DNA from: Clostridia bacterium
Lineage (GTDB): Bacteria; Bacillota; Clostridia; Lachnospirales; Lachnospiraceae
Length of the DNA: 64,000 bases
Assembly: GCA_910574835.1 (NCBI GenBank)
Contig: CAJTDE010000018.1
Span: 1 to 64,000 of the forward strand
Direction: 5' to 3'
Shown here: positions 1 through 64,000 of the stretch, one piece after another
How positions within the stretch are numbered: the first letter of the stretch is position 1
How the letters are laid out: each line of letters starts with the position of its first letter
Program-made: the position numbers and the translations under genes
The notes under the pieces: generated by a model
What the model was told of the DNA's origin: nothing
The model's input: the letters and a program-made list of their open reading frames with translations, nothing else
Database searches by the model: none

Positions 1-219
1 CCGCTGGTGTATCTGCTGGTTTACCAAGGCCATGACAGAGTAGCCAAGTCGGGAAGGGATAAACGCTGAAGGCATCTAAGCGTGAAGCCCCCCTCAAGAT
101 GAGATATCCCATTCGAAAGAAGTAAGACCCCTTAAAGACGATAAGGTAGATAGGGCAGAGGTGGAAGTGCAGTAATGTATGGAGCTGACTGCTACTAATC
201 GGTCGAGGGCTTGACCAAG
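1..219 (+). rRNA. rrl: 23S ribosomal RNA, 3' end (partial)
   Basis: The first ~219 bases match the conserved 3' end of bacterial 23S rRNA: the GAAGCATCTAAGCG-type segment (here ending GGCATCTAAGCGTGAAGCC), the CCCATTCGAAAGAAGTAAGACC block, and the terminal GCTACTAATCGGTCGAGG then GGCTTGACC. The gene starts before the window. The exact mature end is placed by analogy at about 219. No 5S gene follows before the terminator at 321. Confidence 0.95.
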
Positions 220-320
220 CGTCATAGGAGAGAGAAGAACAGAAAAGACTAAGAGAAAACCAAGATGTGGAAGAGATAATTCAGTATATAGTTTTGAAGG
301 CATATGAGATATGTTTACAG

Positions 321-355
321 AACAGTCTTTCTTTAGATAGAAAGGCTGTTTTTTA
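321..355 (+). terminator. Terminator of the rRNA operon
   Basis: Twelve-base stem AACAGTCTTTCT / AGAAAGGCTGTT (321-332, 339-350; one G-T pair) followed by a T run. It closes the rRNA transcript about 100 bases after the 23S end. The intervening bases do not resemble 5S rRNA. Confidence 0.85.
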
Positions 356-473
356 CATACAAATCAATTTACATACAAATGAGATTCCTTAATAGAAAAT
401 CCAATTGTAATCTTCTCCTGGATTCGTTATACTAAAATCAAACCGTATCCAGCCAAGAAAGGAGCGTGAACAT

Positions 474-883
474 ATGCCGAGAACTGTGGGCATAGGTCAT
501 CAGGACTTTGAAAAGCTTAGAATGAAAAATAATTTCTATATAGATAAAACCGATTTTATCCGTAAATGGTGGGATGCAGATGATGAAGTGACCCTGATTA
601 CACGCCCCAGAAGATTTGGAAAAACTATGACTATGAGTATGGTGGAAAAGTTTTTTCTGTCAATTATGCCAAAAGAGGGGAGCTGGAATTACAGCCTGAT
701 CCTGACCAACCGGGAAGTGCATGTTATGTTTTCCAAACGGTACAGGCAGCTTTAAATCAGATTGAGGAACAAAAGTTTGAGGCGGCTTTGATAGAAAAGG
801 GTATCTCACGAGAGCGGATACGAAAATACGGTTTTGCATTTCAAGGAAAAGAAGTGTTGATCGCCGGCCGAACCTGTAACTAG
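474..883 (+). pseudogene. Remnant of PF09820-type AAA-ATPase/nuclease gene
   Basis: The open frame 474-755 (93 aa) begins like the predicted AAA-ATPases of gut Firmicutes: FYIDKTDFIRKWW, then LITRPRRFGKTMTMSM, which is a Walker-A-like loop. It then jumps to a piece of the middle domain (LILTNREVHVMF). After a frame change, bases ~741-883 encode the usual C-terminal tail (ALNQIEEQKFEAALIEKGI, then RIRKYGFAFQGKEVLIAG). Intact members are about 500-600 aa, so most of the gene is deleted and the rest is frameshifted. An AAGGAGCGTGAACAT Shine-Dalgarno region precedes the ATG. The family is abundant in Lachnospiraceae and its function is poorly known. The tail abuts the palindromic element at 880. 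Confidence 0.75.
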
Positions 884-1045
884 TAGTCCGTACCGGAAAT
901 CCTTGTGCATATTTCCGGTCTATTTCTCCGATAGCACAGGTCAAAAAGCCTCGCCGTAGCACCACTACGTCTGCGTTTTTTGACCTGCACTCTCGGAAAA
1001 ATATCCTCAGAAATATGCACAAGGATTTCCGATACGGACTACTAG
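880..1045. repeat. 166-base long imperfect palindrome (MITE/REP-like)
   Basis: The left arm begins CTAGTAGTCCGTA and continues CGGAAATCCTTGTGCATATTT. The right arm is its reverse complement with a few mismatches, ending GGATTTCCGATACGGACTACTAG. A nested inner stem AGGTCAAAAA (938-) / TTTTTTGACCT (-985) surrounds GTAG...CTAC. No transposase is encoded. Only this copy is seen in the window. Confidence 0.75.
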
Positions 1046-1087
1046 CACATCATCCCATTCATTTTGAGGGAATCAGTATGAGGAAGC

Positions 1088-3286
1088 ATGAAATTTACGA
1101 ACCTGAAAGCGGAATTATCCGATGAATTAATTCTGGAAAAATTGAATTGTACCCTGAACTCTCCTCTTCACGATGAATTGCTGGAGGAGCTTTTGGAGAT
1201 CAAGGAGGAAGCACAGGGGTTGCTATGCCCTTTTGGAGCTATGGCCTTTGGAGAGCTTCCCAAACAGATTGCCACGGAGGAATACCCGGAAGGCACCCGA
1301 ATTGTGTACGTCATTACGACGGTGGGAGATGCGATCAGCGGATATATTGAGAAGTACTTTAACGAGGGCGATTACGTAAAGGGAATGTTGGCGGATGCCC
1401 TGGCAGATACCTGTCTTTTTGAGCTTGAAAAGAGCTGGGGGCACATATTGATGGAAGAGTGCCGGAAGGCAGGATGCGGAATCTCCGGACGTTTAGAGAT
1501 TCCCCAGGATCTTTCTATGAAGACTCAGAAGATTGCTTTTGAGACAATCGGAGCGGAAGAGCTTCCGGGTATCAGGCTGTCAGACGGGTATATGTTTTAT
1601 CCGGTGAAGAGTATCTGCCATGTTTTTTTACTCAGTAAGGAAACAGAGCAGTTTGAAATCGGGCATAATTGCCGCACCTGCCGCAATAAAAGCTGCAATA
1701 TGCGCCGGCTCTCGCCTGTCGCCTTACAGGTGCATAGAAAAGGGATGATCGAGACGATTGAGAGTAAGGGAGAGGAATCGATTTTCGATACATTGCAGAG
1801 GATATGGCCGGACTATAGTGCGGTTTGCGGCAGGCGGGGAGTCTGCGGAAAGTGCCGCGTTCAGATTCTAAAAGGGCAGGTTCCGCCTTCTTTGGAGGAC
1901 AAGGACTATTTTACGGAGAAAGAGCTGGCGTCCGGGTGGCGTCTTTCCTGTAAGGCATATCCTTTGACAGACTGTGAATTGGAGGCGGCTTTTGAGGAGG
2001 ATGGGTTCTCTGTTTTGACAGCGGGAGCAAAGAATTGCGCCGGGCCTGCAACAGCAAAACGGCAGGGGTACGGCATTGCAATTGATATGGGCACAACAAC
2101 ACTGGCGGCACAGCTGCTGCGGCTGTCTGACGGAAATGTTTTGGATACGGCTGTGTCCGTAAATCATCAAAGAAGCTTTGGCGCAGATGTGATTTCACGG
2201 ATTCAGGCTTCCAATACGGGGAAAAAGGAAGAACTGCGGAATCGAATCCGGAAGGATTTGGGGCGGCTTATTCGCAGGCTGCTGCCTGGCGGACAAGACA
2301 GGATACGGCCAGATATGATTTGCATTGCGGGAAATACTACAATGGGGCATCTTTTGATGGGATATTCCTGCGAGGCAATGGGACGGCTTCCCTTTGCACC
2401 CGTTAATATAGAAGAGATTGTCGGAAAAGCGGAGGATATTCTGGGCGGGGAGGCGCGGAAGGCCGGACTGGATTCCGAGGTAAGGGTTTGTCTGCTGCCC
2501 GGTATATCTGCTTTTGTAGGGGCGGATATTACAGCCGGCCTTTTGGCCTGCGGCTTTGATACCGCCGGGCAGGTAAGCTTGTTTTTGGATCTGGGTACGA
2601 ATGGGGAGATGGCCTTGGGAAATCGGGAGCGGATCTATACGGCTTCCACGGCGGCAGGTCCGGCCTTTGAGGGCGGAAATATTCGGTGCGGATGCGGAAG
2701 TATTCCGGGAGCCATCTGTCATGTTGAGATTGAAGCGGACGGGAGCGCAGAGATTAAGACGATTGACGGGCAGCCGCCGGTCGGTATCTGCGGGACAGGT
2801 TTGGTGGAGGCTGCCGCGGAGCTTTTGCGCCGCGGATTCCTGGACGAAACAGGGAGGCTTGCAAAACGTTATGCAAAAGAGGGGTATCCCTTGGCTTACA
2901 CAGAGGATGGGAAGGTCATTATGCTGACCCAGAAGGATATCCGGGAATTGCAGCTGGCAAAAGCGGCTGTCTGTGCAGGGATAACGATTCTGGTTCATAA
3001 GTATGGAATAGAGTGGGATGAGATTGGGCACGTATTTTTGGCCGGAGGCTTTGGATATGGAATGGAACCGGAGAAAGCCGCAAGAATTGGTCTTTTGCCG
3101 GGCGCGCTGCTTGATAAGGTAGAGATTGTAGGAAATGCGGCTCTTTTGGGAGCAAGAATGTATCTGACCGTTTCTGACGCAGACAGGCGCATCGAAGCTA
3201 TCCGCAGGGTCAGCCGGGAGACAGCGCTGGCACGGGAACCGGAATTTCAGGATTGCTATGTAGATGCAATGTATTTTGAGAAATGA
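1088..3286 (+). CDS. Corrinoid reductive activase (RACo-like, DUF4445) with N-terminal activation-like domain
   Basis: 732 aa. Such ATP-dependent activases reduce inactive Co(II) corrinoid to Co(I) in methyl-transfer systems. Residues ~1-210 resemble the B12-dependent methionine synthase activation fold and end in a cysteine motif (HNCRTCRNKSCNMR). Residues ~240-300 form a plant-type [2Fe-2S] domain with cysteines in CGRRGVCGKC plus the later LSCKA. The remainder is an ASKHA ATPase/DUF4445 domain with YGIAIDMGTTTLAA and FLDLGTNGEMAL phosphate loops. It heads an apparent operon with the methyltransferase (3355) and corrinoid protein (4352), which supports the assignment. The domain types are visible; the N-terminal domain name is inferred from pattern only. 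Confidence 0.88.
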   Translation: MKFTNLKAELSDELILEKLNCTLNSPLHDELLEELLEIKEEAQGLLCPFGAMAFGELPKQIATEEYPEGTRIVYVITTVGDAISGYIEKYFNEGDYVKGMLADALADTCLFELEKSWGHILMEECRKAGCGISGRLEIPQDLSMKTQKIAFETIGAEELPGIRLSDGYMFYPVKSICHVFLLSKETEQFEIGHNCRTCRNKSCNMRRLSPVALQVHRKGMIETIESKGEESIFDTLQRIWPDYSAVCGRRGVCGKCRVQILKGQVPPSLEDKDYFTEKELASGWRLSCKAYPLTDCELEAAFEEDGFSVLTAGAKNCAGPATAKRQGYGIAIDMGTTTLAAQLLRLSDGNVLDTAVSVNHQRSFGADVISRIQASNTGKKEELRNRIRKDLGRLIRRLLPGGQDRIRPDMICIAGNTTMGHLLMGYSCEAMGRLPFAPVNIEEIVGKAEDILGGEARKAGLDSEVRVCLLPGISAFVGADITAGLLACGFDTAGQVSLFLDLGTNGEMALGNRERIYTASTAAGPAFEGGNIRCGCGSIPGAICHVEIEADGSAEIKTIDGQPPVGICGTGLVEAAAELLRRGFLDETGRLAKRYAKEGYPLAYTEDGKVIMLTQKDIRELQLAKAAVCAGITILVHKYGIEWDEIGHVFLAGGFGYGMEPEKAARIGLLPGALLDKVEIVGNAALLGARMYLTVSDADRRIEAIRRVSRETALAREPEFQDCYVDAMYFEK

Positions 3287-3354
3287 TCGCCAAGTATCCT
3301 TGGAGGAAGTTCTGAAAATAAGCTGATAAAGGGACCGGAACAGGAGTGAAAAAC

Positions 3355-4188
3355 ATGATAATTATCGGTGAAAAGCTGAACGGAACCATTCCTTCCGTGG
3401 CCAAGGCCATTGCCGGGCGTGATGAGGAGTGGATCAAGGAGATTGCACGCAGGGAAGCGGATGCCGGCGCCGACTTTATTGATGTATGTGCATCGGTGGA
3501 GATAGGAGAGGCGGAAACGCTTCACTGGATGATTGATTTGGTTCAGAGCGTGACGAATGTACCCATTTGTATTGACAGTCCAAGTGCGGAGGTGCTTGTG
3601 CGGGCATATCCCTTCTGTAAGAGGCCGGGAATGTTTAACTCCGTATCAATGGAGAGCAAAAAACGGATTGACGATATTTTTAGAATTATGGCGGAGAATC
3701 CCGGCTGGGAGGTCATAGCCATGCTCTGTGACGATACAGGAATCCCAAAATCTGCGGCGGACCGCCTGCGGGTGTTTGAGGGAATTATGGAGAAAGCGAA
3801 GGCATATGGAATTGCACCTTCCGGAATCCACATCGATCCCATGATTGAAGCTGCGGCGCTGATGGAGCCGGATGGGGAGGACGGGCCGGGAATTGCGACT
3901 AATAGGAAGGTGATCCGTACCATACGGGAGGCTTATCCTGACATTCATATTACCTCGGCCATCAGCAATATCTCGCATGGCTTACCGGCCCGGAAGTTTA
4001 TGAACTATGCATTTGCGGCATTGCTCCTGGAGGCAGGGGTGGACAGCGGCATCCTGGACCCGCTGGACGAGGGAATGCTGGGTGTGATTTATGCGGCAGA
4101 GGCATTGCTGGGCCTGGACGAAGACGGTTACTGTATGGAATACATTAAGGCATATAAGGACGGCTTGTTTGGGACGCCGGAGAAATAA
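3355..4188 (+). CDS. Methyltetrahydrofolate:corrinoid methyltransferase (pterin-binding)
   Basis: 277 aa TIM-barrel pterin-binding protein of the AcsE/MtvB/MtgA type. It starts MIIIGEKLNGTIPSV, as the family does, and carries ADFIDVCAS and PICIDSPSAEVL, which line the pterin pocket. The ATG at 3355 is preferred over the GTG at 3346 because AGGAG lies 8 bases before it. The protein moves a methyl group between tetrahydrofolate and the cobalt of the corrinoid protein encoded at 4352. No substrate-specific methyltransferase I (MttB, MtaB or O-demethylase type) is present nearby, so the methyl donor cannot be named. Confidence 0.9.
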   Translation: MIIIGEKLNGTIPSVAKAIAGRDEEWIKEIARREADAGADFIDVCASVEIGEAETLHWMIDLVQSVTNVPICIDSPSAEVLVRAYPFCKRPGMFNSVSMESKKRIDDIFRIMAENPGWEVIAMLCDDTGIPKSAADRLRVFEGIMEKAKAYGIAPSGIHIDPMIEAAALMEPDGEDGPGIATNRKVIRTIREAYPDIHITSAISNISHGLPARKFMNYAFAALLLEAGVDSGILDPLDEGMLGVIYAAEALLGLDEDGYCMEYIKAYKDGLFGTPEK

Positions 4189-4216
4189 AAACAGCCGAGA
4201 ATACTTTTGGCTGGCC

Positions 4217-4340
4217 GGTAAAGTCGCAAAGGTGCACGAGAGGAACTTTTATGAGTGCCCTTTCGAATAAAAGTTTCTCTCATTACAGGTGTACCGAAGC
4301 GACTTTACCCTTTAGTGCCGCCGCGTAGCGACTTTTAATA
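4217..4340 (+). repeat. Structured interspersed repeat, copy 1 (full)
   Basis: Hairpin 4217-4309: the arms GGTAAAGTCGC / GCGACTTTACC, then GGTGCAC / GGTGTACC, and GAGAGGAACTTTTAT / ATAAAAGTTTCTCTC close on a loop. A CTTTAGTGCCGC segment and a second small stem near GCGTAGCGAC follow. The element runs into AATAGGAGG, which is the Shine-Dalgarno of the corrinoid protein gene. Other copies lie at 8285, 17056, 17096, 31010, 33213, 33337 and 33461. Confidence 0.9.
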
Positions 4341-4351
4341 GGAGGACGGCT

Positions 4352-4996
4352 ATGAGACCGGAAATAGAAGAAGTGAAGGCTTTGGTGGTAAAGGGAAGCG
4401 CAAAGAAGGTTGGAAGAGCAGTGCAGGCGGCCGTGGACGCAGGCTGCGATGCTTCGGAGATTCTCAATCAGGGTATGGTTGAGGCGATGTCCGAGGTGGG
4501 CGATCAGTTTACAAAGAATGAGATTTTTGTATCTGAGATGTTGATGGCGGCAAGAGCTATGAAGAAGGGTGTGGAGGTGCTGCAGCCTCATTTGGCAGCA
4601 GGTTCCACAGGCGCTTTGGGTAAGGTGATCATTGCTACGGTGAAGAACGATTTGCACGATATTGGAAAGAAGCTGGTGGCTATGATGATCGAGAGTGCAG
4701 GATTTGAAGTGCTGGATCTGGGCATTGATGTGCCGATTAGCAAAATTATTGATTGCTACCGGAAGAATCCGGAGACAAAGATCATTGCCTTGTCTGCGCT
4801 TTTAACCACTACAATGCCGGATCTGCGGGAAACGGTGGAGGCTCTTAACAAGGCAGATTTCCGCAGTGATATCAAGATCATGGTAGGCGGCGCTCCCGTC
4901 ACCCAGGCATTTGCAGATGAGATTGGAGCTGACGGCTATTCGGCAGACGCGGCCGAAGCGGCAATTTTAGCGAAGAAATTGGCAGCTTCTTTCTGA
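4352..4996 (+). CDS. Corrinoid (cobalamin-binding) methyl-transfer protein, MtvC/MtgC-like
   Basis: 214 aa. An N-terminal helical cap (~1-85) precedes a Rossmann B12-binding domain with NDLHDIGKKLVAMM, the DxHxxG motif whose histidine ligates cobalt. The lower loops (SALLTTTMPDLRET, VGGAPVTQAFA) are also family-typical. It shuttles the methyl group between an unidentified methyltransferase I and the methyl-THF enzyme at 3355; the activase at 1088 repairs oxidised cobalt. The start codon sits 11 bases after the structured repeat, which supplies the AGGAGG ribosome site. Expression could therefore be affected by that hairpin (inference). Confidence 0.92.
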   Translation: MRPEIEEVKALVVKGSAKKVGRAVQAAVDAGCDASEILNQGMVEAMSEVGDQFTKNEIFVSEMLMAARAMKKGVEVLQPHLAAGSTGALGKVIIATVKNDLHDIGKKLVAMMIESAGFEVLDLGIDVPISKIIDCYRKNPETKIIALSALLTTTMPDLRETVEALNKADFRSDIKIMVGGAPVTQAFADEIGADGYSADAAEAAILAKKLAASF

Positions 4997-5022
4997 AAGT
5001 CAAAGGAAGCTCAAAAAAATAT

Positions 5023-5065
5023 AAACGGATCGAAGCGATAAAGGAAACGGCTTCGATCCGTTTTT
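5023..5065. terminator. Bidirectional terminator
   Basis: Perfect 14-base stem AAACGGATCGAAGC (5023-5036) / GCTTCGATCCGTTT (5050-5063), with T-rich tails on both strands. It lies between the convergent corrinoid-protein and CPBP genes. Confidence 0.88.
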
Positions 5066-5067
5066 CT

Positions 5068-6054
5068 CTACGAATGAAGAATCCGAATCAGGCAGAGAAA
5101 GGGCTGCAGCTCTTCCATATCGGCTATGGAATCCATAGTAAGGATAATAATGGTAAACCCGGCAGCCGTCATAAGGAAGCTCAGGGCAACCACGCCCACA
5201 ATGGTAAGCACCAGACGAAGATCCGAGTATTTTTTGAGACAGCCGGAGGATTTCCGTAAAAGATAGCTGCCGGCAAAGAGAAGAACGGGAGTCAGAGAAC
5301 CTAAGATCAGATAGGAACCCAAGCTTCCGAGGAGAATGGAAGGGTCTGTCAAAAGCTCCGCTGCCGCTTGCTGAGCTTCCTCTGCTGCCGCGCCTGGATT
5401 TACCAGGCTTGCAAAAAAGGAAAGGCTGTTATTGATAAAGTGAAACAGCGCCGGAAACAGCATATTATTTGACTTCCGCATAATATAGGCCAGGCCCATG
5501 CCTAAGACGGCAGTAGGCAGAAAACGGTATGGATCTAAGTGAAACAGCCCAAAGATCAGCCCGATACACAGAACCACAACCCAATCCCTGGAAATCCCCC
5601 GAAAGGTATGCATAATAAAGCCCCGATGCATGGCCTCTTCACAGATAGCAGGCGATACGGCCACAATCAGGAAGGAAAAGAAGGCAGGGATAGAAGAGAA
5701 CATGTAGCTCATACTGGAGCTGACCTCCAGAAATCCCTCCGGAAACAAAAGCATCGAAATCAGCGTCACAAGCATAGCGGACAAAAAGCAGCCGGCCCAG
5801 ATAAGAATGGTCCCCACAATCTGTCCAAACCGCGGCCGGCGGATGGGAAACACCTCCCGAAAGCTCTGTTTCGTCAAACGCACGGCCAGCAGCGTCACAA
5901 ACAGAAGCCCCAGCTCCGTCAAGAGAAGCCCCACCATGCCAAAGCGAAACTGCAGAGGCGCAAATACAAAAATAAATAAAACCATAATAATAAAAAATAA
6001 GCCGATTCCGTAAAGCGGATTTAAGCGGCGCTTTTCTTCTTCAAAAAAATCCAT
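5068..6054 (-). CDS. CPBP-family intramembrane metalloprotease (type II CAAX protease-like)
   Basis: 328 aa polytopic membrane protein, about eight hydrophobic segments. The three CPBP/Abi motifs are present in order: EEAMHRGF (EExxxR), LIFGLFHLDPYRF (FxxxH) and FHFINNS (HxxxN). These residues form the intramembrane metal or glutamate active site of Rce1-like proteases. In bacteria such proteins serve in peptide processing, bacteriocin self-immunity or membrane homeostasis; the substrate here is unknown. It is transcribed alone and converges on the methyl-transfer operon. AGGAGGTTTGACAT precedes the ATG on the minus strand. Confidence 0.88.
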   Translation of the reverse strand: MDFFEEEKRRLNPLYGIGLFFIIMVLFIFVFAPLQFRFGMVGLLLTELGLLFVTLLAVRLTKQSFREVFPIRRPRFGQIVGTILIWAGCFLSAMLVTLISMLLFPEGFLEVSSSMSYMFSSIPAFFSFLIVAVSPAICEEAMHRGFIMHTFRGISRDWVVVLCIGLIFGLFHLDPYRFLPTAVLGMGLAYIMRKSNNMLFPALFHFINNSLSFFASLVNPGAAAEEAQQAAAELLTDPSILLGSLGSYLILGSLTPVLLFAGSYLLRKSSGCLKKYSDLRLVLTIVGVVALSFLMTAAGFTIIILTMDSIADMEELQPFLCLIRILHS

Positions 6055-6321
6055 ATGTCAAACCTCCTGTAAAAGAAACTTTTGTTACCTCCAATGAACA
6101 AGGCAGCGTTATTTCATATATTTAATCTCAGTTTACCACCCCAAAAGCACTTCCGCAATGTAAAATTCCTGTGATATCTGATTTTGGTCTATGGTCATTT
6201 TTCAAAAAATATGATAAACTTGTATTATTGTAAAGAAATTTTGAACCGGAACAGCTCTGTTTTAAGTGACGGACGTATATTTGCTTTGGGAATAAGAGGA
6301 AGAGTTAAGGGAGAGCAGCGA

Positions 6322-6756
6322 ATGGAACAGGAACTACTCGAACAGGAAATCAATACGTACAGGGAAAAGGTAAGGCGCTGCGTCTCCAAGGAAGAGGTGT
6401 GGCAGATCAAAGAGGATTATGAGGACGCGCTTCTTCTGGGAATCAGCGTAGTGGAGAGTAATCCGGTGCTTTCCCTCCAGCAGAAATTGGAATTTACCAT
6501 GCTTAAGGATACAAAGCTGTCCATGATGGCTGAGATGATTGAGGAATTTGCCGGGAGTCCGGAATACGAAGCTCTGCCCGACAGAGCGGAGGGCGCGAAG
6601 GAAGCAAAGGAATCGCATATGGAGATGGAATCTTTATCCCAGGAGGAAGAGCTGAAACGGATGCTGATGAAGCGGGCTAAGGCCATGAACAGCTATGCGG
6701 GCAGCCGGAAGGGAGCGGAGGGCCAGGAGCCAACGCCTTTTGATGCAAAGGGATAA
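6322..6756 (+). CDS. Hypothetical protein, YlbF/YmcA-like helical appearance
   Basis: 144 aa from the ATG at 6322, which follows GGGAGAGCAGCGA. An upstream in-frame codon at 6184 lacks a ribosome site. The protein is charged, mostly helical and cytosolic, beginning MEQELLEQEINTYREKVRR and ending in a low-complexity tail (NSYAGSRKGAEGQEPTPF). No catalytic motif is visible. It lies 31 bases upstream of hisH in the same direction and may be co-transcribed with it. I do not recognise the family; the YlbF-like remark rests only on overall helical character and length. Confidence 0.55.
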   Translation: MEQELLEQEINTYREKVRRCVSKEEVWQIKEDYEDALLLGISVVESNPVLSLQQKLEFTMLKDTKLSMMAEMIEEFAGSPEYEALPDRAEGAKEAKESHMEMESLSQEEELKRMLMKRAKAMNSYAGSRKGAEGQEPTPFDAKG

Positions 6757-6787
6757 AAGTGATACATATGAGGAGTGAAGGCAAAAT

Positions 6788-7393
6788 ATGATAGCAATCA
6801 TTGACTATGATGCAGGCAATTTAAAGAGCGTGGAAAAAGCCTTGCTGTCTCTGGGGCAGGAAACCGTTGTAACCAGAGACAGGGAGGAGCTTTTGGATGC
6901 GGATAAGGTGATACTTCCCGGCGTGGGGAATTTCGGGGATGCCATGCAAAAGCTTAGGACCTATGGTCTGGAACCGGTGATACGGGAGCTTGTAAAAAGG
7001 CGGATTCCCTTTCTTGGCATCTGTCTGGGACTCCAGCTGCTTTTTGAGGAGAGCGAGGAGGCTCCCGGCGTACCGGGGCTTGGGATTTTGAAGGGGAAGA
7101 TTTTAAGGATTCCGGAAGGAGCGGGGCTTAAGATTCCTCATATCGGATGGAACTCCCTGAAGCTAGAGAATCAGGGACGGCTCTTTGAAAGGCTTGGTGA
7201 CGAACCTTATGTGTATTTTGTCCACTCCTACTATCTGAAGGCGGAGGACGAAGCCATTGTAAAGGCGGTAACGGAGTACGGAACCCGGATTCATGCCTCG
7301 GTGGAGCAGGACAATGTATTTGCCTGCCAGTTTCATCCCGAGAAGAGCAGCGGAACCGGACTGCGGATTCTGGAAAACTTTTCCAAGCTATAA
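6788..7393 (+). CDS. hisH: Imidazole glycerol phosphate synthase, glutaminase subunit
   Basis: 201 aa class-I glutamine amidotransferase. It starts MIAIIDYDAGNLKSVEKAL, with the nucleophile cysteine in FLGICLGLQLLFE and the His/Glu pair in CQFHPEKSSGTGL. HisH hydrolyses glutamine and channels ammonia to HisF for histidine and AICAR formation. hisF follows at 7507, but no other his gene is in the window. The pair is therefore detached from a complete his operon here. Confidence 0.95.
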   Translation: MIAIIDYDAGNLKSVEKALLSLGQETVVTRDREELLDADKVILPGVGNFGDAMQKLRTYGLEPVIRELVKRRIPFLGICLGLQLLFEESEEAPGVPGLGILKGKILRIPEGAGLKIPHIGWNSLKLENQGRLFERLGDEPYVYFVHSYYLKAEDEAIVKAVTEYGTRIHASVEQDNVFACQFHPEKSSGTGLRILENFSKL

Positions 7394-7506
7394 TAAAAAA
7401 GATTTTTCTGACTGCCTGCAATTGATATGCGGGTGTATTGTCCGCCTGGTAATCAGACGGCACGCCAACGATAAAAAATTGCGGTATGAGGTTGGAGGGC
7501 AGGAAC

Positions 7507-8268
7507 ATGTTTACAAAGAGAATTATTCCCTGTCTGGATGTACATGCCGGACGGGTGGTAAAGGGCGTTAATTTTGTGAATCTCCGGGATGCCGGGGACC
7601 CGGTGGAGATTGCGGCCGCCTACGACAAGGCCGGGGCGGACGAGGTGGTGTTTTTGGATATTACGGCAAGCTCCGACGCCCGGAATACGGTGGTGGATAT
7701 GGTGCGCAAGGTGGCCGAGAAGGTATTTATCCCTTTCACGGTAGGAGGCGGCATCCGCACCGTGGAAGACTTCCGGGCGCTGCTTCGGGAGGGTGCGGAT
7801 AAGATTTCCGTAAATACGGCGGCGATTATGCGGCCGGAGCTTATCAGCGAGGCGGCGGACAAGTTCGGAAGCCAGTGCGTGGTGGTGGCCATTGACGCCA
7901 AGCGAAGAGCCGACGGAAGCGGATGGAATATCTACAAGAACGGCGGCCGGGTGGATATGGGCCTGGACGCGGTGGAGTGGGCCGTGAAGGCGGAGCGCCT
8001 GGGCGCCGGGGAGATATTGCTCACCAGTATGGACTGTGACGGAACGAAGGAGGGGTATGACATTGAACTGACCCGCACCGTTGCCGAGCATGTCTCGATT
8101 CCGGTGATCGCCTCCGGAGGGGCCGGAACAAAGGAGCATTTCCGGGAAGCACTGACGGATGGAAAGGCAGACGCGGTATTGGCGGCTTCCCTGTTTCATT
8201 ATAAGGAACTGGAGATTCGGGAGCTGAAAGAATATTTAAGAGAACGCGGAGTTCCGGTGCGGCTGTAG
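7507..8268 (+). CDS. hisF: Imidazole glycerol phosphate synthase, cyclase subunit
   Basis: 253 aa (beta-alpha)8 barrel. It begins [20 protein letters not shown], whose aspartate is the first catalytic acid. The second is in [12 protein letters not shown]. Phosphate loops are FTVGGGIRT and VIASGGAGT. The ATG at 7507 is chosen because all HisF proteins start at this MFTKRI-like position and GGAGGGCAGGAAC precedes it. A 113-base spacer with a weak hairpin separates it from hisH. HisF converts PRFAR plus ammonia into imidazole glycerol phosphate and AICAR. Confidence 0.96.
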
Positions 8269-8284
8269 CGGAACCGGAAAGAAG

Positions 8285-8336
8285 ATTACAGATGCGCCGA
8301 AGCGATTTTACACTTTAGCGCCGTTGCGCAGCGACT
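8285..8336 (+). repeat. Structured interspersed repeat, partial copy (3' half only)
   Basis: Contains ATTACAGATGCGCCGAAGCG, then TTTTACACTTTAGCGCC and GTTGCGCAGCGACT, matching the right half of the full repeat. The left hairpin arm is missing. It runs into ATAGGAG, the ribosome site of ung. Confidence 0.8.
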
Positions 8337-8355
8337 AAAATAGGAGATAAAGAAT

Positions 8356-9030
8356 ATGGCAATGATTCAAAATGACTGGCTGGAACCCTTAAACCTGGAA
8401 TTTCGCAAGCCCTATTATGCGGAGCTTTTTCAATTTGTGAAAGAGGAATACGCCACAAGAAAGGTATTCCCTCCGGCGGATGATATTTTCAATGCCTTTC
8501 ATCTGACGCCTCTTAGCCAGGTGAAAGTAGTGATTCTGGGGCAGGACCCTTACCACAATGACGGACAGGCTCACGGTCTGTGTTTTTCCGTGAAGCCGGA
8601 TGTGGACGTCCCCCCTTCTCTGGTGAATATTTACCAGGAGCTTCACGATGATCTGGGCTGCTACATTCCCAACAACGGCTACCTTACCAAATGGGCAAAG
8701 CAGGGCGTGCTGATGCTGAATACGGTGCTGACGGTGCGGGCGCATCAGGCCAATTCCCACAGAGGAAAGGGCTGGGAGGAATTTACGGATGCAGCCATCC
8801 GCATCCTCAATGAGCAGGATCGGCCCATCGTGTTTATTCTGTGGGGAAGCCCGGCCCAGAAAAAGGCGGCGATGCTGCATAACCCGAAGCATCTTATTTT
8901 AAAATCCCCTCATCCAAGCCCGCTGTCCGCTTACCGGGGGTTCTTTGGCAGCAGGCCCTTCAGTCAGACCAACGAGTTCCTGGAGAGGAACGGATTGGAG
9001 CCTGTAGATTGGCAGATTGAGAATGTATAA
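8356..9030 (+). CDS. ung: Uracil-DNA glycosylase (family 1)
   Basis: 224 aa, normal length. Motif A GQDPYHNDGQAHGL contains the water-activating aspartate. LMLNTVLTVRAHQANSH and the minor-groove loop HPSPLSAYRGFFGS with catalytic histidine complete the family set. It removes uracil from DNA, starting base-excision repair. The gene follows a truncated copy of the structured repeat that contributes its Shine-Dalgarno. Its stop overlaps the start region of the next gene. Confidence 0.97.
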   Translation: MAMIQNDWLEPLNLEFRKPYYAELFQFVKEEYATRKVFPPADDIFNAFHLTPLSQVKVVILGQDPYHNDGQAHGLCFSVKPDVDVPPSLVNIYQELHDDLGCYIPNNGYLTKWAKQGVLMLNTVLTVRAHQANSHRGKGWEEFTDAAIRILNEQDRPIVFILWGSPAQKKAAMLHNPKHLILKSPHPSPLSAYRGFFGSRPFSQTNEFLERNGLEPVDWQIENV

Positions 9031-10708
9031 GCAATATGAGGCGGTAAGGAAATGGCTTCTTGAGCAGAAAAAGAGCACGCGGGTTATGCTTCTGCTTCTG
9101 ACGGCTGCCGTTGCTTTTTATATGGTAATCCTCCTCTGGCTGATACCGGAGATGATGGAAGCCGTCCCTATGGACACGAAATACTGGAAGGTTAAAATAG
9201 CAGCGTCCATACTCTTTCTGCTTCCGGTATATGCAGGGCTTTTGTGGGGCGCTTACCGGTGTTCTTTCTTATCTGTGAGGACAGGGACCTGGGAGGAGTT
9301 TGAAAAGAGCAGGCTTTTCAGGAGAAAAGGGGCGGAAAACGGACAAGAGAAAGAAAACCGGCGGCGTTGGCGTTGGTTTCTGCTGGGCTTTGGCCTGACC
9401 TTTCTCTGGCTGATGCTGTACTACTATGCCTATTTTCCGGGTTCCTTTGACTGGGACAATCTGGATCAGTGGTGGCAGATTCAGAACAGCCAGTATGATA
9501 CCTGGCATCCGGTGTTCCACACTCTGATCATTGCCCTGTTTTCAAGGATTGTGAATCATTACGGCTTTGCGGTATTTATGCAGCTGTTTTTATACAGCCT
9601 TCTCTGCGGATATCTGCTTGTCACAATGGCAAAATGGAGATTTCCGGCCTGGGGTCTGGCGCTGACGGAATTTTTTCTGGCGGCCAATCCTCAGACACAT
9701 CGAATCCTGCTCTTTATGTGGAAGGACAGTGCGCTGACGCTTTTTATGCTGCTCTTCACCGTATTCCTTTTGAATACCTGGCTGAGCAATGGTAAGTGGC
9801 TGAAAAAGCGCAGGAACCTTGCAATCTGGATTCTGGCGCTGATTTCCGTTTCTATGGTGCGGCACAACAGCATTTTGTTTACCATTCCGTTCCTGGCGCT
9901 GACTGCCTTTTGCTTTCGGGAGATACGCAGACAAAGTATTCTTTCCCTTGTTCTGATGCTGGCGGGGATGCTGGTGATAAAGTATCCGGTATACAATCTG
10001 GTGGGAGCCAGCCGCCCGGAGCAGACCTATGTGGAGACGGTGGGAGTGCCCATGACCATTCTCTGCAACATTCATGAGACAGCGCCGGAGAGCCTTGATC
10101 CGGAGGCTGCGGACTTCCTGGCAAAGATTGGCCCGGAAAAACGGTGGAAGGTTTATGAGATGGGAAATTACAACTCCTTTAAGTTTGTAACCAATGCCAA
10201 TGCGGTGATTTCCGAGACGGAACCGGCGGATTTTCTCAGATTTACGGCGCGCACCGCGGGCAATGCGCCGGGACTGTCCGTGCAGGCGGTCTATCAGGTG
10301 ACGCGGATGGTGTGGGATATCCGGGGCGCTACGCCCTGGCATGGAGATCTGGAGTTTCAGCTTCGGGAAAATGAGTGGAACTTTGCCTATGTTAAGAATC
10401 GGGCTGTTTTGCGGGAAACGCTGAATGATTTTGACGAGTGGGTCATGGACAGCCCCTTTGACCTGGTTTTCTCTTACAATGGGCTGCATCTTCTGGCATT
10501 GATTCTAAGCACTCTGTTTGTATTTGTAAAGAAGAATAAGGGATGGAAGGCCATGTGCATTGCCTTGCCTCTGCTGGCCTACAGCTTGGGAACCATGCTG
10601 CTTTTGTGCGGGCCGACTTATCGGTTCTTTCACTTCAACAGCGTGACAGCGGTTCCGCTTTGCCTGCTGTTGTTTTCCGCTGAAAAGAAATACGGCTCTG
10701 CTGCGTAG
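9023..10708 (+). CDS. Polytopic membrane protein, DUF6020/GT-C-like
   Basis: About 561 aa from the ATG at 9023 (overlapping the ung stop by 8 bases; an in-frame TTG lies at 9017). There are roughly ten hydrophobic segments, starting at residues ~20-40 and ~55-75. The conserved stretch YFPGSFDWDNLDQWWQI sits in the first large outer loop after TM3. A D/E-rich first loop with a conserved PG motif is typical of GT-C-type glycosyltransferase-like families such as DUF6020. The donor and acceptor are unknown. The overlap suggests translational coupling to ung, an unusual pairing. Confidence 0.7.
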   Translation: MYKQYEAVRKWLLEQKKSTRVMLLLLTAAVAFYMVILLWLIPEMMEAVPMDTKYWKVKIAASILFLLPVYAGLLWGAYRCSFLSVRTGTWEEFEKSRLFRRKGAENGQEKENRRRWRWFLLGFGLTFLWLMLYYYAYFPGSFDWDNLDQWWQIQNSQYDTWHPVFHTLIIALFSRIVNHYGFAVFMQLFLYSLLCGYLLVTMAKWRFPAWGLALTEFFLAANPQTHRILLFMWKDSALTLFMLLFTVFLLNTWLSNGKWLKKRRNLAIWILALISVSMVRHNSILFTIPFLALTAFCFREIRRQSILSLVLMLAGMLVIKYPVYNLVGASRPEQTYVETVGVPMTILCNIHETAPESLDPEAADFLAKIGPEKRWKVYEMGNYNSFKFVTNANAVISETEPADFLRFTARTAGNAPGLSVQAVYQVTRMVWDIRGATPWHGDLEFQLRENEWNFAYVKNRAVLRETLNDFDEWVMDSPFDLVFSYNGLHLLALILSTLFVFVKKNKGWKAMCIALPLLAYSLGTMLLLCGPTYRFFHFNSVTAVPLCLLLFSAEKKYGSAA

Positions 10709-10718
10709 CAGGGCCGTA
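10691..10718. terminator. Convergent-gene terminator hairpin
   Basis: Stem TACGGCTCTGCT / AGCAGGGCCGTA with a 4-base loop, overlapping the stop codon of the 9023 gene. A T-rich tract follows on the minus strand and a delayed one on the plus strand. It separates the convergent membrane-protein and activase genes. Confidence 0.65.
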
Positions 10719-10743
10719 AAAATAACCTTTTTTCAATATAATA

Positions 10744-13700
10744 TCAATATAATGGCTTTTCATCCAGATTTTTGTTGGCCGTAGCCAGCATCAGCTTTAA
10801 GCGGTTCAGCTGATTTACCTCGCTTGCTCCCGGATCGTAATCAATGGCGATTACATTGGACTTGGGATACTGTCTCCGCAGCTCCTTGATTACGCCCTTG
10901 CCCACGACATGATTGGGCAGGCAGCCGAAGGGCTGGGTGCAGACAATGTTGTTCACGCCGTTGTGAATCAGCTCCAGCATTTCGCCGGTCAGAAACCACC
11001 CTTCGCCGGTCTGGTTTCCAAGGGATACAAATCTTGAAGCCATTTTCCCCATCTCATCAATATTGCCGGGGGGCACAAAATGAACGCTCTTTTCCAATGC
11101 CTTTGCCGCCGGCTTTCGCAGCCATTCCATAGCCTTGATTCCCAGCCGTCCGTTCCGGGCGGAGGAACGCTTTTTCCCGAGATAATCCGCCTTAAATTCA
11201 TTGTTTTTAAAGCAGTAAAGCAGGAAATCCATCAAATCCGGCACCACAGCTTCCGCGCCCTCGGCCTCTAACAGATCCACAAGGTGATTGTTGGCGGAGG
11301 GTGAAAACTTCACCAAAATCTCGCCCACCACACCTACCCGGGGCTTTTTCAGATCTTCATAAATGGGAAGCCGATCAAAGTCCTCAATAATACCTCTGCA
11401 TATTTTTACAAAGCGGCGGTGCGGCGTATGGCTTTTGGAGAGAAAGTCCTGACAGATGTGTTTCCATTTCTCATGAAGCCGGTTGGCTGCGCCGGGGACC
11501 TTCTCGTAGGGGCGCATCCGGTAGAGCACCCGCAGGAAAATATCGCCGAACACCAGCCCGTAGAGTCCCTTAACGGCCAGAGCGGGAGTCAGCTTAAAGC
11601 CGGGATTTTTCTCAAGGCCGCTCAGATTCAGAGAGATCACGGGGATATCGGGATAGCCTGCCTTTTCCAAAGCGCGGCGGATAAAGCCGATATAGTTGGT
11701 GGCCCGGCAGCCGCCTCCTGTCTGGGTAACGATGACGGCCAGCTTTTCCGGATTGTATCGGCCGGAGAGAATGGCGGTCATAATCTGCCCCACGATGACC
11801 AGAGAGGGGTAGCAGGCGTCGTTGTTCACATATTTTAAGCCCATATCAATAGCGGACTTGTCAGAATCCGGCAAAACCTCCAATTGGAAGCCAAAAGCCC
11901 GAAATGCCGGCTCAATGAGGTCAAAATGGATAGGCGACATCTGAGGGCAGAGGATGGTATGGGTTTTTTGCATTTCCTCCGTAAAGACGGTTCTCTCATA
12001 GGAGGAGGATACAATGGAGCGGCAGACAGCCTTCTGTTCCCGCACCCGCAGAGCGGAGATAAGGGAGCGGACGCGGATTCTGGCGGCTCCCAGATTGTTT
12101 ACCTCGTCAATCTTTAAGCAGGTATAAATCTTCCCGGAATTACTCAAAATATCATTTACCTGATCGGTAGTTACCGCATCCAGGCCGCAGCCAAAGGAAT
12201 TGAGCTGAATGAGATCCAGGTCTTCCCGTGATTTTACAAAATTGGCCGCCGCGTACAGACGGGAATGATACATCCACTGGTCCATGACAATAAGAGGCCT
12301 CTCCACCCCATATAGATGACTGACCGAGTCCTCCGTAAATACGGCAATGCCGTAGGAATTAATCAGCTCCGGAATACCATGATTGATTTCCGGGTCAATG
12401 TGATAAGGTCTTCCGGCAAGAACGATTCCCCGCCGCCCGGTTTCCTTTAAATAAGAAAGAGTTTCCTCGCCTTTGCGCATCATATCCTCTCTTGCGTTTT
12501 CCAGTTCCTTCCAGGCTTTGCGCACGGCGGAAGAAACCTCGGCGGCCGGAATGTGATACTTCCCTTCAAACTCTTCCGTCAGGCGCTTTTCCAGAATCAT
12601 TTCATTTTCAAAGGACAGGAAGGGATTGAAAAAGTCAATGGAGCCGTCAAGCAACTCGTCGATGTTGTTCTTGATATTTTCCGCATAGGAGGTGACGATG
12701 GGGCAGTTGTAGTGGTTGCCCGCATCGGGAAACTCGTTCCGCTCATAGGGAATGCAGGGATAGAAGATAAACTTCAGCCCCTTGCGGATAAGCCAAGTCA
12801 CATGGCCGTGGGCCAGCTTGGCCGGATAACATTCCGATTCACTGGGAATGGATTCAATCCCCAGTTCATAAATCTTCCGGTTGGAGGCCGGGGAGAGTAC
12901 CACCCGGTATTTAAGTTCCGTAAAAAACGTAAACCAGAAGGGATAATTTTCATAAAAATTCAGAACCCGGGGAATGCCCACTTCTCCCCGCTCAGCTTCG
13001 TCGGCGTTAAGAGGCGTGTAGCCAAACAGCCGTTGATTCTTGTATTCATAGAGGTTGGGGATATGTTCCTCATTCCGGGTCTTCCCGATTCCGCGCTCAC
13101 AGCGGTTGCCGGAAATGTACTGACGGCCGCCCGTAAAACGGTTGATGGTCAGGCGGCAGTTGTTGGTGCAGCCCTTGCATTTGGACATGGTAGTGGTAAA
13201 TTCCAGGCGGTTGATCTGCTCGATGGAGAGCATGGTGGTCTTAAGCTCCGGCGTATAGCGCTCCCGTGCAATGAGGGCGGCTCCGAAGGCTCCCATGATT
13301 CCTGCAATATCCGGGCGGATTACCTCGCAGCCCGCTATTTTTTCAAAGCTTCGCAGCACCGCGTCGTTGTAGAAGGTGCCGCCCTGAACAACGATGTGCT
13401 TTCCCAGGGAGGAAGCGTCGGAGACCTTGATTACCTTGAACAGAGCGTTCTTAATAACAGAGTAGGCAAGCCCCGCAGAGATATCCGCCACCTTTGCCCC
13501 TTCCTTTTGCGCCTGTTTTACTTTGGAGTTCATAAATACGGTACAGCGGGTTCCGAGGTCAATGGGATGCTCCGCAAACAAGGCCTCTCTGGAAAAATCC
13601 TCTACGCTGTAATTGAGAGAACCGGCAAAGGTTTCAATAAAGGAACCGCAGCCGGAGGAGCAGGCTTCGTTGAGCTGAACGCTGTCCACGGTGTGATTGC

Positions 13701-15000
13701 GGATACGGATGCATTTCATATCCTGTCCGCCGATATCCAGGATACAGTCCACCTCCGGGTCAAAAAATTCGGCGGCATAGTAGTGGGCTACCGTCTCAAC
13801 CTCCCCCTCGTCGAGCATCAGGGCGGCCTTGATCAGCGCTTCCCCGTAGCCGGTGGAGCAGGAACGGGCAATATGGGCGCCCTCGGGCAGAAAACGGTAA
13901 ATCTCCCGGATGGCCCGCAGGGTTGTCTTCAAGGGACTTCCGTTATTGCTGCTGTAAAAGGAATAGAGCAGGGAGCCGTCCTTAGCAACCAGGGCCGCCT
14001 TGGTGGTAGTGCTGCCCGCGTCAATACCGAGAAAGCAGTTTCCCTCGTATGCCTGGAAATCGCTCCGCAGAACCTCATGGCGGCTGTGGCGTTCCTGAAA
14101 CTTTCCGTATTCATAGCGGGAGGTAAAGAGCGGCTCCATACGCTCCACCTCGAAATCCATACGGATATGGGACTGAAGGCGCTCTTTAAGCTCGCTTAAA
14201 CGAACCGTCGTCTCCGGCCGGCTGTTCCTGGCAGCGCCTATGGCCGCGAAGAGATGGGAGTGCGCCGGCGCAATGATATGCTCCTCGTCAAGCTTCAGAG
14301 TGCGGATAAAGGCGGCCTTCAGCTCGGACAGAAAGTGGAGAGGCCCTCCCAGGAACGCCACATGCCCCCGTATGGGCTTACCGCAGGCCAGTCCGCTGAT
14401 GGTCTGGTTCACTACGGCCTGAAAAATAGAAGCGGACAAATCTTCTTTTGTCGCTCCTTCGTTGATTAGTGGCTGAATATCCGATTTTGCAAATACGCCG
14501 CAGCGGGCGGCAATGGTGTACAGGGATTGGTAATTTTTGGCATACTCATTCAGGCCGGAAGCGTCCGTCTGTAAAAGGGACGCCATCTGATCGATAAAGG
14601 AGCCTGTGCCGCCGGCACAGATGCCGTTCATGCGCTGCTCGATATTGCCGCCCTGGAAGTAAATGATTTTCGCATCCTCACCGCCAAGCTCAATGGCAAC
14701 GTCGGTTCTGGGCGCTTCCGCCTCTAGGGCCTGGGCCACCGCAACTACCTCCTGAACAAAGGGAAGCTCCAGATGATTCGCCAGATTAAGGCCGCCGGAG
14801 CCTGTAACAGCGGGGGAGAGGATTGGATCGCCAAGCGCGGCTTCGGCACGGCCGAGAAGCTGAGCCAGCGTGTCCTGAATATTAGCAAAATGACGTTCGT
14901 AATCGGAAAACAGCAGCTTCCGATTTGCGTCCAATACTGCGATTTTTACGGTAGTGGAACCGATGTCGATTCCCAACATAGATGCAGTCTGATTGTTCAT
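10744..15000 (-). CDS. Giant 2-hydroxyacyl-CoA-dehydratase activase-related protein (double ASKHA plus DUF2229)
   Basis: About 1,418 aa. Two BcrAD/BadFG ASKHA ATPase domains are visible: one at the N-terminus ([17 protein letters not shown]) and one near residue ~320 ([16 protein letters not shown]). Each has a cysteine loop ([10 protein letters not shown] and [12 protein letters not shown]) that ligates the [4Fe-4S] cluster in HgdC-type activases. The C-terminal half carries a DUF2229/HgdB-like region with [11 protein letters not shown] and [13 protein letters not shown]. Family members are ~1,400 aa and presumably perform ATP-driven low-potential electron transfer, but no partner dehydratase is encoded here. 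The ATG at 15000 is used; an in-frame TTG lies 6 bases upstream. Confidence 0.88.
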
Positions 15001-15006
15001 AACCAA

Positions 15007-15368
15007 TTTTTCTGCAGGATATGTACTGCAGCCTCCTTTTCTATAGAGGAGCGCTTCCGGAAAATACGATTTCCGAGATACTCCAATCCCGGGCGGGGCA
15101 GAAACGATTGGGTTTGGACCGTCCGGGCAATAGGAAAAACGTTGCGGCCTTCGCTTCGGCCGGCAGCAGAAAAACTACATGATTTTACATTATACGACAA
15201 TTAAAAAATTAAGGCAAATAAAAAATCTATAAAATAAATTCTTAATTTTTTCCGAATATGACGATTTGTGGATGGAAAATCGAAAATCCGGAGCTTTTAG
15301 AAACAGAAATTGGAAAAGGTGCATATAATATCCTATTAGAATAAGGAAAGAATAGAGGTAAAATATTT
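15007..15368. other. Divergent intergenic region with promoter signals
   Basis: 362 bases between the divergent activase and LysM genes, AT-rich around 15190-15260. The palindrome CTGCAGGATATGTACTGCAG-like (CTGCAG repeated 14 bases apart) is at ~15010-15030, within the activase leader. A TATAAT at 15324-15329 is the probable -10 for the LysM gene; its -35 is weak. No gene is seen. Confidence 0.5.
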
Positions 15369-15572
15369 ATGAATCATTGCCAGGGCGTTCTTCATATTGT
15401 ACAAAAGGGGGATACGCTGTATCTTTTAAGCCGCCGTTATCATATACCTTTGTGGATGGTCCTGAATGCAAATCCCTATGTCAATATCTACAATCTACAG
15501 GTGGGTGATGAGATCTGCATTCCCTGCCGGATACGGCCCAGGGAGGACTGCTGTCTCTCTGACGGGGAATAA
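15369..15572 (+). CDS. Small LysM-domain protein
   Basis: 67 aa, essentially a single LysM fold: LHIVQKGDTLYLLSRRYHIP, then VLNANPYVNIYNLQVGDEICIP. LysM binds N-acetylglucosamine polymers such as peptidoglycan. There is no obvious signal peptide, so it may act in spores or be released without classical secretion; similar small LysM proteins accompany spore morphogenesis in Clostridia (inference). It stands alone between the activase and a degenerate region. Confidence 0.8.
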   Translation: MNHCQGVLHIVQKGDTLYLLSRRYHIPLWMVLNANPYVNIYNLQVGDEICIPCRIRPREDCCLSDGE

Positions 15573-15715
15573 ACAGGGAAGAGCCGCAGGAATGCATTGC
15601 AAAACCGTTTCTTTTTGATATATATATGATTAGCCCTCGTTTTTTATTGTTTTGCAGGTATGGAAATAATAAAAAGTAAAAAAGGCACAGTATAATAACA
15701 GAGTGTTCGCAAAAA

Positions 15716-15955
15716 AAGCCGTATGCTTTTGTCAGCTATGCAAGCGATGACTGGGAGGCCGTGTTTAAGCAGGCGGTTATACCGCTTCAGCAGCAGTATA
15801 GCCTGCATGTTTATGCGGATAAGGTTTTCGACAAGTTAAATGACAAATGGATCGTACCAATGCTGAGGAATGTCCGCGGCACAGGGGCGGACGCCGGATT
15901 TTCCGGCTCCGTCCTGTGTTTTTATGTCAAAGGCCGGACACAAGCCGGCCGGTGA
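15716..15955 (+). pseudogene. Degenerate fragment of a TIR-like domain gene
   Basis: The open frame lacks a start but reads KPYAFVSYASDDWEAVFKQ, the box-1 pattern of TIR domains, followed by VIPLQQQYSLHVYADKVF and DKWIVPMLRN. After about 50 residues the sequence loses resemblance and stops at 15955. An intact TIR domain is ~130-150 aa, so only the first part remains. The surrounding ~490 bases between 15573 and 16066 hold no other gene. The family call rests on a short motif. Confidence 0.45.
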
Positions 15956-15999
15956 AAGTTCGCGGCATATGGAAGCCTCATACAGGAGATCCTGGAATA

Positions 16000-16028
16000 T
16001 TGACAAATGATCATGCCTCACCTATAAT
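16000..16028 (+). promoter_or_regulatory. Near-consensus sigma-A promoter
   Basis: TTGACA (16000-16005), a 17-base spacer and TATAAT (16023-16028), 39 bases before the ATG of the rhomboid-like gene at 16067. GAAAGGAAG provides the ribosome site. Confidence 0.88.
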
Positions 16029-16066
16029 GTATCGTATCAGGAAAAAGAAAGGAAGAATACGATTTC

Positions 16067-16948
16067 ATGAACTGGATTGATAAGCTGGAGAAAAAGTTTG
16101 GACGGTACGCCATCCCGAATCTGATGCATTATATCATTATTTTGTATGCGGTTGGGTATGTGATTCTGTTGTTTGCGCCGGATATGTATTATTCTTACCT
16201 GTCGCTGGATGCGTCGGCTATTCTGCACGGACAGATCTGGCGTATGGTGACATTTTTGATTTATCCGCCCAATGCCAGCCTGATTTGGTTTATGCTTGTA
16301 TTATATCTTTATTATTCCATTGGATTGAGGCTGGAAGCCCAATGGGGAACATTTCGGTTCAATCTGTACTTTTTTACCGGCGTACTTCTGCATATTGTGG
16401 CAGCTTTTGTGTGCCAGTACGGGTTTGGCGCAAATTTCAGTCAGTATTTTGGAACTTATTGGCTGAACAATTCCCTTTTTCTGGCCTATGCGGCTACTTA
16501 TCCGGATATGCAGTTTATGCTGTATTTTGTGCTTCCTATCAAGGCTAAAATATTGGGAATTATTTACGGAATTTATTTCGGTGTGGAGATTTTAGCAGGT
16601 TTTTTTGCGGAACATTTAACAATGAATATGCTGATAGGCTTGTCAAAGATTGGAATCATCGTACATCCTGCTTATAGCCTGATGGCCCTTTTGTCGCTGG
16701 GGAATTTTATTCTCTTTTTCCTTGGAATGAGGAGTATGCATCGTTATTCGCCCAAGGAGATCCGCCGCAGGCGCACCTATATGAAGAACGTAAAACAGGG
16801 AGAAAAGAGCGCAAACACCCATAAATGTGCCATTTGCGGGCGGACAGAAAAGGACGGCGAGAATTTGGAGTTCCGTGTCTGCTCCAAGTGCAACGGGTAT
16901 TATGAATATTGTCAGGATCATTTATTTACACATACCCATGTAAAATAA
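16067..16948 (+). CDS. Rhomboid-like membrane protein with C-terminal zinc ribbon, catalytic residues not evident
   Basis: 293 aa with about six membrane segments in a rhomboid-like layout: GQIWRMVTFLIYPPN matches the L1-loop region and FTGVLLHIVAAF a following helix. The catalytic GxSG serine is absent (NNSLFLAYAATYP occupies the expected place) and no clear TM6 histidine is seen. This suggests a pseudoprotease related to the Derlin/rhomboid superfamily. The tail (residues ~240-293) holds HKCAICGRTEKDG, CSKCNGYYEYCQDH and HTH, a zinc-binding ribbon. A strong own promoter at 16000 and a terminator at 16953 make it a single-gene unit. Confidence 0.72.
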   Translation: MNWIDKLEKKFGRYAIPNLMHYIIILYAVGYVILLFAPDMYYSYLSLDASAILHGQIWRMVTFLIYPPNASLIWFMLVLYLYYSIGLRLEAQWGTFRFNLYFFTGVLLHIVAAFVCQYGFGANFSQYFGTYWLNNSLFLAYAATYPDMQFMLYFVLPIKAKILGIIYGIYFGVEILAGFFAEHLTMNMLIGLSKIGIIVHPAYSLMALLSLGNFILFFLGMRSMHRYSPKEIRRRRTYMKNVKQGEKSANTHKCAICGRTEKDGENLEFRVCSKCNGYYEYCQDHLFTHTHVK

Positions 16949-16952
16949 TAGG

Positions 16953-16985
16953 AAAAGAAGCCTGCTGACAGGCTTCTTTTTTTGA
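16953..16985 (+). terminator. Rho-independent terminator
   Basis: Perfect stem AAAAGAAGCCTG / CAGGCTTCTTTT with CTGA loop and trailing T run, directly after the rhomboid-like gene. Confidence 0.93.
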
Positions 16986-17055
16986 AATCTTCCTACACAG
17001 TATATGATGGCATATCCGGGGAAAGAGTGTTATAGTTTTAACAACTTAAAAGATA

Positions 17056-17094
17056 TTACGGTACTCTTTAGTGCCATCGCGCAGCGATTCAAAA
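17056..17094 (+). repeat. Structured interspersed repeat, partial copy
   Basis: TTACGGTACTCTTTAGTGCC and ATCGCGCAGCGATTCAAAA match only the 3' tail of the repeat. It directly precedes a full copy, so the two together look like a tandem pair that lost most of the first unit. Confidence 0.75.
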
Positions 17095-17095
17095 C

Positions 17096-17222
17096 GGTAA
17101 AGTCGCAAAGGCGCACGAGAGTAACTTTTATGAGTGCCCTTTCGAATAAAAGTTACTCTCATTACAGGTGTGCCGAAGCGACTTTACCCTTTAGTGCCAT
17201 CGCGCAGCGATTCAGATAGGAG
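17096..17222 (+). repeat. Structured interspersed repeat, full copy upstream of the FNT channel gene
   Basis: GGTAAAGTCGC opens and GCGACTTTACC closes the hairpin. The middle arms GAGAGTAACTTTTAT / ATAAAAGTTACTCTC pair perfectly; the T-A pair here replaces the G-T of the 4217 copy. The second mini-stem ATCGCGCAGCGAT follows, then CAGATAGGAGG, the ribosome site of the gene at 17233. The mini-stem also covaries: ATCGC/GCGAT here versus GTCGC/GCGAC elsewhere. Confidence 0.92.
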
Positions 17223-17232
17223 GAATGTAGAA

Positions 17233-18024
17233 ATGAATTCACCAGCGGAAATTGCACAAAATTATGTGGGAATTGGTAAGAAAAAGACAGAGCTGCCGGC
17301 TGTGAAGATGCTTGTTCTGGGTATTCTGGCAGGAATGTTCATCGGCTTTGGCGCCATTGGGTTTCAGATTGCTACGGCGACAATTGGCGGCAATCTGGGA
17401 AAATTTGTGGGAGCTTTTCTGTTTCCCACAGGACTTGCCCTTGTTCTGCTTGCAGGAAGTGAGCTGTTTACAGGAAACTGTCTGCTGGTAATTCCCTTAC
17501 TGGAAAAACAAGCGTCCATTTCCGGCGTATTGAAGAACTGGCTCTTTGTATATCTTGGCAACTTTGTGGGAAGCACCATCCTGGCATTCCTGCTGGTATA
17601 CGGACATACGCCTTCCGCTATAGACGGCGCGCTTATGAACACCATGATGTCCACGGCGACAGCAAAGGTGGCAATCAGCGTGGGAGATGCGATTTTCCGC
17701 GGGATCCTCTGTAATATTATGGTATGTCTGGCCGTATGGATGTCCTTTTCGGCAAAGACGGCCGGAGGGAAGATAGCAGCGCTGTATTTGCCGATTGTGG
17801 TGTTCGTGCTTGCGGGCTTTGAGCACAGCGTTGCCAATATGTACTATATTATGGCCGGTATTTTCTGCAACGGCGTATACGGCATGGGAGAGGCCAGCGT
17901 GAATGTCGGCAGTATGCTTGTGAACAATCTGCTTCCGGTTACCGTCGGGAATATCATCGGCGGCGGTCTTGTGGGGCTTACATATTGGTTCCTCTATTTA
18001 AAAGGGGCAAAGAAGAGCGCGTAA
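17233..18024 (+). CDS. Formate/nitrite transporter (FNT) family channel
   Basis: 263 aa. The ATG at 17233 follows AGGAGG; the longer frame through the repeat is spurious. Six membrane helices are visible, with family signatures LAGMFIGFGAIGFQIAT, GSELFTGNCLLV and the second half-repeat region FVLAGFEHSVANMYY containing the central histidine. FNT pentamers pass formate, nitrite, hydrosulfide or lactate with protons. In an anaerobe formate is most likely, but no pyruvate formate-lyase or other adjacent gene decides the substrate. Confidence 0.92.
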   Translation: MNSPAEIAQNYVGIGKKKTELPAVKMLVLGILAGMFIGFGAIGFQIATATIGGNLGKFVGAFLFPTGLALVLLAGSELFTGNCLLVIPLLEKQASISGVLKNWLFVYLGNFVGSTILAFLLVYGHTPSAIDGALMNTMMSTATAKVAISVGDAIFRGILCNIMVCLAVWMSFSAKTAGGKIAALYLPIVVFVLAGFEHSVANMYYIMAGIFCNGVYGMGEASVNVGSMLVNNLLPVTVGNIIGGGLVGLTYWFLYLKGAKKSA

Positions 18025-18208
18025 GTAAAGAGATATTATTTTAATATGCTATGCGGCAGGGGACTATCCTATATTTTGGTGGTCCCTTGTATTTGTTGAG
18101 GGATTTATTGAGTGTGAGTTTTGATAGCTATAATAAGAATTATAGATATACCGTATTTTGAGAATTATAACCAGAATTATAAACATGATAAACATACTGT
18201 ATTTACCG

Positions 18209-18237
18209 TTGACATTTTAAGAATTATCCACTACAAT
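18209..18237 (+). promoter_or_regulatory. Sigma-A-type promoter
   Basis: TTGACA (18209-18214), 17-base spacer, TACAAT (18232-18237). It lies in the otherwise empty 18025-18411 gap, upstream of the Rpn-type gene. The gap also holds a weak hairpin GGGAC/GTCCC near 18060-18088 and two GAATTATAA repeats near 18160-18180. Confidence 0.75.
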
Positions 18238-18411
18238 CAATATCGTCCATTCCATCTATACGGAACGGAAATTCTGATTCACAGCCAATTCGGCTAATTT
18301 TCCAAACGGAAGAACAAAAATACGGACAAAGATGCAAAGGAGGTAGAAACAAAAGCAGTTCTGTGATTGCAAAAGATAAGAAATTTAACTATAATAGAAA
18401 GGAAATCATAT

Positions 18412-19343
18412 ATGACAGAAACGAAACAACTGTATGAGCAGATGCCGGAGGAGGAAAGCGCCTATAAGCCCTTAAAGGAGCTGAATTTACTGGATGACTT
18501 TCTCTTTGATGTAACCACGATGGATCTGGATGCCTGCAAGATTATTATTGAGCTTTCCCTTGGAATGACATTAAAAAGCATTAAATGGAAGGAAGGTCAG
18601 AAGGTGGTACATAACCTGCCGGGAAAGCGCGGGATTCGGATGGATTTCTGTGTGGAGGACGGAGAGGGAAACTTCATTGATGTGGAAATGCAGAAGCGCA
18701 ACGAGGGGAATATTCCAAAGCGCACCCGCTTTTATCAGGCGCTTGCAGATGCTCCCATTTTAAAAAGCGGGGAGAAGGGCTTTGATAATCTGCCTCCCTC
18801 TTACATGGTCATTATCTGCGGTTTTGATTTGTACCACAGGGGAAAGTACCGCTATACCTTTGAGCATCGCTACAAGGAGGTTCCGGGGCTTTGCCTGGGA
18901 GATGAATGTCGAAAAATCATTTTAAATACCAAGGGCAGAAACGATGAAGAGGTAGATCGGGCGCTGGTTGATTTTCTTCATTACGTGGAAAACAGCAGAG
19001 AGGAGGAGCTTTCGGAGGATTGTGATATACGCTTGAAGCATCTGCGCACAACAAGATAGCTCAGATAAAGCTGAGCGATGAAATGGAGGCGGCATATATG
19101 CGGACGGAAGAGTGGGAACGGCTGATAGAGGAAAAGGGACAAAAAAGGGGAGAAAAGGCAGGCCAGGAAAAAGAAAGAATCCGGATTATCTGCACCAATC
19201 TTCAAAAGGGCAGATCTGCTGAGGACATAGCGGATTTTCTGGGCGAGGATGCGGAGGAGATTGGGAAGCTCTGCCATATAGCCGGCGAATTTGCACCTGA
19301 ATATGACGTGGAAAAGATTTACAGCCGGTTAAAAAATACTTAA
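18412..19343 (+). pseudogene. Rpn-type PD-(D/E)XK nuclease/putative transposase, frameshifted
   Basis: Bases 18412-19059 encode about 215 aa of the PF12784 family: LLDDFLFDVTTMD, then IRMDFCVEDGEGNFIDVEMQ (the D...ExQ nuclease core). The frame ends at LKHLRTTR, while the +2 frame continues with the expected tail (AQIKLSDEMEAAYMRTEE then the charged EEKGQKRGEKAGQE) to 19343. A frameshift near 19035-19050 therefore splits the gene; no slippery homopolymer suggests programmed shifting. Rpn proteins promote RecA-independent recombination and are often in decaying copies. Confidence 0.82.
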
Positions 19344-19453
19344 GAGGACATGAGCTTTTTGAAGGTCATACAGCTATTACATAAGAGAAAAGAAGCTTTA
19401 TACGGAAGTATTCTGCGGAACTTCTGATAAAAAAAGAAAGGTGGGCGAAAATT

Positions 19454-20500
19454 ATGAGTATTGAGGTAAGGGACTATGGAGTAACAGCGGACGGGCAGCA
19501 GGTAAAGCAGTATATCATGGCAAATAAGCAGGGCATGAAAGCCGTGCTGCTGAATTACGGGGCTGTGATAACGGAGCTTCACGTGCCGGACAAAAAAGGA
19601 GAGCTTCATGATGTGGTATGGGGCTACGAAGACATTGCAGGCTACGAGGTGAACACACCAGGACTTGGTTCTGCCATCGGCCGGAATGCCAACCGAATAG
19701 GCAAAGCACAGATTACAATTAACGGCAAGGTGTATGAGCTGCAGAAAAATAACGGGGAGAATAACCTTCACGGAGGCAATCCCGGCTACAACCGCCGTAT
19801 GTGGAAGGGCTTAATTGCCGATGACAATAAGGTGGAATTTTCTATTGAGAGTCCCGACGGTGATCAGGGCTTTCCGGGAAATGCAAGCGTAAAAATCTCC
19901 TACACACTGACAGAGGACAACGAGCTTCGGATCGGTTATGAAGCTTCGGCTGACCAGGATACGATTTTTAATCTGACCAATCACAGCTATTTTAATCTGG
20001 AAGGACAGGAATCCGACAACGTGCTGGAGCATCATGTGTGGATAGATGCGGATGCCTTTACGCCTACGGACGATGGCCTCATTCCCACCGGCGAGATTCG
20101 CAGCGTAGAGGGAACGCCTATGGACTTTAAGACCTTTCATGCGTTGGGAGAGCGGATTGAAGAGGATTATGAGCCTTTGAAGCAGGCCGGGGGATATGAT
20201 CACAATTATGTTCTGAATAACGAAGGCGCTTATGCCCTCTGCTGCAAGCTGAAATCCCTGAAAACAGGGATTGTGATGGAGGTTTACACAGATCTGCCGG
20301 GGATGCAGCTTTACTGCGGGAATTTCCTGGAGGATGAGACCGGCGGAAAGAACGGGCGCGTATATGGAAAACGGAGCGCCGTATGCTTCGAATCTCAATA
20401 TTTTCCGGATGCGGTTCACCACGAGAATTTCAAAAGCCCCATATGCAAGGCAGGCGAGAAATACCGTAGCGTAACAGGATATAAATTTACAGTGGAATAA
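19454..20500 (+). CDS. galM: Aldose 1-epimerase (galactose mutarotase)
   Basis: 348 aa, standard length. GSAIGRNANRIGKAQ is the sugar-binding arginine segment. FNLTNHSYFNLEG carries a catalytic histidine, GGYDHNYVL the second, and the glutamate appears in VCFESQYFPDAVH. It interconverts alpha and beta anomers of galactose or glucose. glpK follows 34 bases later in the same direction, so the two may form a sugar/glycerol operon. Confidence 0.95.
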   Translation: MSIEVRDYGVTADGQQVKQYIMANKQGMKAVLLNYGAVITELHVPDKKGELHDVVWGYEDIAGYEVNTPGLGSAIGRNANRIGKAQITINGKVYELQKNNGENNLHGGNPGYNRRMWKGLIADDNKVEFSIESPDGDQGFPGNASVKISYTLTEDNELRIGYEASADQDTIFNLTNHSYFNLEGQESDNVLEHHVWIDADAFTPTDDGLIPTGEIRSVEGTPMDFKTFHALGERIEEDYEPLKQAGGYDHNYVLNNEGAYALCCKLKSLKTGIVMEVYTDLPGMQLYCGNFLEDETGGKNGRVYGKRSAVCFESQYFPDAVHHENFKSPICKAGEKYRSVTGYKFTVE

Positions 20501-20525
20501 AAAATGTGTAACGGAACTGGAATAG

Positions 20526-22031
<1,506 letters not shown>

Positions 22032-22077
22032 GCAGAGATGCTTAGAATATAGATTAAAATCAAAGGAGAAAAGAAAA

Positions 22078-22620
22078 ATGAAAGAATTAAAAGGAACCAA
22101 AACAGAACAAAATCTGATGACCGCATTTGCAGGGGAATCTCAGGCAAGGAATAAATATACCTACTTTGCGTCCAAGGCGAAGAAGGAAGGCTATGTGCAG
22201 ATTGCAAAGATTTTCGAGGAGACGGCCGACAATGAGAAGGAGCATGCAAAGCTGTGGTTTAAGCTTCTGGAGGGCGGCAGCGTGAAGGATACCATTTCCA
22301 ACCTCAAGGCAGCGGCAGAGGGGGAGAATTTTGAATGGACCGATATGTATGACGGCTTTGCGAAGGAGGCGAAGGAAGAGGGCTTTGACGAGATTGCGGC
22401 GCTTTTTGAGGGCGTTGCGGCTATCGAGAAGGAGCATGAGGAGCGTTACCGCAGGCTTCTTGAGCGCGTGGAGGGTGAAGTGGTATTTTCAAGAGATGGT
22501 GATGTGATCTGGCAGTGCTCCAACTGCGGTCATATCTGTGTGGGAAAGAAGGCGCCGGAGGTTTGTCCGGTCTGTGCGCATCCTCAGGCTTATTTCCAGG
22601 TAAAGGCTGAGAATTATTAA
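22078..22620 (+). CDS. rbr: Rubrerythrin
   Basis: 180 aa, from the ATG at 22078 after AAAGGAGAAAAG. The N-terminal diiron four-helix bundle has [23 protein letters not shown] and IEKEHEERY ligands. The C-terminal rubredoxin ribbon has [20 protein letters not shown]. It reduces hydrogen peroxide using electrons from rubredoxin or NADH in anaerobes. The gene ends at the attenuator-like hairpins at 22637-22751. Confidence 0.96.
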
Positions 22621-22636
22621 TCGGCAGTTCCAATCG

Positions 22637-22751
22637 GCGGGGGACGATCCCGCTTTATAGGATATTGACGCGAGGGTCAAAGTCCCCCGCAGCTCGCTGC
22701 GCTGCAAGCTTGGCGCTTTGCCGGCTTGCGGGGGGCTTTGGCCCGGTTTTT
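22637..22751 (+). terminator. Terminator with a competing upstream stem (attenuator-like)
   Basis: The terminator stem pairs 22674-22691 (GGGTCAAAGTCCCCCGCA) with 22727-22744 (TGCGGGGGGCTTTGGCCC), followed by a run of seven T. The 5' half GTCCCCCGC (22682-22690) can instead pair perfectly with GCGGGGGAC (22637-22645). The two structures exclude each other. This may simply be the rubrerythrin terminator, or a leader control of the gene at 22853. Confidence 0.65.
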
Positions 22752-22852
22752 TTAGAGGTTCGTATATTGGCGCGGGGTTTTTATCGGAGACAGCCGGTAT
22801 GAATGTTTATAGGAAATTGGTGTCTCACATAGGACAGAGGGGGAAGAGAAAT

Positions 22853-23551
22853 ATGGATTTGTATCAGAGATGGCTGCAGGCGGAAATGGAGTGGATTGGT
22901 GTTTATTGCAGTAAGATACGCAGGCAGTCGCTTTTTGTTACGGCGCCTTTGATTTTGGCAGGCTCTGCGGTTGTGATTGGCGCTTTGTCAGCAGTCGGAG
23001 GCGGAAGTATGGCGGATTTGGGGTATGGGGCTTTTGGCGGTTTTATGATGGGTGCGATTGTATGCGGTATTTTTCTTTTGGTTCTTTTGCCGGGGCTTAG
23101 TCCTAAGCGGTATGGGAAGAAGATTGATAAGTGCGTGAGAGGGCTATCTCTGAGTGAGACGGAGAAGGAGCAGCTTGCGCGGGAAATGCTGGAAGCGGAT
23201 GAGAAGCATAAAATATGTTTTACGATTACGGGGCCGGGGTCTAAGGGGACGCCGGGGAAGTTTGTTTTGACGCCGCATTTTGCGTTTCTTGAGGGGAGCT
23301 ATCCTTATGCGATTCTGGTACGGCTGGCGGATGTGGCGGAGATTCGGAGGAATGAGGAGAGGAAGACCGCAACGGAACGGCGGGCCAAGTCCAGGACGGT
23401 ATATAGGTATACGCTTTATACGATTGGGTTTTATCGGAAGGATCGGCTTCAGAGGGGGATTACGGAGACGGATTTGCCGGATGAGGCTTTTGGGTTTTTT
23501 GATGTTGGGGTTCGGGAGAGGGTTATGGAGTTGTTGTCGGAGGTGGGGTGA
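22853..23551 (+). CDS. Hypothetical membrane protein, two N-terminal TM segments
   Basis: 232 aa from the ATG at 22853, after AGGGGGAAGAGAAAT. Two hydrophobic helices (residues ~25-48 and ~57-85, GGFMMGAIVCGIFLLVLL) precede a cytosolic domain with FVLTPHFAFLEGSYPYAI and a PH-like beta pattern; it ends with a basic stretch and LPDEAFGFFDVG. Codon use shifts here to G- and T-rich codons compared with rubrerythrin. I do not recognise the family. A giant hairpin element starts 12 bases after the stop. Confidence 0.55.
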   Translation: MDLYQRWLQAEMEWIGVYCSKIRRQSLFVTAPLILAGSAVVIGALSAVGGGSMADLGYGAFGGFMMGAIVCGIFLLVLLPGLSPKRYGKKIDKCVRGLSLSETEKEQLAREMLEADEKHKICFTITGPGSKGTPGKFVLTPHFAFLEGSYPYAILVRLADVAEIRRNEERKTATERRAKSRTVYRYTLYTIGFYRKDRLQRGITETDLPDEAFGFFDVGVRERVMELLSEVG

Positions 23552-23562
23552 TGTGGGGGGAC

Positions 23563-23778
23563 GGATTCTTGCGAAAGGGCGGCTTCGCCTTTTCCATATC
23601 CTGTGTTCGGACGGTTCGTGCACACACGGTCTGCTCTTGTCGGACAAACGGTTTTGGTGATGGCAGGCTGCGCCTGTTTTGCTTTTTTGATGTTTGTCCG
23701 CCAATATCAGACCGTGTGTGCGCGAACAGCCGGACACTGGATATAGGAAAAGACGAAGCCGCCCTTTCGCAAGAATCC
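23563..23778. repeat. Giant palindromic element, copy A (216 bases)
   Basis: The outer arms GGATTCTTGCGAAAGGGCGG and CCGCCCTTTCGCAAGAATCC are perfect complements. The next segment ATATCCTGTGTTCGGACGG faces CCGGACACTGGATAT, then CGTGCACACACGGTCTG faces CAGACCGTGTGTGCGCG. The centre contains TTGTCGGACAAACG / GTTTGTCCG. The inner core is shared with copy B at 30681, but the outer arms are different. No ORF of substance is present. Confidence 0.88.
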
Positions 23779-23812
23779 TGTTGGTTGGCGGAGGCGCTTT
23801 GGCGAAGTTGGT

Positions 23813-23939
23813 GTGAAAAAATCGGAGTTTTTAGTCTATTTGTGCTGTTGAGGGAAAGCGGTGAGGCAGCATGAAGAAATCAGAGCTTTTAGTATTATTT
23901 GTGCTGCCGAGGGAAGGCGGCGGAATGGAGGGGTTATGA
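23813..23939 (+). other. Tandemly duplicated short ORF before the GLUG/LysM gene
   Basis: Two similar ~57-base units. The first (GTG 23813 to TGA 23851) encodes 12 aa, MKKSEFLVYLCC. The second (ATG 23871 to TGA 23939) encodes 22 aa, MKKSELLVLFVLPREGGG plus four residues. The second stop overlaps the ATG at 23936 as ATGA, so translation of the leader could be coupled to the large gene. Either a leader peptide or a local duplication artefact. Confidence 0.4.
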
Positions 23940-25912
23940 GATTGCGGAGGATTGTGGTTGGGTGTGTTTTGGTGGTTGGGATTGTTGGGGGATTAATGGG
24001 GGGACTTTTTTGGGGGCGTATGGGGGAGGTGGACCCTCTTTGTGCTTCGATTGAGGAGGACCCTTGTTTTGTGGATGGGGTGTTTGAGATTTTTTGTGCG
24101 AAGGATTATCTGCGGTTTGTGGGGTATGTGAATCGGGCTGCGAAGGAGAAGCCGGGGGATGAGACGGCTGTGGCGGTGGATGCGCGGTTGATGGCGGATG
24201 TGAATATGGAGACGGAGGAGAGGTATGCGCTCCGGGGGCATCCGTATATTCGGCAGGCGATTTTGAATTATAGCGGGACGTTTGAGGGGAATGGGCATCG
24301 GCTTACCTGGGTTTCGGAGGCGGGGAATGGGATGTTTGTCTGCCTGGAACGGGATGGGGTGGTGCGTGATCTGGTTTTTGAGGCGCCTTCTCTTGTTTGG
24401 GATATGGATGAGTATGGGGTTGGGATGCTTTGTATGGTGAATTATGGGAGGTTTGAGAATTGTGAGACGAGGGGGCGGGTGGAAGGGACTGCCTGTTATG
24501 TGGGGGGACTGGTTGGGATTAATCGGGGATTTATTGAGGATTGTGTGAATCGGGCGGAGGTTGTGGTGGATAGTCTTGGAGATTATGGGGCCGGGGGAAT
24601 TGCCGGTCTTAGTAAGTGTGAGGTGCTGGAGGGGGAGAGTGAGGAGGAACCGATTGTTCCCGAGATTCGGGGGTGTGTGAATTATGGAAGGGTCCGGGGG
24701 ACCTGGGAGGCCGGGGGGATCTGTGCCTATAATGACTGCGCTGATATTTATGAGTGCGGAAATGAGGGGGAGATTTCGGTCCGGTATCAGAAAGGGTATA
24801 TCTATCCGGAGGAACCGGAGTGGTATGAGCGGGCTATGGCCGGGGGGATTTGCGGCCGGATGGGGAGGAATAGTCTGGAGGATTGTTATAATAAGGGGAT
24901 GGTTTCCATACTGGAGGATGGGGTGGAGGATACGTATGCCATTGCGGGGGATACGCTTTTTTGGATTCATACGGTTCGCGGGTGTGTGAGCCTTAAGGGG
25001 ACGGCGAAGGGGTCTATGCGTCATGAGAGTGTGACGGAGCTTACGGAGGATGAGATGGAGCTTTGGCTTTCGGATCATGAGAGTGTTTCTCTTAAGGGGA
25101 ATAATTGGGAGTTTGATTTGGAGGAGGCGAAGGAGAAGCTTCCGCTTATTCCTCTTGGGGTTACGGAGTCCCGGCTGACGGCCGGGCGGGGGGAGGTTTT
25201 TCTTTGTGAGGAGTTTTGTCTTAGAAGTGAGGAGGGGTATTCCATTGAGCGGGTGTCGCCTTATGCTCTTTGTATGGAGGCGTGTGGGGATGGGGCTTCG
25301 GATTCCGGGATGCAGGTGTGGATGATGCGGGTGCCTGGGGGACTTACGGATATTGGGGCTTATCTGGATGAGTATGGGAATTTTGTGAAGGATACGGGGC
25401 ATGAGGTGTGGCTTGGAATTGAGGGGGCGCACTGGCTTCATCCGGGGCCGAGCTATAAGGATGATGTGCATGTGAAAACGGTGGACTGTGAGCAGAGCGG
25501 AGGGTGGCAAACCTGGCTGGTGCATTACCGGGACGATATGCTTGCGCATGCGGCGGTGGCGGATGAGTTTGGTATGGTTGACAATGTGACGGCTCTGCCG
25601 CTGCGGTATTCGGAAGTTTCGGGGTATGAAGCGGAATGGCTGCTGCTGTTTACGAATAAGGGGGATAATTACCGGCCTTCTTTGTTTGAGGTGGATGAGG
25701 TTTTGAAGAATTTTACCTGGCTGCCCTGTGAGCGGAGTGTGAGGCGGGGGGATTGCCTTTATGATCTTGCCAGGGAGTATACGGGGGATGGGAACCGTTA
25801 CCCGGAGCTGGCGGCGGTTAATGGACTGGAGCATCAAGGGTTATTGCTTCCGGGGCAGGTGCTTCGGATACCGGAGGAATGGCTGGCTTTTATAGATTCT
25901 GAAAATTTTTAA
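23936..25912 (+). CDS. Membrane-anchored surface protein with GLUG repeats and C-terminal LysM
   Basis: 658 aa from the ATG at 23936 after ATGGAGGGGTT. An N-terminal hydrophobic segment (RIVVGCVLVVGIVGGLMGGL) is a signal anchor. Residues ~140-340 hold GLUG-type repeats (YVGGLVGINRGFIEDCVN, GAGGIAGLSKCEV, AGGICGRMGRNSLEDCYN), which build beta-helical surface domains. The last ~50 residues are a LysM (GDCLYDLAREYTGDGNRYPE). A cell-wall-bound exported protein is likely; the ligand is unknown. Base composition is extremely G/T-rich on the coding strand. Its 3' end overlaps the convergent zeta-toxin gene by 23 bases. Confidence 0.72.
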   Translation: MRLRRIVVGCVLVVGIVGGLMGGLFWGRMGEVDPLCASIEEDPCFVDGVFEIFCAKDYLRFVGYVNRAAKEKPGDETAVAVDARLMADVNMETEERYALRGHPYIRQAILNYSGTFEGNGHRLTWVSEAGNGMFVCLERDGVVRDLVFEAPSLVWDMDEYGVGMLCMVNYGRFENCETRGRVEGTACYVGGLVGINRGFIEDCVNRAEVVVDSLGDYGAGGIAGLSKCEVLEGESEEEPIVPEIRGCVNYGRVRGTWEAGGICAYNDCADIYECGNEGEISVRYQKGYIYPEEPEWYERAMAGGICGRMGRNSLEDCYNKGMVSILEDGVEDTYAIAGDTLFWIHTVRGCVSLKGTAKGSMRHESVTELTEDEMELWLSDHESVSLKGNNWEFDLEEAKEKLPLIPLGVTESRLTAGRGEVFLCEEFCLRSEEGYSIERVSPYALCMEACGDGASDSGMQVWMMRVPGGLTDIGAYLDEYGNFVKDTGHEVWLGIEGAHWLHPGPSYKDDVHVKTVDCEQSGGWQTWLVHYRDDMLAHAAVADEFGMVDNVTALPLRYSEVSGYEAEWLLLFTNKGDNYRPSLFEVDEVLKNFTWLPCERSVRRGDCLYDLAREYTGDGNRYPELAAVNGLEHQGLLLPGQVLRIPEEWLAFIDSENF

Positions 25913-26450
25913 ACCATTGCGGGGTGTTTTGAGAGATTCGTAAGGGGGAGCCGTTTTTGTAGATGGCAAATCGGTGGAATTTTGCTGTGTTGTCATAAAA
26001 TGCGGCTAAATCACAGGATGGTAAAACGATTTTTAGATTTTGAAACGTATGGATGTATCTTCTTTCAATATCTTTTTCCGGAATTCCATGTCCGCCTTGT
26101 TGTATGCGTTTTCGCACCCGTTCTTTTGCAATAGCAACATTTTCAACTCCCACATAGTGAAGTTCAATTAGGTATCCATCTTTTTTTGCTTTTTTGATGT
26201 TGTTTAATATGGATTTTCCACATAATGTGGTTTCTTGATTAAAAGTGATTCCTTCTTGAAAATATTGCTGTATTTGCTTTACTGCGATTTTACCGGCGGT
26301 CATAACATCGACAGGATTTGTCCAGTCTCCAAAAGATCTTAATATTTCATCGGTATTTACTCTTGGCATGTTTTGCAGGCCCTGCAGAGCTTGATACAGA
26401 GTTGATTTGCCGGCACCGTTTACACCTGCTATCAAGATATATTTTTTCAC
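25890..26450 (-). CDS. Zeta-toxin-family P-loop kinase
   Basis: 186 aa. It begins with GTG overlapping the upstream small gene's stop by one base (TAGTG). The Walker A is LIAGVNGAGKSTLYQ, with VNTDEILRSFG supplying the aspartate and NQETTLCGKSILN the substrate-side segment; RVRKRIQQGGHGIPEKDIERR is the basic lid. Zeta toxins phosphorylate UDP-N-acetylglucosamine and block wall synthesis, though many chromosomal homologues are uncharacterised kinases. The translationally coupled 59-aa protein at 26450-26629 is the natural antitoxin candidate. Confidence 0.82.
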   Translation of the reverse strand: MKKYILIAGVNGAGKSTLYQALQGLQNMPRVNTDEILRSFGDWTNPVDVMTAGKIAVKQIQQYFQEGITFNQETTLCGKSILNNIKKAKKDGYLIELHYVGVENVAIAKERVRKRIQQGGHGIPEKDIERRYIHTFQNLKIVLPSCDLAAFYDNTAKFHRFAIYKNGSPLRISQNTPQWFKNFQNL

Positions 26451-26629
26451 TAAAAGAGATTCCTTTCTATTACTTGTCGTTGTTTTTTTTGCAGAAGAAA
26501 ATCTCCTACTAACTCATAAAAGTCACGCTGTTCCTCAGTTTCGGCTTCTAAAACAAGCTGTAAGGTGTCTTCGGGTTGGAGGTGTTCTAGTTCTTGATAG
26601 ATTTTTTCGTATTTTTTTACATCACACAT
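26450..26629 (-). CDS. Small acidic protein, candidate antitoxin of the zeta-like kinase
   Basis: 59 aa, not overlapping any other plausible gene: MCDVKKYEKIYQELEHLQPE, then a helical acidic centre (EAETEEQRDFYELVGDFLL) and a basic tail. ATGAGGTAAACAT gives a good ribosome site on the minus strand. Its stop TAG overlaps the GTG of the kinase gene, the classic antitoxin-first coupling. It does not look like the epsilon antitoxin by sequence, so the role is inferred from position, size and charge. Confidence 0.65.
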   Translation of the reverse strand: MCDVKKYEKIYQELEHLQPEDTLQLVLEAETEEQRDFYELVGDFLLQKKQRQVIERNLF

Positions 26630-26744
26630 ATGTTTACCTCATGGATTTTGAGTGTTTTTAATATTATAACCTAAATTTGTGAGAATGTTAAGAAAAAGAT
26701 AAAAGAATAAAAATAATGGATTTTAATATCAACAGGAGTAGCTT

Positions 26745-27866
26745 ATGAAGGAAAAACATTATAAAAATAAAAAACGTCTGCGTATAATACCTCTCATATT
26801 GGGGATATATGGGACATTCCTCGGCCTTGGCCTGGCAGTTATAGGTTTGGCTGAAATGAGGGAAGGGATTGGAATTATCCGGCTGCTGGTCGGGCTTGGT
26901 ATGGCGGGATTTGGTTTGTTGGGAATATGGGACGGAGTGCGTGATTTGGTTAAGCCGGATAAAAAAACGGATCAGGCGCCGGTTAACCAGTTTGTTCTTA
27001 CGGATACACACGGAAACAGGAGTTCCCTGGTTACACCGGAACGTTTGCGGGAGCAGATGAACCTTCTTGTGGAAGGTGAAGAGCCAGGACGCTTCGATAT
27101 TCAGATACTGTCGCCTCTCTCTGCCGGGGAACAGGGGCTGTTAAAGCAGATTTTATGTATTTATTATGGTACTATTATTATGGCGGCGTTTTTTGAGATG
27201 CCAAAGGGCGGATACCGGATTTGCCAGAAAAGCATGGAGCCGGATATAGCGGTAGAATGGATGAAACAGTTGTTGGCAGGCAGCCCTGATTTTTCCGAGT
27301 GGGAAAGCCTGAAAGCAAATACGTGCCAGGATGAAGAGGATGATTTCCAAAACGAAGAGGATACCCGGCAGGATGAGGCAGAGGATAGGTCAGATGAAAC
27401 AGATGATTTGCAGGAAGGTGTGGAAGCTTTCTGGCATCAGCTTCTGGCTGGGCAGGGAGTAACGTCTTGCTGGCATCAGCTCCTGGTGATTTTTGGTGAA
27501 AGCTGGCAGGATGAGCACAGATTTTTCTCTGCCAGGGATGTAGAACTGGCCGTAGATGGTATCTATGAGGGAAAATATCAGAAAGCAGTTCTGGAGTGGG
27601 GAACGGAAGCTTTTGATCTGTTTCCCGGTATTGAAAATGAACTGATGGTTATCTGGCGCACCAATCAGGCAGGAGGAAATACCAGATTTTTAGCAAGGGA
27701 AGGAACTGCGCCACAGGTGAAGTTCTGGCTGGTTAATTATCTGGATCACGGCTTTTCGGAAGATAGAAGCGGCTGGGCTGATGTGACCGCCGAGGTGGAA
27801 AGTTCTGCGGCCATAATGGAAAGAGAAAAGAGAAAGGAAAAAAAGAAGCATGGGAAAGTATTTTAG
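26745..27866 (+). CDS. Hypothetical membrane protein with acidic linker
   Basis: 373 aa. Two membrane helices (residues ~10-35 LILGIYGTFLGLGLAVIGL; ~40-65 GIIRLLVGLGMAGFGLLGIW) are followed by a soluble domain (~85-190), a very acidic linker (DEEDDFQNEEDTRQDEAED) and a second domain (~225-350). A short internal duplication gives WHQLLAGQGV / WHQLLVIFGE. The 3' end overlaps the Sel1 gene at 27850 by 17 bases, so the two are translationally linked. Family not recognised. Confidence 0.6.
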   Translation: MKEKHYKNKKRLRIIPLILGIYGTFLGLGLAVIGLAEMREGIGIIRLLVGLGMAGFGLLGIWDGVRDLVKPDKKTDQAPVNQFVLTDTHGNRSSLVTPERLREQMNLLVEGEEPGRFDIQILSPLSAGEQGLLKQILCIYYGTIIMAAFFEMPKGGYRICQKSMEPDIAVEWMKQLLAGSPDFSEWESLKANTCQDEEDDFQNEEDTRQDEAEDRSDETDDLQEGVEAFWHQLLAGQGVTSCWHQLLVIFGESWQDEHRFFSARDVELAVDGIYEGKYQKAVLEWGTEAFDLFPGIENELMVIWRTNQAGGNTRFLAREGTAPQVKFWLVNYLDHGFSEDRSGWADVTAEVESSAAIMEREKRKEKKKHGKVF

Positions 27867-29082
27867 CGATGTGGTGGATAAGGCCATTGAGGATCTTTAT
27901 TATTGCTGTGATAATGACAAGGCAAAGGCGGCAGCGGACGCATTATTGACTGCGGCAAAGGATGGGGACGGGGATGCCTGCTATTTTCTTTCCCGCTGTT
28001 TTTCCGGCACTTGTTATAGCTGGGAGTATCATCCCTTTGAAGAAAACGAAGCGGCGGCTTATGCAATGCTCCATCAGTCAATCTCCCTGGGCAGTGCGGC
28101 AGGAGTTCTGGGGGCGCTGCGTATGGATATGCTGACCCCGGAGCTGCGGGAGATTATGCCGTTTGACAGTATTCGGGAGGCATGGGAGGAAATACTTGAA
28201 AAAGCGGAAAGAGGCTGTCCGTTCTGCCAGTATATGATTGGGAATACTTATTATTTTCTGGATGTGATAGAGATTGAAAACCGCAAACAAAGTGAATTTG
28301 CCAATAAGGAAGCCTGGGATGCCTGGATGCGGCAGGAAATGGAACAGAGTATTCCCTGGTTTGAGAAGGCGTTTTCGGGCGGAATGATTCTTGCGGGGCG
28401 GAATTACTGCCATTATTATCAACGCGGCCGAGGGGATCTGATCCCGCCGGAGCCTGCAAAGGCAGTGGAAATTATGCGGCAGGGGGCGGAAAAGGGCTAT
28501 CCGGAATGGATGTACGCTTTCGCAAGCCATCTTGCGTATGATGCGGGCAGACCAGAAGAAGCCCTTCCTTGGGCGCTTAAGGCGGCGGAGGCAGGACATC
28601 TGTGGGCTTTGCATATTGTGGGGGATATTTATTGGGACGGCAAAGCTGTGGAACGCGACCTGCCCTATGCTCTTGCGTGCTTTGAAAAAACCGCCGGTTA
28701 TGGAAATGACCGCTATGCCTGCGGGCAGGCAGGGTATATGTATTTCCGGGGACTGGGGACCCCGCAGGATTATGCCCGGGCCGTGCAGTATTTTGAGATG
28801 GATAAGACTGAGTACAGGCGGTATGATCTGCTGGGGATCTGTTATCTTCTGGGGTACGGCTGTCCTCAGGATGTGGAGAAAGGGCGGAAAATGCTGGAGA
28901 AAAGCGAGGACAATCGGTTCAAAAGCTATGGTCTGGGGATGATGTACGCGGAAGGTCTGGGGGTACGGGAGGATATTGAAAAGGGTGTGGAGTATCTGAA
29001 GGCGGCAGGGAATTTTGAACCGGCGCAGGAGGCGCTGAAGCATTATAAGAAAAGCTTGTTTGGGGTCTGGCGGCGGAGGTAA
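27850..29082 (+). CDS. Sel1-repeat (TPR-like) protein
   Basis: 410 aa. Repeated ~36-residue helix pairs of Sel1 type occupy residues ~160-400: AVEIMRQGAEKGYPEWMYAF, then ALKAAEAGHLWALHIVGDIY, AGYMYFRGLGTPQDYARAV and MYAEGLGVREDIEKGVEYL. Sel1 repeats form curved scaffolds for protein binding, often in surface or stress complexes. The N-terminal third has weaker repeats (KAAADALLTAAKDGDGDACY). No signal peptide is seen. It overlaps the 26745 gene, which suggests one complex with a membrane anchor (inference). Confidence 0.82.
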   Translation: MGKYFSDVVDKAIEDLYYCCDNDKAKAAADALLTAAKDGDGDACYFLSRCFSGTCYSWEYHPFEENEAAAYAMLHQSISLGSAAGVLGALRMDMLTPELREIMPFDSIREAWEEILEKAERGCPFCQYMIGNTYYFLDVIEIENRKQSEFANKEAWDAWMRQEMEQSIPWFEKAFSGGMILAGRNYCHYYQRGRGDLIPPEPAKAVEIMRQGAEKGYPEWMYAFASHLAYDAGRPEEALPWALKAAEAGHLWALHIVGDIYWDGKAVERDLPYALACFEKTAGYGNDRYACGQAGYMYFRGLGTPQDYARAVQYFEMDKTEYRRYDLLGICYLLGYGCPQDVEKGRKMLEKSEDNRFKSYGLGMMYAEGLGVREDIEKGVEYLKAAGNFEPAQEALKHYKKSLFGVWRRR

Positions 29083-29086
29083 ATAA

Positions 29087-29215
29087 GAGATTGCTGCGGA
29101 AAGAAGAGGTACTGAATTATTTTCCGGAGTATCTGTCCGCGGAGGAGTATCCAACCTTGAAGAGAATGGGTTTATGGGGTGTAAGCGCGGATGTATATCG
29201 TAAGCTGCCTGGTTA
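29087..29215 (+). other. Possible short coding remnant
   Basis: An open stretch just after the Sel1 stop reads LLRKEEVLNYFPEYLSAEEY, then PTLKRMGLWGVSADVYRKLPG, and stops at 29215. No ATG is present; only TTG could start it. It looks protein-like but is too short to assign; it may be the tail of a lost neighbour. The rest of the gap to 29355 shows no gene. Confidence 0.25.
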
Positions 29216-29355
29216 GGGTATTTTTAAAATAAATGAAATGGAAGCGGAGCTGCGGTTCTGTATATGATGCAAGGGAAAATAGTAGAAGGATGCAGGATAG
29301 TAATTTTGACCTTGCGGAACAACTAATATTCGGTACTAAAATTTACCACTAAAAT

Positions 29356-29435
29356 TTGGCTAAAATACGATTGGATCTCGCGTTGACATAGGCGAAAAGA
29401 TGGACTATAATTGGTACATATCGAATTTTAGCCAA
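29356..29435 (+). promoter_or_regulatory. Consensus promoter enclosed by a 15-base inverted repeat
   Basis: Perfect TTGACA (29383-29388), 17-base spacer and TATAAT (29406-29411). The promoter is flanked by TTGGCTAAAATACGA (29356-29370) and TCGAATTTTAGCCAA (29421-29435), inverted with one mismatch. The right arm sits between the transcription start and AAAGGAGG of the ATPase gene. This looks like paired operator half-sites or mobile-element ends. Confidence 0.82.
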
Positions 29436-29450
29436 TAAAGGAGGCGGCGT

Positions 29451-30671
29451 ATGGATTATATCAAGCGTGATTTGGAGGAACAAATACCGGCTTTATCGGA
29501 GGAATATCCCTGTGTTCTGCTGATCGGACCAAGGCAGGCCGGGAAAACCACTTTGCTGAAACGGCTGATGGATGAGAAAAGAACCTATGTAAGCCTGGAG
29601 GATTTTGAGGAACGGCGGATGGCAAAGACGGAACCGGTGCTGTTTTTGCAGAAGCATCCTCTTCCCATTTTCATTGATGAGATTCAGTATGCGCCGGAGC
29701 TTTTGGTGTATATTAAGATTGCGGTGGACAATGGAGCGGGACCCGGAACCTTCTGGCTTGCCTCTTCTCAGATTTTTCCGGAGCTTACGGCTCTCTGTGA
29801 GTCCTCCGCCAAGAGGGTAGCTGTGTGCAGGCTGTCTTTTTTGTCGCAGCATGAAATGTATGGCAGTGGAAAGCAGATGCCGTTTTCCGTGCATTTGAAT
29901 GGGCTGGTCCAAAGGAAGAAGAACCATCGGGCGGCGGACTTGGGAGAGATGTATGAAAGAATCTGGAAAGGGACGATGCCGGAGCTGATAAGCGGGGGGA
30001 AGGAGGAATGGTCTGCTTTTTATAATTCGTATTTGCAGACGTATATTGAACGTGATGCGGGAGAGCTGGTAAGCTTGTCGGATAAGATGCAGTTCAGTGA
30101 TTTTATCCGGGCTGCGGCCTGTCGAACCGGGCAGATGCTGAATCTGCATCAGATTGCTCAGGAGGTGGGGATTTCCGATGATACGGCGCGGAGGTGGCTT
30201 AAGGTTCTTGAGCGGACCCATTTGATTTTCTGTCTTTATCCTTATCAGGATGAAAAGCTGAAGCGGGTGATTAAGGCGCCGAAGCTTTATTTTATGGATA
30301 CGGGGGTTGTGGCTTATCTGACACGGTATGCTTCGCCGGAGATTTTGATGAATGGGGCTTTGAGCGGGGGGATTCTGGAAAATTATGCGGTGGCGGAGAT
30401 CCTTAAGTCCTATGGGGCCGGCGGGGAGTGCCGGTTTTGGTATTATCGGGATAAGGAGGGGAAGGAGATTGATTTGATTCTGGAACGGGATGGGTGGATT
30501 TGTCCTTTGGAGGTGAAACGGTCTGCGAATCCGGAGCAGAAGTGTACGCGTGTGTTTTCTATTTTGGATAAGGCGTCGCTTCCGAGGGAGAGAGGGGCGG
30601 TTCTTTGCTTGCGGGGGGAGGTGGCTGTGTTTAATAGTAATGATTTGATGGTGCCGGTTTGGATGATTTAG
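29451..30671 (+). CDS. AAA ATPase with DUF4143 nuclease-like C-terminus
   Basis: 406 aa. Walker A LLIGPRQAGKTTLLKRL at ~25-40, Walker B LPIFIDEIQY at ~75. A winged-helix middle region (MLNLHQIAQEVGISDDTARR) and a C-terminal DUF4143 domain with LYFMDTGVVAYL, then WYYRDKEGKEIDLILE and CPLEVKRS (PD-(D/E)XK-like D...E.K) follow. Such proteins are abundant and poorly understood in gut Clostridia. The 3' half turns G-rich. It has its own strong promoter and ends 9 bases before a giant palindrome. Confidence 0.88.
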   Translation: MDYIKRDLEEQIPALSEEYPCVLLIGPRQAGKTTLLKRLMDEKRTYVSLEDFEERRMAKTEPVLFLQKHPLPIFIDEIQYAPELLVYIKIAVDNGAGPGTFWLASSQIFPELTALCESSAKRVAVCRLSFLSQHEMYGSGKQMPFSVHLNGLVQRKKNHRAADLGEMYERIWKGTMPELISGGKEEWSAFYNSYLQTYIERDAGELVSLSDKMQFSDFIRAAACRTGQMLNLHQIAQEVGISDDTARRWLKVLERTHLIFCLYPYQDEKLKRVIKAPKLYFMDTGVVAYLTRYASPEILMNGALSGGILENYAVAEILKSYGAGGECRFWYYRDKEGKEIDLILERDGWICPLEVKRSANPEQKCTRVFSILDKASLPRERGAVLCLRGEVAVFNSNDLMVPVWMI

Positions 30672-30680
30672 TGGGGGGAG

Positions 30681-30887
30681 GGCTGCTGCAAAATAAGCCG
30701 TCAGCCATTTCCATATCCTGTGTTCGGACGGTTCACGTACACGCTGTCTGCTCTGGACGGACATTGCCTTTTTTGGTTTTTTGGGTCGGTGGGTTTTTTG
30801 GCAATGTTCGTCCATATCAGACAGCGTGTACGCGAACAGCCGGACACCGGATACCGGAAATGGCTGACGGCTTATTTTGCAGCAGCC
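30681..30887. repeat. Giant palindromic element, copy B (207 bases)
   Basis: The outer arms GGCTGCTGCAAAATAAGCCG and CGGCTTATTTTGCAGCAGCC are perfect complements. The core CATATCCTGTGTTCGGACGG / GCGAACAGCCGGACACCGG is shared with copy A at 23563. The next stem is GTACACGCTGTCTG / CAGACAGCGTGTAC. The centre pairs GACATTGCC with GGCAATGTTC around a T/G-rich loop. Like copy A it follows a gene end by about ten bases. Confidence 0.9.
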
Positions 30888-31009
30888 TTGGCTGTGGGAG
30901 GTTTTTGGGGGAGTGGTTTGGATTTGGCTGCTTTTGGGGTTGTGTGGGGGGAAGGATATAGTCCGGCTAAGAAATGTTAAGTGATTTTGTGAGATGTTTT
31001 TTGCTGGCT

Positions 31010-31131
31010 GGTAAAGTCGCAAAGGCGTGCGAGAGGGACTTTTATGAGTGCTCTTTCGAATGAAAGTTGCTCTCATTACAGGTGTGCCGAAGCGACTTTA
31101 CCCTTTAGAGCTGTCGCGCAGCGACTTTTAA
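31010..31131 (+). repeat. Structured interspersed repeat, full copy between convergent genes
   Basis: GGTAAAGTCGC / GCGACTTTACC outer arms and the GTCGCGCAGCGAC mini-stem are conserved. It lies between the ends of the ATPase gene and the minus-strand metallohydrolase, followed by AATGGGGGG instead of AATAGGAGG. This copy therefore does not lead a gene. Confidence 0.88.
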
Positions 31132-31143
31132 TGGGGGGATTTT

Positions 31144-32028
31144 TTATGGGTGTATTTGTTTCCAGAGTAGTTGGTTGTTTTCGAAGGTGGTTTCTAGTTT
31201 TTGGGTGTCTTTGAGCCATGATAGGTAGGAGCGGACGGTGCTTCCGACTAGAGCGTATTGTTCGAAGTTCATTTTTAGGTTGTAGTCTGTGAATAGATGC
31301 TGTAGGATTTGTTCGAAGGTGTGGGGGGCTTCGCAGAGATGGGTGATTTTTTCGGCTGTCTCGAGGACTTTGTCTATGTTGTATTGGGCCAGAGGGGAGA
31401 TGTGGTCGGTGGCTTCGGCGTGGGCGGGGATGAAGTGTTTGGCTTTCATGTTTTTTACTTGTTCCAGGGTGTTTAGGTAGGCGGCGATGTCGTAGATGAA
31501 GGTGATCTGGTATTTGTCCAGGGTTTCTTTGCTGGATAGGCAGTCGGCTAGGTAGATTACATTGTCTGGGGTTTGAAAGCCGGTCATGTGAAAGAAATGT
31601 CCTGGCAGGGGGATGAGGGTAAAGCCTTGGGGCAGGCAGTCGGTTGTAAGTTCTAAGGCGTCGCTTTCTTGGGCCATTAGGAATTTGTGTCTCAGATCTT
31701 TGCAGGGATAGCCTCCGTATAGGAAGGATGGTTCCAGAAAGGGGTATTTGGTAAAGGATTGCTCGATGCCGGGAGCATAGATTTTGCAGCCGGTTTGATT
31801 TTGTAGATAGCGGTTGCCGCCGATGTGGTCGGCGTTGGAGTGGGTGTTGTAGATGGCTGTTAGGTTCCAGTGGTTTGCTTCGAGAAGGCGGAGTATTTTT
31901 TTTCCGGCATCTTTGTCGTTTCCGCTGTCGATGAGGCAGACGTTTTCGGCGTCAAGCTTTACCAGGCCGATGCGGGTTGGGCTTTGGATATAGTAGCTTT
32001 GATCGGTTATCTGTATTAATTCGTACAT
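31144..32028 (-). CDS. MBL-fold metallohydrolase
   Basis: 294 aa. The metallo-beta-lactamase signature is YNTHSNADHIGGNRYL (HxNxDH variant of HxHxDH), followed by LPGHFFHMTGF, the YLADCL aspartate and FIPAHAE. The C-terminal ~70 residues look like a winged helix (TFEQILQHLFTDYNLKMNF), as in family members acting on thioesters or lactones. The substrate is unknown. The plus strand here is G+T-rich, so the codons of this minus-strand gene are unusually C/A-rich. The short space before 31010 holds the structured repeat. Confidence 0.85.
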   Translation of the reverse strand: MYELIQITDQSYYIQSPTRIGLVKLDAENVCLIDSGNDKDAGKKILRLLEANHWNLTAIYNTHSNADHIGGNRYLQNQTGCKIYAPGIEQSFTKYPFLEPSFLYGGYPCKDLRHKFLMAQESDALELTTDCLPQGFTLIPLPGHFFHMTGFQTPDNVIYLADCLSSKETLDKYQITFIYDIAAYLNTLEQVKNMKAKHFIPAHAEATDHISPLAQYNIDKVLETAEKITHLCEAPHTFEQILQHLFTDYNLKMNFEQYALVGSTVRSYLSWLKDTQKLETTFENNQLLWKQIHP

Positions 32029-32501
32029 TTGAAGGGTCCTTTCTGTTTGGGTATTTTTTAGATGTTATTGTGGCTTTGGTGCAATGGTGGAACAGGGGTG
32101 CCTTGGGGTTGAATTTTTTATATACTATAGCATAGGCTGATTTTATCTGCAATGGAATTTATCATTATGAGGGCTACTTGAGGATTACTCACGAGGGGTA
32201 ATTTTTTATAGCTTTGCATGTAAGAAATGGATGACGAGTGAAACGGGGCTTTGGATTGCTGCTTTGCAGTTATGTTGTGTGGGCATTGAGGGGGAGTATA
32301 GAGGGGAGTATAGAGGGGGAGTGCAGAAGCTCTGGTATGTTACTGTTTTTGGTGGTTGTGTGAAGTAAGTTCTATTATCGTGATATGGAGTTCAGAAAGT
32401 TTGAGGGTTTATTTTGCAGAGGTTCTGTTTCTTTATGATTCTTCGCTAGAGCTACTTTGCTAGAGTTATAAAATTTGTGCTTGCTTTTTGGGAGTTAATG
32501 T
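32029..32501. other. Gene-poor intergenic stretch
   Basis: No coding frame is convincing. The composition is T/G-rich. A small tandem run of GAGGGGGAGTATA-like units lies at ~32288-32325. The gap continues to the MarR gene at 32737 and includes the palindrome at 32502. Confidence 0.5.
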
Positions 32502-32530
32502 GTTATAAATATAACTGTTATATTTATAAC
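32502..32530. promoter_or_regulatory. Perfect 13-base inverted repeat, candidate MarR operator
   Basis: GTTATAAATATAA - CTG - TTATATTTATAAC, perfectly symmetric. AT-rich dyads of this length are typical MarR-family binding sites, and a MarR gene starts 207 bases downstream. Binding is inferred. Confidence 0.6.
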
Positions 32531-32736
32531 TGATCGAATGGCTGATTTTGTTACATTGAATAGTAAAGAATGTAAGAATTGGATCATATGTTTTGACCTC
32601 AATATATATCAATCAGTTAAGCTTACAAAGATTATCGGTGCGGAGGAAAGATGCCTGATGAGAGGGAGGTTTTGACCAAAGTATTCATAAGCTTTTCGGT
32701 CTTAATTTCATCATGTGAAGGAGGGATAATTGGAAT

Positions 32737-33186
32737 ATGGAAACAGGTTTGTTTATTTCCCATGTTAATCATTTTAAGAAGTTTTATGATCTTTCTTTTA
32801 AATCTCAGGCAAAGGCGTATGATCTTCAGATGATTGATATTCATATTCTTCTGTTTTTGAAAAATAATCCTGCTCTTAATACGGCCAGGGATATTGTTAC
32901 CAGCAGAGGATTGTCGAAGTCTAATGTTTCCAATGCGCTGGAGAAGCTGCGTATGCGGGGAATGGTAAGTCTTAGGGAGGATTCCGAGAATCGGAGAATC
33001 CAGCGGATTTTTCTGGAGCCGGAGGGAGTAAGTACGGCTCTGGAGCTGAAAAAAACGCAGGTTTGGTGCTTTGAGAAGATGCTGGCAGGATTTTCGGAGG
33101 AGGAGCGGGAGCTTATGAACCGTAATTTTAAGCGGATTGATACGAATGTGGTAACAGCTCTTAAAGAGATGGAGAAGCGGAAGTAG
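32737..33186 (+). CDS. MarR-family transcriptional regulator
   Basis: 149 aa winged helix-turn-helix: LQMIDIHILLFLKNNPALNT, then DIVTSRGLSKSNVSNALEKL (recognition helix) and MVSLREDSENRRIQRIFLEP (wing). MarR proteins usually repress an adjacent efflux or stress gene and respond to small ligands. Here the next gene is a TauE/SafE permease, 408 bases downstream across three tandem repeats. AAGGAGGGATAATTGGAAT precedes the ATG. Confidence 0.9.
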   Translation: METGLFISHVNHFKKFYDLSFKSQAKAYDLQMIDIHILLFLKNNPALNTARDIVTSRGLSKSNVSNALEKLRMRGMVSLREDSENRRIQRIFLEPEGVSTALELKKTQVWCFEKMLAGFSEEERELMNRNFKRIDTNVVTALKEMEKRK

Positions 33187-33212
33187 AGAGTGCTTAGGGA
33201 TATGTGGGAACT

Positions 33213-33334
33213 GGTAAAGTCACAAAGGCGCACGAGAGGAACTTTCATGAGTGTCCTTTCGAATGAAAGTTTGTCTCATTACAGGTGTGCCGAAGCGACT
33301 TTACCCTTTAGTGCCGTCGCGCAGCGACTATTAA
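33213..33334 (+). repeat. Structured interspersed repeat, tandem unit 1 of 3
   Basis: GGTAAAGTCAC left arm versus AGCGACTTTACC right arm (one mismatch). The inner arms are AACTTTCAT / ATGAAAGTT: compared with the 4217 copy, T->C on one side is matched by A->G on the other. Confidence 0.88.
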
Positions 33335-33336
33335 AT

Positions 33337-33460
33337 GGTAAAGTCACAAAGGCGCACGAGAGGAACTTTCATGAGTGTCCTTTCGAATGAAAGTTGCTCT
33401 CATTACATGTGTGTCGAAGCGACTTTACCCTTTAGTGCCGTCGCGCAGCGACGTTTAAAT
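33337..33460 (+). repeat. Structured interspersed repeat, tandem unit 2 of 3
   Basis: Same architecture as unit 1, with AACTTTCAT / ATGAAAGTT arms and the GTCGCGCAGCGAC mini-stem, then GTTTAAAT joins unit 3. Confidence 0.88.
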
Positions 33461-33585
33461 GGTAAAGTCACAAAGGTGCACGAGAGGAACTTTTATGAAA
33501 GCCTTTTTGAATAAAAGTTGCTCTCATTACAGGTGTGCCGAAGTGACTTTACCCTTTAGTGCTGTCGCGCAGCGACTTTTATAGG
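33461..33585 (+). repeat. Structured interspersed repeat, tandem unit 3 of 3
   Basis: The left arm is GGTAAAGTCAC and the right arm GTGACTTTACC: both sides changed relative to GGTAAAGTCGC / GCGACTTTACC, restoring pairing. The inner arms are AACTTTTAT / ATAAAAGTT. It runs into TATAGGAGAAG, the ribosome site of the permease gene at 33595. Confidence 0.9.
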
Positions 33586-33594
33586 AGAAGAAAA

Positions 33595-34362
33595 ATGCTG
33601 TTAAAATTTTTTGTCTGCTTTTTTGCAGGTATGGGAGCAGGACTTGGGACGGGCTTTGCGGGTATGAGCGCGGCTGCGGCTATCAGTCCGATGCTGATTA
33701 CATTTCTGAATATGGAGGCTTACCAGGCGGTGGGAATCGCACTGGCCAGTGATGTGCTTGCCAGTGCCGTTTCCGCCTGGACTTATGGAAGGAATAAAAA
33801 CCTGGATATAAAAAATGGAGCGGTGATGATGGCCTCTGTGCTCTGCTTTACTTTGGTGGGCAGCTATGTGTCAAGCTTTGTGCCAAATAAGACGATGGGC
33901 GGATTTTCTATGTTTATGACTTTGATGATGGGAATTAAGTTTATTGTCCGTCCAGTGATGACTACAAGGGAGAGCAGTGAGCAGAGTGATCCGAAACAGC
34001 GCCTGATTCGTTCCGTGGTAAGCGGAATGGCTGTGGGCTTTATCTGCGGTTTTGTGGGAGCGGGAGGTGGCATGATGATGCTTCTGGTTCTGACAAGCCT
34101 TCTGGGTTATGATCTGAAAACGGCTGTGGGAACCAGTGTCTTTATTATGGCATTTACGGCATTTACCGGTTCGGTAAGCCATTTTGCCATTGGAGGAGTC
34201 GGGGATATGACATGTTTGGTGTTCTGCATACTCAGCACGCTTATCTGGGCCAGAATAGCGGCACGGTTTGCCAACAAAGCGGAGCCGGCGGTGCTGAACC
34301 GGGCTACGGGTGTGGTGCTTACGGTACTGGGAGTGGTGATGGTGGCTTTTCATTATCTGTGA
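33595..34362 (+). CDS. TauE/SafE-family permease (sulfite/sulfonate exporter-like)
   Basis: 255 aa from the ATG at 33595. There are about eight membrane helices in two halves, with conserved glycine-rich segments GAGLGTGFAGMSAAAAISP and GFICGFVGAGGGMMM typical of the family. Members move sulfite, sulfoacetate, taurine products or other organic acids out of or into the cell. The MarR gene at 32737 may control it. Three tandem hairpin repeats sit between them and could shape the 5' untranslated region. Confidence 0.88.
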   Translation: MLLKFFVCFFAGMGAGLGTGFAGMSAAAAISPMLITFLNMEAYQAVGIALASDVLASAVSAWTYGRNKNLDIKNGAVMMASVLCFTLVGSYVSSFVPNKTMGGFSMFMTLMMGIKFIVRPVMTTRESSEQSDPKQRLIRSVVSGMAVGFICGFVGAGGGMMMLLVLTSLLGYDLKTAVGTSVFIMAFTAFTGSVSHFAIGGVGDMTCLVFCILSTLIWARIAARFANKAEPAVLNRATGVVLTVLGVVMVAFHYL

Positions 34363-34574
34363 TTCAAGGGAAGATTCGGTATTTACTTGGGTGGGATTTT
34401 GAATATTTTTTAGGAAAAATATAAAAAGAGGCAGGAAAACCGGTGCTTTGAAATAGATATTGTGCATTATATTTTCGAATCCTTTGGCCGATAGTAAAAT
34501 AGATATATTTGCAAAAGAAGAGGAAACGGCTGCGGCAGAAGGGGGACGAGGCAAAAGTGCAGGGAATCAACAGT

Positions 34575-35246
34575 ATGAAAATGTCCGGAATACAGAGCGG
34601 GCAGATGCGGATTTCACCTATGGGAGATGCGGTGACGAAAAGACTTCAAAGTCAGATAGAAGAGGTGCAGCGTCAGATTCAGAATCTTGCTTCCAATGAG
34701 AATATGACAATGGAGCAGAAGCAGAAAAAGAAGCAGGAGCTTCAGGATAAGATCATGGATCTCCAGTCTCAGCTTCAGCAGCATTTGTCGGAACAGCGGC
34801 AGGAGCAGAAGGAAGAACAGACGAAGGCGGTGGAACAGAAGACCTACGACGAGACAGGGATGCAGACGGTGATCTCCTCAGATGCTGCGATGAAGCATGC
34901 CAAGACGCAGGAAGCTACGGCGAACCGTATGGAGAACCGGGCGTCCGTGCTGAAAAGCGAGATGGAGATGGATGCGGGAAGGGACCCGAATCGGGGGGCT
35001 ATTGCGAGCAAGGTAAATGAGCTGGCAAAGGCAGAACAGGGTGCGGCCAATGCCCGTTCTGCTCAGATGCAGATTTTGGGAAAGACCAATCAGAATCTGG
35101 TTGATGATGATAAAGAAGATCAAGATCCGGAGCGTATGGAGGAGAAAGAGGCGGCGGAACAGAAGAAGGAAGAGATTTTGGGGTATACCAGTGACGGGAG
35201 GCCGGTGACGGAGGAAGAGGAAGCGCGGATTACGGCACGGGCTTAG
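34575..35246 (+). CDS. FlxA-like coiled-coil protein
   Basis: About 223 aa from the ATG at 34575; an upstream in-frame extension to 34509 is possible. The centre is a strong coiled coil: DAVTKRLQSQIEEVQRQIQN, then MEQKQKKKQELQDKIMDLQS, matching the FlxA-like domain. The C-terminus is acidic and ends GRPVTEEEEARITARA. No membrane segment. Function unknown; the domain often occurs in small regulators or phage- and flagella-related proteins. No flagellar genes are nearby. The 34363-34574 gap holds nothing clear. Confidence 0.65.
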   Translation: MKMSGIQSGQMRISPMGDAVTKRLQSQIEEVQRQIQNLASNENMTMEQKQKKKQELQDKIMDLQSQLQQHLSEQRQEQKEEQTKAVEQKTYDETGMQTVISSDAAMKHAKTQEATANRMENRASVLKSEMEMDAGRDPNRGAIASKVNELAKAEQGAANARSAQMQILGKTNQNLVDDDKEDQDPERMEEKEAAEQKKEEILGYTSDGRPVTEEEEARITARA

Positions 35247-35398
35247 GGATAAGGAAGAACATCTGCGATGATGTGTTTGTCCTCTGTTGGGATAGGATTA
35301 AATGAATTATAGAAAAGTTATACCTTACCGGATGAAGTCTACCGCTTTTGAAGGGGTATTCATTCATGGGGATTCGCAGGGTATAATTAATTGGAGTT

Positions 35399-35434
35399 TA
35401 GGCGGTATGCGTGAAAAAGCATACCGCCTAAATT
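35399..35434. terminator. Strong hairpin in the 35247-35683 gap
   Basis: Perfect stem TTTAGGCGGTATGC / GCATACCGCCTAAA around an 8-base loop. There is no clean T run, so it may be a bidirectional terminator or insulator between the FlxA-like gene and the cotJ operon. No gene is visible in the rest of this gap. Confidence 0.6.
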
Positions 35435-35683
35435 AGAATGAAGCAGAAAATCAAGGCATCCTTGGAATACTGATTATTTTGAAAATTGTCCTATTGGGAA
35501 AAATCGTCTGATTATCAGGCAGTATATTAGCTGAACAGCTTATTGCTTTATTATTTCGCAGCATTTTGTCATTATTGTATGCAAAAGTTTCTTTAAGGGA
35601 TTATGGCAGAAGTTCCGCCGTTTTTCACCCATTTTCCCCCTTGACATAAGATAAATGGAGATAAAATATGAAAGGAGCCTCTT

Positions 35684-35890
35684 ATGGCAGACTGTAATAT
35701 GCAATCCATGCAAAGGCCGAGACCCGGAAGCTGCTCCGCAGATCAGCTCCTGGGGATGTCTCTGGCGATTGCCTATGTGCCCTGGCAGCACTGGAATGAG
35801 ACTTATCAGTTGGATAAAGCAATGCAAGTCGGAACGATCTTCCCGGAGCTTGATAAACCATTTCTTGGAAAGCGAGGTGCATGCAGATGA
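35684..35890 (+). CDS. cotJA: Spore coat-associated protein CotJA
   Basis: 68 aa. The family core is LLGMSLAIAYVPWQHWNETY followed by LDKAMQVGTIFPELDKPFLG. CotJA is a small inner-coat protein made in the mother cell during sporulation. AGGAGCCTCTT precedes the ATG. The stop overlaps the cotJB start region, and cotJB and the cotJC fragment follow, giving the standard cotJ operon order. Confidence 0.93.
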   Translation: MADCNMQSMQRPRPGSCSADQLLGMSLAIAYVPWQHWNETYQLDKAMQVGTIFPELDKPFLGKRGACR

Positions 35891-36549
35891 TGAATAACGG
35901 ATCTTTTGGACAGTTCCAGAGAGGAAACTCCTGTAACCAGGGAAGAGGCCAGAGCTCCTGCGTTCAGCCGCAGCCCCGGGGAACCGTACCTTGCAATCAG
36001 CCGCAGTCCCGGCCTATGCCCTCCTGCAATCAGCCGCAGCCTCGGCCGTCGGCGCCCTGCAATCAGCCAAAGCCCTGTCCGCCGCCGACATGTGTTCAGC
36101 CGCAGCCCCGGCCAACGCCGCCTTGCAACCAGCCAAAACCTTGTCCGCCGCCGTCTTGCGTTCAGCCGCAGCCCCGGCCAACGCCGCCTTGCAACCAGCC
36201 GAAGCCTTGTCCGCCGCCGACCTGTGTTCAGCCGCAGCCCCGGCCTGTGCCGCCCTGTAATCAGCCTCAGGGCCGCCCTGTGGGTCCCTCCTGCCCCTGC
36301 AGTGAGATGAATCGGGAACAGCTGCTTCATTGGATTTCCCTCGCAAAATTTGCCTGTGTTGACAGTGCTCTTTATCTGGATACGCATCCCTGTGATATGG
36401 AAGCGATTGAATATTTTAAGGAGCATGTGGAGTTCTACAATGAGGCATTGGCGGAATATTCAAAAACCTATGGCCCGCTCACCCTTGCGCACGCCCATCA
36501 CTGTGATACCTATTGGGATTGGGTAAATCAGCCGTGGCCGTGGCAATAG
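35887..36549 (+). CDS. cotJB: CotJB with a long Cys/Pro/Gln-rich N-terminal repeat domain
   Basis: About 220 aa. The last ~85 residues are normal CotJB (NREQLLHWISLAKFACVDSA, DTHPCDMEAIEYFKEH, HHCDTYWDWVNQPWPW). In front lies a ~125-residue extension built of tandem units such as CVQPQPRPTPPCNQPKPCPP, three near-identical and several degenerate, encoded by ~66-base DNA repeats. Usual CotJB is ~85-90 aa. The cysteines could be used for disulfide cross-linking in the coat (inference). The ATG at 35887 has GAGGTG at good spacing; an ATG at 35881 is also possible. Confidence 0.9.
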   Translation: MMNNGSFGQFQRGNSCNQGRGQSSCVQPQPRGTVPCNQPQSRPMPSCNQPQPRPSAPCNQPKPCPPPTCVQPQPRPTPPCNQPKPCPPPSCVQPQPRPTPPCNQPKPCPPPTCVQPQPRPVPPCNQPQGRPVGPSCPCSEMNREQLLHWISLAKFACVDSALYLDTHPCDMEAIEYFKEHVEFYNEALAEYSKTYGPLTLAHAHHCDTYWDWVNQPWPWQ

Positions 36550-36570
36550 AAAGGAGGGAAATGATCAGTT

Positions 36571-36684
36571 ATGTTTAATTATGAAAAACGTTTGGAATAT
36601 CCGATTCATATTAAGGAGACAAATCCGAAGCTGGCTAAGGCTATCATAACACAATACGGAGGACCACACTGTAAAAAGTTATAG
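36571..36684 (+). pseudogene. cotJC: cotJC 5' fragment interrupted by the prophage
   Basis: ATG at 36571 after GAAAGGAGGGAAATGATC. The encoded peptide MFNYEKRLEYPIHIKETNP, then KLAKAIITQYGGP, matches the start of the manganese-catalase-like coat protein CotJC, whose family continues after QYGGP for ~150 more residues. Here the frame instead reads HCKKL and stops at 36684. The break coincides with the end of the recombinase gene, so the rest of cotJC should lie at the far prophage junction beyond base 64000. Confidence 0.88.
36655..36675. other. Left prophage junction (attL) inside cotJC
   Basis: The cotJC sequence is recognisable up to CAATACGGAGGACC, and prophage sequence follows. The exchange core probably lies within GGAGGACCA, only a few bases from the stop codon of the serine recombinase at 36679. 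The exact core needs the right junction. Confidence 0.75.
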
Positions 36685-38151
36685 TGCGCGGAAAACACAA
36701 TAAATCTCAAGCTTTTTTGTTTTTTTGTCAAATACAATTCGGTCGCAGATGGAACGGATAGAATGAGCCTTGTTTTCTTTAGAGGTATCAGAACACAAAA
36801 TATCTGTAACACTTTGGATTCTAAGTAGCATTTCTTCGAGGTGCCCATCCATATCGGGCTTCTGTATTGCGGCTTTGAGTGTCCGGAGCTGTTCCGTAAG
36901 CCGGTTACGTTCCGACTGAATCAAAGCTTTATTCTGGCGGTATTCATCCAGTGTATCAATGCCATTTTGATAAGCGGCTTTGATACGTTTTTCTTTTTCG
37001 TATAATCTTTCAATAGATTCTGTTAAAATGGCCTGTTCATCCTGAGTATGCTCGGGGAGGACAAGTTCTTCCTTATATTTTACAGAGCCGGACCGGATGT
37101 TTTCGCATAAGGTATTAATAAGGGCCTGCTCCAGAAGCCTTGCGGAAATATAATGGGAGACATTACATTTACCCTTTCCGTAGGAAATGCACTGGAAACC
37201 TGCAGTAGCCGGACTATAGGTAAGTGAGGAGCCGCAGGCGGAGCACTTCACCAGGTTTCCCAGCCAGTGGCCATAAGAATCTGCAGATTTTGCTTTGGGG
37301 CGCCGGTATTGCCGGGCAATTTCGGCCTGTACCTGATCAAAGACGTCCTCCGGAATGATAACGGGGATATGCTGCCCTTGTGTCAGTATCATATCAGGGC
37401 TGGATGCATCCGGACCCCGCAGGGCATTGCGTCCCACATTCCAGCGGGCATAGCCTTTGTACACAGGATTCTGAAGCACATACTTGACGGTTCGGTTTTC
37501 CCAGAGACCGCCGCGATGGGTGCGTATACCCTTATTGTTGAGATAGGCTGCAAGCTTGGAAAAGGCGAAATGTTCCTCCATGAACTTCCGGAAAATAATT
37601 TTGATAATCTCCGCTTCCTCCGGGATGATTTCAAGACCTTCCGGGATGTTTCGATAGCCGAAGGGAGCAGTTGCCTGATAACGGCCTCGATGAGCATTTT
37701 CTATCATGCCTCGCTTTACTTCTCCGGAAAGGCGGATAGAATAGTATTCGTCCATCCATTCTATGATCCGCTCAATCAGACTGCCAAAGGGGCCGTCGAC
37801 CAGTGGCTCAGATACACTTAGGACCTCAACGCCGGCCTTTTTAAGCAAAGACTTATAGACAATGGATTCCTCCTGATTCCGGGCAAACCGGGAGAACTTC
37901 CAGACCAGAAGCACATCCACGGGATGTTCCTTGGATTTGGCGCGGGCGATCATTTCTTGGAAGGCTGGGCGCTTCTCGGCTTTCCGGCCAGAGATGCCGG
38001 AGTCTATGTAGATTTGTTCCAGGACAATCTTGTTATTCCTTGCATAGTCCCGGAGCAGGCGTTCCTGAGAATCCGGAGAAAGCTCCTCCTGGTCATGGGT
38101 GCTTACCCGGATGTAGGCGAATCCGGAACGAAGTTCTTTAGATGGTGTCAT
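36679..38151 (-). CDS. Large serine recombinase (phage integrase)
   Basis: 490 aa. The resolvase domain (1-150) has the nucleophile serine in FAYIRVSTHDQEELSPDSQ, with IDSGISGRKAEKRP and LLVWKFSRFARNQEES. The recombinase domain follows, then a zinc ribbon (VKCSACGSSL...CISYGKGKCNVSH) and a coiled-coil segment (~385-450). Its stop lies within ~15 bases of attL, the usual position for large serine integrases. The same enzyme class performs developmental excision from sigK and spsM in Bacillus. AAGGAGATGATACT precedes the ATG; CATACACAT just upstream (38178-38170) resembles a sporulation -10 box but has no matching -35. Confidence 0.95.
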   Translation of the reverse strand: MTPSKELRSGFAYIRVSTHDQEELSPDSQERLLRDYARNNKIVLEQIYIDSGISGRKAEKRPAFQEMIARAKSKEHPVDVLLVWKFSRFARNQEESIVYKSLLKKAGVEVLSVSEPLVDGPFGSLIERIIEWMDEYYSIRLSGEVKRGMIENAHRGRYQATAPFGYRNIPEGLEIIPEEAEIIKIIFRKFMEEHFAFSKLAAYLNNKGIRTHRGGLWENRTVKYVLQNPVYKGYARWNVGRNALRGPDASSPDMILTQGQHIPVIIPEDVFDQVQAEIARQYRRPKAKSADSYGHWLGNLVKCSACGSSLTYSPATAGFQCISYGKGKCNVSHYISARLLEQALINTLCENIRSGSVKYKEELVLPEHTQDEQAILTESIERLYEKEKRIKAAYQNGIDTLDEYRQNKALIQSERNRLTEQLRTLKAAIQKPDMDGHLEEMLLRIQSVTDILCSDTSKENKAHSIRSICDRIVFDKKTKKLEIYCVFRAL

Positions 38152-38219
38152 AGTATCATCTCCTTATATATGTGTATGTTTGGTATCGAACATTTTTGCT
38201 ACCGGAGGGCAACAGGATA

Positions 38220-38365
38220 AAAGAGTATAAAAATAACAGCCAGGGAACTTTCGTTCTCTTGCATTGGCTGCTTGAAAATGATACAATATCACTTGTGAGT
38301 GGCGTATCATTTTCGATATGCTTGGCCGGTTCTCTGTTGGAGCAGGGAGCCGGTTTTAAATGTCT
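38220..38365 (+). ncRNA. Three-hairpin structured sequence, copy 1 (function unknown)
   Basis: Hairpins in order: CAGCCA...TGGCTG with inner GAAC/GTTC; GAAAATGATAC...GTATCATTTTC with inner CACT/AGTG; and CCGGTTCTCTG...CAGGGAGCCGG followed by TTTTAAA, terminator-like. The block GTGGCGTATCATTTTCGATA then TGCT is shared with 40061-40085. A small RNA or mobile-cassette end is possible. Confidence 0.5.
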
Positions 38366-38373
38366 TAAATGAA

Positions 38374-38979
38374 TTACTTTTTTTGATCTTTTTCCATTGT
38401 TTGCTTTACTACTAAGATTTTGGTATATTCAAGTAATTCGTTGAAATGTTTAGCATCTAGTTTTTTGCATATTTTTAAAAAAGATATATATTTATCATTA
38501 TTATTTGAATCTGTATCAGAATTTGATATAAATAAACCACTGGTTAACTTTAAAACCGATTTTGTAATATCAAATAATATTAAAAGGATGAAAAGAAATC
38601 CTGCCAAATATATGAAATTGGGAATTGAAAATTTACCCATATATGTAGGAAAGGTAAAAGTAACAAGTAAAGATTCAAAAATTGAAATAGCAACCATTAA
38701 GATTACAGTAAATAGAATCCCCAATACATTTTCACACATTTCTTTTAAAATGGGGAAACATAATCTTTCTATAGGTTTAGGCTCTTCTTGTTTATCTTTG
38801 TAACGATCAATAACTGTAAAAAAGATAGCTGTGACAGCTAAAGCGACCGCCAAAATATCAATAGAAGCAGATAAAATAAAGCTATAATTAATTATTTCAT
38901 TAGTTGAGAAATCAAAATATCTGCAACAAAGAAAAGCAAAAATTAAAATTATAAATATTTTAAGAGTTGTCCTTTTCAT
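38374..38979 (-). CDS. Membrane protein of unknown two-gene cassette
   Basis: 201 aa from the ATG at 38979, which follows AAAGGGTGACGATC; it overlaps the upstream gene by 20 bases. Four hydrophobic segments: IFIILIFAFLCCRYF, FILSASIDILAVALAVTAIF, VLGILFTVILMVAISIF and FIYLAGFLFILLILF. A cytosolic Asn/Asp-rich C-terminal tail follows. AT-rich, unlike the neighbouring recombinase. The coupled soluble partner and lysogenic orientation suggest a superinfection-exclusion or abortive-infection module (inference). Family not recognised. Confidence 0.6.
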   Translation of the reverse strand: MKRTTLKIFIILIFAFLCCRYFDFSTNEIINYSFILSASIDILAVALAVTAIFFTVIDRYKDKQEEPKPIERLCFPILKEMCENVLGILFTVILMVAISIFESLLVTFTFPTYMGKFSIPNFIYLAGFLFILLILFDITKSVLKLTSGLFISNSDTDSNNNDKYISFLKICKKLDAKHFNELLEYTKILVVKQTMEKDQKK

Positions 38980-39874
38980 GATCGTCACCCTTTTCATGAT
39001 TTGCACTTTCAAGAGCGTTAATATGTGAGAAGACAATTTGAATATCTTCTTTTTGAGAAGCCGTAAGAGTATACATGTCATTATCTAATGGAAATTCTAT
39101 AGCTTGCTCTTCACTGGTTATTGGCTTCTGATAAGATTTTGTTTTGATTTTCCAACTTCCACAGCCATTAGAAATATATTCCAAAAGGTCTTTGAAGAAT
39201 TTGCTATTAAAGGGAACTTTCAAATTCCCTTGACTATTTTCAAATTTCCAGGTCATAGAATCGTTATTGCATTCTTTTTTTAACTCGTTAAGTAAATTAG
39301 TTGTACTATATGATTGCCCAAGTAGATTTGGCGAAATTAATTTTAATTCTATAAAACGTATATCACCAGAATTTTGGCTAATTGATTCCCAAAATATATT
39401 TTTATTTGTCACTAGTTCAAGCTGTAAAGAAATATGATAGGTATCCAACAAACTTGAAATAGCCTTTGCAATATAATTTTTTTGCACAGCAATATTTGAG
39501 GATATTTGTGAGTTTTTGCTAATGAGGAAAATTTGATTTTTAGTGTCAACAATAATTAAACACCAAGGATAATCGGATATCTCCGTTTCCTCTATATCAG
39601 AGCTGTTTGCCTGATTTACAGTTCTTTTGATTTCTTTTGCAAATTTAAAAAGATGGCGAGTTGGAGATATTGTTCCTCTGTAATACATAACATAAAAATG
39701 TTTTCCCATAGGAATTTCAATACGCTTTTCCTCTTTTAATCTATCAATAAAATCATAAAAAATTTTTTCTTTAGTTTTGGGCTCAAGTATATCGTTGATA
39801 TACATTTGTTCTTCTTTATACAAACTATATCTTGTGGTGAAGTAATTTACTTGTTTAGATGCATTTTCCCCCAT
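38960..39874 (-). CDS. Soluble protein of unknown two-gene cassette
   Basis: 304 aa. No transmembrane segment or signal peptide. Recognisable blocks are ERIEIPMGKHFYVMYYRG, YPWCLIIVDTKNQIFLIS and DIRFIELKLISPNLLG, the last reminiscent of a G-I-RF-x-L...PNLLG pattern found in some phage-defence proteins of unknown fold. The start at 39874 follows AAGGGGAACACTT. It is AT-rich (~33% GC by eye) and coupled to the downstream membrane gene. Function unknown; a sensor paired with a membrane effector is a reasonable hypothesis. Confidence 0.6.
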   Translation of the reverse strand: MGENASKQVNYFTTRYSLYKEEQMYINDILEPKTKEKIFYDFIDRLKEEKRIEIPMGKHFYVMYYRGTISPTRHLFKFAKEIKRTVNQANSSDIEETEISDYPWCLIIVDTKNQIFLISKNSQISSNIAVQKNYIAKAISSLLDTYHISLQLELVTNKNIFWESISQNSGDIRFIELKLISPNLLGQSYSTTNLLNELKKECNNDSMTWKFENSQGNLKVPFNSKFFKDLLEYISNGCGSWKIKTKSYQKPITSEEQAIEFPLDNDMYTLTASQKEDIQIVFSHINALESANHEKGDDHEKDNS

Positions 39875-39930
39875 AAGTGTTCCCCTTTTCTTTTGTATTT
39901 TATATTTATTATCTGCGTGAAAAGAAAATC

Positions 39931-39975
39931 ACAGTTTCCCAATTACTTTCCCATACAAACAAAATTGTTATATTC
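39931..39975. repeat. Duplicated 3' end of the repressor gene, degenerate copy 1
   Basis: CAGTTTCCCAATTACTTTCC and CATACAAACAAAATTGTTAT match the reverse-strand end of the repressor gene at 40978-41020 with several substitutions. Same orientation as the source. Confidence 0.75.
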
Positions 39976-40055
39976 CCAACTTTTTAGGAGGTCTTCGTGA
40001 GAAATAACAGGCTGGATTCGGTTTTTAACTTCTAACATGGCGTTACGCTCCTTTT

Positions 40056-40125
40056 TGGAAGTGGCGTGTCATCTTCGATATGCTAGTCGCCCTGGTGTTG
40101 GTAGCACTGGGGCGGTTTTAAGTAA
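40056..40125 (+). ncRNA. Structured sequence, copy 2
   Basis: AGTGGCGTGTCATCTTCGAT then ATGCTAG, as in copy 1, followed by the terminator-like stem GCCCTGGTG / CACTGGGGC and TTTTAAGTA. The two copies bracket the unknown two-gene cassette in the same orientation. Confidence 0.5.
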
Positions 40126-40130
40126 CGTAC

Positions 40131-40250
40131 AAGGCCTCGCATTTCTGCGAGGCCTTCACATAATAACATAGATCTTATAATAATGCCCTATAGGCAAGAT
40201 TCAAAGTTTTCCCTGCTCTGTTATTATAAGATATTTTATGTATCTTGCCA
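40131..40250. other. Hairpin-rich intergenic sequence
   Basis: Stem AAGGCCTCGC / GCGAGGCCTT (40131-40156), then ATCTTATAATAA / TTATTATAAGAT and GGCAAGAT / ATCTTGCC nested between ~40170 and 40250. No coding frame. The remainder up to ~40480 is AT-rich with no gene. It could be a structured RNA or paired terminators. Confidence 0.45.
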
Positions 40251-40487
40251 AGACCGCTTTGCAGAAAGCTTTCATTTTAATTTTTCTAAAAAATAGGCGT
40301 TTAGTTTCCTAAATGCCTAGAGTACCTATAACCTATCTAAAATATCGTAGTACTTCCTGCTCCCATTTTCCTACCTCCTTATAGATAAAATTAAAATATC
40401 TATGCATTTATATTATTCTATTGTCATTTAAATATCAATTAGATTTGAAGAATTTTGTCAAATTTATTTCGGCAAATTAGTCCTCTA

Positions 40488-40566
40488 ATTACTTTTCCAT
40501 GTAAACAGAGTTGTCATATTCTGCGATTTGTATATTGTCCGCATCCGAATTTCTGGATATCAATTT
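40488..40566. repeat. Duplicated 3' end of the repressor gene, copy 2
   Basis: TCTGCGATTTGTATATTGTC and CGCATCCGAATTTCTGGATA are nearly identical to bases ~41025-41062 inside the repressor gene. The duplicate ends where the -35 box of the small toxin gene begins. Confidence 0.88.
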
Positions 40567-40568
40567 TC

Positions 40569-40597
40569 TTGTCGAAATATGTTTTCAATGCTATAAT
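40569..40597 (+). promoter_or_regulatory. Promoter of the small hydrophobic peptide gene
   Basis: TTGTCG (40569-40574), 17-base spacer, TATAAT (40592-40597). It lies 47 bases before the ATG at 40644. Confidence 0.75.
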
Positions 40598-40643
40598 AGC
40601 TATGTTGTCATACCCAATCCGGCAACGGAAAGGGGGTGCTTAC

Positions 40644-40739
40644 ATGAATATATTGACTTCTTTTTTGGTCACCGTTATGGCTGGTGTAGCTTGCCACTAC
40701 ATCATCAAATGGTTAGACGGTGACAACAATGACAACTAG
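40644..40739 (+). CDS. Small hydrophobic peptide, type I toxin-like
   Basis: 31 aa: MNILTSFLVTVMAGVACHYI, then IKWLDGDNNDN. One membrane span followed by a short charged tail, the layout of Fst/Ldr-like and many Clostridial type I toxins. AAAGGGGGTGCTTAC is the ribosome site. A promoter at 40569, a terminator at 40747 and an opposing promoter at 40848-40820 complete a type I toxin-antitoxin arrangement. Such peptides depolarise or disorganise membranes when overproduced; activity here is inferred. Confidence 0.75.
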   Translation: MNILTSFLVTVMAGVACHYIIKWLDGDNNDN

Positions 40740-40813
40740 CCTAAAGAAAACCCCGGAGGTGGCTCTCCGGGGTTTTCGCTTTGTGCTCACATGAACACTG
40801 ACTTCTTTTGCCT
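40690..40813 (-). ncRNA. Probable antisense RNA antitoxin
   Basis: On the minus strand, TTGCAA (40848-40843), 17-base spacer and TATAAT (40825-40820) form a near-consensus promoter. The transcript would start near 40813 and run through the toxin terminator into the toxin coding end. The 3' end is not defined; the left coordinate is approximate. Confidence 0.6.
40747..40776 (+). terminator. Terminator of the small toxin gene
   Basis: Perfect 12-base stem AAAACCCCGGAG / CTCCGGGGTTTT with a 6-base loop, 7 bases after the stop codon. Confidence 0.92.
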
Positions 40814-40976
40814 ATCGGCATTATAGCATATGCAAATCTAATTTGCAATATCCCCGAAAGTTTATTTGGTTAAAATTTTAACCCTTTTCAATATATTCTT
40901 TGAAATTTTCCGGTATTATTTTTTGAGAAATTTTATTGCAGGTTTTGAGTAACGTATTTCCATAAATGCCTCCTGT

Positions 40977-41717
40977 TTACAGTTTCCCAATCACTTTCCC
41001 CATGCAAACAATATTGTCATATTCTGCGATTTGTATATTGTCCGCATCCGGATTTCTGGATATCAGTTCTTTTTCCCCATACTCTTTTATGTAAGTGTTG
41101 TTATTAATGATAAAGATTCCTATATCTCCATGAAAGAGTTCAGCTTTCTGGGAGACCAGGACAATGTCTCCATCCGCATAATCGGGAAACATGGAGTCTC
41201 CGCTTACCTTGATAGCAAAATCAACAGCCCGGTTCTCCGGTGTATTGGGAATGGCAATCTGCTCTGCAACCTCGTTTCCAAGGATGAATACACCAGAGCC
41301 TGCGGATGCGCTGCGGAAGTACTCTACCATGCGGTTATTCTCATTGGAAGAGGATTGGAATTCTATGATGGCAGCAGGAGCCTTGGCTTGCTTTAGCTGC
41401 TCTGCTCGTTTGACCTCCCAATCTAAGAATGTGTTTATATGTTCTTGACCAGTTGGATCAAGCTTTTGATAATTTTTTATAAGCCATTCAAATTCTTCTG
41501 GGATGACAGTTTCTTCGCTCCAACCAACAAGCTCTCTTGAGGTAGTTCCCAGAGCTTTGGCAAATAATTCGATTTTAGACTGTTGTAGATCTATTTGCCC
41601 TTTTTCGATTTTAGTAATGGAAGAACGATCGGTATATCCAGTTAATTTAGCCAAAGCATCTTGGGATAGCCCTTTTTCTTCTCGCAGTCGTTTTATGTTT
41701 TTATATAAGTCTAACAT
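40977..41717 (-). CDS. Phage repressor, XRE HTH plus S24 (LexA/CI) peptidase
   Basis: 246 aa from the ATG at 41717 after AAAGGTGGTGTTGT. HTH: IKRLREEKGLSQDALAKLTG, then YTDRSSITKIEKGQ. The C-terminal S24 domain has the cleavage region SASAGSGVF, the serine in VSGDSMFPDYADGDIV and the lysine in NNTYIKEYG. It maintains lysogeny and self-cleaves on the SOS signal. It diverges from the Cro-like gene across the operator at ~41740-41817. Fragments of its 3' end are repeated at 39931 and 40488. Confidence 0.93.
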   Translation of the reverse strand: MLDLYKNIKRLREEKGLSQDALAKLTGYTDRSSITKIEKGQIDLQQSKIELFAKALGTTSRELVGWSEETVIPEEFEWLIKNYQKLDPTGQEHINTFLDWEVKRAEQLKQAKAPAAIIEFQSSSNENNRMVEYFRSASAGSGVFILGNEVAEQIAIPNTPENRAVDFAIKVSGDSMFPDYADGDIVLVSQKAELFHGDIGIFIINNNTYIKEYGEKELISRNPDADNIQIAEYDNIVCMGKVIGKL

Positions 41718-41744
41718 ACAACACCACCTTTCAGTAATCACATA

Positions 41745-41817
41745 GTACCACATGTGTGAAAATAAATCAACAAAAATGTGAAAAAGTGTTGACAATAGTT
41801 CACATGGATGATATAGT
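41745..41817. promoter_or_regulatory. Lysis-lysogeny operator/promoter region
   Basis: The rightward promoter is TTGACA (41789-41794), 17-base spacer, TATAGT (41812-41817). CACATG/CATGTG-type sites occur at CCACATGTGTGAAAA (~41749), AATGTGAAAA (~41775) and TTCACATGG (~41799), the last inside the spacer. These are probable CI/Cro operators. Confidence 0.8.
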
Positions 41818-41845
41818 GAATTTAAATCAGCAAAGGAGGTGCGAT

Positions 41846-42073
41846 ATGACAGATGTAAATGCATTAAAAAGGAGCATAGAAAATTCAGGCATGACAGTTA
41901 CATTTGTGGCTGAAAAGGCTGGAATATTGCGAGAAACGCTATACAATAGAATGAAGACAGGAGATTTTAAACTTTCTGAAATTTGTTCTATTTCCCGTGT
42001 GTTGTCTCTTTCCAGAGATGAAAGGGACGAAATTTTTTTTGCAAACGACTGTGAATTAAATTCAACATCATAA
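41846..42073 (+). CDS. Cro-like HTH protein
   Basis: 75 aa: MTDVNALKRSIENSGMTVTF, then VAEKAGILRETLYNRMKTGD, a helix-turn-helix with recognition helix RETLYNRM. First gene of the rightward early operon. AAAGGAGGTGCGAT precedes the ATG. It probably binds the same operator as the repressor and favours the lytic state. Confidence 0.85.
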   Translation: MTDVNALKRSIENSGMTVTFVAEKAGILRETLYNRMKTGDFKLSEICSISRVLSLSRDERDEIFFANDCELNSTS

Positions 42074-42094
42074 AAGGAGGTGGACTAGAGCAAC

Positions 42095-42319
42095 ATGAAT
42101 AATCAGCATATAAAGGTAGTGGCAAAACAAATAGCATCAGTTTTAGCGGAAAATGAAGCGACAGTAAATGATATGTACGCAATTTTCCAACTTGTTAAAG
42201 ATAATTTAATCGTTACTGCGGCAACCCCCTTTGCCCCAGGGTATTCATATGGACATGAGATCCGAGTTACTGATCTTCCGAATGACGGTGACCGGATAGG
42301 GGATGAGGAGTTCGAGTAA
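42095..42319 (+). CDS. Small early phage protein, unknown
   Basis: 74 aa: MNNQHIKVVAKQIASVLAEN, then EATVNDMYAIFQLVKDNLIV and an acidic tail (DGDRIGDEEFE). AAAGGAGGTGGACTAGAGCAAC is the ribosome region. No known motif. Its 3' 75 bases overlap the end of the minus-strand DUF2441-like gene, the first of four tail-to-tail overlaps. Confidence 0.7.
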   Translation: MNNQHIKVVAKQIASVLAENEATVNDMYAIFQLVKDNLIVTAATPFAPGYSYGHEIRVTDLPNDGDRIGDEEFE

Positions 42320-42829
42320 AGGCTTTTGAGAGCGGTCGCCATTCCAGTATTTATGTGCATTGTCCATCGCTGTAAGAAATGAAAAGTCATTCTTTGAACC
42401 AATACCCAAAAATGATGCATCGTATAATTGAGCATTTGTTTGAAATTCGATTTCCCATAAATCAATTACAGATTGCCCGCCGGTTTGTAGAAATGATTTC
42501 CATATGAATGCTTGTTGGATAGATTCAGATGCATACAGTGAGGAAAGCCTGGATGGTGATTCTGGAAAATGTAATTGCCGAACCAATTCAAAAATGATAT
42601 CAGTAATTGGTTCATTGACTTCAGGATTTATCATATTACGACTTAGAAACATGGATAATCCGTGGGGACTTAAACCATTAGGAAAATATTTTTTAATTAA
42701 TTCGAGCTTTATAGGATCAGTAAAATATTTAGAAAATATAGTTGGATCCGTTATTAGGCTTAGTACTTTCTCAGGATAAATACTATCAAAATATGGATGT
42801 GGTCTGTACCAGTAATATGCTTTGCTCAT
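42245..42829 (-). CDS. DUF2441-like protein (minus-strand lysogenic cassette 1)
   Basis: 194 aa from the ATG at 42829 after AGGAGTTAAAA. MSKAYYWYRPHPYFDSIYPE at the start, PSRLSSLYASESIQQAFIW in the middle and MDNAHKYWNGDRSQKPLLEL near the end fit the DUF2441 pattern, thought to share an ADP-ribosyltransferase-like fold; no catalytic residues are assigned. It is transcribed against the early operon from a promoter at 42907-42879, so it would be expressed in the lysogen. Confidence 0.6.
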   Translation of the reverse strand: MSKAYYWYRPHPYFDSIYPEKVLSLITDPTIFSKYFTDPIKLELIKKYFPNGLSPHGLSMFLSRNMINPEVNEPITDIIFELVRQLHFPESPSRLSSLYASESIQQAFIWKSFLQTGGQSVIDLWEIEFQTNAQLYDASFLGIGSKNDFSFLTAMDNAHKYWNGDRSQKPLLELLIPYPVTVIRKISNSDLMSI

Positions 42830-42839
42830 TTTTAACTCC

Positions 42840-43045
42840 TTTTTCTTATACTCGGCTCTGGCGGGAGCTTGTACATACAGTATAGGGAAAAGGGAGGATG
42901 GTGGCAACAGAAATTTTAGAGAGAGAAAAGCCTTAACTTAACGGAAGGAGGACTTAAGTAAATGACATTGGAATAGCAACAGAGATTTTAGAGAGGGCAG
43001 AGCCTTAACTTAACAGAGGGAAGGCTTAAGTAAATGACATTGCGC
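42840..43045. repeat. Promoter-leader module A with tandem plus-strand repeats
   Basis: Minus-strand promoter TTGCCA (42907-42902), 17 bases, TATACT (42884-42879), then the leader hairpin GCTCCCGCCAGAGC. To its right are two tandem ~65-base units, each with ATTTTAGAGAG, AGCCTTAACTTAAC and CTTAAGTAAATGACATTG. The hairpin, -10 and AGAGGG-type units recur in modules B-D. Confidence 0.8.
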
Positions 43046-43157
43046 AATCCCCCCATGCAGATGACCCAGTCATAGAAGTAGATCATTGTTCGATAAAGGG
43101 TAGTAGGGCGGGAATGTAGGCAGATGAAATTAAAGAAAAAATGAAGGAGAAGTCATA

Positions 43158-43328
43158 GTGGGAAAGATGGATGAAAAGGTTAAAAAAAGTGCTTTGGATA
43201 TAATTGAGGTGTCAAAAGAGCTGTTAGAGAAAAGCGACATAACAGTTAATGAAATTGAAATGTCGCTTGCTCTTTTGAATGAAGCTAAAACACTTCTTTG
43301 TTTTGTGGAACGTCATCTGTTTAAATAA
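43158..43328 (+). CDS. Small helical phage protein, unknown
   Basis: 56 aa with GTG start: MGKMDEKVKKSALDIIEVSK, then ELLEKSDITVNEIEMSLALL and ending CFVERHLFK. Amphipathic, no known motif. AAGGAGAAGTCATA is the ribosome site. Its 3' end overlaps the minus-strand gene 43313-43483 by 16 bases. Confidence 0.6.
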   Translation: MGKMDEKVKKSALDIIEVSKELLEKSDITVNEIEMSLALLNEAKTLLCFVERHLFK

Positions 43329-43483
43329 GATTTTTCATCCCGGGAAATCATTTCAAGAAAATATTGATAGTAGTCGGTTACTACGCAACAGTTTGCTGCT
43401 ACTGGTTCTGAGGCTGAACAGTTTGTATTTATTGTTGGAGCAATTATTTTTGTGAACTCTAGTGCAAGATCTTCTTTTGACAT
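43313..43483 (-). CDS. Small minus-strand protein (cassette 2), unknown
   Basis: 56 aa: MSKEDLALEFTKIIAPTINT, then NCSASEPVAANCCVVTDYYQ, ending SRDEKSYLNR. Three cysteines. AAGGAGATAAACTGTT precedes the ATG. Promoter in module B (TTGCCA at 43564, TATACT at 43541). Tail-to-tail overlap with 43158-43328. Confidence 0.6.
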   Translation of the reverse strand: MSKEDLALEFTKIIAPTINTNCSASEPVAANCCVVTDYYQYFLEMISRDEKSYLNR

Positions 43484-43494
43484 AACAGTTTATC

Positions 43495-43631
43495 TCCTTC
43501 TTATGTACTCGGCTCTGGTGGGAGCCTGTATATACAGTATAGGGAAACGGGTGGATAGTGGCAACAAAAATTTTAGAGAGGGAAAAGCCTTAACTTAACA
43601 GAGGGAAGGCTTAAGTAAATGACATTGAGGT
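43495..43631. repeat. Promoter-leader module B
   Basis: Near-identical to module A: GGCTCTGGTGGGAGCC leader hairpin, TATACT (43541-43536), 17-base spacer, TTGCCA (43564-43559), then one copy of the unit with TTTTAGAGAGGG, AGCCTTAACTTAACAGAG and TTAAGTAAATGACATTG. Confidence 0.85.
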
Positions 43632-43640
43632 GGGATATGG

Positions 43641-43871
43641 ATGCATATAAATGATGCATTAGAGCATTTTGGAATAACTAATGAAGAGTTTGCAGAAGCA
43701 AAGGCGGTGTATAAGTGCACGAATAGTCAATTTTATAAAGAAAAAACAGGAGTTGAGCATATGGTGGGGAGGTATGAAGAAGAGCATGAAAAAATAAAAG
43801 GAAAAGTCCGTATTATCATAGATTATGATACGGACTTCTCAGAAATAGTTACTAGGCTCATTTCTCGATAA
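43641..43871 (+). CDS. Small phage protein with RIIIDYD C-terminal motif
   Basis: 76 aa: MHINDALEHFGITNEEFAEA, then VYKCTNSQFYKEKTGVEHMV, ending GKVRIIIDYDTDFSEIVTRL. The C-terminal strand is shared with 44196 (MRVVIDYDPRADKVEI), so the two are related. Weak ribosome site GAGGTGGGAT. Overlaps the minus-strand gene 43858-44076 by 14 bases. Confidence 0.65.
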   Translation: MHINDALEHFGITNEEFAEAKAVYKCTNSQFYKEKTGVEHMVGRYEEEHEKIKGKVRIIIDYDTDFSEIVTRLISR

Positions 43872-44076
43872 TTTTCACATGAGATGGTAACTGAGGAATT
43901 TGAGGAGGCGATTTATAAGGCCAGAAAGCTTCAAATGTGTAAAATGTTCGATGCATTAGATCTAATGGAACCCAATTTTCATGGACATCAAATGCCTTTT
44001 CAAATGCTTCAAGAATTTTATATCGCTCTTCATGAGTTGGTATTTCGGAGACATCTATTAAAAATAATTTAGCCAT
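43858..44076 (-). CDS. Small minus-strand protein (cassette 3)
   Basis: 72 aa: MAKLFLIDVSEIPTHEERYK, then ILEAFEKAFDVHENWVPLDL. The pattern of an N-terminal strand, a charged helix and an acidic second strand is shared with 44359-44568 (MKQYYIDLRSCKESEHDRIM). AGGAGTTTTT precedes the ATG; promoter in module C. Confidence 0.65.
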   Translation of the reverse strand: MAKLFLIDVSEIPTHEERYKILEAFEKAFDVHENWVPLDLMHRTFYTFEAFWPYKSPPQIPQLPSHVKIIEK

Positions 44077-44084
44077 AAAAACTC

Positions 44085-44160
44085 CTTTCTTATGTACTTG
44101 GCTCTGGCAGGAGCCTGTGTGAAAAGTATACCACAGAAAGGAAGAAAGCGGAAATAGGAT
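44085..44160. repeat. Promoter-leader module C
   Basis: GGCTCTGGCAGGAGCC hairpin and TATACT (44130-44125) as in A and B; the -35 is weak (TTCCGC). The right-hand AGCCTTAACTTAAC unit is absent. Confidence 0.72.
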
Positions 44161-44195
44161 TGAGGAACTATAAGCCGGGAGGAGGTGAGGTAGAG

Positions 44196-44387
44196 ATGAA
44201 AAAAAAAGCTATTTATAAAGTAAAGCGGACTTTTTGCGAAAAACTAATTGCTTTATTGAATCATGGTACAAATCCGATAATGGAAATCTTCCAGGCTGAT
44301 AAAAGCAAAAAAATGCGAGTCGTAATAGATTACGACCCACGGGCAGATAAAGTTGAAATTACATATTTCGCGGAGGATGTATGCTAA
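44196..44387 (+). CDS. Small phage protein related to 43641
   Basis: 63 aa from the ATG at 44196 after GGAGGTGAGGTAGAG: MKKKAIYKVKRTFCEKLIAL, then the shared SKKMRVVIDYDPRADKVEI segment. Overlaps the minus-strand gene 44359-44568 by 29 bases. Function unknown. Confidence 0.62.
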   Translation: MKKKAIYKVKRTFCEKLIALLNHGTNPIMEIFQADKSKKMRVVIDYDPRADKVEITYFAEDVC

Positions 44388-44568
44388 TTAGTTCATCAGG
44401 TACACCAAGAACTTCACTAACAGTTTCTTTTCTGTCCCACATAAAAGCATAAGTTTTTGGAATATTGGCGATAAAATAAACATCCCACGCAAATGCATTT
44501 ATCAATTTCATAATGCGATCATGCTCCGATTCTTTGCATGATCTTAAGTCGATATAGTATTGTTTCAC
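44359..44568 (-). CDS. Small minus-strand protein (cassette 4), related to 43858
   Basis: 69 aa with GTG start after GGAGAAAAAATATT: MKQYYIDLRSCKESEHDRIM, then KLINAFAWDVYFIANIPKTY, ending ELISIHPPRNM. Shares the strand-helix-strand layout with cassette 3. Promoter in module D. Confidence 0.62.
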   Translation of the reverse strand: MKQYYIDLRSCKESEHDRIMKLINAFAWDVYFIANIPKTYAFMWDRKETVSEVLGVPDELISIHPPRNM

Positions 44569-44577
44569 AATATTTTT

Positions 44578-44650
44578 TCTCCTTATGCACTCGGCTCTGG
44601 AAGGAGCCTGTATAAAAAGTATATCACGGAAAGGAAGAAAAAGAAATATT
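44578..44650. repeat. Promoter-leader module D
   Basis: GGCTCTGGAAGGAGCC hairpin and minus-strand TATACT (44623-44618) with a weak -35, then GGAAAGGAAGAAAAAG as in module C. Confidence 0.7.
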
Positions 44651-44672
44651 TCAAAAGGCCCTTCGGGGCTAA

Positions 44673-44747
44673 GGAGCCATAGCTTAACAGGCAGAGCAAT
44701 CAGCCCTCCAATACTGATAAATTCGGGTTCGAGTCCCGATGGCTCCT
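44673..44747 (+). tRNA. tRNA-like gene with a 10-base anticodon loop
   Basis: The acceptor stem GGAGCCA / TGGCTCC is perfect. The D arm is GCTT / GAGC with AACAGGCA loop. The T arm TCGGG-TTCGAGT-CCCGA is canonical. The anticodon stem ATCAG / CTGAT encloses CCCTCCAATA, ten bases instead of seven, so the anticodon is ambiguous (TCC or CCA read in different registers). CCA is not encoded. It could be a decayed tRNA or a specialised phage tRNA-like RNA. Confidence 0.75.
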
Positions 44748-44815
44748 ATCAGAAGCGCATCTGAAAGCAAGTTGTACAATCAGTAATTCATAGAATGACC
44801 TAAAGGAGGGATTCG

Positions 44816-44968
44816 ATGGAAAAAATTACAGGACGTTTGTTCATCCGAGAGGAGAATGAGACAGAATACAGGCCCTGGAGCGAATTGACAGAAGAAGAGG
44901 CAAAGAAGATTAGCGACTGCCTGAACCGACAGGCAGCTCATGCCGCTAATTTTAAGGAGATAGCATAG
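44816..44968 (+). CDS. Small phage protein, unknown
   Basis: 50 aa: MEKITGRLFIREENETEYRP, then WSELTEEEAKKISDCLNRQA. AAAGGAGGGATTCG is a strong ribosome site. Widespread-looking small early protein of Clostridial phages; no function known. Confidence 0.7.
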   Translation: MEKITGRLFIREENETEYRPWSELTEEEAKKISDCLNRQAAHAANFKEIA

Positions 44969-45078
44969 GCCGCAGACAAGCGGCCATGAAGGACAAGCAA
45001 TAAATAAGCCTATGCCGGGAAGCAGAAAGGGCCTATTTGGATCCAAGCCTATTATAGCAGAAAAGGAGGAGATTGAGA

Positions 45079-45279
45079 ATGCCTTATTACAGGGTGTGTT
45101 CTTTCTGTGGGGCTCATTTGGATCCGGATGAAAAGTGTGATTGTCAGATGGTGCGGGGCGAATTAGACAGAAATGAAAATGGGTTATGTGGTGCGGAGCA
45201 GCAATATATAAATTGGGACAAGAATCGTAAAAATCCATTGAAGAAGAGGGCGAAAGGGTTAGAGGATGGAAAGGATTGA
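45079..45279 (+). CDS. Small zinc-finger-like phage protein
   Basis: 66 aa: MPYYRVCSFCGAHLDPDEKC followed by DC, a four-cysteine ribbon (CxxC...CxC), then a charged tail. AAAAGGAGGAGATTGAG precedes the ATG at 45079. It overlaps the next gene by 14 bases. Confidence 0.7.
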   Translation: MPYYRVCSFCGAHLDPDEKCDCQMVRGELDRNENGLCGAEQQYINWDKNRKNPLKKRAKGLEDGKD

Positions 45280-45466
45280 ACAAAAGGAGAAACATGGATT
45301 TAAATTGAATGTTGAACAGAGAAGAGAGTTGCTTATTGCTTTGGGCAGAAAACGAGACCGGAAGTCAAAGAGAGCAAGAGAGGAATTTAGACGGCCTGCG
45401 TTTCAGGGAACCTTATTGGAGCCAGGGCATAAGCGGGAAGAGGGTAAATTATGGAGGGAATTATGA
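45266..45466 (+). CDS. Small basic phage protein
   Basis: 66 aa, strongly basic: FKLNVEQRRELLIALGRKRD, then RKSKRAREEFRRPAF. Likely nucleic-acid binding by charge only. Its stop overlaps the next start as ATGA at 45463. Confidence 0.6.
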   Translation: MERIEQKEKHGFKLNVEQRRELLIALGRKRDRKSKRAREEFRRPAFQGTLLEPGHKREEGKLWREL

Positions 45467-45801
45467 GGATATGTCCTAAGTGTGGAGGTAAATTTGATAG
45501 GCTCTTGGCAGTTTCGAGAATAGATAATAAAACGATGCTCTGTAATGATTGTGGTACAAGGGAGGCTGTTGAGGCTATGGAAGGAAAGATTGTGTCAAAG
45601 TGGCAGGCATTAAAAGCATATAACCTGCTAAAACAGTATTGTGGTCAAGGGAACTGTAAAGGCTGCTTGTTTGAAATGGAAGAGAATGAATGTACGGATT
45701 GTCTCTTGATTTATGAGAGTTCACCGGACAGGTGGCCGGAATTGGAGTTAGAGGTAGATGAAAGTGAAATTGAAAGAGTTAAAGGGAAAAAGGGTAGATG
45801 A
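45463..45801 (+). CDS. Zinc-ribbon phage protein
   Basis: 112 aa from the ATG at 45463 after GAGGGAATT. MRICPKCGGKFDRLLA and CNDCGTREAVEAM form one ribbon; YCGQGNCKGCLFEMEENECT then DC a second cysteine cluster. Translationally coupled to the basic protein upstream. Role unknown, probably DNA- or RNA-related. Confidence 0.68.
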   Translation: MRICPKCGGKFDRLLAVSRIDNKTMLCNDCGTREAVEAMEGKIVSKWQALKAYNLLKQYCGQGNCKGCLFEMEENECTDCLLIYESSPDRWPELELEVDESEIERVKGKKGR

Positions 45802-45881
45802 TTTCAAATGAAATTTTTACTGGAAAAAGGAGTGCTGCTTATGACGTACCGGATTGAATATGCCGGGGGAAGCTCCCAAAA

Positions 45882-46727
45882 ATGAAAATATTATCATGTG
45901 GTGCGGGACAGCAGAGTACGGCACTAGCATTAATGAGCTGTGATAATGTGCTAAATCCAGGGAAATATCCAATCGTTCCGGTTTATGATGCAGTTTTATT
46001 TTGTGATCTCGGCGGGGAAAGGGAGTGGGTATACCGGCAGGTAGATTTTTTGAAAAATCAATGTACAAAGGCCGGAATCCCGTTTTACATACTTCGGGAA
46101 AAGAATCTGAAAGAAGATTATATGAAAAATTACGGCAGGAGCCGGGTAGTGACGATCCCTTTCTGGAGCATTGACGAAAACGGAAAAAAGGGAAAAATGA
46201 CAAGACATTGTACGATTGATTACAAGATAATTCAGATGCAGGATTTTGTAAGGTGGAATCTGCTTGGATATAAAAAGGGACAGAGAACCAAACCGGAGGA
46301 CATACAGGCCCATGAGATGCATATAGGTTTTACCACAGAGGAGCAGCAGCGCATATTTGACAACAAACATAAGTTGTTTGTGAACAAATTTCCGATGGTG
46401 GAAATGGGATTGGTCAGGGCTGATAACTACGCTTATGTGAAAGAACGCTGGGGAATGGAGACACGCGGAAGTGCCTGCCTATTCTGTCCGTTTCATACCA
46501 ATTATTTTTTCCATGAATGTAAACAGAGCTGCAGAGCTGATTATCAAACGGTGCTGGAATTTGATGAAATGCTAGAGAATGGAATACCAAATTCCAGAAT
46601 CGGGGTGCCAAATAGCAAAGTGTATATCAGCCGGAGCCGGAAAAGGATCAAAGATTTGACGGAAGTAGAGTGCAGGGACAAAGAAACTTTTGATTATAAA
46701 GGCCGGCGGATCTGGAATGGATTTTAA
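45882..46727 (+). CDS. PP-loop phosphosulfate-reductase-like protein
   Basis: 281 aa. The adenylate-binding PP-loop is LSCGAGQQSTALALMS (SGGxDS variant), followed by YDAVLFCDLGGEREWVY and, later, GSACLFCPFHTNYFFHECKQ with paired cysteines for a possible iron-sulfur or zinc site. Relatives include PAPS reductases and DndC-type sulfur-transfer proteins. In a phage with two methyltransferases and a radical-SAM-like neighbour, nucleic-acid modification or nucleotide salvage is plausible; direct evidence is absent. A 14-aa ORF (45841-45885) overlaps its start as ATGA. Confidence 0.78.
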   Translation: MKILSCGAGQQSTALALMSCDNVLNPGKYPIVPVYDAVLFCDLGGEREWVYRQVDFLKNQCTKAGIPFYILREKNLKEDYMKNYGRSRVVTIPFWSIDENGKKGKMTRHCTIDYKIIQMQDFVRWNLLGYKKGQRTKPEDIQAHEMHIGFTTEEQQRIFDNKHKLFVNKFPMVEMGLVRADNYAYVKERWGMETRGSACLFCPFHTNYFFHECKQSCRADYQTVLEFDEMLENGIPNSRIGVPNSKVYISRSRKRIKDLTEVECRDKETFDYKGRRIWNGF

Positions 46728-46745
46728 TGCGGATCAGGAGGGGAA

Positions 46746-47669
46746 ATGAGAATAGGATTACATGATGCGGAAAAATCGCATTTTAAATCAAAGAGCTTTC
46801 CGAATTTGGCATTGATGAAAATATCTGCGTGGCATAAGAATTTTGGTGATGATGTGGAATGGTGGAATCCTCTGTATAAATATGACCGAGTATACAGCAG
46901 TAAAATATTTGATTTTACACCTGTAGATCCATATCTTCCGGAAGATACGATCCGCGGAGGAACAGGATACCGGGATATTCCATTGAATCAGGATTTGCCA
47001 TCAGAAATTGATAATATGTTCCCTGACTATAGTATTTACCCGGAATGTGATTATGCGGTCGGATATCTTACAAGGGGATGTATCAGAAATTGTCGTTGGT
47101 GTGTTGTTCCGAAGAAAGAAGGACAGATTAGGCCATATAGATACTGGCAGGATATTGTGAGAAAGGATACGAACAAGCTTGTACTGATGGACAATAATAT
47201 TCTGGCTTGCAAATATGGGATATCGCAGCTTGAAAGTTTGATAGGGAGCGGGTATAGGATTGATCTTAATCAGGGAATGGATGCAAGGCTTGTGGATTCT
47301 CGTGTGGCGGAGATTTTGTCAAAGTTGGACTGGCTCCGTTATATCAGATTTTCGTGTGATCAAAAATCACAGGTAGATCCAATCCGGCAGGTAGTTGATA
47401 TGCTGATACAATATGGTGTCAGACCTTACAGGATATTTATCTACATACTTGTTACGTTGGATTTAAAGGATGCATCGGAAAGAGTGGAAGCGTTGAAAGA
47501 CTATCCGGGAATTAATCTTTATGCTCAAGCGGAAAGAAATGAGAGACAGGGAATAGTACCAAATAAGGCGCAACTGGAATTTGCCCAGAGGTACATATAC
47601 AGTGGGATATACCGGAAAGAAACATGGAAAGAGTATTGCGGTAAAAGAGGATTTAGTCAGGAGGGGTGA
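46746..47669 (+). CDS. Radical-SAM-like phage protein
   Basis: 307 aa. RGCIRNCRWCVVPKKEG is the CxxxCxxC cluster motif, preceded by YPECDYAVGYLT as in radical-SAM domains with a B12-binding-like N-terminus reduced to ~100 residues. KLVLMDNNILA and YIRFSCDQKSQVD are later barrel segments. The gene starts 18 bases after the PP-loop gene. The substrate is unknown; co-location suggests a shared modification pathway. Confidence 0.78.
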   Translation: MRIGLHDAEKSHFKSKSFPNLALMKISAWHKNFGDDVEWWNPLYKYDRVYSSKIFDFTPVDPYLPEDTIRGGTGYRDIPLNQDLPSEIDNMFPDYSIYPECDYAVGYLTRGCIRNCRWCVVPKKEGQIRPYRYWQDIVRKDTNKLVLMDNNILACKYGISQLESLIGSGYRIDLNQGMDARLVDSRVAEILSKLDWLRYIRFSCDQKSQVDPIRQVVDMLIQYGVRPYRIFIYILVTLDLKDASERVEALKDYPGINLYAQAERNERQGIVPNKAQLEFAQRYIYSGIYRKETWKEYCGKRGFSQEG

Positions 47670-47670
47670 T

Positions 47671-47769
47671 ATGAGCAGAGTAAGATCAATTCTATTCAAT
47701 ACAGACAATCCCTGGGTATGGGTGATAGAATTTGAGCCATGCGAAAAGCCTGACGGGTGGCCGGAATGA
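47671..47769 (+). CDS. Very small phage protein
   Basis: 32 aa: MSRVRSILFNTDNPWVWVIE, then FEPCEKPDGWPE. AGGAGGGGTGAT is a strong ribosome site. Its stop overlaps the dam start as ATGA at 47766, implying translational coupling. Confidence 0.65.
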   Translation: MSRVRSILFNTDNPWVWVIEFEPCEKPDGWPE

Positions 47770-48560
47770 GAGCAATAATGAAATACCCTGGCAGTAAGTG
47801 GAGCCTTGCAAAATGGATCATAGATTTCTTTCCGGAGCATCATAGCTATTTGGAGCCTTTCTTTGGCAGCGGAGCTGTCCTCTTTAACAAACCAAGAAGC
47901 CACATAGAGACTGTAAATGACTTAGATGGCAATGTGGTTAATTTGTTCGAGTGGATTAAGAGGGACCCGGAGCGTTTGGCCCATGAGATTTATTATACAC
48001 CTTATGCCCGGCAGGTCTATGAGGATGTTTTTGCTATGGTTCCAGAGGACAGTTTTGAGAGGGCGGTCAATTTTTATATCCGGTTAAATATGGGACACGG
48101 ATTCCGCACAAACGGAGAGAAGGTTGGCTGGAAGAACGATGTACAGGGCAGAGAAAGGGCTTACGCCTCACAAGATTGGTGCAACTTACCGGGAAAGATT
48201 ATGCAGGCTGCTGAAAGGCTTCGGGGTGTCCAGATTGAGAATCGGCCAGCTGTGGAGCTGATAGAAAGATTTAATTATCCCAATGTGCTTATTTATCTGG
48301 ACCCTCCTTACGTGCTTAGCACCAGAAGTGGCAAACAGTACAAATATGAGCTGGATGATAAAGGCCAGATTAAGTTGCTGGATGTAGCACTGGCCCACAA
48401 AGGGCCGTTACTGATATCAGGTTATGACAATGAGTTGTACAATGACCGTCTGCATGAGTGGCATCGGGAAGAGACTACTTGTTACTCGCAAGTATGCAGT
48501 AAAAAGCGGGAAATATTGTGGATGAATTTTGAGCCAGAGAAGCAATTGAGCTTGTTTTAA
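47766..48560 (+). CDS. DNA adenine N6-methyltransferase (Dam-like)
   Basis: 264 aa class-D methyltransferase. MKYPGSKWSLAKWII is motif X, YLEPFFGSGAVLFNKP motif I (SAM binding) and IYLDPPYVLSTRSG the catalytic DPPY motif IV. The product protects phage DNA from restriction or marks replication. The target sequence cannot be read from the protein. Confidence 0.92.
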   Translation: MRAIMKYPGSKWSLAKWIIDFFPEHHSYLEPFFGSGAVLFNKPRSHIETVNDLDGNVVNLFEWIKRDPERLAHEIYYTPYARQVYEDVFAMVPEDSFERAVNFYIRLNMGHGFRTNGEKVGWKNDVQGRERAYASQDWCNLPGKIMQAAERLRGVQIENRPAVELIERFNYPNVLIYLDPPYVLSTRSGKQYKYELDDKGQIKLLDVALAHKGPLLISGYDNELYNDRLHEWHREETTCYSQVCSKKREILWMNFEPEKQLSLF

Positions 48561-48590
48561 AAAATTAAGTTTTAAACGGAGAAAAATCTT

Positions 48591-48725
48591 ATATCAGATA
48601 TAGAAGTAATTGAGAGTTTTAATAATGCATGGAGAGCATTGGCAAGAACTGATATAGATGAAACCCAACGGGTAGCAATGGTTTCAGGAATCTTTAAAAG
48701 ATTAAGGTTTAGGAGGGCAGAATGA
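48591..48725 (+). CDS. Small phage protein with non-ATG start
   Basis: A clear coding frame reads ISDIEVIESFNNAWRALART, then DIDETQRVAMVSGIFKRLRF and stops at TGA 48723-48725, overlapping the next ATG (48722). No ATG, GTG or TTG exists at its beginning; ATA at 48591 after ACGGAGAAAAATCTT is the best-placed candidate. Tentative. Confidence 0.42.
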   Translation: MSDIEVIESFNNAWRALARTDIDETQRVAMVSGIFKRLRFRRAE

Positions 48726-49067
48726 AGAAAAAGGTTATAAATATGATTGGATGCTTCATTGCAAGATGGATAATAGGTAGCTTTAAGGATGGGCTTATGG
48801 TAAAGCGAAAAGCTGGTGCGGAGCAGATAATAACAGTTTTTTCTGTACAGGCATATAAAAATATCATCATACCAGCCATACGAAGAACTGTTGATGGACC
48901 TTTTCGGGTGGGAGACGTTGTGACGGATACTTTGGTGAAATTGTTATTACAGGAATAACCAATGGAACGCTAAGAGGTTATAGTCGGAAAGATGGTATGG
49001 TATTTAATGGGTTAGACAGCCAGAAATTTAAAAGAGTAGTTGGATATGTTGAGCTAAAAATAAGTTA
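48722..49067 (+). pseudogene. Small phage gene with apparent frameshift
   Basis: The frame from 48722 gives 78 aa (MKKKVINMIGCFIARWIIGS...DGPFRVGDVVTDTLVKLLLQE) and stops at 48958. A second frame entering near 48910 continues in protein-like fashion (DGYFGEIVITGITNGTLRGY, then SRKDGMVFNGLDSQKFKRVV) to TAG 49067. The two may be one frameshifted gene or two overlapping genes. No slippery site is seen. Confidence 0.5.
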
Positions 49068-49631
49068 GGAGTACCCAGTAAGATAATTAATAAGCAGAGG
49101 TGTACCATATAATGTCTTTTCATCTGCATTAATATTAAGTAATAAAAAAATAACAGTTACTGGTATTTTTTTATTATGATAAATAAGCTCTGAACTCAAT
49201 GAAGTAACATTGTTCAGAAATATTAAATTTGATGTTGAACAGGTTACAATTAAATTGTTATAATAATCGTTTTCTAATTTTATATAAAAATTTAGATTTT
49301 TGTTCGTTTTTTCATAATAATTTAAATCAACTAATAAACCGGTATCAGTTTCTTCTGCTTGGTGTAGAAACATGAAACCATGACATTGATAAAAAAAATG
49401 CTCTTTAAATTTAGAAAAACGATTATCAATTTTTTTAAATTTTTTCTTTCGCTTTAAGTATTTTATAACTTTATAGAATTTATATTCTATTGAATTTTTG
49501 GAGTAAGCAATATTTGATACAATTATTTTTAAATTTATTTTTAAATCAGAAAAAGGATTGAAGAATTTTTTATTAAGTTCGGTCTCTTTAAAAATATTGT
49601 TGACTTTATTTTCTGAGAAATAAATTATCAT
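49065..49631 (-). CDS. AT-rich minus-strand moron, unknown
   Basis: 188 aa from the ATG at 49631, preceded by AAAAAAGGAAAATAAT; longer in-frame starts at 49676 and 49682 lack ribosome sites. MIIYFSENKVNNIFKETELN at the start, a lysine-rich centre (YLKRKKKFKKIDNRFSKF) and FYQCHGFMFLHQAEETDTG. Very low GC compared with neighbours and opposite to the early operon, so probably a recently acquired lysogenic gene. Function unknown. Confidence 0.6.
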   Translation of the reverse strand: MIIYFSENKVNNIFKETELNKKFFNPFSDLKINLKIIVSNIAYSKNSIEYKFYKVIKYLKRKKKFKKIDNRFSKFKEHFFYQCHGFMFLHQAEETDTGLLVDLNYYEKTNKNLNFYIKLENDYYNNLIVTCSTSNLIFLNNVTSLSSELIYHNKKIPVTVIFLLLNINADEKTLYGTPLLINYLTGYS

Positions 49632-49771
49632 ATTATTTTCCTTTTTTGCTTTGATCATAATTTGTTTAGTAGACATTGTCAATATAGATTTAGAAGGAAA
49701 AAAGTGGTTAGGACAATTGATAAAGAAAATTTTAAATTAGGACTTAGGACAATGGGATAGAAAGGAAAGAA

Positions 49772-49993
49772 ATGTGGAAGGTATTATTTGAATATAGTGA
49801 TAAATCAAAATGCAAAATCACAGGTGCGCACAAAGAAATACCCCTAAGATTAGCCATAGATTATCACAATTTATATGGTATACACGCTATAAGGTCCATA
49901 TATCAGCAGTACCCCAAGAAAGATAATCCAGAAATGGATTTGATGGAGAAAATTGAAGAGTTAGAACAACGGGAGTTTTCAATGGAGAATTAG
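49772..49993 (+). CDS. Small phage protein, unknown
   Basis: 73 aa: MWKVLFEYSDKSKCKITGAH, then KEIPLRLAIDYHNLYGIHAI. GAAAGGAAAGAA ribosome site. A compact domain of the kind seen in many Clostridial phage early regions; no function known. Confidence 0.65.
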   Translation: MWKVLFEYSDKSKCKITGAHKEIPLRLAIDYHNLYGIHAIRSIYQQYPKKDNPEMDLMEKIEELEQREFSMEN

Positions 49994-50016
49994 GATTTAG
50001 GCCAGGAGAGGTAAGA

Positions 50017-50313
50017 ATGGAAAAAAGAACGTATAAAATGGGGCAATTAATTTATGGAGTAGAATTTGACATTGCCAACATAGAACATGCAGAAGTCAGT
50101 GGTTATTTGTTTATGGCAGAGTGCGGAGATTATATTTTATGTTCTTCCGAATATGTTGATTGCTCCGGAAATTTTAAGAGACAGCTTAAGGAGATGTATT
50201 TAGAATCGGTCAACAATTATGGGGTTGAAATCCATATGTTACACAAAAAATGGACGTTTCCTACGATTGAGGAAGCAGATCTAGAACTTAAAAAGTTACT
50301 GTTGGATAACTAG
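50017..50313 (+). CDS. Small phage protein, unknown
   Basis: 98 aa: MEKRTYKMGQLIYGVEFDIA, then NIEHAEVSGYLFMAECGDYI. GAGAGGTAAGA precedes the ATG. No recognisable motif; soluble. Confidence 0.62.
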   Translation: MEKRTYKMGQLIYGVEFDIANIEHAEVSGYLFMAECGDYILCSSEYVDCSGNFKRQLKEMYLESVNNYGVEIHMLHKKWTFPTIEEADLELKKLLLDN

Positions 50314-50322
50314 GAGAGAAAA

Positions 50323-50505
50323 ATGAGTGAATGGAAAGTAATGCTTAATGTAAATTTTTATCAGGTGTGGCGTCAGACCCGGCCTCTTCGTCCAGGAGAA
50401 CCTATGCACAGTGGTGTCCGGGAGACGAGAGGATATTTTGAAACAGAATCAGAGGCTCAGGCGTATGCGGACAAACTAAATATGGAAGATGCGGCACTAA
50501 ACTGA
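50323..50505 (+). CDS. Small phage protein, unknown
   Basis: 60 aa: MSEWKVMLNVNFYQVWRQTR, then PGEPMHSGVRETRGYFETE and an AYADKLN tail, resembling small beta-rich proteins with an SPOR-like ending. GGAGAGAAAA ribosome site, nine bases after the previous stop. Confidence 0.62.
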   Translation: MSEWKVMLNVNFYQVWRQTRPLRPGEPMHSGVRETRGYFETESEAQAYADKLNMEDAALN

Positions 50506-50516
50506 AATTTAGAAAA

Positions 50517-50567
50517 GAAAGGAGGCCGGAGCCGCTGGCCAGCGTAAAGGATATCCTGGCTCCTTTC
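50517..50567 (+). promoter_or_regulatory. Hairpin masking a Shine-Dalgarno before the C5 methyltransferase
   Basis: GAAAGGAGGCC (50517-50527) pairs with GGCTCCTTTC (50558-50567), one bulged G. The only strong ribosome-binding sequence, AGGAGG, is inside the left arm, and the ATG at 50574 lies just beyond the hairpin. Folding would bring or hide the site; the effect is not known. Confidence 0.55.
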
Positions 50568-50573
50568 AGAATT

Positions 50574-51935
50574 ATGATAAATGGAGAATTAATAGTAGAC
50601 AACTTCGCCGGTGGTGGAGGCGCCAGTACCGGCATAGAGATGGCAACCGGGTATAGTGTGGATATTGCAATAAATCACGACCCGGAAGCTATCCGGATGC
50701 ATAAGGCCAATCATCCCAACACAAAGCATTATTGTGAAAGCGTTTGGGACATAGATCCGGTTGAAGTATGTAATGGCTATCCTGTAGCCTTGGCCTGGTT
50801 TTCTCCGGACTGTAAGCATTTTTCCAAAGCAAAGGGCGGGAAGCCGAAGGATAAGAACATCCGAGGATTGGCATGGGTGGCACTCCGCTGGGCGGGATTG
50901 GTTAGACCCAGGGTGATTATGTTGGAAAATGTAGAAGAGTTTAAGACATGGGGGCCGCTGAACCGGTCGCACCGGCCTATAAAGGCTAAGCGTGGATATA
51001 CATATCAAAAGTTTGTTCAGCAGCTTACGGATTTAGGATATGAGGTTCAAACACGGGAATTAGTGGCGGCTGATTATGGCGCTCCGACCATGCGGAAAAG
51101 GTTTTTCCTGATTGCGCGGTGTGATGGTAAACCTATCATCTGGCCGGAACCGACACATGGCCCCAGAGACAGCGGGGCGGTTAAGGATGGCATGTTGGAG
51201 CCATACATAGGAGCGTACACACAAATAGATTTTTCGCTCCCATGTCCATCCATATTTGATACATCGGAAGAAATCCGGAAAAAGTATGGAATCAAAGCGG
51301 TTAGACCTTTGGCGCCGAAAACCTTGGACAGAATAGGAAGAGGATTTGTAAAGTTTGTGGTTAATAATAAAGAACCTTACATATTTGAAGGTGTTTTACC
51401 GTTTTTAATTCAGTATCACTCATATTCCGGTAAGGATGTGCGAGGGCAAAAAATTGATGAGCCTCTCATGACTCTGGATAGTTCTAACCGGTATGGGCTT
51501 GTGTGTGCGTTTATCAGCAAGTTTTACAAGAGCGGAACCGGGCAGGATTTAAGGGAACCGCTTGCCACAGTTACAACATCCCCCGGGCATTTCGGATTGG
51601 TCCAGGCATATTTGATTAAATATTACAATAGTGGAGACGGGCAGGATATCAAAGAACCACTGGACACACTCACGACCCGGGACCGGTTCGGCCTGGTGGA
51701 AGTGTATGGTACAAAATACCAGGTGGTAGACATTGGGCTTCGGATGCTGGAACCAAGGGAACAATATAATTGTCAGGGATTTCCGGATGATTACATTATT
51801 GACCGGGACTATTCCGGAAAATCATATTCACGCTCCGAGCAAGTCAAGCGCTGCGGCAATGCCGTGTGTCCGCCGATTCCGGCCGCATTGGTGAGAGCAA
51901 ACCTGCTTGAATTGTGCTTGCACAAAAGAGGGTAG
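50574..51935 (+). CDS. DNA cytosine-5 methyltransferase
   Basis: 453 aa. Motif I is IVDNFAGGGGASTGIEMATG, motif IV WFSPDCKHFSKAKGG with catalytic cysteine in PDC (instead of the usual PC), motif VI MLENVEEF, motif VIII RKRFFLIAR and motif X near the end (QVKRCGNAVCPP). The target-recognition region contains three ~34-residue repeats (DEPLMTLDSSNRYGLV, REPLATVTTSPGHFGLV, KEPLDTLTTRDRFGLV). Likely protects phage DNA against host restriction. Confidence 0.92.
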   Translation: MINGELIVDNFAGGGGASTGIEMATGYSVDIAINHDPEAIRMHKANHPNTKHYCESVWDIDPVEVCNGYPVALAWFSPDCKHFSKAKGGKPKDKNIRGLAWVALRWAGLVRPRVIMLENVEEFKTWGPLNRSHRPIKAKRGYTYQKFVQQLTDLGYEVQTRELVAADYGAPTMRKRFFLIARCDGKPIIWPEPTHGPRDSGAVKDGMLEPYIGAYTQIDFSLPCPSIFDTSEEIRKKYGIKAVRPLAPKTLDRIGRGFVKFVVNNKEPYIFEGVLPFLIQYHSYSGKDVRGQKIDEPLMTLDSSNRYGLVCAFISKFYKSGTGQDLREPLATVTTSPGHFGLVQAYLIKYYNSGDGQDIKEPLDTLTTRDRFGLVEVYGTKYQVVDIGLRMLEPREQYNCQGFPDDYIIDRDYSGKSYSRSEQVKRCGNAVCPPIPAALVRANLLELCLHKRG

Positions 51936-51987
51936 CAGGAGAACACAAGCAGTTTGGGAACAGTATGTATTGAGTGCGTAACAGCAT

Positions 51988-52031
51988 TTAAGAGTAAATA
52001 AAACTAAATATGAGAGATTAAGAGCAAATAA
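51988..52031 (+). repeat. Direct repeats upstream of the TubR/TubZ-like pair (candidate tubC)
   Basis: TTAAGAGTAAATAA (51988-52001) and TTAAGAGCAAATAA (52018-52031), 30 bases apart, with AATATGAGAGATTAAGAG between. Short iterons just before the DNA-binding gene are what a type III partition centromere looks like, though natural ones usually have four or more repeats. Confidence 0.5.
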
Positions 52032-52053
52032 GAGACAGGAAGGAAGGAAACGA

Positions 52054-52317
52054 GTGAACCGGATACAGTTTATTATATTGTCAAGCCTGGTGTCGGAAAG
52101 CGCCAATAATAATGTAAATGCAATGTCAATCAAAGAGATTATTGAGAATTTGCGTTCCCTGGAATATACCTATAATTCTTTTTATAAGCATACAAAGGCG
52201 CTATTGGCAGCAGGATATATAGCGGCAGGGCTTCCGGTGGGTAATTCCAAGACTTATTACGTAACCCAGCAAGGAAAAGAAGCATTGGAGATTGTGAAGG
52301 GAGGAGACGGAGCATGA
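52054..52317 (+). CDS. Winged-helix protein, TubR-like
   Basis: 87 aa with GTG start after GGAAGGAAACGA: MNRIQFIILSSLVSESANNN, then MSIKEIIENLRSLEYTYNSF and ending KTYYVTQQGKEALEIVKGG, a PadR/ArsR-like winged helix. The stop overlaps the tubulin-like gene start (ATGA at 52314). TubR proteins are small winged-helix DNA binders encoded next to TubZ; the assignment here is from position and fold pattern. Confidence 0.68.
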   Translation: MNRIQFIILSSLVSESANNNVNAMSIKEIIENLRSLEYTYNSFYKHTKALLAAGYIAAGLPVGNSKTYYVTQQGKEALEIVKGGDGA

Positions 52318-53351
52318 AAAAGGAAATTGGATTTGTAGCAATAGGACAGGCAGGAGGAAACATTGGAAAGCTGTTTGAAAAGATGGGCTATACGGTTCTG
52401 TACATAAACACATCGGAGGAGGATTTGAAAACTCTTCCTGATGCAGCCCATAAGTACCATCTGGAGGGCGGTGATGGATGTAATAAAGACCGGACAAAGG
52501 CAAAGAAGCTTCTGGCCAGGAATCTTGAAAAAGTTATGAAGGAGATATCTGGGAAAGTACCTCAAAAGCTGGTATTTACTATTTTTTCTGCTGGAGGCGG
52601 GACAGGCTCCGGGATTGGCCCGGCTCTTACGGCAGTGCTGCAGCAGGAATTGGATAAAGTGACGGGAGCAATCACTATACTTCCAAGCGAAAATGAATCT
52701 GTAAAAGCTCATGTCAATGCCTGGGACTGCGTGAGGGAGCTGGCAGATATTGAAGAAATAGGAGCCTCATTTTTTATAGATAATAATTCCGATAGGGGAA
52801 AAATGAAGCTTAATGATATTTTTGTAAAACTTCTGGATGATTTTATCAGTATTCCGGAGAAAAAGACCAGTGCGCTCGGAAATATTGACAGGGCGGAGAT
52901 TAAGGAGGTGCTGAGCACCAAAGGAGCGGCAGTTATCAGCCGTACATCCAAGCAGGATACGACTACGGCCAGAGTAATTGAGCATCTGCGCAAAGGGATA
53001 TTTGCCGAAATGGATGAGGTGAAGGCGGTGAAATATATAGCTATATTGGCAGCAGGATCCCAGACAACAATTAATCTGCAAGCTTTGCAGGCCGAGTTTG
53101 GGACTGCATACGATATCTTTCAGGGATTCGAGGCGGAACAGACCATATGCTGCCTTAGCGGGCTGAGATTTCCGTTTTCACGAATGGAAAAGATTAAGAA
53201 AAAAGCTATGGAGAATCAGGAGGACATTGTGAATAGTTTCAATGCGGTCAATGCGAATCCTATGAGCGAGGGATTAGATTTGTTTGCAAAGGTAAAGAAG
53301 CCGGAAAAGAAGAAAGGAAGTTCCAGGGACTTATTACAAAAGTTTTTGTAG
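52314..53351 (+). CDS. FtsZ/TubZ-like tubulin GTPase
   Basis: 345 aa. T1 loop FVAIGQAGGNIGKLFEK, tubulin signature FSAGGGTGSGIGPAL (T4) and T7 synergy loop NIDRAEIKEVLSTKG, with N-x-D-x-x-E in the catalytic position. The C-terminal tail is basic (KVKKPEKKKGSSRDLLQ), as expected for DNA/TubR contact. Phage tubulins either segregate plasmid-like prophages (TubZ) or position capsids (PhuZ). The coupled wHTH gene and upstream repeats favour a partition role. Confidence 0.85.
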   Translation: MKKEIGFVAIGQAGGNIGKLFEKMGYTVLYINTSEEDLKTLPDAAHKYHLEGGDGCNKDRTKAKKLLARNLEKVMKEISGKVPQKLVFTIFSAGGGTGSGIGPALTAVLQQELDKVTGAITILPSENESVKAHVNAWDCVRELADIEEIGASFFIDNNSDRGKMKLNDIFVKLLDDFISIPEKKTSALGNIDRAEIKEVLSTKGAAVISRTSKQDTTTARVIEHLRKGIFAEMDEVKAVKYIAILAAGSQTTINLQALQAEFGTAYDIFQGFEAEQTICCLSGLRFPFSRMEKIKKKAMENQEDIVNSFNAVNANPMSEGLDLFAKVKKPEKKKGSSRDLLQKFL

Positions 53352-53360
53352 GAGATACGT

Positions 53361-54215
53361 ATGGCAGGAAGGCATCATAAAGTAGGTCTTGACTACTTTG
53401 AACTGGACTGCCTGCTGAATGATAAAATTAAATTGATACAAGCCGAATTTGGACTAAAAGGATTTGCGATAATTGTCAAGTTATACCAGAAAATATATGG
53501 TGGAAAAGGTTATTATTGTGAATGGAATGAAGATATACTATTGCTGTTTCTGGTTGAAAACGGTCTGAATAGTGATAGTAAGAATTTGATCAATGAAATA
53601 GTGCAGGCTTGTATCAGAAGGGACATTTTTTCGGAAGCTCTCTATAAAAAATTTGGGATCTTAACGTCCTATGGGGTGCAAGAAAGATACCTAAATGCTG
53701 TGTCCAAGCGTGAGAGAGTAGAACTGAAAAAAGAGTACCTTTTATTAAATGCAGGCAAAAATAATAAAAATGTAGTCATAAATTCAATTTCTGACGGAAT
53801 AAATGCCATTTCTGATGGCAGAAATAAAGAGAGTAGAGTAGAGAAGAGTAGAGAAGAGAATAAAAACATATTGTGCAAAGCTGACGCAATTGCACTGTTT
53901 GAACGTTTATGGAGTCTGTATCCATGTAAACGTGGCAAAGGGAAGGTAACAGAAAAGAAGAAAATGGAATTACTATCTATAGGTGAGGAGCATATGCTTC
54001 GCTGTATTGAACGATATAAAGCAGAATTAAAAAAAGATGCTGAATGGAGAAAACCTCAAAACGGAAGTACTTTTTTCAACTCCGGTTATATTGATTATTT
54101 GGATGAAAATTTTACGCCAACAACTGCTTCTCAACGAAAGCGATCAGCATTTCATAATTTTGAAGAGCACCATTATGACTATAATAAACTATTGGAGCAA
54201 ATTAATGGGCGATAG
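53361..54215 (+). CDS. Phage replication initiator (DUF4373/Lin1244-like N-terminus)
   Basis: 284 aa. HHKVGLDYFELDCLLNDKIK, then LIQAEFGLKGFAIIVKLYQK is the DUF4373 start used by phage replisome organisers. A low-complexity linker (ESRVEKSREENK) leads to a C-terminal DnaD-like region with FERLWSLYPCKRGKGKVTEK. It probably binds an origin and recruits host DnaB. No DnaC-type loader follows, so loading may use host proteins. Confidence 0.8.
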   Translation: MAGRHHKVGLDYFELDCLLNDKIKLIQAEFGLKGFAIIVKLYQKIYGGKGYYCEWNEDILLLFLVENGLNSDSKNLINEIVQACIRRDIFSEALYKKFGILTSYGVQERYLNAVSKRERVELKKEYLLLNAGKNNKNVVINSISDGINAISDGRNKESRVEKSREENKNILCKADAIALFERLWSLYPCKRGKGKVTEKKKMELLSIGEEHMLRCIERYKAELKKDAEWRKPQNGSTFFNSGYIDYLDENFTPTTASQRKRSAFHNFEEHHYDYNKLLEQINGR

Positions 54216-54264
54216 TTCATCTCTATTGTTGGTAGCAGGATCTTGAGCGTTGGAGGGGATATGT

Positions 54265-54687
54265 ATGAACAGAATACCAAAAGATAGTTGGGCAATTATT
54301 GAGCGTGTAATACGCAGGTATCCGGAATCTAAAAAAGAGTATGAGAGTACATACAGAAATATGTTAGCCGCGAGTTCGGAAAGCATGTCACCAGTTGCCC
54401 GTATTGGTGTTGGTCTTCCTAATTCTCCGACAGAAAGAGCTGTGATAAGAATGTTGGAGAATCCCAAAATGCAACGGCTATACAGGGAAATTCAAGCAGT
54501 AGAGGAGGTGTATAATCAGCTTCCGGGAGAATATCAAAAAGTGATACGGATTCGTTTCTGGTCTGATAGTGAGAGGAACGTACCATATCATCAGTTAACA
54601 TGCAGTGTAAACTACAAGGAAGCACAGTTGAGACGAATATCCGGAAGTTTTGTGAAGAGTGTTGGTAAGAGACTTGGGGAAATGTAG
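54265..54687 (+). CDS. ArpU/RinA-type late transcription regulator
   Basis: 140 aa from the ATG at 54265 (GGAGGGGATATGT). MNRIPKDSWAIIERVIRRYP, then QAVEEVYNQLPGEYQKVIRI and a sigma-4-like HTH (VPYHQLTCSVNYKEAQLRRI). ArpU family proteins switch on late morphogenesis genes and sit between the early and packaging regions, as here. Confidence 0.75.
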   Translation: MNRIPKDSWAIIERVIRRYPESKKEYESTYRNMLAASSESMSPVARIGVGLPNSPTERAVIRMLENPKMQRLYREIQAVEEVYNQLPGEYQKVIRIRFWSDSERNVPYHQLTCSVNYKEAQLRRISGSFVKSVGKRLGEM

Positions 54688-54780
54688 AGGTAAAAGCAGA
54701 AAGGGATATTTTCAAAGTGGAAAATCTTGTGAGTTATATTGAGTATTTGCTTTGTCACTTATAGTAGTTTGATGAATTAC

Positions 54781-54829
54781 GTAAAAATACGTAAAAATAC
54801 TTGACATACGTAATGATACGTGATAAAAT
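54781..54829 (+). promoter_or_regulatory. hicAB promoter with TACGT operator repeats
   Basis: TTGACA (54801-54806), 17-base spacer, TAAAAT (54824-54829). Four TACGT/ACGTA motifs lie at -50 to -10 (TACGTAAAAATACGTAAAAA and ATACGTAATGATACGTGAT), probable HicB binding sites. Confidence 0.78.
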
Positions 54830-54860
54830 AAAAACATGATAAGGAAAGGAGATACAAAAG

Positions 54861-55049
54861 ATGCCAATGACTTCCCAGGAGATGATAAAACTCCTAAAGA
54901 AAAACGGTTTTGAAAGTATCAGTCAGAATGGTTCTCATGTGAAGCTAAGAAATTCAGAAGCCGGAAAGACGGTAATCGTTCCTTATCACTCCAAAGACTT
55001 GAAAAAAGGCTTGGAGCAAACAATACTTAAACAGGCGGGACTGAAATAA
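54861..55049 (+). CDS. hicA: HicA mRNA-interferase toxin
   Basis: 62 aa dsRBD-like fold: MTSQEMIKLLKKNGFESISQ, then NGSHVKLRNSEAGKTVIVPY with the catalytic histidine in GSHVKL. Cleaves mRNA unless bound by HicB. Toxin-first order, hicB 30 bases downstream. Confidence 0.94.
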   Translation: MPMTSQEMIKLLKKNGFESISQNGSHVKLRNSEAGKTVIVPYHSKDLKKGLEQTILKQAGLK

Positions 55050-55079
55050 GTCCTGCCGGTAAAATGGAGGTACTGGAGT

Positions 55080-55496
55080 ATGAATAAATTATTTTATCCG
55101 GCGTTATTCCATGAAGCGGAAGAAGGGGGCTTCTGGGTCTCTTTTCCGGATATTCCCGAATGTATGACCCAGGGAGAAGATATGCAGCAAGCATATGAAA
55201 TGGCTGTAGAAGCATTGGGGCTTTCGTTATCAGGCATGGAGGAAGAGAAGATCGAGTTCCCTATGGCATCACGTCCAAAAGATATAAAAAGTGAAGCGGA
55301 CAGCTTCTTGGTTGTCATTGAGTTTGATATGGCAGAGTACAGGAGGAAACATTGCTCCAGAGCCGTAAAGAAAACTTTGAGTATACCGGAATGGTTGAAT
55401 GATGTTGCGATAAAGCAGAATATAAACTTTTCTCAAGTGCTCCAGGAGGCATTGATGGAAAAGTTAGGAACCAGTCAAGTTGAAAAGGTATTTTAA
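55080..55496 (+). CDS. hicB: HicB antitoxin
   Basis: 138 aa. Degenerate RNase-H-like N-terminal domain (LFHEAEEGGFWVSFPDIPEC, then MTQGEDMQQAYEMAVEALG) and a C-terminal ribbon-helix-helix (VKKTLSIPEWLNDVAIKQ, INFSQVLQEALMEKL) for operator binding. Neutralises HicA and autoregulates from the TACGT sites. Confidence 0.94.
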   Translation: MNKLFYPALFHEAEEGGFWVSFPDIPECMTQGEDMQQAYEMAVEALGLSLSGMEEEKIEFPMASRPKDIKSEADSFLVVIEFDMAEYRRKHCSRAVKKTLSIPEWLNDVAIKQNINFSQVLQEALMEKLGTSQVEKVF

Positions 55497-55519
55497 AGAT
55501 AATTTAATTAAAGTTATTA

Positions 55520-55548
55520 TGGACAAAAGCAAACAAATGTTCTATAAT
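55520..55548 (+). promoter_or_regulatory. Promoter upstream of the Panacea pair
   Basis: TGGACA (55520-55525), 17-base spacer, TATAAT (55543-55548). It faces the antitoxin gene at 55725, leaving a ~170-base leader that contains the DnaA-box-like cluster. Confidence 0.72.
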
Positions 55549-55605
55549 GACATATATTAGATAGCGATATATAAGTGCATGTGAAATTCAAAATGTAGAA
55601 ATAAG

Positions 55606-55648
55606 TTATCAACACAAAATCCACATTGAATCCACATACTTATCCACA
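55606..55648. other. Cluster of DnaA-box-like sequences
   Basis: TTATCAACA (55606-55614), AATCCACA twice, and a perfect TTATCCACA (55640-55648), all in the same direction within 43 bases and in an AT-rich setting. Candidate phage origin or DnaA-responsive site. Confidence 0.45.
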
Positions 55649-55724
55649 ATTTTGTTGAAGTTTTAGGTCAAATATGATAATATTAAAATATAGTATAGCG
55701 GAACAAGTAGGGAGAGGTGATTGT

Positions 55725-56156
55725 ATGTGGTACGGCGCTTTGGAGGTTGCAAGATACATTATTACTTGTTGTTCTGAGAAGAGTAGACCGGTTAGTAATC
55801 TTAAATTACAGAAGATGCTTTATTTTGTATGGGTAGAATTTTACAAAGAGACAGGTAAATATTTATTTCATGATGAAATATGCGCATGGCAGCTTGGCCC
55901 AGTTGTGCCAGAGGTTTATTATGAATATTGCTCACATGCAGGCAAACCAATTTATGCATTTTATTCAGCAAACATAGATGAAGGAGTTGGAGAGGTATTA
56001 GAGAGGATAATTTCGAAGTATATTGATATACCCGCATATAAGTTAGTTGATAGAACACATGCCCCAGGCACGGCATGGGATGTTGTCTATAGAAATGGGG
56101 CGGGAAATAGAATGCCCATTCCGTTTAATTTAATTATAGAGAAAGAAGCGGCTTAA
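55725..56156 (+). CDS. Panacea-domain antitoxin (DUF4065/SocA-like)
   Basis: 143 aa from the ATG at 55725 after GGGAGAGGTGATTGT. VSNLKLQKMLYFVWVEFYKE, then FHDEICAWQLGPVVPEVYYE is the Panacea signature. The domain acts as a versatile antitoxin in phage-encoded toxin-antitoxin pairs with very different toxins. The next gene starts 3 bases after its stop. Confidence 0.88.
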   Translation: MWYGALEVARYIITCCSEKSRPVSNLKLQKMLYFVWVEFYKETGKYLFHDEICAWQLGPVVPEVYYEYCSHAGKPIYAFYSANIDEGVGEVLERIISKYIDIPAYKLVDRTHAPGTAWDVVYRNGAGNRMPIPFNLIIEKEAA

Positions 56157-56159
56157 AAA

Positions 56160-57038
56160 ATGCTTGCAAAAGAAAAAACAAGAAGGCAGAGCGAATTAGA
56201 AGAGTATATTCGCGAGTTATCTAAAAAGCTATCAGATGAAAAAGAAATAAGAGCGATGCTTTTAAAATTGCTTGAGACATATAAAGGGGATTTTAGGCAT
56301 AGTTATTCAAGCTTTTTCCCTTTGATCCTAGACATTTCCAAGAATGACAATGAGTGTAATTTAGACTATTTATCAAATAATCTGGATAGTATTTGCAGCT
56401 ATGTGGAAGAGGATTTTGTATCTGGCAAAAAAGAATTTGAGCCTTTACGCGAACAGTTAAATAAATTATGCGATCATTTAAATTTGGAGATAGGTCGTTG
56501 GAATTATTATTCGCAAAATGAACAGAAGATAGAAGATATAGCACTTAAAAGTGTGTCTTTGAATGATGAAATGAAAAATACGCAGAAAGAGTTAAGAGAG
56601 GCACAGGAGGAATTAAAAAAGGCGTCGAAACAGGCAGCGTCCATCCAGACAGAGCTTATTGCCGTGCTGAGTATATTTGCAGCTATTGTAGTTACATTTT
56701 CTGGAGGGTTTACTTTCCTTGGAAGTGTTATGAGTTCGATAAACGAAGCAGAGTATTATGAAGCAGTTATTTTAACAGCAATTGTATGTGGTATGGTTAT
56801 GTTTAATACAATATTTATTCTTATGTACCTGGTCGGAAAGATTACAGATAGAAATATATATGCTAGATGCATAGAGGAAAATTGCTCCTGTGATGGACAG
56901 TCTTTGAAAAAATGCGGTGGAATACGGAGGATAAGAAAAAGGCTTCCATACGTTTTCTATTTTAATTTGACGTGTGTAGTCGGGATCATATTGGTATGCT
57001 TTATTTGGTATCTTCATGGAAAAGGATACTTTTTGTAA
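56160..57038 (+). CDS. Coiled-coil membrane protein, candidate toxin partner of the Panacea antitoxin
   Basis: 292 aa. A helical soluble N-terminal half with a coiled coil (~130-165, LNDEMKNTQKELREAQEELK) precedes a hydrophobic block with three or four membrane helices (IAVLSIFAAIVVTFSGGFTF, ILTAIVCGMVMFNTIFILMY, LTCVVGIILVCFIWYL). A cysteine pair (ENCSCDG) lies in an intervening loop. Position and coupling suggest it is the toxin, possibly acting on the membrane; this is inferred from the genetic layout. It could alternatively be an independent membrane moron. Confidence 0.6.
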   Translation: MLAKEKTRRQSELEEYIRELSKKLSDEKEIRAMLLKLLETYKGDFRHSYSSFFPLILDISKNDNECNLDYLSNNLDSICSYVEEDFVSGKKEFEPLREQLNKLCDHLNLEIGRWNYYSQNEQKIEDIALKSVSLNDEMKNTQKELREAQEELKKASKQAASIQTELIAVLSIFAAIVVTFSGGFTFLGSVMSSINEAEYYEAVILTAIVCGMVMFNTIFILMYLVGKITDRNIYARCIEENCSCDGQSLKKCGGIRRIRKRLPYVFYFNLTCVVGIILVCFIWYLHGKGYFL

Positions 57039-57128
57039 AAAAATGGTTATGATTTTTCCTAAAAAAGTTGTAAAAAAATAAAAGATGATACAATTTTGCT
57101 ATAAAAGTGTGATATAATGATATCATGT

Positions 57129-57162
57129 AAAAGGTGTCGGAGGAAAGTCCGGTGCCTTTTTT
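57129..57162 (+). terminator. Terminator after the Panacea pair
   Basis: Stem AAGGTGTCGGA / TCCGGTGCCTT (G-U pairs tolerated) followed by TTTTTT, between the membrane gene and the tyrosine recombinase. Confidence 0.78.
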
Positions 57163-57248
57163 ATACCTCAAAACCTGCTCCTAAACTTCCTTGGACAGAG
57201 CAGGAACTCCTGGAGAAATCATGAAAGAGAGAAAGGAGGCGGTTATGT

Positions 57249-57815
57249 TTGAATACGGTTGAGCCGATTCGGGACATGGATCTCGTGCTGGATGTGGCCG
57301 ACTATCTAAAAGTGAAGAATGAACGTGACTATCTCCTGTTTATGTTTGGGATTTACACGGGACTTCGGATATCTGATATTTTAAAATTCCGCGTTCGGGA
57401 TGTGAAAGATAAAGACGCCATATATATCCGGGAGAAAAAGACGGGCAAGGAAAAACGCTTCCCAGTGAATGAGGAGCTGAAGCCAATCATTGCAAATTAC
57501 ATACGAGGGAAAAGGGATTACGAATTTTTGTTTAAATCTCCCAATTTTCCGAATAAGGCAATCAGCAGGCAGCAAGCCTATAATATTCTTTCGGAAGCGG
57601 GAAAGACGTTTGGAATCAGCGCTATAGGAACGCACACACTGCGTAAGACGTTCGGCTATCATATGTATCAGCAGACACATGACGCTGTAACAATTAAAGA
57701 GATACTGAATCATTCGGATATATCTGTTACGCTTCGGTACATAGGGATTAATCAGGACAATAAAGACAAGGCTATCAAGGGGCTGACTTTTGCTAAAAAA
57801 AGAAGCCAAAGATAA
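57249..57815 (+). CDS. Short tyrosine recombinase (catalytic domain only)
   Basis: 188 aa. Catalytic residues are complete: R in YTGLRISDIL, K in REKKTGKEKRF, H-x-x-R in THTLRKTFGYH, H in LNHSDISV and the nucleophile in TLRYIGI. The N-terminal core-binding domain is missing, so the protein is about half of a normal integrase. TTG at 57249 after AAGGAGGCGGTTATG is the likely start. Such mini-integrases commonly sit before the terminase genes in Clostridial phages; the role is not established. Confidence 0.85.
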   Translation: MNTVEPIRDMDLVLDVADYLKVKNERDYLLFMFGIYTGLRISDILKFRVRDVKDKDAIYIREKKTGKEKRFPVNEELKPIIANYIRGKRDYEFLFKSPNFPNKAISRQQAYNILSEAGKTFGISAIGTHTLRKTFGYHMYQQTHDAVTIKEILNHSDISVTLRYIGINQDNKDKAIKGLTFAKKRSQR

Positions 57816-58169
57816 GCCTTTTTGTTTTGACTTTTATCAGCGGAATAAAAGGCAGTTGAATTGTTCTTTGTCTTTTGATTGACATATTGAACCGATGTCA
57901 AATAGGGGGGATGTTTTTGGATGCACTTTAATGTAAGAAAAAGGCTCGGCTTATTTGACAGAATGTAAAGATATGTCAAGAAAAAGAGGGCAAAATAAGC
58001 CCTGTGCCAGTAGCTCATGCGGACCGGACAGAGCGGAGAATAAATTGTAGGTTCTTCTGTTCGAACAAAAGTTCATGCGGGTCTCCGAGGCACAATAAAT
58101 GGCTAGATTTTGAATAACTTTTATGGAAGTTGCCGTTGCCGTATTTAATGCAAGGAGGGAGGTGAGGAC
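57816..58169 (+). other. Non-coding stretch before the terminase genes
   Basis: No convincing gene. AAAAAAAGGCTCGGC-type and GACATA/GACAGAATG segments are present but no clear repeat array. Its position just upstream of the small terminase subunit makes it a possible cos/pac site, which the sequence alone does not show. Confidence 0.35.
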
Positions 58170-58742
58170 ATGACAAAAACAGATATGGATTCCGCAAAAG
58201 TCACAAATATAGATAGTATAACTGTTTCAGCCAGTGTGCTGGGGGAGCTTTTTGGAGTGAAAGACCGGAGAATCCGGCAGATGGCAGAGGAAGGAATTGT
58301 TATCAGAGCTGCAAAAGGCAGATATAAGCTGGTGGATTCTGTGAAAAATTATCTTTTGACGTTGAAGCTGGCAGCAGACGGTGTTGAGGTAGATCTGGTT
58401 GATGGCGACATCAATTATGATGAAGAAAAGGGATTGCATGAAAGAGTAAAACGTCATATTTCAGAATTAAAATTACAGGTTATGAGAGCCGAGGTGCATA
58501 AGGCGGAGGATGTGGAGAGGGTTATGACAGATATGTTGGTCGCGTTCAAAACCAGGGTGATGAATATTCCTTCTAAAATGGCGCCGGTGTTGGAAAATCG
58601 GGATGTAGTATTCATTAAAGACCGTCTGTCTGGAGAAGTACTCGAAGTGCTGAATGAGCTGAAGGAGTATGATCCGAAAGCATTTTACAGTGAAGAATAT
58701 GTGGAGGAAAATGAAGGCGAATATGAACGGGATCGAGTTTAA
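58170..58742 (+). CDS. Terminase small subunit (Nu1-like)
   Basis: 190 aa. An N-terminal winged helix (VLGELFGVKDRRIRQMAEEG) like lambda Nu1 binds the packaging site. The acidic C-terminal half (YVEENEGEYERD) contacts the large subunit. GGGAGGTGAGGAC precedes the ATG; the gene overlaps the large subunit start. Confidence 0.85.
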   Translation: MTKTDMDSAKVTNIDSITVSASVLGELFGVKDRRIRQMAEEGIVIRAAKGRYKLVDSVKNYLLTLKLAADGVEVDLVDGDINYDEEKGLHERVKRHISELKLQVMRAEVHKAEDVERVMTDMLVAFKTRVMNIPSKMAPVLENRDVVFIKDRLSGEVLEVLNELKEYDPKAFYSEEYVEENEGEYERDRV

Positions 58743-60576
58743 AACGCTGAAACTGTTTCAGAAGCTTGCGAAAGCAGTAAGCCCGCCTCCTGTTTTGACA
58801 GTCAGCCAGTGGGCGGATTGCTACCGGCGGTTGTCTGCGGAAAGCGCGGCGGAGCCAGGACAATGGAATACGGACAGAGCGCCCTATCAACGGGAAATTA
58901 TGGATTCTGTAAATGATCCTCTGGTTGAAGAGATTGTTATTATGAGCTCCGCCCAGGTAGGGAAGACAGAACTGCTTCTAAATATCATTGGTTATTATAT
59001 TGATTACGATCCGGCGCCCATACTTGTGGTCCAGCCAACACTTAAGCCTATGGCAGAGGACTTTTCAAAGGACAGGCTGGCTCCGATGATTCGCGACACA
59101 CCGGCATTGGCCAGGAAGGTCCGTGATGTAAAAGCAAAGAGTTCCGGGAATACGATTTTACATAAAGCCTTTCCGGGCGGTCATGTAACAATAGCCGGAG
59201 CAAATTCTCCTTCCAGCCTTGCTTCGCGCCCTGTCCGGATTGTTCTGCTGGATGAGACGGACCGCTATCCTCCCAGTGCCGGAACCGAAGGAAATCCCAT
59301 CAAGCTGGCTGAAAAAAGGACAACCGCTTTCTGGAACAGAAAGAAAATTAAAGTTTCCACGCCGACGATTAAGGGGATAAGCCAGATTGAAAAGGAATAT
59401 CAGTCCGGGACTATGGAGGAATGGTGTGTTCCATGCCCATGCTGCGGTAAATATCAGCCTTATGAGTGGAATAGAGTAAACTTTGCGGATGTAACAATGG
59501 AGTGCAAATACTGCGGCGAACATATCTCGGAAACAGACTGGAAACAGGGACAGGGGAAGTTTATCGCAGCTCATCCGGAACGGCATCGGAAACGGTCCTT
59601 CCACTTGAATGAGCTAACCTCTCCCTGGACACACTGGCCGGAGATCATACGGGAATGGAAAGAAGCCCATAAGGAGCTGAAGGAGAACGGCGATCCCAAT
59701 AAGATGAAAATATTCATCAACACAGTGCTCGGAGAAACCTGGGAAGAACGGGGCAAGAGTGCGGATGATGATTCCCTCTTATCACGCCGGGAATGTTACA
59801 GGGCAGAGCTTCCGGAAGGTGTTCTTGTTCTTACCGCATCTGTTGATGTGCAGGATGATCGGTTTGAAATAGAAGTTGTCGGATGGGGGCGCGGCTATGA
59901 ATCATGGGGGATTCAATACGAGAAGCTTTACGGAGATCTGGATAAAGAAGAAACCTGGGACAGACTGGGAATATGGCTTGAGCGCGAATTTTATTTTGCA
60001 ACGGGAGCATCTCTTTTGATTGCCCATACCTGTATTGATACCGGAGGACACAAAACAACGGAATGTTACAAATTTTTGAAGAGAATGGAGAAAAAGGGGA
60101 AACGGATTAGCGGAATCAAAGGTTTTGGAAGGGAAGGTATAGGGATTCCTTTAATCCATAAGCTGTCCGCGAACAATGAATACAAGGTGAAGGTGTTCAT
60201 TCTGGGCGTTGACAGCGGGAAAGAAATTGTTGTCTCCAGGCTTTCCATAACGGAGGAGGGGCCGGGATACTGTCATTTTCCAATCAATGAGGATCGCGGA
60301 TATGATGAACTTGTCATAAAAGGCTTAAACAGCGAGCAGAGGGTTACGGAGATTAAGAATGGCAGGGCAGTAGTCAAATGGAAGAAAAAAAGCGGCATAC
60401 GGAATGAGCCTTTGGATCTCCGTGTTTACAATACGGCGGCTGTCGAAATATTACGGCCAAACTTTGACATCCTGGAAAAGAAGGTAAAGGCCGGGATTAA
60501 TTATATGAGAAAAACGCCGGGGAAGGCAGAGAAGAAAAGAAGAACCGGAACCGTGAGCCGCGGAGTAGAATTGTAG
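58723..60576 (+). CDS. Terminase large subunit (GpA family)
   Basis: About 617 aa from the ATG at 58723 (58711 is also in frame). PVLTVSQWADCYRRLSAESA opens as in lambda GpA. The ATPase Walker A-like region is IVIMSSAQVGKTELLLNIIG and the B-like VRIVLLDETDRYP. A zinc-ribbon (CPCCGKYQPYEWNRV, CKYCGEH) and nuclease domain with ASVDVQDDRFEIEVVGWG follow. It cuts and packages concatemeric phage DNA. Confidence 0.95.
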   Translation: MNGIEFKTLKLFQKLAKAVSPPPVLTVSQWADCYRRLSAESAAEPGQWNTDRAPYQREIMDSVNDPLVEEIVIMSSAQVGKTELLLNIIGYYIDYDPAPILVVQPTLKPMAEDFSKDRLAPMIRDTPALARKVRDVKAKSSGNTILHKAFPGGHVTIAGANSPSSLASRPVRIVLLDETDRYPPSAGTEGNPIKLAEKRTTAFWNRKKIKVSTPTIKGISQIEKEYQSGTMEEWCVPCPCCGKYQPYEWNRVNFADVTMECKYCGEHISETDWKQGQGKFIAAHPERHRKRSFHLNELTSPWTHWPEIIREWKEAHKELKENGDPNKMKIFINTVLGETWEERGKSADDDSLLSRRECYRAELPEGVLVLTASVDVQDDRFEIEVVGWGRGYESWGIQYEKLYGDLDKEETWDRLGIWLEREFYFATGASLLIAHTCIDTGGHKTTECYKFLKRMEKKGKRISGIKGFGREGIGIPLIHKLSANNEYKVKVFILGVDSGKEIVVSRLSITEEGPGYCHFPINEDRGYDELVIKGLNSEQRVTEIKNGRAVVKWKKKSGIRNEPLDLRVYNTAAVEILRPNFDILEKKVKAGINYMRKTPGKAEKKRRTGTVSRGVEL

Positions 60577-60584
60577 AGGTAAAA

Positions 60585-60824
60585 ATGCTATCGGAATTAA
60601 AAAAACAACGTTTAGAACAATATAAATCACGGCTCTCTATGTACTATAAAGCAGAGGAGGCCGTTCTTTTGAATCAGGAATACAGAATTGGAACAAGAAG
60701 TTTAAGACGGGCGGATTTGTCAACTATACGGGAAGCGATTGAGGATTTGGAAAACCAGATTGAAGCGTTGGAGCGTACCGAAGGAAAGAACAAAGCTTTC
60801 CGGTTTCTCCCACGGGATATCTGA
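60585..60824 (+). CDS. Small head-tail connector-like protein (DUF6148/gpW-like)
   Basis: 79 aa helical: MLSELKKQRLEQYKSRLSMY, then YRIGTRSLRRADLSTIREAI. Lies between terminase and portal, the usual place for gpW/DUF6148 proteins. Confidence 0.72.
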   Translation: MLSELKKQRLEQYKSRLSMYYKAEEAVLLNQEYRIGTRSLRRADLSTIREAIEDLENQIEALERTEGKNKAFRFLPRDI

Positions 60825-60844
60825 GGGAAGGGAGGCGATAAAAA

Positions 60845-62413
60845 TTGAATATTTTTGATAAGGCTGTTGAAATCATAAATCCTTCAAAGGCATTGGAGAG
60901 AAACATGGCTCGAATGAAATTGGAGATGTTCCATCGGTTTCAGAATTCAGGATATGATGAAAGCGGAGCTGCCCGGAATAAGAATTCCATGAGAGGCTGG
61001 AGGGCGTCCAGCAAATCCCCGCAGGAAGATATTGACCGGAATCTTCCCCTTCTCCGCCAACGTTCCCGCAGCCTTTATATGTCAGCGCCGCTGGCTGTTT
61101 CAGCTATTAAGACAAACCGGACCAATATCGTGGGTGAAGGGCTGCGGTTAAAAAGTACCATTGATGCGGGATATCTGAGAATGACCCCGGAAGCGGCAGC
61201 AGAATGGCAGCGCAATACGGAACGGGAATTTGACCTGTGGGCGGAATCAAAGTTTTGTGATTCCACTTGTGTAAATAATTTTTATGAGATTCAGCAGGTG
61301 GCTTGCCTGGCCTGGCTGATGAATGGAGATGCATGTGTGCTTTTGGAATATGAAAAACCAGGATCGACATTCCCCTATGGCCTGCGTATTCATTTGATAG
61401 AATCGGATCGGGTATCAACACCGTACACCAGCGGCTCAACGGTGAATCTGTATGCCGTGAATAAAGAAACGGGCAATCACATCTATAACGGAGTGGAGGT
61501 GACAGACAATGGCCGCGTGGTTGCTTATCATATCTGCTCCACCTATCCCAACAGTCAGCTTCGGGCAGTGAAGAAGTGGGAGCGGATAAAAGCATTTGGG
61601 GAGCGTACCGGAGTGCCGAATGTATTGATGATTTTTGAAACGGAGCGGGCAGAGCAATATAGAGGCGTTCCCTATCTGGCTCCGGTGATTGAATCCTTAA
61701 AGCAGCTTACCAGATACAGTGAGGCCGAAATGATGGCGGCTGTGATTAATGGTTTTTTTACAGTATTTATTACACCGGAAAGGGGTTCATCCGGATTTGA
61801 ATTTACAGGGGTTGTGGATGATGAAGAGAGTATTTCGGATGATAATGTCAATTATGAGGTAGGACCCGGAATTGTCAATGTGTTGAACCCCGGAGATAAA
61901 ATCGAGATTGCAGACGCAAAAAGGCCATCCAGTAACTTTGATGCGTTTGTGACATCCCTTGCAAAATATGTCGGCGCTGCATTGGAGATTCCGGTGGAAT
62001 TACTGATAAAAAGCTTTATCTCCAGTTATTCGGCTTCACGGGCAGCGTTATTGGAGGCATGGAAGGCGTTCCGCATGAAACGGAAATGGCTTGCGTCAGA
62101 TTTCTGTCAGCCGGTCTATGAGATTTTTCTGACAGAGGCAATAGCTCGCGGCAGAATCAAAGCTCCGGGCTTCTTTTTGGATCCTGCGGTCAAAAAAGCA
62201 TATTGCAAAGCACAGTGGAACGGACCGGCTCCAGGTATGATTGATCCGGTGAAAGAAGCGGATGCGGCAGAAAAAAGAATTGCAATCGGTGTATCTACAC
62301 GTCAGCGCGAAGCAATTGAAATGACTGGTACGGACTTTGATGCAAATGTTGCGCAACTTGCGAGAGAAAACCAGTTAATGCAGGAAAACGGCCTGATTGC
62401 AGAGAAAGAATAA
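60845..62413 (+). CDS. Phage portal protein, lambda family
   Basis: 522 aa, TTG start after GGGAGGCGATAAAAA. GWRASSKSPQEDIDRNLPLL, LAVSAIKTNRTNIVGEGLR and LIKSFISSYSASRAALLEAW (the portal crown/wing signature) identify the PF05136 family. Forms the dodecameric DNA entry channel. Confidence 0.94.
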   Translation: MNIFDKAVEIINPSKALERNMARMKLEMFHRFQNSGYDESGAARNKNSMRGWRASSKSPQEDIDRNLPLLRQRSRSLYMSAPLAVSAIKTNRTNIVGEGLRLKSTIDAGYLRMTPEAAAEWQRNTEREFDLWAESKFCDSTCVNNFYEIQQVACLAWLMNGDACVLLEYEKPGSTFPYGLRIHLIESDRVSTPYTSGSTVNLYAVNKETGNHIYNGVEVTDNGRVVAYHICSTYPNSQLRAVKKWERIKAFGERTGVPNVLMIFETERAEQYRGVPYLAPVIESLKQLTRYSEAEMMAAVINGFFTVFITPERGSSGFEFTGVVDDEESISDDNVNYEVGPGIVNVLNPGDKIEIADAKRPSSNFDAFVTSLAKYVGAALEIPVELLIKSFISSYSASRAALLEAWKAFRMKRKWLASDFCQPVYEIFLTEAIARGRIKAPGFFLDPAVKKAYCKAQWNGPAPGMIDPVKEADAAEKRIAIGVSTRQREAIEMTGTDFDANVAQLARENQLMQENGLIAEKE

Positions 62414-62435
62414 CGGAAGGGAGTAATAGAATCAC

Positions 62436-63668
62436 ATGGAATGGAAGGGAAACAAGGGAATAAGGATTTTGAATCAGACAGCACAGGTGACGGGGGATCA
62501 GAAAGTCAATAAATTCTGGAATTTTATCAACAAGGATGATGAGACGGCAGAATTGCAGCTTTTTGGAGAAATAGTCAGCGAGGAAAGCTGGTGGAATGAT
62601 GACTGCGTAACATACCGTAATTTCATTGATGAGTTAAACGGATTAGGTGAGAAAAAGAGTATCAATGTTATAATCCAGTCTGTCGGAGGAGATGTGTTTG
62701 CTGCAAATGCAATATACAATGCTTTGATATTAAACAAGGCGGAGATTACAGGAACCGTTATTGGGATATGTGCCAGTGCCGCGACCATTATCCTTATGGC
62801 ATGTAAAAACAGAAGGATTGCAAAAAATGCGATGCTTATGGTTCATAATCCGTCGGTAACTTTGTGGGGGTCTTATACGTCGGAAGATGTCTTAAAGCTT
62901 GGAAATATGATAGAAAAAACAAAGAAAAGCATAGCAGCCGCATATATGGAGCGGATGGACAAAACAGAGGATGAGATCAATCAGATTATGGATCAGGAAT
63001 CGTGGTATGTGGGACAGGAGGCTGTTGATGCCGGATTTTGTGATGAGATAATTGAGACCGGATTTGAAGAAAGCATATTTTTGAATTGCTTTCAATTAAA
63101 CGGTGTTCCATATAGTTTCAAAAGTTATCTGGAAACAGTGGTTCCGTCTGATGTTCGAAAAAAGGTTCTGGCGCTTTCGGCAGTAAAACCGAAAGAAAGC
63201 GGGGCTTTTTTTAATAAAAATAAAGAGAAAGGAAGTAAAAGCATGGAGGAGAATGAAACCGTAAACATGACACCGGAGATTGCGGATGCCTCACAGTTAA
63301 AAAGCGCTTATCCCGAGCTTGTCAGCCAGATTGTTACAGAGGCAGTACGGTCTGAACGGGCGCGTCTGAAAAGCATTGATGAAATTGCAGCAGGGATTCC
63401 GGAGGATGTACTGACAAAGGCCAAATATGATGAACCGGTTTCCGCAGAGGCTCTGGCGCTGGCACAGATGAAGGCCAATAACAGAATCGGCCAGCAGACT
63501 TTAAGCAGTATGGTCAGTGATATGACAGATTCCGGCGTAAAAGATGTCGGAAGTATGCCAAATGCCGGAACCAGCGAAGCAGAAGAAAAGTTGATTCAGA
63601 GCCAGGCAAAAGTAGGAGGCCTTGCAGCAGCTCTGGGAAGGGATAAGAGAAGGGAGAAAAAGGAATGA
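62436..63668 (+). CDS. ClpP-like prohead protease with fused scaffold
   Basis: 410 aa. The S14/S49-like protease domain (1-~220) has VIIQSVGGDVFAANAIYNAL, nucleophile GICASAATIILMA and histidine NAMLMVHNPSVTLWGS. A flexible C-terminal half (from EENETVNMTPEIADASQL) acts as scaffold. Matures the head shell during assembly. The stop overlaps the next start as ATGA at 63665. Confidence 0.93.
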   Translation: MEWKGNKGIRILNQTAQVTGDQKVNKFWNFINKDDETAELQLFGEIVSEESWWNDDCVTYRNFIDELNGLGEKKSINVIIQSVGGDVFAANAIYNALILNKAEITGTVIGICASAATIILMACKNRRIAKNAMLMVHNPSVTLWGSYTSEDVLKLGNMIEKTKKSIAAAYMERMDKTEDEINQIMDQESWYVGQEAVDAGFCDEIIETGFEESIFLNCFQLNGVPYSFKSYLETVVPSDVRKKVLALSAVKPKESGAFFNKNKEKGSKSMEENETVNMTPEIADASQLKSAYPELVSQIVTEAVRSERARLKSIDEIAAGIPEDVLTKAKYDEPVSAEALALAQMKANNRIGQQTLSSMVSDMTDSGVKDVGSMPNAGTSEAEEKLIQSQAKVGGLAAALGRDKRREKKE

Positions 63669-64000
63669 AGATGTTTGAAAAGATAGGTGAGTTAAAACCG
63701 GATTCCCTAATTGCCTCTGCTGATTTTCCGTTTTTGAAGGAAGGAATCGGACTGAAAGCGGGACAGGGTATCTTGAAGCGCGGCTCTTTGATTATTAAGG
63801 CGGAAGATGCCGGTTATATTGCCGGGACAACTTACATAACCGGGAGTGGCGAGGAGGAAAACACGGAGGAGATTGCCGGAAAGATTTTTGGAATCTTAAC
63901 AGATGATACGGATACCGGAATGGATGATTCAAAAGATAATATTCCGGCTGTGTGCTACCAGACCGGCATTTTTAACCGGAATGCGGTGCTTGTGGCCGGA
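63665..64000 (+). CDS. Head decoration/stabilisation protein (partial)
   Basis: 112 codons seen before the window edge: MKMFEKIGELKPDSLIASAD, then FPFLKEGIGLKAGQGILKRG and the KIFGILTDDTD and QTGIFNRNAVLVAG pattern of the lambda gpD/P21 head-decoration family. Continues beyond the window. Confidence 0.8.
   Translation, partial: MKMFEKIGELKPDSLIASADFPFLKEGIGLKAGQGILKRGSLIIKAEDAGYIAGTTYITGSGEEENTEEIAGKIFGILTDDTDTGMDDSKDNIPAVCYQTGIFNRNAVLVAG

Follow-up and report, generated by a model that had tools for sequence, protein, structure and literature searches.

Several sporulation genes are known to be split by mobile DNA; those named in the available excerpts of the literature are sigK, spsM, spoVFB, spoVR, gerE, yabG, and kamA. 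In Bacillus subtilis, the prophage SP-beta lies within spsM, which becomes whole again when the prophage is excised in the mother cell (excerpts of PMC4191935, PMC5595907, and PMC6957869). The C. difficile skin element splits sigK, and its factor is under the control of sigma-E and SpoIIID (excerpt of PMC5025042). Elements of the same kind include yin in yabG, gin in gerE, and vfbin in spoVFB (excerpts of PMC10747680, PMC5595907, and PMC6957869). The attR site of C. difficile phi027 adjoins a CotJC homologue, which in the available portions of PMC11222575 and PMC12122855 lies downstream of attR and is not described as split. The retrieved portions of the open-access literature in PubMed Central yielded no description of an element inside cotJC or sleC.

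The locus described here resembles SP-beta in spsM in that a full-size temperate prophage with a large serine recombinase occupies a spore-surface gene, together with a small factor that is here a candidate. It differs in its target, cotJC, in the 6.7 kb that separate the candidate ORF from the recombinase, and in being known from sequence alone. With C. difficile skin it shares a serine recombinase and a separate small factor, which is under mother-cell control there and a candidate for it here; however, sigK is intact in our genome, and the -10-like motif is CATAnnnT, which some relatives show at a sigma-K-like spacing. Like yin, gin, and vfbin, the element sits inside a sporulation gene and encodes its own serine recombinase, but those elements occupy other genes, and the excerpts contained no case of three sites or two elements per gene. 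Intervening elements in sporulation genes are a known kind, found here in another target gene and on an unusual scale.

The analyzed window of 64,000 nucleotides corresponds to C18:1-64000 of a 5.0-Mb draft genome (G000) that comprises 133 contigs and is 96% complete with 4.6% contamination; contig C18 is 88,019 bp long. Table 1 lists the features. The original prediction described a cotJA-cotJB-cotJC operon whose last gene follows its family to QYGGP and then enters prophage sequence, with the stop of a recombinase about 15 bases away. This description was borne out. The cotJC frame starts at 36571, reads MFNYEKRLEYPIHIKETNPKLAKAIITQYGGP to ITQYGGP, and leaves its family at codon 32; the recombinase ORF ends 13 bases past the core. 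The PF05067 match of this short piece is slightly below the curated cut-off. A long N-terminal extension rich in Pro, Gln, and Cys, with repeats of the CNQPQPRP type (35881-36300, + strand), lies ahead of the CotJB domain.

Table 1 Coordinates of features in the window.
Feature	Position	Strand	Evidence or remark
cotJA	35684..35890	+	PF11007 CotJA, E 9.5e-19
cotJB	35881..36549	+	PF12652 CotJB at residues 146-222, E 1.5e-26
cotJC 5' part, core included	36571..36665	+	PF05067 residues 1-32, E 9e-6
attL core ACAATACGGAGGACC, 15 bp	36651..36665	+	Longest string common to both junctions
attP inverted repeat, right arm TGTAAAAAGTTATA, 14 bp	36670..36683	+	Overlaps recombinase stop
Large serine recombinase, 490 aa	36679..38151	-	Resolvase, Recombinase, and zinc-ribbon Pfam domains; PHROG 95 integrase, E 5.5e-107
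CI-like repressor	40977..41735	-	PHROG 4 transcriptional repressor, E 4.3e-37
Motif GTACAA-N9-CATAGAATG, with CATAnnnT as -10-like part	44774..44797	+	Upstream of 50-aa ORF
50-aa ORF, candidate recombination directionality factor	44816..44968	+	Family in recombinase-relative loci
Terminase large subunit	58669..60576	+	PHROG 15
Portal protein	60845..62413	+	PHROG 21
Head maturation protease	62436..63668	+	PHROG 94

The missing remainder of cotJC, which had been expected beyond 64 kb, is present on the + strand of the same contig at C18:87086-87587 and opens with an identical copy of the core (C18:87086-87100). The element between the halves measures 50,435 bp. When the flanks are joined in silico, they yield an uninterrupted CotJC of 193 aa without a stop; in this reconstruction, precise removal of the element restores the frame. 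The left arm of the attP inverted repeat lies at the far end of the element and extends into the core. Reconstructed attP contains a 14-bp perfect inverted repeat flanking the core, and 18 of 25 positions are paired versus at best 11 of 25 in attB. An empty site is found in G306, a genome of the same genus, in which uninterrupted cotJC matches at 98.9% over 630 bp with no gaps. A PF05067 profile search of our assembly matched only the two halves and found no second copy. Of the two sequence findings that would have spoken against the original prediction, a missing remainder and an intact cotJC elsewhere, neither was made. The genome carries an uninterrupted sigK that scores above the curated cut-off, with no insertion in sigK itself, and an intact spoIVA; with both genes present, the host appears able to form spores. 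The element is a precisely inserted prophage with both cotJC halves intact. The exact split, the recombinase at the edge, the intact remainder, and the search that found no second cotJC support the proposal of a developmentally excised element as a candidate.

The prophage carries a temperate set of integrase, repressor, terminase, portal, and head protease genes, and a lysis-type enzyme of glycosyl hydrolase 25 is encoded close to its right end. Among isolated phages, the best-ranked match to the recombinase reached 39.6%. Several other features were seen along the way. A phage tRNA gene with a four-base anticodon, tcca, and called tRNA-??? (44672-44748, + strand) lies directly upstream of the 50-aa ORF. 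The 345-aa ORF at 52314-53351 (+) has a tubulin/FtsZ-like GGGTGSG signature by eye and may encode a phage tubulin, and a HicA/HicB-like toxin-antitoxin pair was recognized by eye at 54861-55496 (+). Two further integrase-like ORFs lie inside the prophage: one at 57249-57815 (+) matches PF00589, and the other (C18:80003-81025, - strand), near tail-like genes, looks by eye like a tyrosine recombinase, perhaps a local invertase.

We surveyed 299 genomes of the family, drawn evenly from 298 genera, with the joined CotJC protein as the query; 182 matched. A second search covered 65 genomes (nearly all with weak or odd best matches) and 43 with several matches. Splits were called by a fixed rule on match ranges, and a junction was counted when both of its sides were seen, in some cases on different contigs. 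In at least 65 of the 182 cotJC-bearing genomes, the gene is interrupted at a minimum of one of three points, a lower bound because 73 further genomes (besides our own), with one match each, lay outside the second search. Site A (about residues 27-33) is split in 31 genomes, site B (about residues 61-69) in 30, and site C (about residues 132-138) in 12; two junctions occur in 8 genomes, and 12 additional genomes show one side of a junction only. The 65 include G166, whose cotJC copy is distant (38-42% identity), and 14 for which a full-length copy is additionally listed (hand count). Within our genus, splits occur in 7 of 16 genomes and involve all three sites; given this polymorphism, our own insertion may be recent. 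Three cotJC pieces lie on one contig in G253 and G164, and G253 has a separate recombinase in each of its two gaps. The arrangement is a recurrent, convergent pattern across the family. That the same gene is split in the same few places across many relatives suggests that sporulation triggers the cutting.

Further analysis of the elements revealed that each insertion point pairs with its own type of recombinase, three in all. In the set read, 30 gaps (our own included) lie on a single contig. A recombinase recognizable from ours is carried by 10/10 such elements at site A, ours included, with scores far above those at site B, where 15/15 carry one. At site C, none of the five elements matched our recombinase in the search; all five contain a 516-523-aa ORF of another type, and both of the two tested by Pfam are serine recombinases with DUF4368. 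In G243 the recombinase lies away from the very edge of the element. In many elements at sites B and C, none of the cores returned by our core-finding script was convincing, so we claim no exact crossover points there. Eight of the 30 gaps are shorter than 6 kb, and seven of these retain a recombinase ORF of 402-586 aa. The reduced element of G155 has a truncated recombinase of 273 aa, a search for whose C-terminal part found none; by eye, its cargo is a permease-like ORF. The small element of G030 carries a response regulator, and conjugation-like genes were recognized by eye in the elements of G222 and G282. An ORF in a cotJC-splitting element of G253 (L251, 3862-4374, + strand) has a Spo0A C-terminal domain (PF08769; scan of the first 100 aa). 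It is possible that the G253 and G030 ORFs are cargo that tunes sporulation.

The genes chosen by relatives of the recombinase were labeled by the neighbor within 1.3 kb. Among the best 80 of 177 relatives in GTDB species genomes, the neighbors were cotJC pieces in 44, a SleC-like gene in 25, and other genes in 11. Among 80 viral contigs, 10 adjoined cotJC, 15 a sleC-like gene, and 22 another gene, and in 33 the flank was too short. Some of these records are survey contigs (for example L083/G312 and L086/G310), so the two surveys overlap and are not independent. On a tree of 81 recombinase sequences, the labels cotJC, sleC-like, and other need 10 changes versus a mean of 31 after shuffling. 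Pieces of the second target match a peptidoglycan-binding domain and the terminal portion of SpoIID/LytB, in part weakly; the gene resembles that of the spore cortex-lytic protein SleC. The 25 sleC-like loci fall between L087 and L145 and include [Ruminococcus] torques ATCC 27756 (L099) and Blautia parvula (L139). Several carriers are cultured strains, among them Mobilitalea sibirica DSM 26468, Roseburia sp. 1XD42-69, and Petroclostridium sp. X23. At L119 and L227, relatives of the recombinase adjoin a polysaccharide-deacetylase gene (domain found for L119), which presumably resembles spore PdaB.

The original prediction also called for a small excision factor among the unknown phage genes. 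The 50-aa ORF is now a concrete candidate for this part, and its activity as a factor is putative. A reduced site-A element of 3.9 kb (L083), whose recombinase is 81% identical to ours, retains a homologue of this ORF with 74% identity. An iterated profile search, in which strand and position were not used, found the family at 105 of 209 loci. These include 101 of the 160 recombinase-relative loci, where 99 of the ORFs lie upstream of the recombinase in divergent orientation, at a median distance of 3.4 kb. By label, the ORF was found at 26/54 cotJC, 24/40 sleC-like, 21/33 other, and 30/33 flankless loci; many of the flanks in this set are too short for calling an absence. A tRNA-like sequence precedes the homologous ORF in L086 too (by eye). 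We found no known relative of our ORF in PDB sequences, PHROG, or NCBIfam, and its Pfam match was below threshold; a 50-residue model with a pLDDT of 92 gave no significant fold match. A second family of 42-67 aa (CKNIFK...FTKxWIELIN), by eye unrelated to the first, occurs in 5/5 site-C elements (L050, L051, L052, L071, and L074), with CATAnnnT upstream in all five. Among site-B elements, a few have a small ORF with the pattern, and no single family emerged. Both families are candidate directionality factors.

The Bacillus sigma-K consensus is CATAnnnTA with an upstream AC. In 87 non-redundant upstream regions (of the 105 ORFs of the first family), CATAnnnT lies near the -10 position in 52, versus 41 of 848 other ORFs and 19 of 84 recombinase starts. 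The combination AC-N15-18-CATAnnnT occurs in 33/87, versus 18/848 controls and 2/84 recombinase starts (shuffles: mean 1.3, maximum 4). GKACAA-N9-CATA, a motif derived from the same related sequences in which it was then counted, occurs in 34/87 versus 0/848 and 0/84 (shuffles: mean 0.07, maximum 2). By target, the first combination precedes 9/25 cotJC-type versus 11/20 sleC-type ORFs, and the second 8/25 versus 14/20. GTACAA-N9-CATA stands ahead of 3/5 site-C ORFs, a partly circular count since these three had been preselected by the sigma-K-like pattern; G222 and G098, which entered the set through homology, have CATAnnnT only. A sigma-E-like pattern is not enriched in these upstream regions (9/87; shuffled mean 5.0, maximum 10).

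Our own upstream region reads GTACAA-N9-CATAGAAT, with AG in place of the AC of the sigma-K -35. GKACAAN9CATANNNTR has three exact sites in the 5-Mb genome, one of them before the small ORF; neither of the other two is followed within 300 bp by an ORF start that has a ribosome site. Genome-wide, the bare sigma-K pattern shows no excess (113 versus 269 for the control). Because this looser pattern is unspecific, the assignment to sigma-K rests on the Bacillus consensus. GKACAA might be a SpoIIID-like site. We regard the motif as a candidate mother-cell-like -10 element that is enriched across the family and imperfect at our own site.

In Bacillus, expression of the cotJ operon takes place in the mother cell. 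We propose that the 50.4-kb prophage entered cotJC, which encodes a manganese-catalase-like spore-coat protein, at codons 27-32 through the action of its own large serine recombinase. During sporulation, the candidate directionality factor would be turned on in the mother cell from a mother-cell-type promoter and would switch the recombinase from integration to excision. Excision would mend cotJC in the mother cell, which dies, and the forespore would retain the prophage; induction of the prophage would also excise the element as an ordinary phage. On the sequence evidence, we consider it likely that the element is akin to skin and SP-beta, occupies a new target gene, and is cut out in the mother cell through the small ORF. 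Points against this reading are the AG in our own upstream region, the lower frequency of both promoter patterns before cotJC-type than before sleC-type ORFs, the detection of the small ORF at only 26 of 54 cotJC loci, the lack of specificity of the bare sigma-K pattern, the small protein's lack of resemblance to known factors, the truncated recombinase of G155, the full-length copies listed for 14 of the 65 split genomes, and a median dN/dS that is somewhat higher for split than for intact pairs.

We considered whether the split cotJC is dead, having decayed into a pseudogene around an element that can no longer leave. The truncated recombinase of G155 fits such decay, and in G265 a third cotJC-like copy, used here as a contrast, is broken by a transposase-like ORF (by eye), so broken copies do occur. 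Against this, both halves of our own gene are intact, and dN/dS versus four close relatives is 0.01-0.06 (dN 0.005 and dS 0.078 with G306; dN 0.006 and dS 0.685 with G302). Among 44 split copies that we read (four in part, and one of them the broken G265 copy), stops were present in three (residues 27, 29, and 60), each at a junction and none elsewhere; the stops flagged inside some genome-search matches proved, in fetched copies, to be matches running across a junction. Median dN/dS is 0.16 for split pairs (29/901), 0.10 for intact pairs (35/666), and 0.14 for mixed pairs (70/1591), values confined to pairs with usable dS, the number of which is limited by saturation. This pattern fits purifying selection, with the times before and after insertion inseparable. 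A dead gene is accordingly very improbable. A misassembly, in which a phage was wrongly joined in between two pieces of a contig, might be suspected in a contaminated draft of many contigs, and we judge it extremely improbable: the locus lies on one contig with an exact core, an attP inverted repeat, and an edge occupied by the recombinase, and many assemblies repeat this arrangement, 30 of them (ours included) on one contig.

The element could also be a plain temperate phage whose fixed attachment site lies in a dispensable gene, in which case cotJC would be off in lysogens and excision would follow phage induction only. Our prophage does retain terminase, portal, protease, and repressor genes, and only some genomes of the genus carry an insertion. 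According to the available part of PMC10083194, the target genes of many large serine recombinases are few. C. difficile mutants of two CotJC-family genes had lower catalase activity and no significant coat defect (excerpt of PMC11222575). An ordinary phage does not, however, predict reduced elements that retain the recombinase together with the small ORF, a mother-cell-like motif before that ORF, a second target that resembles a spore gene, or reading frames that stay intact when a gene is split twice. We therefore consider this explanation unlikely and prefer excision in the mother cell through the small ORF.

With somewhat less assurance, we incline to a broader proposal, in which cotJC and the SleC-like gene serve as standing docking genes in Lachnospiraceae and their kin. 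Phages, conjugative-type elements, and minimal cassettes of 2-4 kb would have inserted time and again at three positions in cotJC, in some cases two in the same gene, leaving the chromosomal copy with two or three exons separated by DNA introns. Each type of element would have its own directionality factor, and these would have converged on one mother-cell-type promoter. Removal of the introns would be confined to the mother cell, and the spore line would always keep them.

As far as the available excerpts go, a handful of genes were previously known to be subject to programmed excision during sporulation. Here, of the sampled genera of one family that have cotJC, at least one third carry it split at fixed points by elements with different types of recombinase. 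Split cotJC and SleC-like genes would be called broken in annotation. Directionality factors are hard to find by homology and are useful tools, and the small ORFs provide a candidate family of them for a large clade of recombinases. The pattern also makes it testable whether mobile elements favor mother-cell genes for the reason that excision in that cell burdens neither the host nor the element.
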